A DNA stretch of 32,661 nt. Source: a virus. The position numbers and the translations under genes were made by a program. A model generated the notes under the pieces. That model did no database searches. It had not been told where the DNA came from and saw only the letters and a program-made list of their open reading frames with translations. The stretch is from positions 1 through 32,661 of IMG/VR virus record IMGVR_UViG_3300025769_000465; one strand, written 5' to 3'. Below are positions 1 to 32,661 of this stretch, piece after piece (positions within the stretch are counted from its first letter, which is position 1; the number at the start of each line of letters is the position of its first letter).

Positions 1-1
1 T

Positions 2-103
2 GAGATTGCATTTAGTGTAGATAAAAAATACGACTTATCCAAATATTACGATCGTAATGGGTATACATTAACTGAAAAAAAATATAGTAGGAGGTTAAAA
101 TAA
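2..103 (+). CDS. C-terminal end of an unidentified protein (partial)
   Basis: An open frame enters from the left edge and ends at TAA 101-103, giving the last 33 residues of a charged, Tyr- and Lys-rich protein ending in YSRRLK. The next gene starts one base after this stop, so the two are probably co-transcribed late genes. In podoviruses the gene before the ejection proteins is often a tail or nozzle component, but 33 residues are too few to identify it. Confidence 0.6.
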   Translation, partial: EIAFSVDKKYDLSKYYDRNGYTLTEKKYSRRLK

Positions 104-104
104 T

Positions 105-1151
105 ATGGGTGTTGTATCGGCGGCAATAGGAGGAGTAGTGGCCTTAGGGAGTGCAATAATACAAGGGGACCAAGCAGCGAAAGCAAGAAGGGCAAAAATG
201 AGTGCGGCACAGCGTGCACAAGCAAGTCTTGAAACTGGTATGCGTGGAGGAACTAAAAGAGTATACAATATGCCAGACGGTAGACAATTGAGCGAGGATG
301 AGTTTAACAAATTAACTGTTGCACCAGGGGGCGGGTTTTTTAAAGAAATGTTGGAAAAAGGAGAAATAACATCTGAGAATGTAGAAGTAAAGGGATATGA
401 TCAGTATATGGATCAAGCCGAAATTGATATTGATACCGCTTATGATCTAGGCTTGCAACGTATGGAACAGGGTATGGCAGAAATGCAGGCAGGATACCAA
501 CGAGCTAGAGGTGATTTAGATGTTGCTAGGGCGGATATTGAAGCTGGGATTGAGCGATTTGACCCATATGCACAAGCTGGAACTAGGGCCTTATCTGGCT
601 ACGAAAAAATGCTTAATCAACCAAGTTCTATTTTTGATAGCCCTATTTATAGCTCTAAGGAAGCAAGGCTAACTAAGTTGTTATCAGCAAGAGCCGCACA
701 AACAGGGCGTTTAGGGGCTTCAGCCGATATTACAGCAAGTTTTGCCCCAGCATATCAACAATTAATGGAACAAGAGTATGCAAGCGCATTAGGTAGGTAT
801 CAGCCATTGATCCAATATGGTTATGGTGCCGCAGGACAACAAGCTGGTTTAAATCAAGCCTTAGCTGGTGTTGCTGGTAAACAAGCATCATATGCGGCTG
901 ATTTGGGTAGGCGAATGATGGCAGGGCGAGCATATCAATCAGGATTAGATGTTGAACGTGGTCAAAAACAAGCAGGGATTCAAGCAAGCCGTGGAGCTAT
1001 GGAGTATACCCATTCAGGAAATTTAGCAAACATTGAAATGGGAAAAGGGGCCATAGAGGCAAACTACTTTAACCAGATAGGCAATATTTATGGAGGTTTA
1101 GCTGAGCAAGCTGGGGAATTTGCCGGTCAATTAGTAGGAGGTATGAAATAA
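105..1151 (+). CDS. Putative virion DNA-ejection (internal) protein
   Basis: This is a 348-residue Ala-, Gly- and Gln-rich protein. The N-terminus (VVSAAIGGVVALGSAIIQG) is a Gly/Ala-rich hydrophobic helix, followed by a basic KARRAKMSAAQRAQ stretch and long helical segments rich in QAG and YQ. The end (GEFAGQLVGGMK) is again small and amphipathic. This composition is typical of podovirus ejection proteins that form a channel across the cell envelope, though no specific family motif was recognised. The start ATG 105 has AGGAGG at 89-94. The stop overlaps the next ATG by one base. Its position just before two more large helical proteins supports an ejection role; the function is inferred from composition and synteny. 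Confidence 0.55.
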   Translation: MGVVSAAIGGVVALGSAIIQGDQAAKARRAKMSAAQRAQASLETGMRGGTKRVYNMPDGRQLSEDEFNKLTVAPGGGFFKEMLEKGEITSENVEVKGYDQYMDQAEIDIDTAYDLGLQRMEQGMAEMQAGYQRARGDLDVARADIEAGIERFDPYAQAGTRALSGYEKMLNQPSSIFDSPIYSSKEARLTKLLSARAAQTGRLGASADITASFAPAYQQLMEQEYASALGRYQPLIQYGYGAAGQQAGLNQALAGVAGKQASYAADLGRRMMAGRAYQSGLDVERGQKQAGIQASRGAMEYTHSGNLANIEMGKGAIEANYFNQIGNIYGGLAEQAGEFAGQLVGGMK

Positions 1152-2044
1152 TGTTACGGATGCCAGGATATATGACCAATGTACAGCCAATGCAGGTAGC
1201 ACGACCAGTAAGTTCATTCTTTAAAGGTTATGAAGCGGCTACTGATAGAGCCTATAAAGAAGGTGCGTCACAATTAGCTAGAGAAACATTAGAGTATAAT
1301 AAAAAGAAGCTGGCAGAGGATGCACGGTTAAGGCAAGAAGAATTACAAAGAAAGAAAAATAAAGCCAAAGCACAAGCCCAAGAAAACGCATTATATAAAT
1401 ATATTGATGATGCTCGTGAGGGTAATGTTCCAATAGGACAAATCCAACAGCAAGTAAATCAAATGTACGATAATAGCTCAGAATATAGGGAGATGTTAGG
1501 TCAACCCAAAATACAAGTAACCCCTAAAGGGCGAGTTGTTATGACTGAGACAGGTATAGTTACCCAAGAAAAACTTGATGAATTGCTAGGGCAAGGAACA
1601 ATAGATCAAGATTTTTATGATCAAGCGGTCCCTAATATAGGCAAAGAATATACCTTTGATTTTGCTAGGAATCCACAAGGTGGGTTTATTCCAATGAGTG
1701 TTAAGTTTAATCCAGTAGAAATTGAAAAAGACCAAAGACCAGATGCAGGCAATATTGTTAGTTTGGCCAATTCTTTATTAAGAAGAAAGAATGTGGCTGG
1801 GCAACCAGAGTTTACAACAGAACAGGTTATTGAAGAGGTTGAGAAGATTATTCCAGGAGCCCGTTCAATATTAGAAGGGGTTGTACAAGATGGTAATCAA
1901 TTTCTGGACATTGATACCCCTACAATTCCTGATACATCAGATAAGGGTAAGTACATATTTGATACTATGGAAGAAGCAGAAGCTGCAAATATCCCTATTG
2001 GGACAACAGTAGTTATTGGTGGGGAGGAGTTTACTAAACAATAA
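1151..2044 (+). CDS. Putative ejection or internal virion protein
   Basis: A 297-residue protein that I do not recognise by sequence. It begins LRMPGYMTNVQPMQVARPVS, then has a long charged helix with predicted coiled-coil character (KKKLAEDARLRQEELQRKKN) and a Gln-rich middle. The C-terminal third is more globular and ends FDTMEEAEAANIPIGTTVVIG followed by GEEFTKQ. The end resembles the short 'add meaning to the attribute' tails seen after EAEAANIP-type repeats in phage virion proteins. It sits between the Gly/Ala-rich protein at 105 and the 949-residue protein at 2044 with start/stop overlaps at both ends, so the three are translationally coupled and probably co-assemble. Function is inferred from position only. 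Confidence 0.5.
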   Translation: MLRMPGYMTNVQPMQVARPVSSFFKGYEAATDRAYKEGASQLARETLEYNKKKLAEDARLRQEELQRKKNKAKAQAQENALYKYIDDAREGNVPIGQIQQQVNQMYDNSSEYREMLGQPKIQVTPKGRVVMTETGIVTQEKLDELLGQGTIDQDFYDQAVPNIGKEYTFDFARNPQGGFIPMSVKFNPVEIEKDQRPDAGNIVSLANSLLRRKNVAGQPEFTTEQVIEEVEKIIPGARSILEGVVQDGNQFLDIDTPTIPDTSDKGKYIFDTMEEAEAANIPIGTTVVIGGEEFTKQ

Positions 2045-4893
2045 TGGTATTTGTTCCTGTAGAAAAAGAATCCAGTTTTGTTCCGGTAGAAAAAAAATCT
2101 ACGTTTATTCCGGTGGAAAAAAAATCAAGTTTTGTTTCGGTAGAACCCGAACCCGTTGAAAAAGACGAGACACTAGAAGAACTAGAAAATAAGCAAAACT
2201 TATTATTTAAGGTATTAGACAATGTCAACCGTCCACAATATGCCGTAGCTAACGCTATCTACCAAGCATATACTAATGATGACTTTAAGTTAGGGCAATC
2301 GTTATGGGATGGGTTAAGTCTTCAAGAAAAACGCAGTGTAGGGGATACTTTGCGTGAAGTTATAGAGCCAGAAAGTAAGTTTGGTAAAATAGCAACGGGG
2401 GTAGGTGGATTTGCAGGGGATATATTAACGGACCCATTAACTTATGTTGGTGTGGGGTTAATAACTCAACCCCTAACTAAAGGCGGTAAATTATTAAAGG
2501 TTGGTACGCAATCTTATAAAATGGCTAAGGCCGCAAGAGCCGCAGGAAAAGCGGATGGATCAAAAAGGGTACTAACAGCAAGTGTCCCTACTGGATTTAG
2601 AAAAAGTGTGTTTAAGCCTGTGAAGTTTGAGGAAAAAGTAATCCCAGGCACACGGTTTGTTGCTGAACCAATAGCACAAATCTTAGGTAAAACAGGTAAA
2701 TTTGTTAAAGAAGATTTAGGTAAGATGTCAGATGCGATTGATTACTTAGGTAAAAACATGTCAAACAAGTTTAGACCAAAAGATATTGACCCAATTATGT
2801 GGGAAAAAATGATAAAAGCGAAAACTATTGCAAAAAATATTCAGGCTAACTTAGAGTTGGACTCTATTGAAAAATCACGTCAAATGGCTAAAGCGTTTCG
2901 AGATGAAGGGTTAGATGAGGATGCAATAGCGAATATAACCAACCAATTAGAAACTAAACAGCCGATTACAAGTCCAGGCGGTTTAATGGCTAAGCAATTT
3001 AGTGAGGAAATGACAGAACGTTATGCTAAAACTGGGGCATCAGGGAAGCAGTTAATTGATGATCCCAATATAGGTTACGTTCCACACGTTGCAGAAAAAA
3101 AATCAAAAAAATACAAAGATGCAATGGGTTTTTCGAAAAGGGAATTTGCTACAATGAGCCCATCAGATATTGCCCGAACATTACTTAAATACACGGATGA
3201 TGCTGGGGATGAGTTTGTTTTAAGTACAAAAACAGGGAAGTACTATCAAGATGGCCTATTAAAAGGAACGTTAAGACCTAAGCAATTAAAAGAGTTGGAC
3301 GAAGAAGCCTTATCCCAAGCTAGTATATCAGAAATAAACCGAGCTTATGGCGATACCGTATTTGCTACGAATTTATCTAAATTAATGGCAATCCAAGGAC
3401 TAAGAACGGCCAAGGTAGTAGGTGGGGATGAATTTTACAAAGAGGTAGCAAAGATTGGTAGCCGTGTACAGAAACCCGGAATGGTTCAGTCATCAGCTCC
3501 AGAGCTAGCAGGCAAATTTTATGATCCAGCAGTGGTATCACACATCGATAAAACATATGAAGCCCTAAAGCCACAAGAATTAAGTAATTTTATGCGTAAT
3601 TATGACAAAATCCAAAATGCTTGGAAAACTACAGCAACATTCTGGAATACAGCTTTTCATAGTCGAAACGCCTTATCTAACATGTGGCAAAACACATTAG
3701 CTGGGGTTAATGATCCAGCGGATTATGCAAGAGCTAGTAAAATCCAAGTTCAATCACGAAAAGGGATTGAGGGTTTAAATGATGCTGATAAACAGATTAT
3801 GAAAGAGTATAGGGAGCAAGGACTTGATACAACAGGCCATTTCAGTGGTGATATTGATCAATCCATAGAAGCCCAAATTAATAGTGCATTTGATTTGCTT
3901 AAAAAAAGAAAGGTGGTTAAGGGGACTATCCAAGGAATTAACCAGGTTACCGGAGCCGTAGGTAATGGCGTTGAAACAAATGCAAAACTTGCGCATTACA
4001 TTGCTAAAAGAAAAGAAGGGTTAACACCATTTGAAGCTGGGGAATCGGTTAAAAAGTATTTGTTTGATTATAAAGATTTAACACGTCTGGAAAAAGATGT
4101 CTTTAAGCGATTAATGCCATTCTATACATTCACACGAAAAAACATACCTCTTCAAATAGAAACATTAATTAAAGACCCATCAAGGCAAACCAAATTGATT
4201 AAGTTAAAAAACAATGTAGAGGTGTACGCAGGTGATGACCAAACAAGTGGGTTATTGCCAGAATACATGCAAAACGCAAGCCCAGTATTTATCGGTAAGA
4301 AAGATGGTAAGTTACGCTACATTAAGTTAGAAGGGTTTTTACCCACAGCCGATCTAAACCGTTTAAGTCAGCCAGCTCAAGAATTATTGGCATTAGTAAG
4401 CCCAATTATTAAGGCCCCTACAGAACAAACCCTAAACTACAATTTCTTTTTTGGGCAACCATTAACACGACAAAAAGGGATCAAGGGCTTTGCTGGTTAT
4501 GGTGAAAGAGACTATTTATTTACACGAATCCCTGGACGACTTGAGCATTTAGCAAGGTTGTATCGACCTTTTACCGAGATTGAAAAGATATTTGGGGATA
4601 AATATACCTTTCAAGATGGGGCAACAAAAGCATTTAACTTGTTGCTTGGCGGTAAGGTTTACGAGTATAAAACAGAAGATTTACTGAGAAAGTTTAGTAG
4701 GTTATCAGATGAAGAAGCAAGAGGATTAAAGTATCAAATAAATCAAATTCGTAGAGAAATGGAAGAATATCCAGATAAAGCACATTTGAAAGATAAAGAT
4801 TTGAAAACCGTAACGGAACTGTACATTAAGAAAAGAAAAGAAGCAGGCTTACAAAAACAAGCCGCAGCTAAATTAATAGAAAGGGGCAATTAA
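2044..4893 (+). CDS. Large internal virion protein with LPD38-like C-terminal motif
   Basis: A 949-residue protein, the largest in the window. Residues 3-38 hold four near-repeats of a 9-residue FVPVEKKSS unit. The middle is helical and charged. Around residues 535-560 it has FWNTAFHSRNALSNMWQN, and around 680-705 LEKDVFKRLMPFYTFTRKN, a motif I know from the LPD38-type region of large phage virion proteins. The basic C-terminus ends KKRKEAGLQKQAAAKLIERGN. ATG 2044 shares one base with the previous stop. Size, helical content and neighbours suggest a capsid-internal protein ejected with the DNA. The family assignment is from memory of the motif. Confidence 0.55.
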   Translation: MVFVPVEKESSFVPVEKKSTFIPVEKKSSFVSVEPEPVEKDETLEELENKQNLLFKVLDNVNRPQYAVANAIYQAYTNDDFKLGQSLWDGLSLQEKRSVGDTLREVIEPESKFGKIATGVGGFAGDILTDPLTYVGVGLITQPLTKGGKLLKVGTQSYKMAKAARAAGKADGSKRVLTASVPTGFRKSVFKPVKFEEKVIPGTRFVAEPIAQILGKTGKFVKEDLGKMSDAIDYLGKNMSNKFRPKDIDPIMWEKMIKAKTIAKNIQANLELDSIEKSRQMAKAFRDEGLDEDAIANITNQLETKQPITSPGGLMAKQFSEEMTERYAKTGASGKQLIDDPNIGYVPHVAEKKSKKYKDAMGFSKREFATMSPSDIARTLLKYTDDAGDEFVLSTKTGKYYQDGLLKGTLRPKQLKELDEEALSQASISEINRAYGDTVFATNLSKLMAIQGLRTAKVVGGDEFYKEVAKIGSRVQKPGMVQSSAPELAGKFYDPAVVSHIDKTYEALKPQELSNFMRNYDKIQNAWKTTATFWNTAFHSRNALSNMWQNTLAGVNDPADYARASKIQVQSRKGIEGLNDADKQIMKEYREQGLDTTGHFSGDIDQSIEAQINSAFDLLKKRKVVKGTIQGINQVTGAVGNGVETNAKLAHYIAKRKEGLTPFEAGESVKKYLFDYKDLTRLEKDVFKRLMPFYTFTRKNIPLQIETLIKDPSRQTKLIKLKNNVEVYAGDDQTSGLLPEYMQNASPVFIGKKDGKLRYIKLEGFLPTADLNRLSQPAQELLALVSPIIKAPTEQTLNYNFFFGQPLTRQKGIKGFAGYGERDYLFTRIPGRLEHLARLYRPFTEIEKIFGDKYTFQDGATKAFNLLLGGKVYEYKTEDLLRKFSRLSDEEARGLKYQINQIRREMEEYPDKAHLKDKDLKTVTELYIKKRKEAGLQKQAAAKLIERGN
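2050..2157 (+). repeat. 27-bp tandem repeat (four units) encoding FVPVEKKSS
   Basis: Four 27-bp units start at 2050, 2077, 2104 and 2131, each encoding Phe-(Val/Ile)-(Pro/Ser)-Val-Glu followed by five variable, mostly charged or Ser residues. The third base varies between units, so the amino-acid repeat is kept beyond recent DNA duplication. Confidence 0.75.
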
Positions 4894-4894
4894 T

Positions 4895-4990
4895 ATGCCA
4901 AAATTAGGTAAAAAAAAATACGCGTACACTAAAGCAGGAATGGCCGCATACAAGAAGGCGAAAGCTAAAAAAACGGCTAAAAGGAAATAA
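4895..4990 (+). CDS. Very small basic phage protein (31 aa)
   Basis: A 31-residue protein starting MPKLGKKKYAYTKAGMAA and ending AKKTAKRK; more than a third of the residues are Lys or Arg. Short proteins of the form MPK.GGKKYPYT..GM occur between late structural genes in many aquatic podoviruses and siphoviruses; the role is unknown, and nucleic-acid binding is a guess from charge. It starts two bases after the stop of the 949-residue gene, with AAAGGGG about 7-12 bases upstream as ribosome binding site, and is followed after two bases by another small basic gene. Confidence 0.7.
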   Translation: MPKLGKKKYAYTKAGMAAYKKAKAKKTAKRK

Positions 4991-4992
4991 AT

Positions 4993-5211
4993 ATGAAGCG
5001 CAAAAAAAAGGTTCCTGCAAGTGTTAAATATGCTAATGGGACAACGTATAAAGATAGTGCAGGAAAAACCCACAAACGAACGTCTGCTAAAGGAACTAAA
5101 AGGGGGGATGCTTATTGTGCAAGATCAAGCGGCCAAAAACAAACTGAAAAAGTTAAAGTACGACGTAAGGCATGGGGGTGTCGTGGCAAAAAATCTGTGA
5201 GGGCAAAATGA
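4993..5211 (+). CDS. Small basic Cys-containing protein, DUF6321-like
   Basis: A 72-residue protein with KRGDAYCARSSGQK (residues 36-49) and a second Cys in RRKAWGCRGKKS near the end. The GDAYCARS plus WxCRG pattern is the signature I associate with the phage family DUF6321, usually about 70-90 residues and found beside late genes. The two Cys and many basic residues would allow metal or nucleic-acid binding, but no function is established. Its stop overlaps ATGA at 5208, where only a 12-codon frame follows. Confidence 0.65.
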   Translation: MKRKKKVPASVKYANGTTYKDSAGKTHKRTSAKGTKRGDAYCARSSGQKQTEKVKVRRKAWGCRGKKSVRAK

Positions 5212-5264
5212 GTGCGGCTTATTGGGCCAATAAAGTCAAATGGTAAACCAGAAAGGAATGTGCA

Positions 5265-5417
5265 ATGAACATTAGAATTAGGTTCGGGTTGCCACCACAA
5301 CCGAACCCACTTAAACGAGCAAAGAACCAAGTTCAAAAAACACAAAGTAAAGTAATTAGATGTGGCCATCCAATCAAGTTACGTAACACAACCGAGGTGA
5401 AGCGTGGTAGGCCCTGA
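5265..5417 (+). CDS. Small basic hypothetical protein (50 aa)
   Basis: This short frame starts MNIRIRFGLPPQPNPLKRAK and ends TTEVKRGRP. AAAGGA lies at 5252-5257, 7 bases before ATG 5265. It contains one CGHP segment, is strongly basic, and overlaps the next gene by 14 bases, as compact phage operons do. I do not recognise the family. Support is the ribosome binding site, tight packing and the lack of other coding explanation for 5247-5403. Confidence 0.5.
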   Translation: MNIRIRFGLPPQPNPLKRAKNQVQKTQSKVIRCGHPIKLRNTTEVKRGRP

Positions 5418-5724
5418 TCCAATAAGCATAATGGCTATGGGGATACCTGCCATTATGCGATATAACTTGTCATTAGGTATTTTTGTGATGTTTTTATTTT
5501 TACTTTTTGGGTTTGCGTTTTTTTTGAAAAAGAATAGTAATGACATAAATGAATTGAAGGAAGACTTTAAAACCTTTAAAGACCATTTGGATAAAGTTCA
5601 AAGTGAAGCTGAAAAAGACAAAGAAAAATTACATGAGCGGATGAACGCAATGAATAAAACATTATCTGGTATTGAAGGTAAATTAGAGTTATTTATTAAG
5701 ATGAAGTTGGAGAGTCATGGATAA
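5404..5724 (+). CDS. Single-span membrane protein with cytoplasmic or periplasmic coiled coil
   Basis: A 106-residue protein. Residues 24-42 (LGIFVMFLFLLFGFAFFLK) form one strong transmembrane helix; residues 45-105 form a charged coiled coil. The GTG start at 5404 is chosen because GAGGTGA lies 3 bases upstream; an alternative is ATG 5431, which has no binding site but keeps the helix. One span plus coiled coil is seen in i-spanins and in pinholin or antiholin partners. It overlaps the peptidase-like gene by 8 bases, which could mean a shared envelope role. The exact function is open. Confidence 0.55.
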   Translation: MVGPDPISIMAMGIPAIMRYNLSLGIFVMFLFLLFGFAFFLKKNSNDINELKEDFKTFKDHLDKVQSEAEKDKEKLHERMNAMNKTLSGIEGKLELFIKMKLESHG

Positions 5725-6193
5725 AATTAAAATCACACATAATTTTCACGGCACTAAATTTTCTATTTTTGATTACCGTGTAATAGGTAGCAATATTATC
5801 AAAATGAAAACCAATGATAAGTATTTTCATGCTAGCACATTAATTGATGATTGGTATTATGAATCAGTTGTATTTAAAGGTGTTGTGCGCAATAGAAAGC
5901 CGTCAACTAAGGTTGGGTATTCGATAACATTTGAAGTGCCACGAGACGATCAATTTAGGGCATATTACAATGAACTACAAGGTCAAATAGGAAAAGGTTA
6001 TGATTATAAAGGCGCAATGCTTGGATTCTTTGGTATTAAGATACAAGATGATGATAGGTATTATTGCAATGAACTAAATAATATTTTTTTAAAACATTAT
6101 GCCCCAGCATTAATATCAGAAAAAACAAATTATAGCCCCAAAGATTTGCGATTAGTATTAATGGCTTGGAAATATGGCCAGTCGCAAGTATAA
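5717..6193 (+). CDS. Permuted papain-like (YiiX/NlpC-P60 type) hydrolase
   Basis: A 158-residue protein. FHAST at residues 37-41 supplies a His, and the Cys follows later in DDRYYCNEL (C117), after the typical KGYDYKGAMLGFF segment. His before Cys is the order in circularly permuted NlpC/P60 papain-like enzymes such as YiiX and YaeF, where YCSEL is the Cys motif. Such enzymes cleave amide or ester bonds in peptidoglycan or lipids. In phage late operons they may act as virion-associated lysins. ATG 5717 overlaps the upstream membrane-protein gene by 8 bases. Family assignment is by motif; the substrate is unknown. Confidence 0.6.
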   Translation: MDKIKITHNFHGTKFSIFDYRVIGSNIIKMKTNDKYFHASTLIDDWYYESVVFKGVVRNRKPSTKVGYSITFEVPRDDQFRAYYNELQGQIGKGYDYKGAMLGFFGIKIQDDDRYYCNELNNIFLKHYAPALISEKTNYSPKDLRLVLMAWKYGQSQV

Positions 6194-6241
6194 TGAACAT
6201 AACAAAAAAAAAATAAAATAACTCATTTATATAAATCAATT

Positions 6242-6268
6242 AACCCTTTCTAGCCGAAGGGTTTTTTG
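6242..6268 (+). terminator. Rho-independent terminator
   Basis: AACCCTT (6242-6248) pairs with AAGGGTT (6257-6263) over an 8-nt loop and is followed by a run of T. It closes the left late operon. Confidence 0.8.
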
Positions 6269-6270
6269 TT

Positions 6271-6279
6271 TGTTATAAT
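6271..6279 (+). promoter_or_regulatory. Extended -10 promoter
   Basis: TGTTATAAT is a perfect extended -10 (TG-N-TATAAT) directly after the terminator T-run. No good -35 box is seen at 17 bp. The predicted transcript start coincides with ATG 6286, so the mRNA would be leaderless. Confidence 0.6.
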
Positions 6280-6285
6280 GGGGCC

Positions 6286-6576
6286 ATGCAATCCAAAACC
6301 GGAAGCGTTGTTGAGACGTTCATCACAATTATTAGGGACAATATTGGGAATGCGTGCGGCATTTATGTTGCAAAAAAATGGTTTGGAATTGACATTTCTA
6401 TTGGATTACAAATTGCGATTGGATTACAAATTTATAATGCGGTAGGCACCTATATTCAACGAAGAATATTCAATAAATATGGGGAGTCTATTGTGCTTTT
6501 TACAACGAAGGTGTTTGAGGCTATTGTACTTTTTACAAAGCAGGTGTTCAATAATGCAAAACCAAAAAAAAATTAA
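6286..6576 (+). CDS. Small membrane protein, DUF7220-like
   Basis: A 96-residue protein with two hydrophobic segments separated by FGIDISIG and followed by YIQRRIFNKYGES. The outline (short polar N-terminus, VVETF, helix, FG(I/L)..S.G, helix, Y.LRR.F) matches the small phage family DUF7220, function unknown. No Shine-Dalgarno site precedes ATG 6286; a TATAAT box ends six bases before it, so translation is probably leaderless. The last 23 bases overlap the next gene. The C-terminal part carries an imperfect 33-bp direct repeat (IVLFTTKVF then IVLFTKQVF). Confidence 0.6.
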   Translation: MQSKTGSVVETFITIIRDNIGNACGIYVAKKWFGIDISIGLQIAIGLQIYNAVGTYIQRRIFNKYGESIVLFTTKVFEAIVLFTKQVFNNAKPKKN

Positions 6577-6829
6577 TGAACAAGAGTATGTCGAGATCTT
6601 GTCTGGGTTACAAAGAGAAATCGATATAATAAAATTAGATATGCAGCAAACGAAAGATTTAACCCTGAAAAGATGGAACGATATTGATGTGCAAGTAAGC
6701 ACTTTTAATGAAAAATTTAATCACTTTTCAAATGGTTTTAAATCCATTGAACGTAATATGGTAATAGGTACTGGTTTAATATTGGTGTTCATCAGCTTTT
6801 TTAGCCTCATTTTATTAACGAAATTATAG
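6554..6829 (+). CDS. Tail-anchored coiled-coil membrane protein
   Basis: A 91-residue protein with a coiled-coil N-terminal body (ILSGLQREIDIIKLDMQQTK) and one C-terminal transmembrane helix (GTGLILVFISFFSLILL). ATG 6554 has AGGTG 7 bases upstream; the frame is open farther upstream, but that part has no binding site and is only the overlap with the previous gene. Coupled translation with the DUF7220-like gene is likely. The layout resembles small phage membrane effectors such as superinfection or holin accessory proteins; function unknown. TTAGCCTCA at 6801-6809 lies inside this gene. Confidence 0.55.
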   Translation: MQNQKKINEQEYVEILSGLQREIDIIKLDMQQTKDLTLKRWNDIDVQVSTFNEKFNHFSNGFKSIERNMVIGTGLILVFISFFSLILLTKL

Positions 6830-6839
6830 TGTTTATTGT

Positions 6840-6878
6840 TTGGACATATTAAAAACAATCGATACGTATTGAGGCTAA
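6840..6878 (+). promoter_or_regulatory. Possible promoter with TTAGCCTCA motif (reverse orientation)
   Basis: The 120-bp gap before 6950 holds TTGGAC (6840-6845), 17 bp, then TACGTA (6863-6868), a moderate sigma-70-like match. TTGAGGCTAA (6869-6878), the complement of the recurrent TTAGCCTCAA motif, overlaps the expected transcript start. Position and recurrence suggest an operator. Confidence 0.4.
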
Positions 6879-6949
6879 CCCAAATCCTTTAATAGCTAAT
6901 AGCAAAAACGTGTGTAACTTGTATGTTTACATAGCCCTCGAGGTATTGT

Positions 6950-7360
6950 TTGTGCATGGATCAAGCAAATATATATCGTGAATTATCCGACGTAGAAGCA
7001 TTTTGTGCTGATGTCTTGGAAATTGGCGAGGATTTATGGGAATTACGTGAAAAGTTACTTATTAATATTATTAATATAGGGGTAACAGATCATTCCTACA
7101 TTATAAGTGCTGAAATTAAAAAATTAACTGAGCTTGGGAAAAAACTAGGCTTGTTATTAGAATTCATTACGAGGGCATTAATCGCTATAGGAAATAACGA
7201 TGTCCCATATCACGTAACCGACTTTTTATTGGAAGCTGAAAGGCTAGTACTACTTTATGTAAAGCAATATGAATCAGGTGATTTGCCGTCTAACTTTTAT
7301 CACGAGTTAGAGGAATTGTTAAATGATTATTTAGATAAGGAGGTACATTATTATGGCTAA
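6950..7360 (+). CDS. Hypothetical helical protein, first gene of the replication block
   Basis: A 136-residue, Leu-, Glu- and Ile-rich, probably all-helical acidic protein (residue composition favours an amphipathic helical bundle; no catalytic motif seen). The frame begins at TTG 6950, 5 bases after GAGGT; ATG 6956 is an alternative start with a longer spacer of 11. It overlaps the RecB-like nuclease gene by 8 bases, so it is coupled to it and may be an accessory of DNA processing. I do not recognise the family. Confidence 0.5.
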   Translation: MCMDQANIYRELSDVEAFCADVLEIGEDLWELREKLLINIINIGVTDHSYIISAEIKKLTELGKKLGLLLEFITRALIAIGNNDVPYHVTDFLLEAERLVLLYVKQYESGDLPSNFYHELEELLNDYLDKEVHYYG

Positions 7361-8162
7361 ACACATATCAATATCCCAAATTAATAAGTATTTGGGGTGT
7401 GGGGAGGCATACCGGCTACAATATATCGAAGGCATTAAACAGCCACCAAATGTTTCCATGATAAAAGGATCAGCGTTTCATAAGGTTGCGGAAACTAATA
7501 ATATCCAAAAAAAGGTGACTAAGACTGATTTATGCTTAGATGAGCTAAAAGAAATTGCAAGTAACGATTTGGATTCAAGATTTGATAGTGAAATTACATA
7601 TAAAAAAGATGAAAAGGACAATTTATCTAAAACAAAAGGTGATGCTAAAGATAGTTTAATGGTGGCAATAGATCAATTGGCAATTAACACAAAAGACGTT
7701 ATTCCAATTGAAACTGAATCGGAATATAACATACAAATTCCTGGCATAGCAAAGCCATTAAAAGCAATTATTGATTGCATTACGGATGACAATAGAGTTA
7801 TTGATTATAAAGTCACAGGGAAGCCAAAAACCCAATTAGAAACTGATGTCGATATACAATTAATGGCTTATGCATTAATACATCGTGTATATTTTGACAA
7901 TTTTCCAAAACTTGAGTTTCACAATTACGTAACCAAGCATACTAAAACTAAGGGGCATGAGACATTATTTAAAAAAATATCAACTGAACATAATGAAAAT
8001 TCAATTACCCCATTAATTAATACATTAAGAGTCGTTACCGAAAGCATTGAAAAAGGTATATTTTTACCAGCAGCTAAGGGGTCATGGCAATGCAGCCCAT
8101 CAGCATGTAGTCATTATCACAGTTGCAAATACATTCACGGTCAATCGAGGTTTGGAATATGA
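7353..8162 (+). CDS. Cas4/RecB-like PD-(D/E)XK exonuclease with Fe-S cysteines
   Basis: A 269-residue protein with the RecB-family nuclease core: GSAFHK (residues 39-44, His43), ID at 140-141, VIDYKV (149-154, Asp151 and Lys153) and QLMAYAL (169-175). Cys16 together with Cys247, Cys252 and Cys258 in the C-terminus gives the one-plus-three Cys arrangement that holds a 4Fe-4S cluster in Cas4 and AddB. Phage versions degrade or resect DNA ends during replication and recombination. GGAGG... is at 7339-7342 upstream of the ATG. No cas1/cas2 or CRISPR is near, so a recombination role is more likely than adaptation. Confidence 0.8.
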   Translation: MAKHISISQINKYLGCGEAYRLQYIEGIKQPPNVSMIKGSAFHKVAETNNIQKKVTKTDLCLDELKEIASNDLDSRFDSEITYKKDEKDNLSKTKGDAKDSLMVAIDQLAINTKDVIPIETESEYNIQIPGIAKPLKAIIDCITDDNRVIDYKVTGKPKTQLETDVDIQLMAYALIHRVYFDNFPKLEFHNYVTKHTKTKGHETLFKKISTEHNENSITPLINTLRVVTESIEKGIFLPAAKGSWQCSPSACSHYHSCKYIHGQSRFGI

Positions 8163-8806
8163 GTATTTTAAACTTCATTAACAAGAAACTTACTTTGCAA
8201 ATTTTTTGCACGGTATATGAAAAAAAAGAAATAGAATACACCACCCACGAATCATTAATGTGCCAAATGCCGTTTAAGTGTGATAAGGCTACATTTAGGC
8301 GGCATATGATTGCATTGTTAGAGGCCAAATTAATTCAATGCACATTTCATGAAACATACAAAGTTATTAGTTTAAATAATGCAATAGATCAAGAATTAGA
8401 TTCCACGCCAATAGAGCCTGAGCCACAACAACAGGCTTTAATACCAGTAGCCACAGTGCCATACAAAGATATTTTAAATCAGTGGAATGAATTTGCCGCT
8501 CAACATGGGTTAGCCCAAATAATTAAGTTAAATGAGCAAAGAAAAGCTGGAATAAGGGCCAGACTTACAGAAAAAGAGTTTTGCTTAGATAAGATTTTAG
8601 AAGCAGTAGCACAAAATGATTATTTTTTTGGGAACAACAATAATGGCTGGAAAATAACTTTTGATTTTATTTTTTGCCGAACATCTTCTTATTTAAAAAT
8701 ACTTGAAGGGTTTTATTCAAAAAATGATCAAAAAAACGTTACACAACTGAACTACAAAGACAAAGCGCAAATTAATTTTATTGAAGGGATGAAAGCAATA
8801 TCATGA
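8159..8806 (+). CDS. Phage replication initiator / helicase-loader-like protein (lambda O-like C-terminus)
   Basis: A 215-residue protein. Residues 1-80 look like a winged helix (QIFCTVYEKKEIEYTTHESL, then FRRHMIALLEAKLIQ). Residues 105-200 have the pattern W-x-GLA-x-I-KL-x-QRKAGIRARL, FFGNNNNGWKITFDFIF and LKILEGFY, which is the C-terminal signature of phage replication proteins that recruit the helicase. ATG 8159 overlaps the nuclease stop (ATGA) and has GAGG at 8147-8150; an upstream in-frame Met exists but would lie inside the nuclease gene. It sits first in a row of replication genes. No iterons were seen within it, unlike the other initiator-like gene at 16470. Confidence 0.65.
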   Translation: MSILNFINKKLTLQIFCTVYEKKEIEYTTHESLMCQMPFKCDKATFRRHMIALLEAKLIQCTFHETYKVISLNNAIDQELDSTPIEPEPQQQALIPVATVPYKDILNQWNEFAAQHGLAQIIKLNEQRKAGIRARLTEKEFCLDKILEAVAQNDYFFGNNNNGWKITFDFIFCRTSSYLKILEGFYSKNDQKNVTQLNYKDKAQINFIEGMKAIS

Positions 8807-9396
8807 GTTTCAAGGAAGTATTTTCTAATTATTACCAATCCTTATGTTCAATTCATAATGAACAGCCTAGTGTTTTTCAAGCCACTACTATGATGAATTA
8901 TTTATTGGAAGAAATTGGTGAAGAAGAACTAATACTAAAAGGTATTAAAGATGCTACCTCAACTAAACACAAGTTTGTTCGAACCTCGACAGATAAGAAT
9001 GGGCATACAAGTGAAGTTCCACGAACCCCATCAGCTAAAGAAATTGCAATAATATGCAACGACTTAAAAGAAGATTATTATCGAGATAAAGAACAGCAAA
9101 ATGCGATGAGGCTTTTAAGTGAACCAAAAGAAATTACAAAGCAAGCGGCGGCTAATGGCCAGTTAGCATGCAGTTTAGTTGCTTGGTTTAAATGTTGCCC
9201 CGATAAGGTGTATTCCCTTATTAACTCAGGGGCACTTGTGGCTAACAAATTATTAGCCGAACAAAATATGTTTGAGGCGATGGGAACTAAAAACATATAC
9301 GCAAAAAAACGACAAGAACAGATGAAGCAGTACATACAGACGCACTACGAATCAATAATTGAGTTATGCAAAAAGGAGGAGCCTATAAGTTCTTAA
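8803..9396 (+). CDS. Hypothetical protein, replication module
   Basis: A 197-residue protein overlapping the initiator-like gene by four bases (ATGA). The N-terminal half (FSNYYQSLCSIHNEQPSVFQ) and later IAIICNDLKEDYYRDKEQQ look helical. Its place right after an O-like initiator is where many phages carry a helicase loader or a primase-like gene. No Walker motif is visible, which argues against an AAA+ loader of the DnaC type. I cannot assign a function. Confidence 0.45.
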   Translation: MSFKEVFSNYYQSLCSIHNEQPSVFQATTMMNYLLEEIGEEELILKGIKDATSTKHKFVRTSTDKNGHTSEVPRTPSAKEIAIICNDLKEDYYRDKEQQNAMRLLSEPKEITKQAAANGQLACSLVAWFKCCPDKVYSLINSGALVANKLLAEQNMFEAMGTKNIYAKKRQEQMKQYIQTHYESIIELCKKEEPISS

Positions 9397-9427
9397 TTTA
9401 AAAACAATAAACAAAGGAGTAAAAAAA

Positions 9428-10003
9428 ATGGATTTTGATTTTGATAATTTAGTAGTAACACATAAAGAAAAAGAGTATGAAAAAATAAAGCCCGGTTTAC
9501 ATAACGCAATTTGTGTTGGGGTATGGAATGTTGGCCCACACAAAACTGAATATGGAATTAAAAATAAATTTATTATTGGGTTTGAGGTTGAGCAACGGAA
9601 TACGCAAACAAATGAACAAATGTTGCACCTTGATATTTATACCATGAGCGTGCACCCAAAAAGTAAATTTGGAATGTTATATGAATCTTGGTCAGCTAAA
9701 AAATTAAAAGATGAGGATCGATCAAAATTTAATTTTTCACAATGTGTAGGTAAAAAAGCAACATTAAACATTATTCATAATGAAAAATACGTGAATATAT
9801 CGGCTATTCTACCAGCACAAGATGGTAATTCAATTAAATCAGAGGACGTTCTTAAAGGTGAAGTTCCTAACTATGTAAAAACAATGCGTGCAAAGGCGGT
9901 TATAAATGACAATGAGCCACAAATTAATATTGATGACGTTAAACCTCTTAAAGACTTGGAGAAGAAGCCAGAGGCTGAAAACACTGAAAAGGCACCATTT
10001 TAA
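9428..10003 (+). CDS. Single-stranded DNA-binding (OB-fold) protein
   Basis: A 191-residue protein. It shows the phage SSB-like layout: KPGLHNAICVGVWNVG, FIIGFEVEQ, YTMSVHPKSKFGMLYESW, CVGKKATLNIIHNEKYVNIS, then a charged, disordered C-terminal third that ends in an acidic stretch and APF. An acidic tail ending in PF is the part of bacterial SSBs that contacts partner proteins. AAGGAG is at 9414-9419 upstream of ATG 9428. Location among the nuclease, initiator and resolvase genes supports a role in coating replication intermediates. The OB fold itself is inferred, not visible as a strict motif. Confidence 0.6.
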   Translation: MDFDFDNLVVTHKEKEYEKIKPGLHNAICVGVWNVGPHKTEYGIKNKFIIGFEVEQRNTQTNEQMLHLDIYTMSVHPKSKFGMLYESWSAKKLKDEDRSKFNFSQCVGKKATLNIIHNEKYVNISAILPAQDGNSIKSEDVLKGEVPNYVKTMRAKAVINDNEPQINIDDVKPLKDLEKKPEAENTEKAPF

Positions 10004-10005
10004 TT

Positions 10006-10242
10006 ATGGGTACGCCAAAAAACATTGGAACAATCCACCGCTACTTTGTAGATAAGGGCTATGGATTTATACGACATAGAGAAAAGGGAGCAATTCATGA
10101 TAGTGAGAAGTTTTTTCATTGCAGTCAGTGCGTTAGTGGCTTTGTGCCTTTGGAAGGGAAAGAGGTGGCCTTCAATCTAGTTTATAACAAAGACAATAGA
10201 ATTATGGCCGTTGAGGTAGAAGATGCCCCTGAAAAAAGATAG
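10006..10242 (+). CDS. Cold-shock domain protein
   Basis: A 78-residue CSD protein: IGTIHRYFVDKGYGFIRH carries RNP1 (KGYGFI, residues 17-22) and KFFHCSQ (35-41) carries RNP2, followed by VPLEGKEVAFNL and ending VEVEDAPEKR. CSD proteins bind single-stranded nucleic acid and melt RNA structure. It follows the SSB-like gene by two bases and overlaps the next gene by 20. An RNA-binding role in phage replication or expression is inferred. Confidence 0.85.
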   Translation: MGTPKNIGTIHRYFVDKGYGFIRHREKGAIHDSEKFFHCSQCVSGFVPLEGKEVAFNLVYNKDNRIMAVEVEDAPEKR

Positions 10243-10441
10243 TTTCGCAGAATATCAAGGGAAGTCTTTCGTGTATAACCCTAAAGGGACTACAACTAAG
10301 TATTCAGCAACTTTTAAACGCATAGTTGAAGAAAACGGAAAGTTATTGTGTGAACTTAAACTAGCAAATGTTGGCACGGTTAAAGCTGAGGCCACCAATG
10401 ATTTGCTTAAACAAATCAAGAGTAGGAGTCAATTTTTATGA
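10223..10441 (+). CDS. Hypothetical protein (72 aa)
   Basis: A 72-residue basic protein (MPLKKDSFAEYQGKSFVY start, ATFKRIVEENGKLLCELKL in the middle, LLKQIKSRSQFL end). The short strand-rich central part could be a small beta-barrel, but no family is recognised. It starts inside the cold-shock gene, with GAGGTAGA upstream at 10214-10221, and overlaps the RuvC-like gene at ATGATG by four bases. Confidence 0.5.
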   Translation: MPLKKDSFAEYQGKSFVYNPKGTTTKYSATFKRIVEENGKLLCELKLANVGTVKAEATNDLLKQIKSRSQFL

Positions 10442-10869
10442 TGATTATGGGGATTGATCCTGGTGTTAAAGGGGCATTTTGTGCGATGCCCCAATCTAAC
10501 CCAGAAATACATAATGTGATTATAACTGAGTTTAAAAATTTAACCGACAACGAAATCATATTGGCAATTAAAGAAATCATGCCGGATGTTGTGTATCTTG
10601 AATCGGTATTTCGAGTGGATAAACTTGTGGCGCACCGAGGTTTTTTGCGTGGGGTATGCATTACATTTAATATCCCAGTACACGATGTGCGACCACAAGA
10701 ATGGAAATCAGAATTAAAAATACCACAAATGAAATCATTAAGTAATGCGCAACGTAGAAAAGACGAGCTTAATTGCGTCAATAATTTATACCCATTTCTT
10801 GAAGATGCGAATAGAGATAATGCCGCCTCAGTTTGCATCGCAGAATACGGAAGAAGAAAAGCTAAGTGA
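10438..10869 (+). CDS. RuvC-like Holliday-junction resolvase
   Basis: A 143-residue RNase-H-fold resolvase. GIDPGVKGA (residues 5-13) holds the first catalytic Asp; VVYLESV (51-57, Glu55) the second acidic residue; HRGFLRG, VRPQEWK and NRDNAASVCIAEYG (125-138, Asp127) match the RuvC-type phage resolvases. It would cut branched DNA before packaging, consistent with TerL farther along. ATG 10438 follows AGGAG at 10422-10426; ATG 10441 is also possible. Co-transcribed with the SSB-like and cold-shock genes. Confidence 0.85.
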   Translation: MMIMGIDPGVKGAFCAMPQSNPEIHNVIITEFKNLTDNEIILAIKEIMPDVVYLESVFRVDKLVAHRGFLRGVCITFNIPVHDVRPQEWKSELKIPQMKSLSNAQRRKDELNCVNNLYPFLEDANRDNAASVCIAEYGRRKAK

Positions 10870-10876
10870 GGAAAAA

Positions 10877-11167
10877 ATGGAAGAAAATAGAGATGTAGTA
10901 CAGCCCAAACATTACACAAATCAATTAATTGAAACAATTCATATATTGGATGATCTAAATTTGCCGCGCAACTTAGAACGAGCGGTTGAATACAGCATGC
11001 GTGCTAACCGTAAAAACGGTGAACAAGACCTGTTAAAGGCTTTGTGGTACTTAATACGCCATCTAATTATATATTACGGGACATCCCCATTTCGATTATA
11101 TGAGGTTGCCCAACAAAGTGTAAAAACGGCAAATGAATATTTAGAGCTAAAGGAGCAAAAACAATGA
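10877..11167 (+). CDS. DUF3310-like protein
   Basis: A 96-residue protein that starts MEENRDVVQPKHYT and contains LERAVEYSMRANRKNGEQDL followed by KALWYLIRHL. The V-x-P-x-HY start, KY/EY-x-x-R and DL-x-KA-x-WYL core are the pattern of DUF3310 phage proteins, whose function is not known; some are linked with nucleotide metabolism. ATG 10877 is chosen over the longer upstream frame because TGAGG at 10867-10870 is properly spaced and the upstream part lies inside the resolvase gene. Confidence 0.7.
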   Translation: MEENRDVVQPKHYTNQLIETIHILDDLNLPRNLERAVEYSMRANRKNGEQDLLKALWYLIRHLIIYYGTSPFRLYEVAQQSVKTANEYLELKEQKQ

Positions 11168-11337
11168 AAGATATTTTAGATAGACTAATCGGCGCAGGCA
11201 AAACAAATAGTATAGAGGGCGCCTTAATATTGACGATACTTTTTGGAGACAAAATCCCTGGGGAAATTGTTAATCAGATTGTCATTATTATTGGCTCATT
11301 ACTAGCGATTTACAAGTTCTATGCGAAAAAAGGTTAA
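11164..11337 (+). CDS. Small membrane protein (57 aa)
   Basis: Starts MKDILDRLIGAGKTNSIEGA and has one or two hydrophobic segments (LILTILF; IVNQIVIIIGSLLAIYKFY). ATG overlaps the previous stop (ATGA) and AAGGAG lies 11152-11156. It ends KFYAKKG. One strong C-terminal span and short length suit a small phage membrane protein, possibly a holin partner for the lysis genes that follow; this is a guess. Confidence 0.55.
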   Translation: MKDILDRLIGAGKTNSIEGALILTILFGDKIPGEIVNQIVIIIGSLLAIYKFYAKKG

Positions 11338-11488
11338 AGATTGCGTGCTGAATATAGAAATTACAGCAAAAAATCGTAAGCATATGATGCAAAAAGCATT
11401 AATGATCTTGCAAAAAATTGTTTTAGGTGATGACGAGGCTAGCACTCAGAATTGGAGGTTCAATGTCAAGTACGAGCATAGAAGCTAG
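11321..11488 (+). CDS. Small protein with overlapping frame (55 aa)
   Basis: MRKKVKDCVLNIEITAKNRK start; HMMQKALMILQKIVL helix; end NWRFNVKYEHRS. It begins 17 bases inside the previous gene and ends inside the next, in different frames. AAAAAAGG-like upstream sequence is poor; translation is probably coupled. Small proteins with K..R..MM.KAL.IL-type helices recur in phage early operons, but I do not know a function. Confidence 0.45.
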   Translation: MRKKVKDCVLNIEITAKNRKHMMQKALMILQKIVLGDDEASTQNWRFNVKYEHRS

Positions 11489-11837
11489 GTTTACGCCCAA
11501 CTACTATTACACCATAAATGATTACGTTGTTGTGTACATTAATTACGCATCGGTGAATCAAGTTAATTATTACTTTTTTGCGTCAATTAACACTAAAAGT
11601 TATCACACGTTTATTGCGTGGCAAGAAGCAAGTAAAACTGATCCTCAGAAAAGAACAAGTGAGCAGCAAGAGTTGTTAAATAGTTATAAATTACGACGAG
11701 TCAAAATAGAGACAAAAGAAATTAAAAATATGGATGTCAGAAAAGTAGAGGGGCAACCCAAGCCAATAAAAGCAGACAATAAGCGATACCAAAGCGGCAA
11801 ATATGACAATTGGATTAATGGAGGTTTAAGATTATGA
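11463..11837 (+). CDS. Hypothetical protein (124 aa)
   Basis: A 124-residue protein beginning MSSTSIEARFTPNYYYTIND with aromatic-rich N-terminal strands and a basic, Lys/Arg-rich end (RYQSGKYDNWINGGLRL). ATG 11463 has GGAGG at 11454-11458; an earlier in-frame ATG at 11427 has no binding site and overlaps the gene at 11321. It overlaps the holin candidate by four bases (ATGA). Not recognised. Confidence 0.45.
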   Translation: MSSTSIEARFTPNYYYTINDYVVVYINYASVNQVNYYFFASINTKSYHTFIAWQEASKTDPQKRTSEQQELLNSYKLRRVKIETKEIKNMDVRKVEGQPKPIKADNKRYQSGKYDNWINGGLRL

Positions 11838-12340
11838 ATTTTGGGGCAATAATGCCAATTTTAGGTAAGGCAATCCAGGGTAATATTGGTGGCGCACTTC
11901 ATGTGGCCATGGAAGCACTAGGACTACCTATTAGTGAAAATGAGGAAAAGAACAAGAAAACATTCAATGATGCCAAAGAACGATTAACACCAGATCAAAT
12001 ACTTAGCCTTAAAAAAGCTGAGGCGGAATATAGGGCGAAAATCAAACAGATGGACATTGACCTCGAGCAAATATTAAGTGATGATCGGAATTCAGCAAGA
12101 CAAAGGGAAATGAAACTTAAAGATCGTACCCCTAAAATTATTGGCTACTTGATCATGGGTGGGTTTTTTGCATTGTTAATTGGGTTAATGGTTTTTGATG
12201 TGCCCGAAAAAAATAGTCAGGTTCTTAATGTCATGTTGGGAGCCTTGGGAACCATGGTAACGGCAGTTGCAAATTATTATTTTGGCTCATCGTCTGGGTC
12301 AAAGTCTAAAGACGAGAAAATCGCAAAAATGAGGTACTAA
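11834..12340 (+). CDS. Putative holin (3TM/GTA-type)
   Basis: A 168-residue protein. Residues 1-85 are soluble and charged, with LTPDQILSLKKAEAEYRAKI and DDRNSARQREM. Then come two hydrophobic segments (IIGYLIMGGFFALLIGLMVF; VLNVMLGALGTMVTAVANYY) and the ending FGSSSGSKSKDEK. The D-R-x-SAR, GFF and YYFGSSxGS elements match the holin group of gene-transfer-agent type known to me as DUF3154 (PF11351). It sits immediately before an M15 endolysin gene (stop and start share one base), supporting a membrane role in lysis. I see two clear spans here rather than three. Confidence 0.6.
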   Translation: MNFGAIMPILGKAIQGNIGGALHVAMEALGLPISENEEKNKKTFNDAKERLTPDQILSLKKAEAEYRAKIKQMDIDLEQILSDDRNSARQREMKLKDRTPKIIGYLIMGGFFALLIGLMVFDVPEKNSQVLNVMLGALGTMVTAVANYYFGSSSGSKSKDEKIAKMRY

Positions 12341-12753
12341 TGAAAATAACTAAAAACTTTTATTTGCAAGAATTTATCCCAATGGACATGTACAACGAAT
12401 ATGGTTCTAGGGCGGTTGGCGTTATGGATTACAGAATAATTCTAAGTGCCCAAGCATTACGTGATAACCTTGGGATTCCGTTATCCATTAATACATGGCA
12501 TTCCTGTGGTGAACGCTACGAAAGCGGATTACGTGTAGTTGGTATGAAAAATTATCGGCCATTATCACAACATACCTATGGGCGAGCCGTAGATATTGTT
12601 AGTAATAAGATGCCAGCGCAAGAAATGCGTGAACACATATTAAATAACCGTGATAAATACCCATACATAACACGAATGGAAAACAATGTTACGTGGCTTC
12701 ATATTGATATTAAAGATACGCAACAAGATGAAATTATTTTATTTAACCCGTAG
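12340..12753 (+). CDS. Peptidase M15-type endolysin
   Basis: A 137-residue zinc peptidase. SQHTYGRAVDI (residues 76-86) gives His78 and Asp85, and WLHIDI (119-124) gives His121, the three metal ligands of M15 D,D/L,D-carboxypeptidases such as phage endolysins. No signal peptide is visible, so release depends on the holin encoded just upstream. Cleavage of peptidoglycan cross-bridges is inferred from family. Followed after nine bases by a VanZ-like membrane gene. Confidence 0.85.
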   Translation: MKITKNFYLQEFIPMDMYNEYGSRAVGVMDYRIILSAQALRDNLGIPLSINTWHSCGERYESGLRVVGMKNYRPLSQHTYGRAVDIVSNKMPAQEMREHILNNRDKYPYITRMENNVTWLHIDIKDTQQDEIILFNP

Positions 12754-12762
12754 GAGGACATT

Positions 12763-13056
12763 ATGTCATTTATTACAAAATTTAAAAAAAGCATGCAAGC
12801 AGACAAAACACAGCACTTTATTATTGGGTTTGCGTTTGCAATTATTTTGATGGTACTTGATTACAATTTCAGCCCATTATTCTTTCAAGGTGAGCTTATT
12901 CCATTAATTGGCATAACTTTATTAGGATTTGGGATAGAATTTGCGCAAAGTTTTACAAAAACCAGACATGTTGAGGCTAATGATGCTTACGCAACAATTG
13001 CCGGTGGCGTTCATGGTATTCTACTGTTTAAATTAATTATGGTGTTTTATGTATAA
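12763..13056 (+). CDS. VanZ-like small membrane protein
   Basis: A 97-residue protein starting with MSFITKFKKSMQADKTQHFI and three hydrophobic segments. GFGIEFAQSFTKTRHVEANDA then IAGGVHGILLF matches the VanZ signature (E-x-x-Q ... R ... D ... G). VanZ proteins act on envelope glycopeptide sensitivity in bacteria; small VanZ-like proteins also occur in phage lysis cassettes, where the role is unknown. AGGAGG at 12752-12757 precedes ATG 12763. It overlaps the SNase gene by 8 bases. Confidence 0.6.
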   Translation: MSFITKFKKSMQADKTQHFIIGFAFAIILMVLDYNFSPLFFQGELIPLIGITLLGFGIEFAQSFTKTRHVEANDAYATIAGGVHGILLFKLIMVFYV

Positions 13057-13384
13057 TTATACTGGCGTTATTAAAAAAGTAATTGATGGGGATACCTTTG
13101 ATATCATGTTTGACCTTGGGTTTCATATTCAATATCAAACCAGGGTTAGACTTAATGGCATAGATGTTTATGAAACAACATTGCGTAACAATACTACCCC
13201 AGAACAGAAGAAACTAGGTTTACAAGCTAAAGAATTTTGCAATAAGACTTTACTGAATAAAAAGGTAATTGTAAAAACACATAAAGATATTAAGGGGAAA
13301 TATGGTCGTTATCTTGTAGATATCCTTGTGAATGGTAATAATTTAGCAGAACTTTTAATCGAAAATGGATTTCGAAAACCCTAA
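13049..13384 (+). CDS. Thermonuclease-like (SNase) nuclease
   Basis: A 111-residue SNase domain: KVIDGDTFDI (residues 10-19), TRVRLNGIDVYE (31-42, Arg34 and Glu42), GRYLVDI (86-92, Arg87) and NLAELLIENGF. Arg34, Glu42 and Arg87 correspond to the catalytic Arg35, Glu43 and Arg87 of staphylococcal nuclease. No signal peptide, so it acts in the cytoplasm on DNA or RNA, perhaps degrading host nucleic acid. Overlaps neighbours at both ends. Confidence 0.85.
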   Translation: MYNYTGVIKKVIDGDTFDIMFDLGFHIQYQTRVRLNGIDVYETTLRNNTTPEQKKLGLQAKEFCNKTLLNKKVIVKTHKDIKGKYGRYLVDILVNGNNLAELLIENGFRKP

Positions 13385-13781
13385 TATACAAGATTTAATA
13401 CAAAAAATACTAGCAAGTCTTAAACAGCCGCACGTTTTTAATGAAAAGAAAATGTTTCAACTAATGTGCGGCATTAACATGTATAGCAATAATAATTTTA
13501 GTCAATTGGTAGATTTATATTACAATAGCCCATTAAGTAAATATAACAATCTTAATCCGAGCAGAATTCGATTTATTAAGAGCCAAATACAATATGAGAT
13601 TACACAAGAACCAGAACATATAATTGATACAAATGCGAGACTAAACAAGTTGTACAAATGGGTTACACTCTACATGAAAATTTATTTTAAAAAAGGTCAG
13701 CTTGGGTATCTCAAACCAATACTACAAAAAATTAATGCAAATTTGGGGCATATGTTGTATAGAATTATACCCGAACAATAG
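13365..13781 (+). CDS. Hypothetical protein (138 aa)
   Basis: A 138-residue, Asn-, Lys- and Tyr-rich protein starting MDFENPNIQDLIQKILASLK, with KMFQLMCGINMYSNNNFSQL and ILQKINANLGHM. No motif is recognised. It begins 20 bases inside the SNase gene and ends at the left arm of the parA operator, so it closes this operon. Confidence 0.45.
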   Translation: MDFENPNIQDLIQKILASLKQPHVFNEKKMFQLMCGINMYSNNNFSQLVDLYYNSPLSKYNNLNPSRIRFIKSQIQYEITQEPEHIIDTNARLNKLYKWVTLYMKIYFKKGQLGYLKPILQKINANLGHMLYRIIPEQ

Positions 13782-13813
13782 TACTTGCATATTTTTTTAT
13801 ATGTAAGTACAAT
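13781..13813 (+). promoter_or_regulatory. parA promoter with overlapping 12-bp inverted repeat
   Basis: GTACTTGCATAT (13781-13792) and ATATGTAAGTAC (13799-13810) form a near-perfect inverted repeat (one mismatch) with a 6-nt T loop. TTGCAT (13785-13790), a 17-bp spacer and TACAAT (13808-13813) make a sigma-70-like promoter inside it. A protein bound to the repeat would block this promoter, as ParA/ParB operators do. Confidence 0.6.
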
Positions 13814-13839
13814 TTTACAAAAACGTAAAGGGAGTTATT

Positions 13840-14640
13840 ATGGGTACATTGCCAATTATCTCTATTGCCAACCATAAAGGTGGTGTAGGGAAAACTACAA
13901 TTGCATGCAATCTTAGTGCTGGAATATGCAGGCAAAAAAAGAATGATGGGAAAAATTTTAAAGGGTTATTGATTGATCTAGACCCACAAGCCAACACTAG
14001 CCATACAATGGTTAAAGAGCCACAAGATGTTACTAATACAATACGCGATGCGCTTAATGGCGTATCAATGCAAGATTGCGTTTACCCCACGAAGCAAAAA
14101 AACCTTTATGTGTGCCCAAGCAATATTTACTTATTTCACGAAGAAATCAAAATGATTAATAGCCCTAGTAGTGCCTTATATTGCCAAAAAATATTAGACA
14201 ACAATCAAACCTTTTTAGATACATTTGATTTTGTATTAATTGATAGTCCACCCAATTTAGGCCCATTTATGATGAATGCCGTGTCTTGTTGCAACCATTA
14301 TATAGTGCCAATACAAGCTGGTGGTATTTATAGTTTAGTTGGTTTAAATCTATTAGAAGACCGGATCAAAGACATTCAGCATATAACGCAAAACAATATT
14401 AATTTACTTGGCTACGTACTAAATGAGTATGACGCAAGAACCAATGCGTCCAAGGAAATGTTAAGCCAGGTTAAACATTTTTATGGTAATAAAGTTTTGG
14501 AGACTGTTATTAGGCGTAACACGAATTTGCAGCAGTCACAAACGCTTAAAAAGCCTGTGTTTAGTTTGGATGCCAATTGTAATGGGGCGATTGATTTTAG
14601 CAGGCTGGCGGTTGAGGTTATTAAAAGAATTTGGAGGTAA
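13840..14640 (+). CDS. parA: ParA-family partition ATPase
   Basis: A 266-residue deviant Walker ATPase. KGGVGKTT (residues 13-20) is the signature P-loop, LIDLDPQAN (44-52) the switch region and DSPPN (135-139) the Walker B region. There is no N-terminal HTH extension. ParA proteins move plasmids or chromosomes by ATP-driven patterning on the nucleoid, with a centromere-binding partner. GGGAG at 13830-13834 precedes ATG 13840. No ParB family gene follows; the next gene is transglutaminase-like and the partner may be small or distant. The presence of ParA in a phage is the main evidence for a plasmid-like prophage. Confidence 0.9.
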   Translation: MGTLPIISIANHKGGVGKTTIACNLSAGICRQKKNDGKNFKGLLIDLDPQANTSHTMVKEPQDVTNTIRDALNGVSMQDCVYPTKQKNLYVCPSNIYLFHEEIKMINSPSSALYCQKILDNNQTFLDTFDFVLIDSPPNLGPFMMNAVSCCNHYIVPIQAGGIYSLVGLNLLEDRIKDIQHITQNNINLLGYVLNEYDARTNASKEMLSQVKHFYGNKVLETVIRRNTNLQQSQTLKKPVFSLDANCNGAIDFSRLAVEVIKRIWR

Positions 14641-14644
14641 TAAA

Positions 14645-15094
14645 ATGAAAAAAGAAAAACCATATTTATTCGAATTTAAGGATGGAAGAAAAATTGAGCT
14701 TTCATTAGAGGAATTTCGGAATATCACTAACTACAATTGCTACTATTATAGTACTACGGAAAACATAATTCTTAATATAATTGATTACTCTTTTGAAAAA
14801 AATGTTCTTATCGCAAATACAAACCCAGATAGAGTACCTATTTTTAATGAGATTCTTAGGGATTATTACAGCGGAATTGTAGCATTTGACCCGTTTGTTA
14901 GTGGTTTAATATGGCTTGAAGATAAAGATTATTATAATAAAAAAATAGCATTATCATGCATTGGCCACACATTCACAATTCCAACAAATACAAGTCACTC
15001 ATGGCTTGAGTACGAAGGAAAAAAGATTATAGATTATATGCCTAGTTATGATGACATTATAGACACAAGCTGGGATGGCAGACTTACCAAATAG
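14645..15094 (+). CDS. Transglutaminase-like / papain-fold hypothetical protein
   Basis: A 149-residue protein. Residues 103-134 hold ALSCIGHTFTIPTNTSHSWL then EYEGKKIIDY, giving Cys105, His118 and Asp130 in the C-H-D order of transglutaminase-like enzymes. The N-terminal half (KPYLFEFKDGRKIELSLEEF) does not match a family I know. GGAGG at 14633-14637 is 7 bases from ATG 14645; an earlier in-frame start would overlap parA. It directly follows parA, where a parB usually sits. Enzyme activity is inferred from the three residues only. Confidence 0.5.
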   Translation: MKKEKPYLFEFKDGRKIELSLEEFRNITNYNCYYYSTTENIILNIIDYSFEKNVLIANTNPDRVPIFNEILRDYYSGIVAFDPFVSGLIWLEDKDYYNKKIALSCIGHTFTIPTNTSHSWLEYEGKKIIDYMPSYDDIIDTSWDGRLTK

Positions 15095-15106
15095 GGAGGT
15101 ACAAAG

Positions 15107-15526
15107 ATGAAAACTAAACATGAAATCTACTACGACAAAGAAAAAACAAAACCAGTAACGGATTATAAAGTTGATGAGTATGGCTATGCAATTATCGATA
15201 CAGGCGTGTTTTATGTTTTTGGGAAGACATATGTTTGCGCCTTTGGAGATTCAACGATTTTTGCCTATGATAATTCAAGAGTTTCGGCCTATCGTAATTC
15301 AGGGGTTTTGGCCTATGACAAATCAGAGGTTTGGGCCAATGAGATTTCATGGGTTCATGCTTATGACAATGCAGCGGTTTGGGCCTATGACAATTCAAAA
15401 GTTAATTCGTATAACAATTCACAGGTTGTGAAAAGTGGCCATTCAAAGATTTTCGACTATGACAATTCAACGGTTTGGACCTACGATTTTCCAAGTTTGG
15501 GTAAAAGGAGAATTAATGGAAAATAA
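15107..15526 (+). CDS. Octapeptide-repeat solenoid protein, copy 1
   Basis: A 139-residue protein with an N-terminal domain (about 45 residues, KHEIYYDKEKTKPVTDYKV) followed by about 10 octapeptides of the form x-V-x-A-Y-D-N-S, e.g. KVNSYNNS. One rung per eight residues with a regular hydrophobic Val/Ala pattern would suit a beta-solenoid. The unit resembles phage proteins with AYDNS repeats whose function is not known. The repeats carry an Asp at position 6, so the surface may be acidic. GGGAGG at 15092-15097 precedes the ATG; it overlaps the second copy by 11 bases. Confidence 0.7.
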   Translation: MKTKHEIYYDKEKTKPVTDYKVDEYGYAIIDTGVFYVFGKTYVCAFGDSTIFAYDNSRVSAYRNSGVLAYDKSEVWANEISWVHAYDNAAVWAYDNSKVNSYNNSQVVKSGHSKIFDYDNSTVWTYDFPSLGKRRINGK

Positions 15527-16440
15527 ATATGAAATTTACTATGACAAAGAAAAAACAAGACCAGTAACGGATTATGAAGTTGATCCCAATGGCTATGCCA
15601 TTCTTAATGCAGGCACTTTTTATATTTTTAAAGAAACAAGAGTTAAGACCTATAAAAAAACACTAGTTTTTGCCTATGACGATTCAACCGTTGTTGCCTA
15701 TGACGATTCAACCGTTGTTGCAAATGACAATTCAACGGTTCGGGCTTATGCCGATTCACAAGTCTTGGCCTATGACAATTCAACCGTTTGGACCTATGTT
15801 GGTCTTGGCATTTCTCAGATTTATTTGCATGACAATTCATGGGGGCAAACTCATGAAAATGCAAAAATAATTGATAGGACAGTTAAAGTAGGAGAGTTCA
15901 TTAATGAAAACTAAACATGAAATTTACTTTGACAGAGAAAAAACACAGCCAGTAACGGATTATAAAGTTGATGGGGATGGGTATGCAATTCTTAATACAG
16001 GCACTTTTTATATTTTTGGAGAAACAAAAGTTGATACCTATAAAAAAACAATAGTTTTTGCGTATGACGATTCAAAGGTTTTTGCCAATCACGATTCACA
16101 GGTTGTGGCCAATCACGATTCACAGGTTGTGGCCAATCACGATTCACAGGTTCGGGCGTATGACAATTCAAAGGTTCGGGCGTATGACGATTCATCGGTT
16201 TCGGCCTATGGTAATTTAGAAGTTGATGCCTATGGATATTCAACGGTTAAAGCCTATGATAATTCAAAAGTTTGGGCCTATGAAAGCTCAAAGGTTTTTG
16301 CCAATGGGGATTCACAGGTTCAAGCCAATAACCATTCAGAAGTTGATGCTCATCAAAATTCAAAGGTTTATGCCTTTCACAATTCAAAAGTTTGGGTTTA
16401 TGAAAATTCAAAGGTTTTTGTCAATGACAATGCAAAAATA
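15234..16440 (+). repeat. 24-bp coding repeats in three tandem paralogs
   Basis: A degenerate 24-bp unit, close to GTTTGGGCCTATGACAATTC plus four bases, recurs about 10, 5 and 16 times in the three genes. Exact adjacent copies are at 15672-15695/15696-15719 and 16087-16110/16111-16134. Identity between adjacent units is higher than between genes, which fits replication slippage or unequal recombination. Confidence 0.75.
15516..15914 (+). CDS. Octapeptide-repeat solenoid protein, copy 2
   Basis: A 132-residue paralog of the gene at 15107, with the N-terminal domain ENKYEIYYDKEKTRPVTDY and only about five octapeptide units (LVFAYDDS onward) before a diverged C-terminus that contains NAKIIDR. 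Two adjacent units at 15672-15719 are identical over 24 bp. ATG 15516 follows AAAGGAG at 15504-15510; an upstream in-frame start would lie within copy 1. The last 11 bases overlap copy 3. Confidence 0.7.
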   Translation: MENKYEIYYDKEKTRPVTDYEVDPNGYAILNAGTFYIFKETRVKTYKKTLVFAYDDSTVVAYDDSTVVANDNSTVRAYADSQVLAYDNSTVWTYVGLGISQIYLHDNSWGQTHENAKIIDRTVKVGEFINEN

Positions 16441-16488
16441 ATTGATAAGCGAGAAAAGCAAGAAAACATATGGCCAAGCCGATCTTAA
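15904..16488 (+). CDS. Octapeptide-repeat solenoid protein, copy 3
   Basis: A 194-residue paralog with N-terminal domain KHEIYFDREKTQPVTDY and about 16 octapeptide units (IVFAYDDS through KVFVNDNA) before NAKIIDK. Units 2-4 are near-identical at DNA level (24-bp AATCACGATTCACAGG... units at 16087, 16111 and 16135). The three copies differ mainly in the number of units. ATG 15904 lies after AGTAGGAG at 15888-15894 and overlaps copy 2, so the three are coupled. It overlaps the Rep gene by 19 bases. Confidence 0.7.
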   Translation: MKTKHEIYFDREKTQPVTDYKVDGDGYAILNTGTFYIFGETKVDTYKKTIVFAYDDSKVFANHDSQVVANHDSQVVANHDSQVRAYDNSKVRAYDDSSVSAYGNLEVDAYGYSTVKAYDNSKVWAYESSKVFANGDSQVQANNHSEVDAHQNSKVYAFHNSKVWVYENSKVFVNDNAKIIDKREKQENIWPSRS

Positions 16489-17543
16489 ACTACTTTTCAG
16501 ACGAACAAAATATATCGAAAGATGTTGATATTAGCATGTTTTTTGAGGGACAAACCAGGGACAAACCAGGGACAAAGCAGGGACAAACCGGAGACAAACC
16601 AGAGACAAAGCAGGGACAAACCAGAGACAAACCGGAGACAAACCAGAGACAAACCGGAGACAAACCCACATACAATGTTGATATTAGCATCGCCCAATTA
16701 AGGGGTGTTCAACGTCAAATTTTAATGTTTTTTTACGATAATTGCGAAACAAATAATTCTCTTAAAACCCAACCTATGACATTAAACGAGATATCGCACG
16801 AATTGAGGCTAAAAAAGGAAACAGCAAAGAAAAGCATCCAACGCTTAATCGATAAAAAACTTATAAAAAGAGTCTTGTATCAGTGTGGAAGGCGGTCATT
16901 TAGCATCTTTCAGTTTAATAAAATTACAATAAATAAAATAAGAGACAAACCAGGGACAAATGAGGCCGCGCGTAGTAGTAGTATATTATATACTAATAAG
17001 TATAATACTACAGATACTACTACTACTCCGCTGCGCTCCGTTAGCATGGTAAGAAGATTTCAGGAGTCCGTCAATAGTAAAATTGAAATTGATATCAGCC
17101 CATTATCTGACATAAATTTAAACCACGGGCATATAAAGCAATTACTCAAACTTGGTGTATGCCAAAACATCATCCAAGAAAGCATCAATGCATTTGCGTA
17201 TGACCTACAAAACGGCTACCGCAAAAAAACAGATTTCAAAATAAGTCCAATTGCCTTCTTAATTGGCGTATTAAAAAATAATGACCCCTACATCGCTCAT
17301 TTGAGTTTTTACAACAAAGAAAAACAGGCCCTTGAAGATTTAAAACAACGAAAAAGGGAGTTAGATGGCATTATTTACCAGAAAAACAAGATTAACTTCG
17401 AGTTATGGCTATCAAAATTAAGCCACAATGAACAAATTAATATTTTAGGACTCAATACCAAGGAGGTTGAAAAATTATTACCAGAAATGAAAAATAAGAT
17501 GTTATACAAGTATTACGTAGAGAGATGCTCAATAAACAACTAA
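16470..17543 (+). CDS. Plasmid-type replication initiator candidate with internal iterons
   Basis: A 357-residue protein. Residues 27-66 are an 11-residue repeat of the form GQTRDKPGTKQ made by DNA iterons. Residues about 73-150 form a winged helix (SIAQLRGVQRQILMFFYD; LNEISHELRLKKETAKKSIQ; LIDKKLIKRVLYQ). Then a Ser/Thr-rich linker and a helical C-terminus (LGVCQNIIQESINAFAYDL; FKISPIAFLIGVLKN). This architecture, with TG(N/D)KPGT-type repeats beside a winged helix, is one I know from gammaproteobacterial plasmid and integrative-element proteins thought to be replication initiators. Like lambda O, the origin may lie in the gene. Initiation function is inferred. It overlaps copy 3 by 19 bases. 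Confidence 0.55.
   Translation: MAKPILNYFSDEQNISKDVDISMFFEGQTRDKPGTKQGQTGDKPETKQGQTRDKPETNQRQTGDKPTYNVDISIAQLRGVQRQILMFFYDNCETNNSLKTQPMTLNEISHELRLKKETAKKSIQRLIDKKLIKRVLYQCGRRSFSIFQFNKITINKIRDKPGTNEAARSSSILYTNKYNTTDTTTTPLRSVSMVRRFQESVNSKIEIDISPLSDINLNHGHIKQLLKLGVCQNIIQESINAFAYDLQNGYRKKTDFKISPIAFLIGVLKNNDPYIAHLSFYNKEKQALEDLKQRKRELDGIIYQKNKINFELWLSKLSHNEQINILGLNTKEVEKLLPEMKNKMLYKYYVERCSINN
16550..16667 (+). repeat. Iteron array: ten 11-bp direct repeats (ACAAACCRGRG)
   Basis: Ten full units start at 16550, 16561, 16572, 16583, 16594, 16605, 16616, 16627, 16638 and 16649, with an eleventh partial unit to 16667. Variants are ACAAACCAGGG, ACAAAGCAGGG, ACAAACCGGAG and ACAAACCAGAG. One further full unit lies at 16945-16955. 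The array is flanked by ATGTTGATATTAGCAT at 16522-16537 and again at 16675-16690. The 11-bp period is one DNA turn. Confidence 0.9.
16972..17026 (+). repeat. Nested AT-rich inverted repeat inside the rep gene
   Basis: GTAGTAGTAGTAT (16972-16984) is perfectly complementary to ATACTACTACTAC (17014-17026). Inside it TATTATA (16984-16990) pairs with TATAATA (17000-17006). The segment is AT-rich and codes for the Ser/Thr-rich linker. It could be a melting site near the iterons. Confidence 0.65.
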
Positions 17544-17635
17544 ATTATGGTTTTTTATTTAGCATTTCTTGGCGCAAAAGCGTAGAATATATGAAATGCA
17601 TAAAGGAGTTTAAAGATTGATATAAATTATTAAAG

Positions 17636-17666
17636 TGGCCTAGCTGATGTGGAAATTACTAGGCCA
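17636..17666 (+). repeat. Inverted repeat, 8-bp arms and 15-nt spacer (left of HTH gene)
   Basis: TGGCCTAG (17636-17643) and CTAGGCCA (17659-17666). It lies in the gap after the rep gene and before the small ORF at 17689. Could be an operator or RNA hairpin. Confidence 0.6.
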
Positions 17667-17688
17667 AAACATTAAAAGGGAGAAGCTA

Positions 17689-17778
17689 ATGTTGTACAAT
17701 AATAAATACACTTTACTAGTGGAAGGTAACACTATTAACTATTCATTGTCAAATATTTTTTTTGGATTAGGGGGATAA
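17689..17778 (+). CDS. Small leader-type ORF (29 aa)
   Basis: MLYNNKYTLLVEGNTINYSL start with AAAAGGGAG just upstream; it ends at TAA 17776-17778, directly before ATG 17779 of the HTH gene. A well-spaced Shine-Dalgarno and gapless junction support translation, perhaps as a coupling leader. No motif is seen. Confidence 0.45.
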   Translation: MLYNNKYTLLVEGNTINYSLSNIFFGLGG

Positions 17779-18054
17779 ATGAAATTTGCCAGTTTTCTTG
17801 AAGGTAAGCTGGTGTGTGGTGAAATGAGTATCAGTGGTTTAGGGAAGGAATTGTCCGTTAGCCGGCAAATGATTTACCGTTGGTTAACCGGTGAAGCCAG
17901 TCCTACACCTAAAACGCTTATGCGCATTAAAGATACGATTGAATTAGAACCAGGGGAAGTCGGGGAAATGATTGGTGCATGGCTCAACGATCAAGGCTTA
18001 AATGAAATTATTAAGTTATACATCCATGAGCAATTGATCAAGCAGCTCAATTGA
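17779..18054 (+). CDS. Small HTH (XRE/Cro-like) DNA-binding protein
   Basis: A 91-residue protein. SISGLGKELSVSRQMIYRWL (residues 18-37) is a helix-turn-helix of the XRE type, followed by TGEASPTPKTLMRIKD. The C-terminal half looks helical and ends in YIHEQLIKQLN. It lies between two similar inverted repeats and just upstream of the 11-bp iteron array at 18151, so it could bind either. A repressor, a copy-number regulator or the missing centromere-binding partner of ParA are all possible. The gene lies directly behind a 29-codon ORF with no gap. Confidence 0.65.
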   Translation: MKFASFLEGKLVCGEMSISGLGKELSVSRQMIYRWLTGEASPTPKTLMRIKDTIELEPGEVGEMIGAWLNDQGLNEIIKLYIHEQLIKQLN

Positions 18055-18068
18055 TCTATATTAATCAC

Positions 18069-18099
18069 GCCGGTAGTTGGATTGCATAAGGCTACCGGC
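18069..18099 (+). repeat. Inverted repeat, 8-bp arms and 15-nt spacer (right of HTH gene)
   Basis: GCCGGTAG (18069-18076) and CTACCGGC (18092-18099). Geometry equals that of the repeat at 17636-17666. No strong T run follows, so terminator function is uncertain. Confidence 0.55.
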
Positions 18100-18135
18100 C
18101 CCTACATTTTAGTAAAAAAAATAACCCCAATATTG

Positions 18136-18282
18136 CTAGCCTCAAATTATTGATCAATTTATGTTCAATAAATATTCAGTTTGTGATCAACTTTTGATCA
18201 AAATGAGCGTACAGAAGGGTTCATTTTATGTTCAACTTATATTCAATTTATGATCATATAATAAATAAGCATTTAGCCTCAA
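18136..18282 (+). repeat. Iteron array: nine 11-bp repeats (TGWTCAAYTTA) bracketed by TAGCCTCAA
   Basis: Units begin at 18151, 18162, 18173, 18184, 18195 and, after a 23-bp step, at 18218, 18229, 18240 and 18251; steps within each block are exactly 11 bp. Cores read TGATCAA, TGTTCAA, TATTCAG, TGATCAA, TGATCAA, GGTTCAT, TGTTCAA, TATTCAA and TGATCAT. CTAGCCTCAA (18136-18145) and TTAGCCTCAA (18273-18282) flank the array. There is no gene here; the region is 518 bp of AT-rich non-coding DNA from 18055 to 18573. Array function (origin, centromere or operator cluster) is not determined. Confidence 0.85.
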
Positions 18283-18368
18283 CGTATAAAATAGCAATTC
18301 GTTAAAAATAATAAAAAAACATTAAGTATCCCATGATTAACTACTTTTAACTAATAATAAAATACTTT

Positions 18369-18397
18369 TTGACAGATTTTGAAAATTATGGTAAAAT
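18369..18397 (+). promoter_or_regulatory. Strong sigma-70-type promoter, rightward
   Basis: TTGACA (18369-18374), 17-bp spacer, TAAAAT (18392-18397). No ORF with a ribosome binding site follows on this strand, so it may drive an RNA. Confidence 0.7.
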
Positions 18398-18403
18398 TAA
18401 TAA

Positions 18404-18674
18404 TGTTGTGAAACGACGTAAGACGTGAACAACGGTTTAAACTTTTAGTTTATATAATGAGATTTAATACAAAATTTAAACAAAAATTATTTATGAAGAG
18501 GGGCATGTCACCTTAACCTAAAAAAAAATAGTTTTAGTTAAAATTAGTTAAAAATGGTAAATCTTGACTAATGTTAGTGGGAATGATTTTTCAAATAATA
18601 CTCAATAGGGAATATAATATACATAACATACCCGTCACGCCTCTCAACGATGCGCATTTTGGACGGGTTTTTTC
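18404..18674 (+). ncRNA. Candidate untranslated RNA ending at a hairpin terminator
   Basis: The expected transcript starts near 18404 and ends at a hairpin with ACCCGTC (18630-18636) and GACGGGT (18662-18668) followed by a T run. About 270 nt carry no convincing ORF; the longest is a 48-codon frame that runs through the terminator without a binding site. It is antisense to the end of the leftward small-gene cluster (18574-18711). Confidence 0.4.
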
Positions 18675-18711
18675 TTTTAGTTATATAAGTGATCACTTTT
18701 ATTGCCATCAT
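18574..18711 (-). CDS. Small basic leftward protein (45 aa)
   Basis: Frame MMAIKVITYITKRKNPSKMR continuing IVERRDGYVMYIIFPIE and ending KNHSH. Starts within the upstream gene's stop (ATGATG overlap) so it is coupled. The RDGYVMYIIFPIE part looks like a real beta-strand protein rather than random sequence. A hairpin that would terminate rightward transcripts lies inside it. Confidence 0.4.
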   Translation of the reverse strand: MMAIKVITYITKRKNPSKMRIVERRDGYVMYIIFPIEYYLKNHSH

Positions 18712-18809
18712 CTATAACCTCTAATCAATCTTATCCGCCCTAATAGATTCAATTTTATTTTATACTTGTTTTTTATGCGGTTTCTGATTTTCCTTTTATT
18801 AATTAACAT
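18708..18809 (-). CDS. Small, very basic leftward protein (33 aa)
   Basis: MLINKRKIRNRIKNKYKIKL followed by NLLGRIRLIRGYR; about half the residues are basic. AAGGGG lies 5 bases before the ATG. It overlaps the upstream gene by 11 bases and the next gene by 4. Nucleic-acid binding is a guess from charge. Confidence 0.35.
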   Translation of the reverse strand: MLINKRKIRNRIKNKYKIKLNLLGRIRLIRGYR

Positions 18810-18948
18810 GGAAACCCCTTAATGGTATATTTATTCTATCGGCTGGAACCTTCTTTATACACTTTACGTTTTTTACTCTGTTCCAGCCCCACAAAAACCC
18901 TTTATATTTATCCCATAACATAAGCTCGTATTTGTAATTTTTGGTCAT
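18799..18948 (-). CDS. Small leftward protein (49 aa)
   Basis: MTKNYKYELMLWDKYKGFLW then GWNRVKNVKCIKKVPADRIN and ending IPLRGFHVN; rich in Trp, Tyr and Lys. ATG overlaps the stop of the upstream membrane peptide (ATGA), a typical coupling signal. Not recognised. Confidence 0.4.
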   Translation of the reverse strand: MTKNYKYELMLWDKYKGFLWGWNRVKNVKCIKKVPADRINIPLRGFHVN

Positions 18949-19046
18949 GAGGTCACCCAACTTATAATGGTTAAGACCATTACCATTATCAACATCATAA
19001 ATATCGTTATTTGCCCAAGTATTATTTTTTTTCTTATACTATCCAT
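18945..19046 (-). CDS. Small leftward membrane peptide (33 aa)
   Basis: MDSIRKKIILGQITIFMMLI then MVMVLTIISWVTS: a short basic N-terminus and one transmembrane segment. GGGAGAAG is 6-7 bases before ATG, a good ribosome binding site. Overlaps neighbours by a few bases. Function unknown; possible toxin-like or superinfection-exclusion peptide. Confidence 0.45.
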   Translation of the reverse strand: MDSIRKKIILGQITIFMMLIMVMVLTIISWVTS

Positions 19047-19173
19047 TAGTTTCTTCTCCCATGATTTGATACCACATCTGATCAATTAATACTTTTACTA
19101 CTCCTAACTCATGCTTTATTTGCTTTACATGACAATATTTTAATTGGTTATAGGTAATTATAGAATTTCTCAT
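19039..19173 (-). CDS. Small leftward protein (44 aa)
   Basis: MRNSIITYNQLKYCHVKQIK and later VVKVLIDQMWYQIMGEETNG. It has no clear binding site; translation would depend on coupling to the gene 3 bases upstream. Overlap with the next gene is 8 bases. Confidence 0.3.
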   Translation of the reverse strand: MRNSIITYNQLKYCHVKQIKHELGVVKVLIDQMWYQIMGEETNG

Positions 19174-19176
19174 AAT

Positions 19177-19269
19177 TTATTTGTTAAACCCGAAAATTAC
19201 TTTACCCTGGATTATTTCTATTATATCTACATCATCACCTGGCATTATTATTTCTACTTGATTGTTCAT
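19177..19269 (-). CDS. Small leftward protein (30 aa)
   Basis: MNNQVEIIMPGDDVDIIEII then QGKVIFGFNK; acidic. TTAGGAG lies 11-17 bases before ATG. A CCTAAC/GTTAGG inverted repeat on the leader overlaps this site, so initiation could be controlled by RNA structure. Not recognised. Confidence 0.45.
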   Translation of the reverse strand: MNNQVEIIMPGDDVDIIEIIQGKVIFGFNK

Positions 19270-19300
19270 TTGTTCTTTTCTCCTAACCTTGCTATAGTTA

Positions 19301-19348
19301 GGTGTCCGATTGTTGTTTTCCGTGGATAGATAAATGCAGTTGGACACC
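19301..19348 (-). repeat. Inverted repeat GGTGTCC ... GGACACC
   Basis: GGTGTCC (19301-19307) and GGACACC (19342-19348) with a 34-nt spacer, between two leftward genes. Possibly an RNA hairpin; weak. Confidence 0.35.
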
Positions 19349-19360
19349 CTTTTAAATTTG

Positions 19361-19765
19361 TTAAATTATGTCAATTATTTTTTCTATTTTTTTGTTGTAG
19401 TGGATTTTTGTGTCAATCATGTAAACACTTAGGGCTTTCTGTTTAATGCCATGAACGCTTCCGTTTTTTTCTGCGATAAACCTAATTAAGTGGGTGTAAT
19501 GAGATAATTGTGTTTCTTTAAATTCCTTAACCGTTGCTCCATAGGGCCGAACTAATTTTTCTATGGCAACATAAATAAATTCATTATTACCAGCTTCTTC
19601 TTTTAATTGGTTGAACTTTTCCATTAAAACAGCGTCTTTTCTGTCTTCATCTAGACCAAAATTAAATTCTACATAATCTAGATAGTGTTCACGCCTAATT
19701 TCAATCACAAACCGAGTTAATAAATCTTTATATTTTTTTGTATTTTCAATATTTTTTGTTTTCAT
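19361..19765 (-). CDS. Leftward hypothetical protein (134 aa)
   Basis: A 134-residue protein starting MKTKNIENTKKYKDLLTRFV, with RREHYLDYVEFNFGLDEDRK in the first third and KEFKETQLSHYTHLIRFIAE near 80. No recognised motif. AAAGGAG lies just upstream of ATG 19765, and the start overlaps the upstream gene's stop (ATGA), so it is coupled to it. Early leftward location suggests a host-takeover or immunity role, but this is not shown by sequence. Confidence 0.55.
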   Translation of the reverse strand: MKTKNIENTKKYKDLLTRFVIEIRREHYLDYVEFNFGLDEDRKDAVLMEKFNQLKEEAGNNEFIYVAIEKLVRPYGATVKEFKETQLSHYTHLIRFIAEKNGSVHGIKQKALSVYMIDTKIHYNKKIEKIIDII

Positions 19766-20025
19766 TTTTTAACTCCTTTTTCAAAAACAAATTCGGAATG
19801 CGCAATTAGTTCCCACCACTCATCATCATCAAGAATAAAACATCTACTGTGTTTTGGGATGCAAATTGTGTACTGATATTGGTATACAGATAAAGCATCA
19901 CTTGTTTTTTCTATACAACTTAGTTTTGTGTCAATTAATTTAAAAAGGTCACCTTCTTTTAAGTCTAAGTCATACACGCCATACGTATTTTTATTATTTG
20001 TTGTATATTTAAATGTTTTTGTCAT
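19762..20025 (-). CDS. Leftward hypothetical protein (87 aa)
   Basis: Starts MTKTFKYTTNNKNTYGVYDL at ATG 20025, with AAGGAG 6 bases before; a longer frame upstream lacks a binding site. Ends HSEFVFEKGVKK. The strand-rich pattern (LFKLIDTKLSCIEKTSDALS, YQYTICIPKHSRCFILDDD) looks like a small beta-barrel. Not recognised. First well-supported gene of the leftward operon. Confidence 0.5.
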   Translation of the reverse strand: MTKTFKYTTNNKNTYGVYDLDLKEGDLFKLIDTKLSCIEKTSDALSVYQYQYTICIPKHSRCFILDDDEWWELIAHSEFVFEKGVKK

Positions 20026-20045
20026 TTTAAACTCCTTTTTTTTGT

Positions 20046-20141
20046 TTACCAATTTCTATTGAAAATGTGCCCGTTGTGTTCGATGTAATCATGCTTATAA
20101 TCACTTTCAACCGCGTCATAACCCAAACAGTCTACCCTCAT
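20046..20141 (-). pseudogene. Second half of a possibly split small gene
   Basis: In frame MRVDCLGYDAVESDYKHDYI then EHNGHIFNRNW. It has no ribosome binding site and lies in the +1 frame relative to the ORF at 20116-20196. Joining the two at CTG TTT GGG would give one continuous protein. Either a frameshift in a formerly single gene or an overlapping micro-ORF. Confidence 0.35.
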
Positions 20142-20196
20142 TGTATTTTTTATATGTGCCTACATACACGCTTGGATTTTCATTTTTTGTTTTCAT
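20116..20196 (-). pseudogene. ArdA-like N-terminal fragment (26 aa, early stop)
   Basis: MKTKNENPSVYVGTYKKYNE then GRLFGL and TGA. The PSVYVGTYKKYNEG segment resembles the start of ArdA antirestriction proteins. GGGAG precedes the ATG. The stop lies where ArdA normally continues with a Trp; the downstream sequence is in the +1 frame. Real ArdA proteins are about 165 residues, so this is at best a remnant. Confidence 0.35.
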
Positions 20197-20218
20197 TTTT
20201 TTTTACTCCCTTACTGTT

Positions 20219-20272
20219 AAGATATCGATACAATACATCCATTGTTCACATCATTACAAATCGAAATATCTT
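20219..20272. repeat. Imperfect inverted repeat in the divergent promoter region
   Basis: AAGATATCGAT (20219-20229) and ATCGAAATATCTT (20260-20272) are complementary apart from two inserted A. It lies between the leftward operon and the rightward promoter at 20290 and could be an operator. Confidence 0.4.
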
Positions 20273-20289
20273 GATGAATCCATACACTG

Positions 20290-20318
20290 TTGACATTATA
20301 CTTATATATTAATATCAT
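20290..20318 (+). promoter_or_regulatory. Rightward promoter for the HTH gene (leaderless)
   Basis: TTGACA (20290-20295), 17-bp spacer, TATCAT (20313-20318). The next ATG in frame is at 20326, seven bases after the -10 box, so the predicted mRNA would begin at the start codon. Confidence 0.55.
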
Positions 20319-20325
20319 GCCTGGT

Positions 20326-20493
20326 ATGAGATATGAACATGATATTAACAAGTATGCTGAATTGAGGAATCAAGGGTTATCCTGGCGTGATATCGGCAAA
20401 CAATTAAATATTAATCATAGCACGCTTACTCAATGGATTGAGCGTAACTACATTGAAGTTGTTAAATACAAATACAAGCAAAAATTGAATTAA
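20326..20493 (+). CDS. Small HTH protein (55 aa)
   Basis: MRYEHDINKYAELRNQGLSW then RDIGKQLNINHSTLTQWIER; residues about 8-33 form a helix-turn-helix of the sigma-70 region-4/HTH_38 type. ATG 20326 is preferred to 20317 because the predicted promoter -10 box overlaps 20317 and the transcript should start near 20325. A basic tail (VVKYKYKQKLN) follows. Probably a transcription regulator for the divergent region. Confidence 0.55.
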   Translation: MRYEHDINKYAELRNQGLSWRDIGKQLNINHSTLTQWIERNYIEVVKYKYKQKLN

Positions 20494-20513
20494 ACGCCAT
20501 TGATCCATACAAT
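20485..20513 (+). promoter_or_regulatory. Promoter for the 20520 gene (leaderless)
   Basis: TTGAAT (20485-20490), 17-bp spacer, TACAAT (20508-20513), then six bases and ATG 20520. There is no ribosome binding site in the six bases. Confidence 0.5.
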
Positions 20514-20519
20514 ATAGGT

Positions 20520-20984
20520 ATGGGTCAACTTAATAAGCCGATATTAGTTCAGGATAAAGAATTAATAGACCTATACCACAGTGGTATGGATACTGAGCTA
20601 TTAGCCAAAGCCTTCGCCGTCACACCTGAATACATAATTAAACTGATTAAGGGTCAAGACATAACACCTGACCAAGAAGCCCAATTTCTCAAGGATTCTC
20701 TAGTGGAAGGTAGAAGGGTGTATAATAAAGGCACAAGCTTACTATTGCGTTGTTATAACATCATAGAGACCAAAATTAATAAAGAGGCTAACTACCTAAC
20801 GCCTAGTGACCTTAGCAAGCTTGTAACCGCTATAAGCAACTCACAGATCGCTATAGGTAAGAACATTACACAGCTGAATATGAATCAACCAGTGAATGCT
20901 GAGTCATCATTGCATAATGCTAAAAAAGAGTCTAAAGAGGCATTAAAACAGCTAGCTGAGAATACCGTTATTGGGGCTGGATAA
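20520..20984 (+). CDS. HTH-containing protein; possible small terminase or regulator
   Basis: A 154-residue protein. Residues 14-45 (ELIDLYHSGMDTELLAKAFA and VTPEYIIKLIKG) form an HTH. The C-terminal half is helical (LSKLVTAISNSQIAIGKNIT) and ends in a polar tail. HTH plus helical oligomerisation region fits small terminase subunits as well as regulators. It is separated from TerL by 5 kb of accessory genes, which argues mildly against TerS. Start is ATG 20520, leaderless as judged from the promoter. Confidence 0.45.
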   Translation: MGQLNKPILVQDKELIDLYHSGMDTELLAKAFAVTPEYIIKLIKGQDITPDQEAQFLKDSLVEGRRVYNKGTSLLLRCYNIIETKINKEANYLTPSDLSKLVTAISNSQIAIGKNITQLNMNQPVNAESSLHNAKKESKEALKQLAENTVIGAG

Positions 20985-21100
20985 GGGTGGATTTCGGAAT
21001 CCCGAATCCAAGCTCCGCCTAACAACAACGCACGCTATACACATTATAATACATACATTGTATGCTTAAATTTAGTTAAATAAAGTGAAGTTAAATATGA

Positions 21101-21119
21101 CCCAAAATTGTTAGCCTCA
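21101..21119 (+). promoter_or_regulatory. Extended TTAGCCTCA motif in intergenic region
   Basis: CCCAAAATTGTTAGCCTCA (19 bp) matches CCCAATATTGCTAGCCTCA at 18126-18144 in 17 of 19 bases. The region 20985-21390 (about 400 bp) holds no gene: it has this motif, a promoter and a GC-rich hairpin. Confidence 0.5.
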
Positions 21120-21178
21120 TTTTGTGTGCATGCTAACCGATCGATATATTTTTATTTTAATATTGCATTAAATAGGTG

Positions 21179-21207
21179 TTGCAATTATTATGTGATTGAT
21201 ATATATT
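21179..21207 (+). promoter_or_regulatory. Promoter of the accessory operon
   Basis: TTGCAA (21179-21184), 17-bp spacer, TATATT (21202-21207). The transcript would start near 21214 and have a leader of about 175 nt with the GC-rich hairpin below. Confidence 0.5.
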
Positions 21208-21285
21208 TAATTGAGTAAAGAACGATTTAATTATATAGTGTATATAGACATTAGGGATTGTAGTAGTAATTGTGCCCAGGAAAAC

Positions 21286-21325
21286 CGGGGGGAGGGGCCC
21301 CCGCCCCCAAATTTTTGCCGGGGGC
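21286..21325 (+). other. GC-rich island and hairpin in the accessory-operon leader
   Basis: A stretch with runs of G and C starts near 21286 in an otherwise AT-rich genome. GCCCCCG (21297-21303) pairs with CGGGGGC (21319-21325), loop 15 nt. Could be an attenuator or a packaging (cos/pac) feature. Confidence 0.5.
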
Positions 21326-21390
21326 TGTTATTATTACGAACCCCACTATCCCCACTAAAAAAAATTAAATTGAAAGTAAAGGAGTAAAGA

Positions 21391-21885
21391 ATGAATAAGC
21401 CAACATTTGGAACATATAGGGGGTGGAGTGATAACTGGGTATATGGTGCAATGCTTCATGGGTGGGGGAAAGCATTTATTCTTGAGTTTCATGATGATGT
21501 GGTCAACGACCGATGTGTACACCCTAAATACGATCAAAGTGTATTGGATAATATTGTAGAAGTTGATCCCAAATCTTTCGCCATGTTTACAGGATTATAC
21601 GATAAGGAAGATACCCCTGTATATGGCAGTGTTCCTTTACCAGATGGAGTTATTAGTCGTGGTGGGGATATTGTAGGCGGAAATTTTGTTCGATACAGCT
21701 CAGAATGTGGTAGATTTGCAAGTCAATTAAAACGTACTAGAAAATACAAATCCTTTTTAAATGATATGTTTGTAAATTTGGATGAATTAATATCTAACGA
21801 TTTATTTGGGTGTGGTTATACAGTTATTGGCAACGCTTATCAACACCCGGAATTATTGCCGGAATTGGAAGTAAAGGAGAAATAA
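21391..21885 (+). CDS. YopX-like protein
   Basis: A 164-residue protein. FGTYRGWSDNWVYGAMLHGW (residues 6-25), then FAMFTGLYDKEDTPVYGSVP, FVRYSSECGRF and near the end GYTVIGNAYQHPELLPE. The WVYG, TGLYDK.G..VY, and VIGN...(H/N)PELL elements match YopX (PF09643), a phage family of unknown function. AAGGAG at 21380-21385. First gene of the accessory operon. Confidence 0.75.
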   Translation: MNKPTFGTYRGWSDNWVYGAMLHGWGKAFILEFHDDVVNDRCVHPKYDQSVLDNIVEVDPKSFAMFTGLYDKEDTPVYGSVPLPDGVISRGGDIVGGNFVRYSSECGRFASQLKRTRKYKSFLNDMFVNLDELISNDLFGCGYTVIGNAYQHPELLPELEVKEK

Positions 21886-22311
21886 ATGAGACTAATTGAT
21901 GCGAAAATAGCACTTATGTATATTACGCATTTTTATAATGGGTCAAGATATACAATAAAGACAACCAAAAATAAAGATGCGTATAAACTAGAAAATATTG
22001 ATGGAACTCATTGGAATTTATATATAAGAGAGCTTGATGATTATTCAATTATGATTTCGGATAATGGTGAGGGGATTAAGTATTTAGAGGGTTTAGGGAT
22101 TGATGTAGAGGGGGATGGAGTTAAAAAGGAGATTGCTAAGATTTTAGATAGCATGGGATTGGAATTAAGTGACAGCAAATGTATTTTTAATGAATTTAAA
22201 TGGAAGTCAAACTCTGCCCCATTCCTTGTTTATCACGCTTTAAGAGACATTGAGGATATAGGGAAAATATATACTCAATACAACAGGATTTTTAAGGAAA
22301 ACAAATGTTAA
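21886..22311 (+). CDS. Hypothetical protein, DUF1828-like
   Basis: A 141-residue protein. YSIMISDNGEGIKYLEGLGI (residues 52-71) followed by DVEGDGVKKEIAKILDSMGL has the DUF1828-like order TDdG..l..L...gi ... (I/L)L...G.E.L. DUF1828 proteins are linked with phage or toxin-antitoxin loci, function unknown. ATG directly follows the previous stop and ends overlapping the next gene by 7 bases. Confidence 0.45.
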   Translation: MRLIDAKIALMYITHFYNGSRYTIKTTKNKDAYKLENIDGTHWNLYIRELDDYSIMISDNGEGIKYLEGLGIDVEGDGVKKEIAKILDSMGLELSDSKCIFNEFKWKSNSAPFLVYHALRDIEDIGKIYTQYNRIFKENKC

Positions 22312-22958
22312 AGATATATTCTGATAGAGAGCGAACGAAGCCATGTGATTTAAGTTACCAAGGTACATTAGTTATTTATTCTGGTGAGTATTACATTGTA
22401 AATAAAGATAGTTCTAAGCCTGAAAAAGTTAGGGTTCATGGTGATTCAAAATTATATGCTTATGGTGAGGGGGTTCACATTGAGGCGTATGGCAATTCAT
22501 GTGTAACCTTATTTGATGGGGCGGTGGCAACGTTAAATGATGAGAGCATGTTAATGTTAGACCATAATGACCCGAACAATGGTTATAGTGAGGGTGGGTT
22601 TAGGGTGTATCGTGATTTAAGGGATGATGGGATGGTAGGCTCGCTTATGTATAAATTTGGTAGTCATACTATGCTTCACGAGATTCCTAAATGGGTGGCA
22701 TCCCCTATATGGGGGGATTGTTGGTTTGAAGAATTTAAATGTTCTTTATATGTTGCATTTCGTGGAGGGGATGAGCCTTCGCTATTTTATTATGACAGTT
22801 TAAAGACAAAGACTATTTTTGAATATGAGAGTAATGAGGATATAGGGTTTAAGGTTAGGTTACGGGATATGACCGATAAAGAAAAGCAAAATGCAGAAGA
22901 AAAAAAGCGTCAAATGGTAGAGCTTTTATCGGGAGGTGGCCCCATAACATTCTGCTAA
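22305..22958 (+). CDS. Solenoid-repeat protein with KIYSDRERTKP N-terminus
   Basis: A 217-residue protein. MLKIYSDRERTKPCDLSYQG parallels the N-terminus of the octapeptide proteins at 15107, 15516 and 15904 (IYYDKEKTKPV...). Residues 46-83 carry degenerate octads (KVRVHGDSKLYAYGEGVHIE AYGNS). After about residue 90 the sequence differs, with a Gly- and Trp-rich C-terminal domain (KWVASPIWGDCWFEEFKCSL). A distant family member in a second locus. Function unknown. Confidence 0.6.
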   Translation: MLKIYSDRERTKPCDLSYQGTLVIYSGEYYIVNKDSSKPEKVRVHGDSKLYAYGEGVHIEAYGNSCVTLFDGAVATLNDESMLMLDHNDPNNGYSEGGFRVYRDLRDDGMVGSLMYKFGSHTMLHEIPKWVASPIWGDCWFEEFKCSLYVAFRGGDEPSLFYYDSLKTKTIFEYESNEDIGFKVRLRDMTDKEKQNAEEKKRQMVELLSGGGPITFC

Positions 22959-22972
22959 AAGGAGGAAAACAA

Positions 22973-23278
22973 ATGAAACTAATATTTAAAATATACAAAA
23001 AAATTAGACAGGCACAAAATCGTGATAAGCATCGCTTTGAAATGTATAAACTAGGTGTTTCAGGGACAATGGAACAACTGAAAATGGAATTAGAGATTAC
23101 TAAGAGAGCAGTCGACGAAAAAAATGCAGAGTTACAAGTTGTAAAAAAAGAATTATCTAAATTTGAACAAGTAGATATAGATCGATTAAAAGAAATAAAA
23201 GAAGAAGCATGGAAGATTTGTTCTTTTATGAGACATAACTTGGAGCATCTTGAATTACATCCAGATAAAAAAAAATAA
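22973..23278 (+). CDS. Coiled-coil protein
   Basis: A 101-residue Lys/Glu-rich coiled-coil protein starting MKLIFKIYKKIRQAQNRDKH. The first ten residues are almost the same as those of the gene at 23533, so they are paralogs. AAAGGAGG at 22960-22967 is a strong binding site. The C-terminal 29 nt overlap the next gene. Confidence 0.55.
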   Translation: MKLIFKIYKKIRQAQNRDKHRFEMYKLGVSGTMEQLKMELEITKRAVDEKNAELQVVKKELSKFEQVDIDRLKEIKEEAWKICSFMRHNLEHLELHPDKKK

Positions 23279-23549
23279 TTTTGGATTTAGTCACGAAAAG
23301 GATGCTTATACTGATCCAAAAGAAAATCTCGCAGTAAACAGTAAGTTAATAGAAATTGACCATTATGTGAATGAAGAGGAAATATTTGAATATTATAGAG
23401 CCCTTTATTGTTATTTAGCAGATGCCTATAGGCAGATTGTTAGATATGAGATGAGAGTTGATTCTATGAATGCCCAGCAAGTAGCAATTAACGATCAAAT
23501 ACTAAAACTAGGAATTATTAAGGCAGTTAATAATGAAACTAATCTTTAA
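23250..23549 (+). CDS. Helical protein with NDQILKLGI tail
   Basis: A 99-residue protein beginning at TTG 23250 (NYIQIKKNNFGFSHEKDAYT); GGAG is four bases upstream. Its C-terminus AINDQILKLGIIKAVNNE matches the C-terminus of the gene at 23533 (NDQILNLGIDQEVNN). It seems to be the tail half of a paralog whose head half is the gene at 22973. Confidence 0.45.
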   Translation: MNYIQIKKNNFGFSHEKDAYTDPKENLAVNSKLIEIDHYVNEEEIFEYYRALYCYLADAYRQIVRYEMRVDSMNAQQVAINDQILKLGIIKAVNNETNL

Positions 23550-23883
23550 AATTTATAAAAAGGTGCGAGACTTAAAACGGCAAGAAAAAGAACTAAAAGA
23601 AGAAGAAAGTAAATTAAAAAGAAGAATTTTAAATTTAAAAAAATTAGTGAAAGAAGGGTGGATAGATTTACATAGTCTCTCACAGTCTGGATATTTAGAC
23701 CACCTAAAAAAAGAATATGAATACAAAGACAAGCAAATTGCTAGAGAAAAAGAAGAGTTAAAAAAAAGAAGAAAAGCTCTTAATCAACGAGAGCAAAAAC
23801 TTAACAAATTACAACAAAAACTAAATGACCAAATACTGAATCTAGGGATTGATCAGGAGGTTAATAACAATGATAACCCCTAG
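23533..23883 (+). CDS. Long coiled-coil protein
   Basis: A 116-residue protein: KLIFKIYKKVRDLKRQEKEL then a Lys/Glu heptad region (KEELKKRRKALNQREQKLNK) and the tail NDQILNLGIDQEVNN. It has both the N-terminus of the gene at 22973 and the C-terminus of the gene at 23250, so it looks like the single-gene version of that pair. ATG overlaps the previous gene by 17 bases. Confidence 0.55.
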   Translation: MKLIFKIYKKVRDLKRQEKELKEEESKLKRRILNLKKLVKEGWIDLHSLSQSGYLDHLKKEYEYKDKQIAREKEELKKRRKALNQREQKLNKLQQKLNDQILNLGIDQEVNNNDNP

Positions 23884-24016
23884 GCAAGTATTTATTGGAA
23901 TATCCATAAGCGTGGGGTTATACCTATTAACTTTTATTGTTTTATGGGAGTGGATACCTTATGCATTTATGAGTTGGTATATATTTTTAAAGGATTGGAG
24001 TAAAACAAATGAATAA
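23870..24016 (+). CDS. Small membrane protein (48 aa)
   Basis: MITPRQVFIGISISVGLYLL then TFIVLWEWIPYAFMSWYIF and KDWSKTNE: one or two transmembrane segments. AGGAGG at 23856-23861 is well spaced. It overlaps both neighbours by a few bases. Function unknown. Confidence 0.55.
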   Translation: MITPRQVFIGISISVGLYLLTFIVLWEWIPYAFMSWYIFLKDWSKTNE

Positions 24017-24611
24017 ACAACAAGTTCAAAAGCGAATCCATAAGAATAACCAGTTATTAGACTTAGATTTATTTCAATGGGATGAGAATAGCAAGGTATT
24101 GCGAACCAAGGAAAGTAATATACAGTGTTATTTTCATGGCATAGATGGGGTATCTTTTTATGTTGGTGGAGGGTGTTATATTGCGGCTGGGGATAACATT
24201 ACGGTTCGTGGTTTATCGGATAACGAGATAAAAATTGGTAATCATGGTGATATACGAGCGTTTGATAATGTAAAGTGTGTAGCTGGGGATGATTCCGTAT
24301 TTAATGTTGGAAGCAATGTTGAAATGACAGTTGGTCATAATTCCAAAGGCAAGGTAAAGGATTGTTGTGTAATCGAGGTATTGGGGATGGGAACATTGAT
24401 TGCTGGTAATAATTGCAAGTTTATTACTGGTGGCAATTCCATTATACGTATGGGGAGTAGTTGCAAGGTATACCGTTACGATATTAAGGAAATTATTGAT
24501 ATGGATTTAGTGAAGGATAAGCATACAGATATTGCTAGATACGATTTAAAGATCGAGTTAAATGATAATGGGATTAGTGGATATAGGGTGTTACCAAGAT
24601 ATGGATATTAA
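24009..24611 (+). CDS. Beta-solenoid repeat protein
   Basis: A 200-residue protein. Residues about 40-150 show short Gly/Asp/Asn-rich strands, e.g. VGGGCYIAAGDNITVRGL, IKIGNHGDIRAFDNVKCVAG, FNVGSNVEMTVGHNSKGKVK, and FITGGNSIIRMGSSCKVYR. This repeating (I/V)x(A/V)GxN pattern suits a beta-helix. N- and C-termini differ from the octapeptide group. TTGGAG precedes the ATG. Function unknown. Confidence 0.55.
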   Translation: MNKQQVQKRIHKNNQLLDLDLFQWDENSKVLRTKESNIQCYFHGIDGVSFYVGGGCYIAAGDNITVRGLSDNEIKIGNHGDIRAFDNVKCVAGDDSVFNVGSNVEMTVGHNSKGKVKDCCVIEVLGMGTLIAGNNCKFITGGNSIIRMGSSCKVYRYDIKEIIDMDLVKDKHTDIARYDLKIELNDNGISGYRVLPRYGY

Positions 24612-24969
24612 AATGATAATACAGAGTATAGTAGACCGATTTAAGTTGTTATTTAGCGATATTATCAGTCGTTGGATAGCTAAACCTACGTCATATGGCG
24701 TATGGATTGTTATATATGGGACTAAAGCAAAAGGTAATGCGAAAAAGCAATTTAAGTTGTATCAAAATGCTTGGGCGTATTATGACGATGGGAAAGCGTA
24801 TAGCCTGGATATTGACGGTGTAATTATAAATAGGACGGGGGTTCCATTTAAATATACCACTGAATCTGGGTTGCAGATAGACGATAGCAAGCTCAACAAA
24901 GATTTTTATACTAAAGAGAATATTCAAAGAAAAAACCGTGCCTACAAGAAGAAGCGGTTTATTAGGTAA
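24601..24969 (+). CDS. Hypothetical protein (122 aa)
   Basis: A 122-residue protein starting MDIKMIIQSIVDRFKLLFSD with an amphipathic or membrane-proximal helix, then SYGVWIVIYGTKAKGNAKKQ, and a basic C-terminus (KNRAYKKKRFIR). Start ATG 24601 is chosen; 24613 is an alternative. Overlaps the solenoid gene by 11 bases. Not recognised. Confidence 0.4.
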   Translation: MDIKMIIQSIVDRFKLLFSDIISRWIAKPTSYGVWIVIYGTKAKGNAKKQFKLYQNAWAYYDDGKAYSLDIDGVIINRTGVPFKYTTESGLQIDDSKLNKDFYTKENIQRKNRAYKKKRFIR

Positions 24970-24982
24970 GGAGGTTATTAAT

Positions 24983-25714
24983 ATGTCACCACGAGCAGTA
25001 GGTTATTTAAGGGTTTCCACACGTAAACAAGAAGTATCTATGCAGAAAATGGCTATATATGAGTATTGCGCTAAGCATGGATTTAAGATTGATGAGGAAG
25101 TTGGGGATATGATTCATGTTATTTGTAGCTCAACTAAGGGGGTTGAGAATCGAATGATTAACCGGGTATATGAATTAGAGGACGGTGATCATTTATTATT
25201 TTATTCGATATCTCGGTTAGCAAGAACACTTAGGCAGGCCAATGAAATAATTGAGGATTTATATACGAAGGGTGTTGTAGTTCATTTAATCAAGGAAGGA
25301 TTGGTATTAGATAGTAAAAAACCTTCCCCAGCAGTTAAGATGTTTGTTAATATTTTAGCATCGTTTGCCCAATTTGAGCGTGAGCAATTAAGTGAGCGAA
25401 CAAAAGATGGGTTATATGCGGCGATGTCAGCTGGGCGAATGCCCGGCCCCAAAAAAGGGTCAAAGCGTGGCAGCAAACTTGACAAATACACTAATGTTAT
25501 CTTAACGTGGTATTGCGAACGCAATTGGAGTAAGGCGAGAATCGCAAGGAAATTAAATGATATAAAGGGGAAAGATGGGAAGCCATTGGGATGTTCATAT
25601 ATTTCTTTGCATAATTTCTTAAAGAAACGTGAGATTGCGGCTTTAATAAAAGTTAAACAAGAAGAAATAGAAAATCAAGAAAATGAATTAATAAAGCGAC
25701 TTAATCCACAATAA
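24983..25714 (+). CDS. Serine recombinase (resolvase/invertase family)
   Basis: A 243-residue protein. VGYLRVSTRKQEVSMQ has the nucleophile Ser12 with Arg10; SRLAR (residues 76-80) is the conserved arginine helix, and FEREQLSERTKDGLYAA the E helix; the C-terminal HTH follows (NWSKARIARKLN). The size is that of Tn3/gin-type resolvases, not large integrases. AAGGAGG at 24968-24974 precedes ATG 24983. In a ParA-carrying phage-plasmid it could resolve multimers or invert a DNA segment; no inverted repeat target was identified. Confidence 0.8.
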   Translation: MSPRAVGYLRVSTRKQEVSMQKMAIYEYCAKHGFKIDEEVGDMIHVICSSTKGVENRMINRVYELEDGDHLLFYSISRLARTLRQANEIIEDLYTKGVVVHLIKEGLVLDSKKPSPAVKMFVNILASFAQFEREQLSERTKDGLYAAMSAGRMPGPKKGSKRGSKLDKYTNVILTWYCERNWSKARIARKLNDIKGKDGKPLGCSYISLHNFLKKREIAALIKVKQEEIENQENELIKRLNPQ

Positions 25715-25734
25715 ATGGAGTATTATGCGCTCGC

Positions 25735-25929
25735 ATGTTTTCGATTGATGATTTAAAAAACAAAATGGAGGATTCGGTTCACGAGTATTTGCTTGCCCGA
25801 GCCTCCATGCCTAATGCGTTAAAGAAGGGGTATGGGAAAATTGAGTTATCATTTAGGATAACGTGCGAAAATAATAAGCCAGCCTTTTTTCATCACAAAG
25901 AAAGTGTTGAGGAAACCATTAAGCCATGA
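25735..25929 (+). CDS. Small hypothetical protein before TerL (64 aa)
   Basis: MFSIDDLKNKMEDSVHEYLL then ARASMPNALKKGYGKIELSF and ending HHKESVEETIKP. It ends overlapping the TerL start (ATGA), a position where a small terminase gene often sits; at 64 residues it is short for TerS and lacks a visible HTH. The ribosome binding site is weak. Function unknown. Confidence 0.4.
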   Translation: MFSIDDLKNKMEDSVHEYLLARASMPNALKKGYGKIELSFRITCENNKPAFFHHKESVEETIKP

Positions 25930-27560
25930 TTACGGCTAGCGAGGAGTTAATCCATAAATGGCGTACTAAGCCAATAACCTTTGTACAAGATGTCATTGGG
26001 TTCCATTTAACACAAGAAGAACTTGATAAAAAAGGCGAATTATACGGTACTAGCCCAGGCCCACTAGGGTTACATTACATGCTAGACCCGTTACAGGTAG
26101 ATATTATTCAGTCGTTAGCGGATTTATGTTTTGTTCAGTGGAAAAAGGGCAATGGGGTAAAATTACATGAGGTTGAGGCGAAATTATCAAAGAAAAAAGG
26201 TGTGTCTACCATGGCTGGCAAAGGTTGTGGGAAGACAGCCATTGCGAGCTTAGTCTCGTTATGGTTTTTGGTGTGTTATGACAATAGCAAGGTGTTTTTA
26301 ATTGGCCCTAAATACGATCAAATTATGGCAGGTTTATTCCCAGAAATAAGCAAATGGTATAACCGGTCCATAGAGGTTTATGGGGTAGAGGGGAATTACT
26401 TGCGTGAATGTGTTGATGTTAAAGGCGAAACCGTTTTATATACAGGGCAAGGTGATAAAAAATTAAATGCGGCTAAAGGTTGGTCGATCAAGATTATTAC
26501 ATTTGGCCAAAGTGCTAATAACAAAGAAAATACCGTTGGGTTACAGGGTAAACACGCTGATAATATGCTATTTATTACGGATGAGGCCCCGGGTATCCCA
26601 AATTACGTATTTGATGCGATAGATGATACGTGTACGCAGGCTAACAACGTAATATTCAATATTTTTAACCCGAATAAAAATACAGGTTGGGCAATTGATG
26701 CCCATAGTGCCAAAATGTCAAAATATTGGATTACGCACCAAATTAATTGCGAAAATAGCACTTTGGTAAGCAAAGATCATATTGAATATATGAGGAACAA
26801 GTTTGGTGTAGATAGCAATATGTATCGAGTAAACGTGTTAGGGTTGCCGCCATTAACCGATGACGGGGCATTTATAAGTTATGAGTGGATTCGGCAATCG
26901 GTTGAAGCCTATGATATGTATGACCCCGAAAAAGATGCCCCACTTATTACCGCGCTTGATGTTGGTGGTGGTGGCGATCCTAGCCAATGCGTGATTATGA
27001 AAGGACGTAAGCTGATTAGATTTGAGAAAAACACAAGCCCAAATACAGAAGTGGTAGCGTCTTGGTATGAAGAATTACTGAGTGATTACGAGCCAGATGA
27101 ATATTACATTGATGCGGTGGGGATTGGGCAAGGCGTTTACGATAAATTGGTTGCCATGGGGTATACAAAATTAAAGGGAATAAAAGGTAATTCTTTCTCA
27201 AGAAGTGATCGCTATTTCAATTTAAGGGATGAGTTAGGTTTTAGATTGCGAGATGCATTTGAGACTGGCAATATATATATTCCAGATGATGAGGAATTGA
27301 TCAATGAAATTAGTTTATTGATGGAGGACCAAGAGCATCGAAGTGGTAAATTCAAGTTGGTCAGTAAAAAGAATGACAAGTTCAAGAAGGAAATGCGTGG
27401 CAAGTTGGGATATGAAAGTCCCAACAAACTTGATGCTCTAATGATGTGCTTTTACAACAGATATGAAGTGACAATGCGAATAAAAGAAAGAAAAAAGGAT
27501 AGATCATTTGTTTCAGGGAATATTATTCAGCAGTTAGACAACGCTTGGATGGCGTTATAG
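25926..27560 (+). CDS. terL: Large terminase subunit (TerL)
   Basis: A 544-residue protein with ATPase and nuclease domains. AGKGCGKT (residues 97-104) is the Walker A, MLFITDE (214-220) the Walker B, and the RuvC-type nuclease uses Asp345 in ALDVGGGGDPS, Asp396 in YYIDAVG and Asp503 in NKLDALMM. It packages DNA through the portal. The start is at ATG 25926; the previous gene overlaps by 4 bases. Full length for the family. Confidence 0.9.
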   Translation: MITASEELIHKWRTKPITFVQDVIGFHLTQEELDKKGELYGTSPGPLGLHYMLDPLQVDIIQSLADLCFVQWKKGNGVKLHEVEAKLSKKKGVSTMAGKGCGKTAIASLVSLWFLVCYDNSKVFLIGPKYDQIMAGLFPEISKWYNRSIEVYGVEGNYLRECVDVKGETVLYTGQGDKKLNAAKGWSIKIITFGQSANNKENTVGLQGKHADNMLFITDEAPGIPNYVFDAIDDTCTQANNVIFNIFNPNKNTGWAIDAHSAKMSKYWITHQINCENSTLVSKDHIEYMRNKFGVDSNMYRVNVLGLPPLTDDGAFISYEWIRQSVEAYDMYDPEKDAPLITALDVGGGGDPSQCVIMKGRKLIRFEKNTSPNTEVVASWYEELLSDYEPDEYYIDAVGIGQGVYDKLVAMGYTKLKGIKGNSFSRSDRYFNLRDELGFRLRDAFETGNIYIPDDEELINEISLLMEDQEHRSGKFKLVSKKNDKFKKEMRGKLGYESPNKLDALMMCFYNRYEVTMRIKERKKDRSFVSGNIIQQLDNAWMAL

Positions 27561-27569
27561 GAGGAAATC

Positions 27570-29795
27570 ATGTTAAAACTTAGTTCGGAGGTTTTAGGCC
27601 ACGATCATATTATATATATTAGGGCGGCCGTTGAACCGGAAAGTGTTACGGAAAATGGAGATGGGATTATTGGGTTTACCAGTGCTAATGAAGATGACGG
27701 GCATCAACACGAAATTTGGTATAACCCAGGGTCAATGGGGCAAGAAATCCCAAACCCAGACACCGGGGAACCAATGGTTATTCCAGAGAGATATTTTGTG
27801 CAAGAAGTTAATGGGCACACTCATGAGATATTAGACCAATATTTGAGTATTCCCTCTAATAAAAGGGAAAAGCAATCAGAAAATTATGAGGAAATAACAA
27901 ATAAGTATCTTAAAATTGCCGCTTTAGCCTATGATAATGATTGTACTTATTATCATAAAGATGCCGTGAAAGCAGAGGAAATGGTTTTTGGTGGGGAATA
28001 TCAATGGGATGAATCAATTAAAACGACATTACAGCAAAGAGGGCGGCCTTATTTATCATTTAATGTAATTAAAAACAAAGTAAATACGTTAGTAGGATTT
28101 TTTCGGTCCGATCCAATGGTGCCAAAAGTTAAACCAACGGAAGGTAGTGATGCCACCTTAAGTGACGTATATAACGCGTTAATTACACATACCTTGGCTG
28201 ATTGCGATTATAAGAGCGTTCAAAGTGAAGTTGTCACCGATATGATTATTACTGGTAGGGGCAATATTAATATCGGCATTGATACTAAGCATGGGGTTGA
28301 GTATGGAGACCCTATGATTGAACACCAAGAATGGGAGCAGGTGAATTATATGCCTCACCTTAAAAAAGATCTCAGTGATTGTGAGGGGGTCGTTAAGTGG
28401 CGATGGGTAACTAAAGATTATTTATTAAGAATTGCCCCTGAAAACAAACTAAAAGAGGTTGAGGGAATGAGCGGCACAAGCGTTATGTCTAACTTAGCAG
28501 GGTATCAACAAAGTACCAAGCAACCATTTTTATTATTTAATAAGAGTGCCATTAACGAGGAAAAGTACCGATTGATGGACATTACACGTCGAGAGTATAA
28601 AGAACGCCTCGTTATCTTTAATCCAGTAGATGAGTATTATTTAGATGGCGAAGATGGAGCAATAGAATCGTGGTTATTAGATGCAAAAACTCGCAAACGC
28701 ATTCTTAGTATCCCTGGGTTTACTAAGGACACAAGACGAGTTACAGAATATTGGGTTGGTACATTTGCCGCAAATATCATGTTGTATGACAGGTTGAGTG
28801 AATTTGATGGGTATATGACCATTCCGTGTTATGCGACTAAACGCCGTGGCCGTATTAAAGGTGAGGTTTATGATTTAATTGACCCCCAAAACGAGTTAAA
28901 TAAGCGTACCACCAGTTATATTGAGCTATTAATGCGGCTTGGAACAAATGCTGAAATTTATGATGATGAAACTTTTAATGATGAAACGGATAAGAAGAAT
29001 TATGAGACAGGGCGTTCAACCCCAGGCGCCTTACTTAAAGTTGCAAACGCTGATAAGCCCCCGAGAGAAAAAACACCCCCTCGGTTTCCAACAGAATTAT
29101 TACAGATTGCTCAATTAAGCGAAAAACACATTGATTTAATTTCAGGTTTTAATACTGAGGGGGTGGCTGGTGTTAGAGGGGTTCAGTCCACACCATTATT
29201 CCGCGAAAGACGTAATGCGGCGTTAGCTAATATTCAATATTTATTTGATAACTATAATATCATGTTGCGGCAATTGGGATTTAGGTTAATTGAAATGTAT
29301 CGAATCTTATATACCCCTGAACGAATTTACAGGATACTGGAAAACCATTCAAATGAAATGCGAATGAAAAATAACGACGAGTTTACCATTAACGGCAAAC
29401 TATTTAGGGAATATAACCCTGAAGCAATAAAAAAGATATGGGAAAACCCTGATTCCCTCAAATACGATATTGTTATTGATTACGGGCCATACTATACCAC
29501 TAAGTCTGATGAAAATTTTGCTACTTTTGCACAATTGGCGCAACAAGGTGTCCCAGGAATAACCGCAGATTTCTTATTGCAATTAAGGCCAGATATTGAT
29601 GAAACACAGAAAAAACGATTGTTAAATGCTGCTCAACAAGGCCAGCAAATGCAAGCACAATTAGAACAACAAAAAAATAATATTGAGATTGAAAAGACTA
29701 ATATTGCACAACAAGGTCAAAACATTAGGCAGCAACAGCAGTTTGATCATGAAACAAGAATGAAAGTTATTGATAAGGGACTTAATCAAAGTTAA
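27570..29795 (+). CDS. Portal protein with extra GHxHEI N-terminus
   Basis: A 741-residue portal of the P22-like podovirus type: DNDCTYYHKDAVKAEEMVFG, QRGRPYLSFNVIKNKVNTLV, GFFRSDPMVPKVKP, and a long glutamine-rich C-terminus. Before it, residues 1-95 carry DDGHQHEIWYNPG and VNGHTHEI, an unusual His-rich N-terminal extension. AGGAGG at 27560-27565 precedes ATG 27570. It forms the head vertex channel and is next to TerL and the scaffold. Confidence 0.8.
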   Translation: MLKLSSEVLGHDHIIYIRAAVEPESVTENGDGIIGFTSANEDDGHQHEIWYNPGSMGQEIPNPDTGEPMVIPERYFVQEVNGHTHEILDQYLSIPSNKREKQSENYEEITNKYLKIAALAYDNDCTYYHKDAVKAEEMVFGGEYQWDESIKTTLQQRGRPYLSFNVIKNKVNTLVGFFRSDPMVPKVKPTEGSDATLSDVYNALITHTLADCDYKSVQSEVVTDMIITGRGNINIGIDTKHGVEYGDPMIEHQEWEQVNYMPHLKKDLSDCEGVVKWRWVTKDYLLRIAPENKLKEVEGMSGTSVMSNLAGYQQSTKQPFLLFNKSAINEEKYRLMDITRREYKERLVIFNPVDEYYLDGEDGAIESWLLDAKTRKRILSIPGFTKDTRRVTEYWVGTFAANIMLYDRLSEFDGYMTIPCYATKRRGRIKGEVYDLIDPQNELNKRTTSYIELLMRLGTNAEIYDDETFNDETDKKNYETGRSTPGALLKVANADKPPREKTPPRFPTELLQIAQLSEKHIDLISGFNTEGVAGVRGVQSTPLFRERRNAALANIQYLFDNYNIMLRQLGFRLIEMYRILYTPERIYRILENHSNEMRMKNNDEFTINGKLFREYNPEAIKKIWENPDSLKYDIVIDYGPYYTTKSDENFATFAQLAQQGVPGITADFLLQLRPDIDETQKKRLLNAAQQGQQMQAQLEQQKNNIEIEKTNIAQQGQNIRQQQQFDHETRMKVIDKGLNQS

Positions 29796-29800
29796 AATTA

Positions 29801-29824
29801 GTCAATTAACAATAAATAATTGAC
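29801..29824 (+). repeat. Inverted repeat GTCAATTA ... TAATTGAC
   Basis: Perfect 8-bp arms (29801-29808 and 29817-29824) with an 8-nt loop. The right arm overlaps a TTGACA-like box (29820-29825); no good -10 follows at 17 bp. Possible operator or hairpin between portal and scaffold genes. Confidence 0.5.
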
Positions 29825-29886
29825 AATTTTATATTATTTATGTAATTGTGTAAATATCATATTAACTGCTTAATGGAATCACCATG

Positions 29887-29935
29887 GGCCTCACAGATTA
29901 ATTTTTAGTAATTTTTCTGTGGGGCCTTTTTTTTT
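29887..29935 (+). terminator. Rho-independent terminator inside the head operon
   Basis: GGCCTCACAG (29887-29896) pairs with CTGTGGGGCC (29917-29926) and is followed by nine T. It lies between portal and scaffold, so late transcription must pass it or restart downstream. Confidence 0.75.
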
Positions 29936-29988
29936 GGGAAAAATTCACATTAAAAAGTTAGGGCATGGCGACCCAGAAGGAGTAAAAA

Positions 29989-30918
29989 ATGAGCGAAGAA
30001 GTCACTCAGGAAAAAGAATACAACCAGGCAAATGTCTTGTACGGCGATGTTCCCAGTCCCGAAGAAGCAGAAGCGGTTGATGAAGTAGTTGAGGACGATG
30101 CGGACAAACAAGAAAAGTCCGAAGAACAAAACAAGGCCAAAGATGAGCCTCGTAAAAAAAGAAAAAAGAAGGAGTTCGTTTTTAACCGAGATAAATACAT
30201 TGAAGACGGAATAACCGACGAAAGTGTATTAACAATGCTTGAGGATAAGGATCGTGAGCTTCACAAGCGCAATATTACCATTGGGAAACAAGGTGCAGAA
30301 AATAAAAGACTAGAAGAAATTGCCAAAGAGCTTGAGTCAATTAAAGAAAAAGCTAAAGGGATTTCAGACGACGAATACAACGAATTGGCACTAGATAACC
30401 CGGCAGAGGCAAGAAAGCGTGATGAAGAAGCGAGAAAGGCCCAGGAACAAGAGCGATTATTGATAATGGAACACAATATCGAAATGAATAAAGGGATATT
30501 GGCTAAAACGGAGTCAGAAACAATGGAAGCGTTGACAATGACCGACATTAAAGATGACATTATTGGCATATTATCTAAGGATTACCAAGAATTTGGATTT
30601 GATGCATCCCAGACCAATGATGCAATCAAACACTTTAAAAAAGACCCGTTAGCCTCACTAGACCCAACTAATTTTTATCATATTGTTGATCGGATTCGTT
30701 TGCAGCAAGATGTTAATGATTTAAATGACATTAATGCTCAATACGAAGATGAAATCAAAAGATTAAAAGAGGAGCTTAAAAATAAGCCTGATGAAGTCAC
30801 TAAAAGACTTAATCGTGTTAAAAATAGCCCTCACCTTGTTGATAGAGAGCCAGTATCATTATCAAACCATGTTCCACCTTATTTATCTCAAGCCGCGAGA
30901 TTTTATGGCAAAAAATAA
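29989..30918 (+). CDS. Scaffolding protein candidate
   Basis: A 309-residue, highly charged and helical protein with an acidic N-terminus (PSPEEAEAVDEVVEDDADKQ), a basic stretch (PRKKRKKKEFVF), coiled coils and a conserved-looking tail LPxYLSQAARFYGKK-like end (HVPPYLSQAARFYGKK). Position between portal and major capsid, and charge and helicity, are those of a scaffold. AGGAG at 29978-29982. No sequence family is recognised. Confidence 0.65.
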   Translation: MSEEVTQEKEYNQANVLYGDVPSPEEAEAVDEVVEDDADKQEKSEEQNKAKDEPRKKRKKKEFVFNRDKYIEDGITDESVLTMLEDKDRELHKRNITIGKQGAENKRLEEIAKELESIKEKAKGISDDEYNELALDNPAEARKRDEEARKAQEQERLLIMEHNIEMNKGILAKTESETMEALTMTDIKDDIIGILSKDYQEFGFDASQTNDAIKHFKKDPLASLDPTNFYHIVDRIRLQQDVNDLNDINAQYEDEIKRLKEELKNKPDEVTKRLNRVKNSPHLVDREPVSLSNHVPPYLSQAARFYGKK

Positions 30919-30940
30919 CTTATTTTTTTAGGAGGAAATA

Positions 30941-31933
30941 ATGGCCGAATTAAACGCATCAGGGAGTGGATTAACTCTCTTAGATTTTGCAAAGCGAACA
31001 GACCCAACAGGTAAGTACCAAGTAGTAGCAGAGTTATTACAACAAAATAACTCCATACTAGATGATATTGTATATAAAGAAGGTAATCTAGCAACTGGAG
31101 AGCAAGTTTCAATGCGGACTGGTTTACCATCCGTTTATTGGCGTAAGATTGGTCAGCCTACCCCTAAGTCAAGCTCAACTACTGCTCAAAATACTTTCCC
31201 TTTTAAAATGCTAAAAGCGAACAGTATGGAATCCGCAGACATTATTAGATTAGGTGGAGATATCGATCAAGCTAGATTAGATGCCCTAAAAACACACATG
31301 GAAGCTATGAACCAAGAGTTTTCAACAGCTTATTTTTATGGCGACCCATCAACAGATGAAAATGAATTTCGTGGTTTAGCTACTACATATTCAAGTCTTT
31401 CATCAGCAGATGAGATTTCTACCAATGTACTTGATGCAGGTGGAACAGGGTCAGACAACGCTTCAATTTACTTAGTTGGTCATGGCATTGGAAAAGTATA
31501 CTGTGCGTTCCCTAAGGGGTCATCAGCTGGATTGCAGCATACCGACAACGGTGAATTCAGTTTTAATGATGAAAATGGTACATTAAGAGTTTTTCAAGAC
31601 ATCCTTGAATGGAAAGCAACTTTAGTTGTTCAAGATTGGAGATTTTGTGTTCGTATATGTAATATTGACGTTTCTGATTTAGCAGGTGGGTCAGCAGCAG
31701 ATTTGCCCGACTTTATGATAGAAGCAATGTCTTTGCTGCCGAACTTAGATAATGCATGTTTTTACATGAATAGAAAGTTGCATACTTATCTTAGAAAACA
31801 AGCTAGAAATGATGTCATTTCGGGTGGTGGATTAACTTTTGATACAATAGCTGGTAAAAAAGTTGCTTTCTTTGATGAAGTTCCAGTAAAGCGAGTCGAC
31901 GCTTTGTTAAATACGGAAGCCGCAGTTTCCTAA
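30941..31933 (+). CDS. Major capsid protein, BPP-1 type
   Basis: A 330-residue protein. SGLTLLDFAKRTDPTGKYQV, VAELLQQNNSILDDIVYKEG, LATGEQVSMRTGLPSVYWRK, EAMNQEFSTAYFYGDPST, VLDAGGTGSDNASIYLVGHG, and RVDALLNTEAAVS match the order and phrases of Bordetella phage BPP-1 Bbp17-like major capsid proteins. That family has a permuted HK97 fold. AGGAGG at 30932-30937 precedes the ATG. It is followed by the matching cement protein. Confidence 0.85.
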   Translation: MAELNASGSGLTLLDFAKRTDPTGKYQVVAELLQQNNSILDDIVYKEGNLATGEQVSMRTGLPSVYWRKIGQPTPKSSSTTAQNTFPFKMLKANSMESADIIRLGGDIDQARLDALKTHMEAMNQEFSTAYFYGDPSTDENEFRGLATTYSSLSSADEISTNVLDAGGTGSDNASIYLVGHGIGKVYCAFPKGSSAGLQHTDNGEFSFNDENGTLRVFQDILEWKATLVVQDWRFCVRICNIDVSDLAGGSAADLPDFMIEAMSLLPNLDNACFYMNRKLHTYLRKQARNDVISGGGLTFDTIAGKKVAFFDEVPVKRVDALLNTEAAVS

Positions 31934-31943
31934 GGAGTAGTAC

Positions 31944-32366
31944 ATGTTAGATAAAAATTTATTTTTTGATGATAATGCAGAACAGCTTACCACTGGGGCT
32001 AGCACCAACTATCTTGACCTCGAAATTGGTCGAAACATTGGCGCAGGTACCCCATTATATATTGAAAGCCTAGTACGTACAGCAATGACGGATGCAAGTT
32101 CAGATTCAACCATGACGTTGACGTTGGAAACTGATGATAATACATCTTTTTCTTCCCCAACTGAATTGCAAACTATTGGTACTTTTTCCGCAACATCAGC
32201 CGCAGGAACTAAGTTATCAGTAGGTTTGGTTATTTCTGATTCAGTACAGCGATACATTCGTGTTAAATACACTGTAGCAAACGGGGATTTAACAACTGGT
32301 AAATTCTCTACCTATATAACTACATTGTCAGATGTAAACACAGTATACGCAGACGGTATCGCATAA
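31944..32366 (+). CDS. Bbp16-family capsid cement protein
   Basis: A 140-residue protein: DDNAEQLTTGASTNYLDLEI, SSDSTMTLTLETDDNTSFSS, VGLVISDSVQRYIRVKYTVA. It matches the Bbp16 family that clamps neighbouring capsomers in BPP-1-like heads. AAGGAG at 31933-31938 precedes the ATG. Follows the capsid gene directly. Confidence 0.8.
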   Translation: MLDKNLFFDDNAEQLTTGASTNYLDLEIGRNIGAGTPLYIESLVRTAMTDASSDSTMTLTLETDDNTSFSSPTELQTIGTFSATSAAGTKLSVGLVISDSVQRYIRVKYTVANGDLTTGKFSTYITTLSDVNTVYADGIA

Positions 32367-32394
32367 TTTGTAAATAAAAGGAGGTGAAACAATA

Positions 32395-32589
32395 ATGTTA
32401 ATTCAAGCTACCAAAACAGGGTTTTATGAAAGAATACGACAAGAAGGTGATATTTTCGAAGTCCCTGATGATTTTCCTTTGGGGTCTTGGACTAAAAAGG
32501 TTGAAGTAGCCTCCTCTGCTAAAGATGAGCCTACTATTAGCGAGAAACCAGTAAAAAGGGGTAGAAAAGCTAAGGTTCAGGAGTTCTAA
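32395..32589 (+). CDS. Small head-associated protein (64 aa)
   Basis: MLIQATKTGFYERIRQEGDI then FEVPDDFPLGSWTKKVEVAS and the basic end KPVKRGRKAKVQEF. The AT+xGFY..R.EGD.FE start and W-x-x-x-V pattern are found in small proteins after cement genes in related phages. AAAGGAGG at 32378-32385 with a 10-nt spacer. The function is not known. Confidence 0.6.
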   Translation: MLIQATKTGFYERIRQEGDIFEVPDDFPLGSWTKKVEVASSAKDEPTISEKPVKRGRKAKVQEF

Positions 32590-32591
32590 TT

Positions 32592-32661
32592 ATGGCAACG
32601 TATGGAGTAACCGCTACCGTAGATAAATTACTAAAGGAAGTTATAAAAATATTGAATGGTC
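32592..32661 (+). CDS. N-terminal part of the next late gene (partial)
   Basis: ATG 32592 begins MATYGVTATVDKLLKEVIKI then LNG and runs off the right edge; 23 residues are visible. AAAGATGAGC is not a clear binding site, but the start follows the previous stop by two bases. Likely a head-completion or tail-adaptor protein, not assignable from this fragment. Confidence 0.5.
   Translation, partial: MATYGVTATVDKLLKEVIKILNG

Follow-up and report, generated by a model that had tools for sequence, protein, structure and literature searches.

What does a non-coding array of short direct repeats do in a phage genome that also encodes ParA? The question is raised by a 32.7-kb IMG/VR virus record, the whole 32,661 nucleotides of which we refer to as the window. 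It encodes a terminase, a portal and a major head protein and is a fragment of a tailed phage genome. Near-identical contigs (G001-G003) span the structural genes and reveal that the genome extends beyond the window. No integrase was found among the proteins scanned, the tyrosine type included, and a serine recombinase gene is located at 24983-25714. The phage appears to persist as a plasmid, that is, to follow a phage-plasmid lifestyle. A sequence-only reading had taken the array for a replication origin or a centromere. This was the right frame, given the parA-rep-HTH cassette in which the array lies and a counterpart array upstream of parA in a related phage (L005), but it missed a probable initiator, encoded from 16470, with iterons of its own. 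We favour the reading that the array is a putative partition site (a parS-like centromere) of a phage-plasmid, with a probability of about 0.5.

Layout of the array and its surroundings

Direct reading of the sequence gave nine non-coding 11-bp units within 18151-18261, arranged as five units, a 12-bp spacer and four units (Table 1). All nine unit starts reported earlier (18151, 18162, 18173, 18184 and 18195, followed by 18218, 18229, 18240 and 18251) were right when the sequence was re-read. The units follow the consensus TGTTCAATTTA, each agreeing with it at 7-10 of 11 positions. The core TGWTCAA, previously ascribed to every unit, was slightly idealised: it is exact in five (18151, 18162, 18184, 18195 and 18229), whereas the other four read TATTCAG, GGTTCAT, TATTCAA and TGATCAT. 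Absent from the earlier description was the relationship between the blocks, with units 6-9 identical to units 1-4 at 32 of 44 positions at an offset of 67 bp. The array is indeed non-coding, as neither strand of 18069-18570 contains an ORF longer than 30 aa.

On an 11-bp lattice, TRWTCA recurs at up to five consecutive positions. Dinucleotide-shuffled sequence never gave a run above two, whether the intergenic region (500 shuffles) or the whole window (60 shuffles) was randomised. The period-11 score was likewise raised, at 44 versus 36.7 +/- 1.3 in shuffles (n = 300, maximum 42). Because 11 bp makes one turn, bound proteins had been expected to line one face of the DNA. That applies inside each block but not exactly to the two together, since at 10.5 bp per turn blocks 67 bp apart are not exactly in phase.

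Table 1. Coordinates of the array, its flanks and the associated cassette in the window.
Feature	Position	Strand
parA, Walker-type, 266 aa, no N-terminal HTH	13840..14640	+
Inverted repeat before parA, GTACTTGCATA-N8-TATGTAAGTAC	13781..13810	
rep ('X'), wHTH and helical C-terminal domain, replisome-organizer-like	16470..17543	+
Iterons of 11 bp inside rep, GACAAACCAGA/G, with a motif other than that of the non-coding array	16546..16666	+
HTH_3 gene, 91 aa, candidate array reader	17779..18054	+
Left box, CTAGCCTCAA	18136..18145	+
Block 1, five 11-bp units: TGATCAATTTA, TGTTCAATAAA, TATTCAGTTTG, TGATCAACTTT, TGATCAAAATG	18151..18205	+
Spacer, AGCGTACAGAAG, 12 bp, lattice shift +1 bp	18206..18217	
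Block 2, units 6-9 of 11 bp each, a divergent copy of the first four units	18218..18261	+
Very A+T-rich stretch adjoining the array, G+C down to 18%, unwinding-element-like	18262..18400	
Right box, TTAGCCTCAA	18273..18282	+

The boxes noted earlier on both sides of the array are present. The 9-mer TAGCCTCAA occurs six times in the window (~0.3 expected), at 6515, 6869, 12971, 16803, 18137 and 18274, with four of these copies on the other strand and outside the array. Given the further copies, the box is not unique to the array and the link between the two is uncertain; TAGCCTCAA had no consistent association with arrays in other loci.

To the right of the array G+C falls to 18-22% (18250-18400), an adjacent A+T-rich region as expected of an iteron origin, and six GATC sites lie at 18036-18255. 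No exact DnaA box (TTWTNCACA), which is not universal at iteron origins, was found within 18000-19400, the only exact boxes in the window being at 9733 and 29525. The segment 18404-18680 folded no better than its shuffles (z 0.06).

A probable initiator gene with iterons of a different motif

The gene ending 0.6 kb upstream of the array encodes a protein whose AlphaFold model has a winged-helix domain (~75-158) and a helical domain (~205-357), both with good local confidence. Its PDB matches were MarR-type winged helices, and lambda GpO, replisome organizers, replication initiators and DnaD were among the viral matches with a name. Whole-chain TM-scores were low because disorder separates the domains. 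In the 11.9-kb plasmid pBdHAGR4, which carries a homologue, there is no other clear initiator, one gene having a weak replication-relaxation match. On the basis of the fold matches and this plasmid we named the product Rep; it is a probable lambda O/DnaD-like replication initiator. It resembles lambda ori and the O-type replisome organizers in predicted fold and in carrying in-gene iterons. Unlike lambda O, the rep family is linked to parA and found on plasmids, and the non-coding array is an extra element. No close relatives of Rep were found in viral contigs and phage records, and a Rep-alignment scan with patterns drawn from the repeat region returned L005 only.

The array is thus linked to an initiator gene, but its motif is not the iteron motif of that initiator: the window's rep contains one match to the non-coding motif against 1.9 expected. 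As rep has 11-bp iterons of another motif, the array is a weaker candidate for the primary origin and a stronger one for a partition or incompatibility site. As an origin, or as an additional iteron cluster serving copy control or incompatibility, the array would be bound by Rep (or by an O-like lytic protein encoded at 8123-8806) and the adjacent A+T-rich stretch would melt. The proximity of rep, the low G+C of the flank and the GATC sites fit this explanation, which we regard as possible. It sits less well with the lack of an exact DnaA box near the array, with the dense array already present inside rep, the usual origin of lambda O-like initiators, and with the difference in motif, whose likeness to the family motifs is at shuffle level.

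The protein encoded at 8123-8806 may itself be another replication protein, of phage type (wHTH and, by eye, a DnaD/O-like C-terminus; no Pfam match), which suggests separate lytic and plasmid replication.

The cassette NTPase is a Walker ParA (Pfam AAA_31, 1e-38; PHROG ParA-like, 5e-51) and not an actin-like ParM as in R1-type parMRC. No ParB or ParG was recognisable, leaving rep and the HTH gene as candidates to encode the centromere-binding protein. The region before the window's parA (13781-13810) contains no direct-repeat array. Cargo genes at 15107-16488, 22305-22958 and 24009-24611 contain tandem repeats of 24 bp (8-aa units, e.g. VxAYDNSx), and three such genes are inserted between parA and rep.

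The array geometry is shared with a related phage

Contigs G001-G003 stop short of 11-20.9 kb, and the array region could be compared only with the more distant relative L005 (record G004), whose ParA stands at 52% to that of the window. Scans for ParA gave L005 as the sole match among viral contigs and no match in genomes. L005 has the same parA-rep-HTH cassette, with rep directly following parA and containing 12-bp in-gene repeats. Its array (7845-7933) is directly upstream of parA and consists of four units, a 12-bp spacer and three units in 11-bp steps. In both phages 23 bp lead from the last unit of block 1 to the first of block 2, and autocorrelation peaks at 11, 22, 45 and 56. The non-coding motif is TGTTCAATTTA in the window and AGTGGGTGTTG in L005, in each case unlike the in-gene motif. 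The expectation that relatives would conserve the array was therefore borne out for the 11-bp pitch and block geometry but not for the motif. A single TAGCCTCAA copy in L005 is located ~20 bp before its in-gene iterons.

Geometry was compared in these two phages only, and by our own estimate a common shift and spacer could arise by coincidence in roughly 1 in 10 to 1 in 30 cases. Unrelated motifs on a common scaffold suggest one type of nucleoprotein complex with diverged specificity. The absence of the non-coding motif from the rep iterons calls for a second reader and function, and a second reader protein of the non-coding array is likely in both phages. When viral contigs were scanned with the array motif, tandem TRWTCA arrays turned up 54 times, never in a phage that shares Rep or HTH. 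Arrays of short period built on this core are thus common, and the motif alone is no proof of kinship.

The best candidate for this reader is the small HTH protein. A homologue (28% identity) also follows rep in L005, and no such gene occurs in the plasmid modules examined. This phage-only presence is the main reason to propose it as the putative reader, together with the adjacency of its gene to the array. The L005 homologue (10398-10688) has an in-frame TGA at the HTH motif, which may be nonsense, a sequencing error or a readthrough codon and weakens the case unless it is an error. No close relatives of the HTH protein were found in viral contigs and phage records, and a model computed for it in isolation was of unusable quality (pLDDT 52). 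In both phages the HTH gene is preceded by a leader (window 17636-17666 and ~17689-17778; L005 ~10260-10395) made up of a hairpin (TGGCCTAG/CTAGGCCA in the window) and a short ORF with a ribosome site that ends at the HTH start, a possible case of attenuation or translational coupling.

An HTH protein encoded next to putative binding sites could also be a prophage repressor, with the array as its operators controlling nearby promoters such as that at 18369-18397. The adjoining HTH_3 gene, palindromic units such as TTGATCAA and an extra TTGATCAA inside the 3' end of that gene would suit such a role. We nevertheless judge it improbable, as the nearest strong promoter is more than 100 bp from the array, the motif is not clustered before the HTH gene or other operons, and nine head-to-tail units on one strand would be unusual for repressor operators.

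The position of the L005 array also bears on a packaging (pac) site for the small terminase subunit, which we consider highly improbable. Direct repeats can occur in pac sites, as in SPP1 (PMC4737164), the contigs look circularly permuted, and a possible small-terminase gene of putative identity is found 2.3 kb further along (20520-20984). The array is not in or beside this putative terS, however, and its equivalent in L005 is directly before parA, 5.5 kb from the corresponding gene.

The cassette belongs to a parA-rep family on plasmids

Searches with tblastn identified Rep homologues on plasmids of Cardinium, Bdellovibrio, Legionella and Piscirickettsia. A profile scan added homologues from Legionella, Rickettsiella, Aquirickettsiella and an alphaproteobacterial MAG, and a Bandiella homologue was recovered with a Legionella homologue as query. 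A match in Cysteiniphilum is unannotated and near the end of its record. Elements of Piscirickettsia, Legionella, Rickettsiella, Bdellovibrio, Bandiella and Cardinium have rep directly after parA, and in every record inspected the annotated Rep homologue follows a parA family gene. The rep copy of p2PS3 is split, with its first fragment beside parA. In Piscirickettsia the family is present in 102 plasmid records. Published work on plasmids pPSLF89-2 and -3 of this genus lists partition genes but no replication protein, and reports no origins or iterons in any of four Piscirickettsia plasmids (PMC6963756). No description of a parA-rep family with paired arrays and without ParB was found in the limited literature searched. 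The gene set around the array is a member of a plasmid-maintenance family that is widespread and poorly described.

Arrays with units of 11-13 bp, located in rep, before parA or in both places, emerged from shuffle-controlled lattice scans of nearly every module. Each module's non-coding array then supplied a matrix with which that module's own rep was scanned. The non-coding motif was far commoner in rep than in shuffled sequences for 12 of 17 modules (no more than 3 of 100 shuffles gave as many sites), although several of the 12 are close relatives and do not represent independent events. The exceptions were the window, L005, Cardinium, a Legionella plasmid without an in-gene array and one further Legionella module. 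A motif shared by both arrays suggests a single reader protein in those 12, and in most plasmid modules that reader would probably be Rep. This also speaks for an origin, as Rep should bind at both arrays there. The window's non-coding consensus was no more similar to the family iterons, over nine bases, than were shuffles. Covariation of the Rep recognition helix with the motif (Mantel p 0.0016) was lost once near-identical helices were dropped and is accordingly treated as weak.

The homologous modules of Piscirickettsia, Legionella, Rickettsiella, Bdellovibrio and Cardinium resemble that of the window, with parA directly upstream of rep and 11-13-bp iterons in rep and/or before parA. They differ in mostly sharing a motif between arrays and in lacking the HTH gene, whereas the motifs of the phages differ; in the window, cargo genes separate parA and rep.

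The array as a putative partition site

A Walker-type ParA is encoded in the element, and the non-coding direct-repeat array lies near the par genes. Non-coding 11-13-bp arrays upstream of parA in the homologous plasmid modules lend further support to a partition site. Upstream of parA is the usual place of a ParA centromere. Several findings count against the assignment. The array of the window is 3.5 kb from parA (and 0.1 kb from the HTH gene) and not upstream of it, the motifs of the two phages differ, and the L005 HTH gene contains the in-frame TGA. The A+T-rich flank and GATC cluster would suit an origin too, and the Rep motif in the non-coding array of most plasmid modules fits an origin or copy control equally.

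Direct-repeat centromeres on phage-plasmids are already known (PMC7157519), as are 11-bp centromere units, the latter from R1 parC as cited in PMC9426499. In extrachromosomal mycobacteriophages parS consists of direct repeats, with one set just downstream of repA in Miko and Rachaly (PMC7157519). As in RedRock, Miko and Rachaly, the window combines a phage apparently kept as a plasmid, ParA and non-coding head-to-tail repeats. By contrast, the repeats of RedRock are 8 bp long and these mycobacteriophages have a dedicated ParB gene beside parA, where the window lacks a recognisable ParB and its 11-bp units form two blocks. The parC site of plasmid R1 has ten 11-bp direct repeats around the par promoter and is bound through them (PMC9426499), and its head-to-tail units in two blocks match those found here. 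R1 uses actin-like ParM and ribbon-helix-helix ParR, unlike the Walker ParA and HTH/wHTH proteins of the window, in which the array is not at the parA promoter. In pSM19035, parS comprises 7-10 contiguous heptads read by omega, with delta as the ParA-like protein (PMC4498918). ParA-type partition with tandem short repeats as the centromere, putative here, is common to both, but the pSM19035 units are 7 bp and their reader is a ribbon-helix-helix protein.

If the array is a partition site, Rep would start replication at its own in-gene iterons and the HTH protein (our best guess; otherwise Rep) would load side by side on the 11-bp units, forming a filament in two blocks. The resulting complex would engage or activate the ParA ATPase on the nucleoid, and ParA action would let both daughter cells inherit the prophage plasmid.

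An orphan abiF RNA near the array

An abiF RNA (Rfam RF03085) is encoded 370 bp from the array (18631-18668, plus strand), and a second in L005 (6817-6780, minus strand), both above the gathering score. The two are 92% identical over 48 bp in differing surroundings. A strong sigma-70-like promoter at 18369-18397 points at the copy in the window. No Abi_2/AbiF gene was found in the four records searched, making the RNA an orphan in both phages. RNAs of this motif neutralise the AbiF toxin in C. difficile (PMC12373285), and cyanophage S-CREM1 carries an abiF sRNA (PMC9964418). The orphan RNA is possibly a decoy antitoxin against host AbiF. Upstream of it on the minus strand of L005 are three solitary Cas12a-type CRISPR repeat hairpins, TAATTTCTACTTCAGTAGATTA (~6850-6876, 6985-7011 and 7305-7329), which recall RNA anti-CRISPRs (PMC10651486). 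Together, hairpins and abiF RNA may form a counter-defence transcript that combines an RNA anti-CRISPR with an anti-AbiF function. Such a transcript may deserve more interest than the array.

Implications for plasmid maintenance

The analysis recovers the maintenance cassette of a putative phage-plasmid and connects it with a parA-rep-iteron family carried by plasmids of Piscirickettsia, Legionella, Rickettsiella, Bdellovibrio, Bandiella and Cardinium. One rather doubtful extension is that the family is a ParB-less system built on ParA and an O/DnaD-like initiator, with iterons in the initiator's own gene as the origin and the non-coding array as the centromere. Rep would be the partner of ParA in plasmids, and in the phages the HTH protein would have taken over the second array, freeing its motif to diverge. 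The family offers a test of whether one protein can serve both as initiator and as ParA's centromere-binding partner, and of the way in which a phage keeps the two functions apart.
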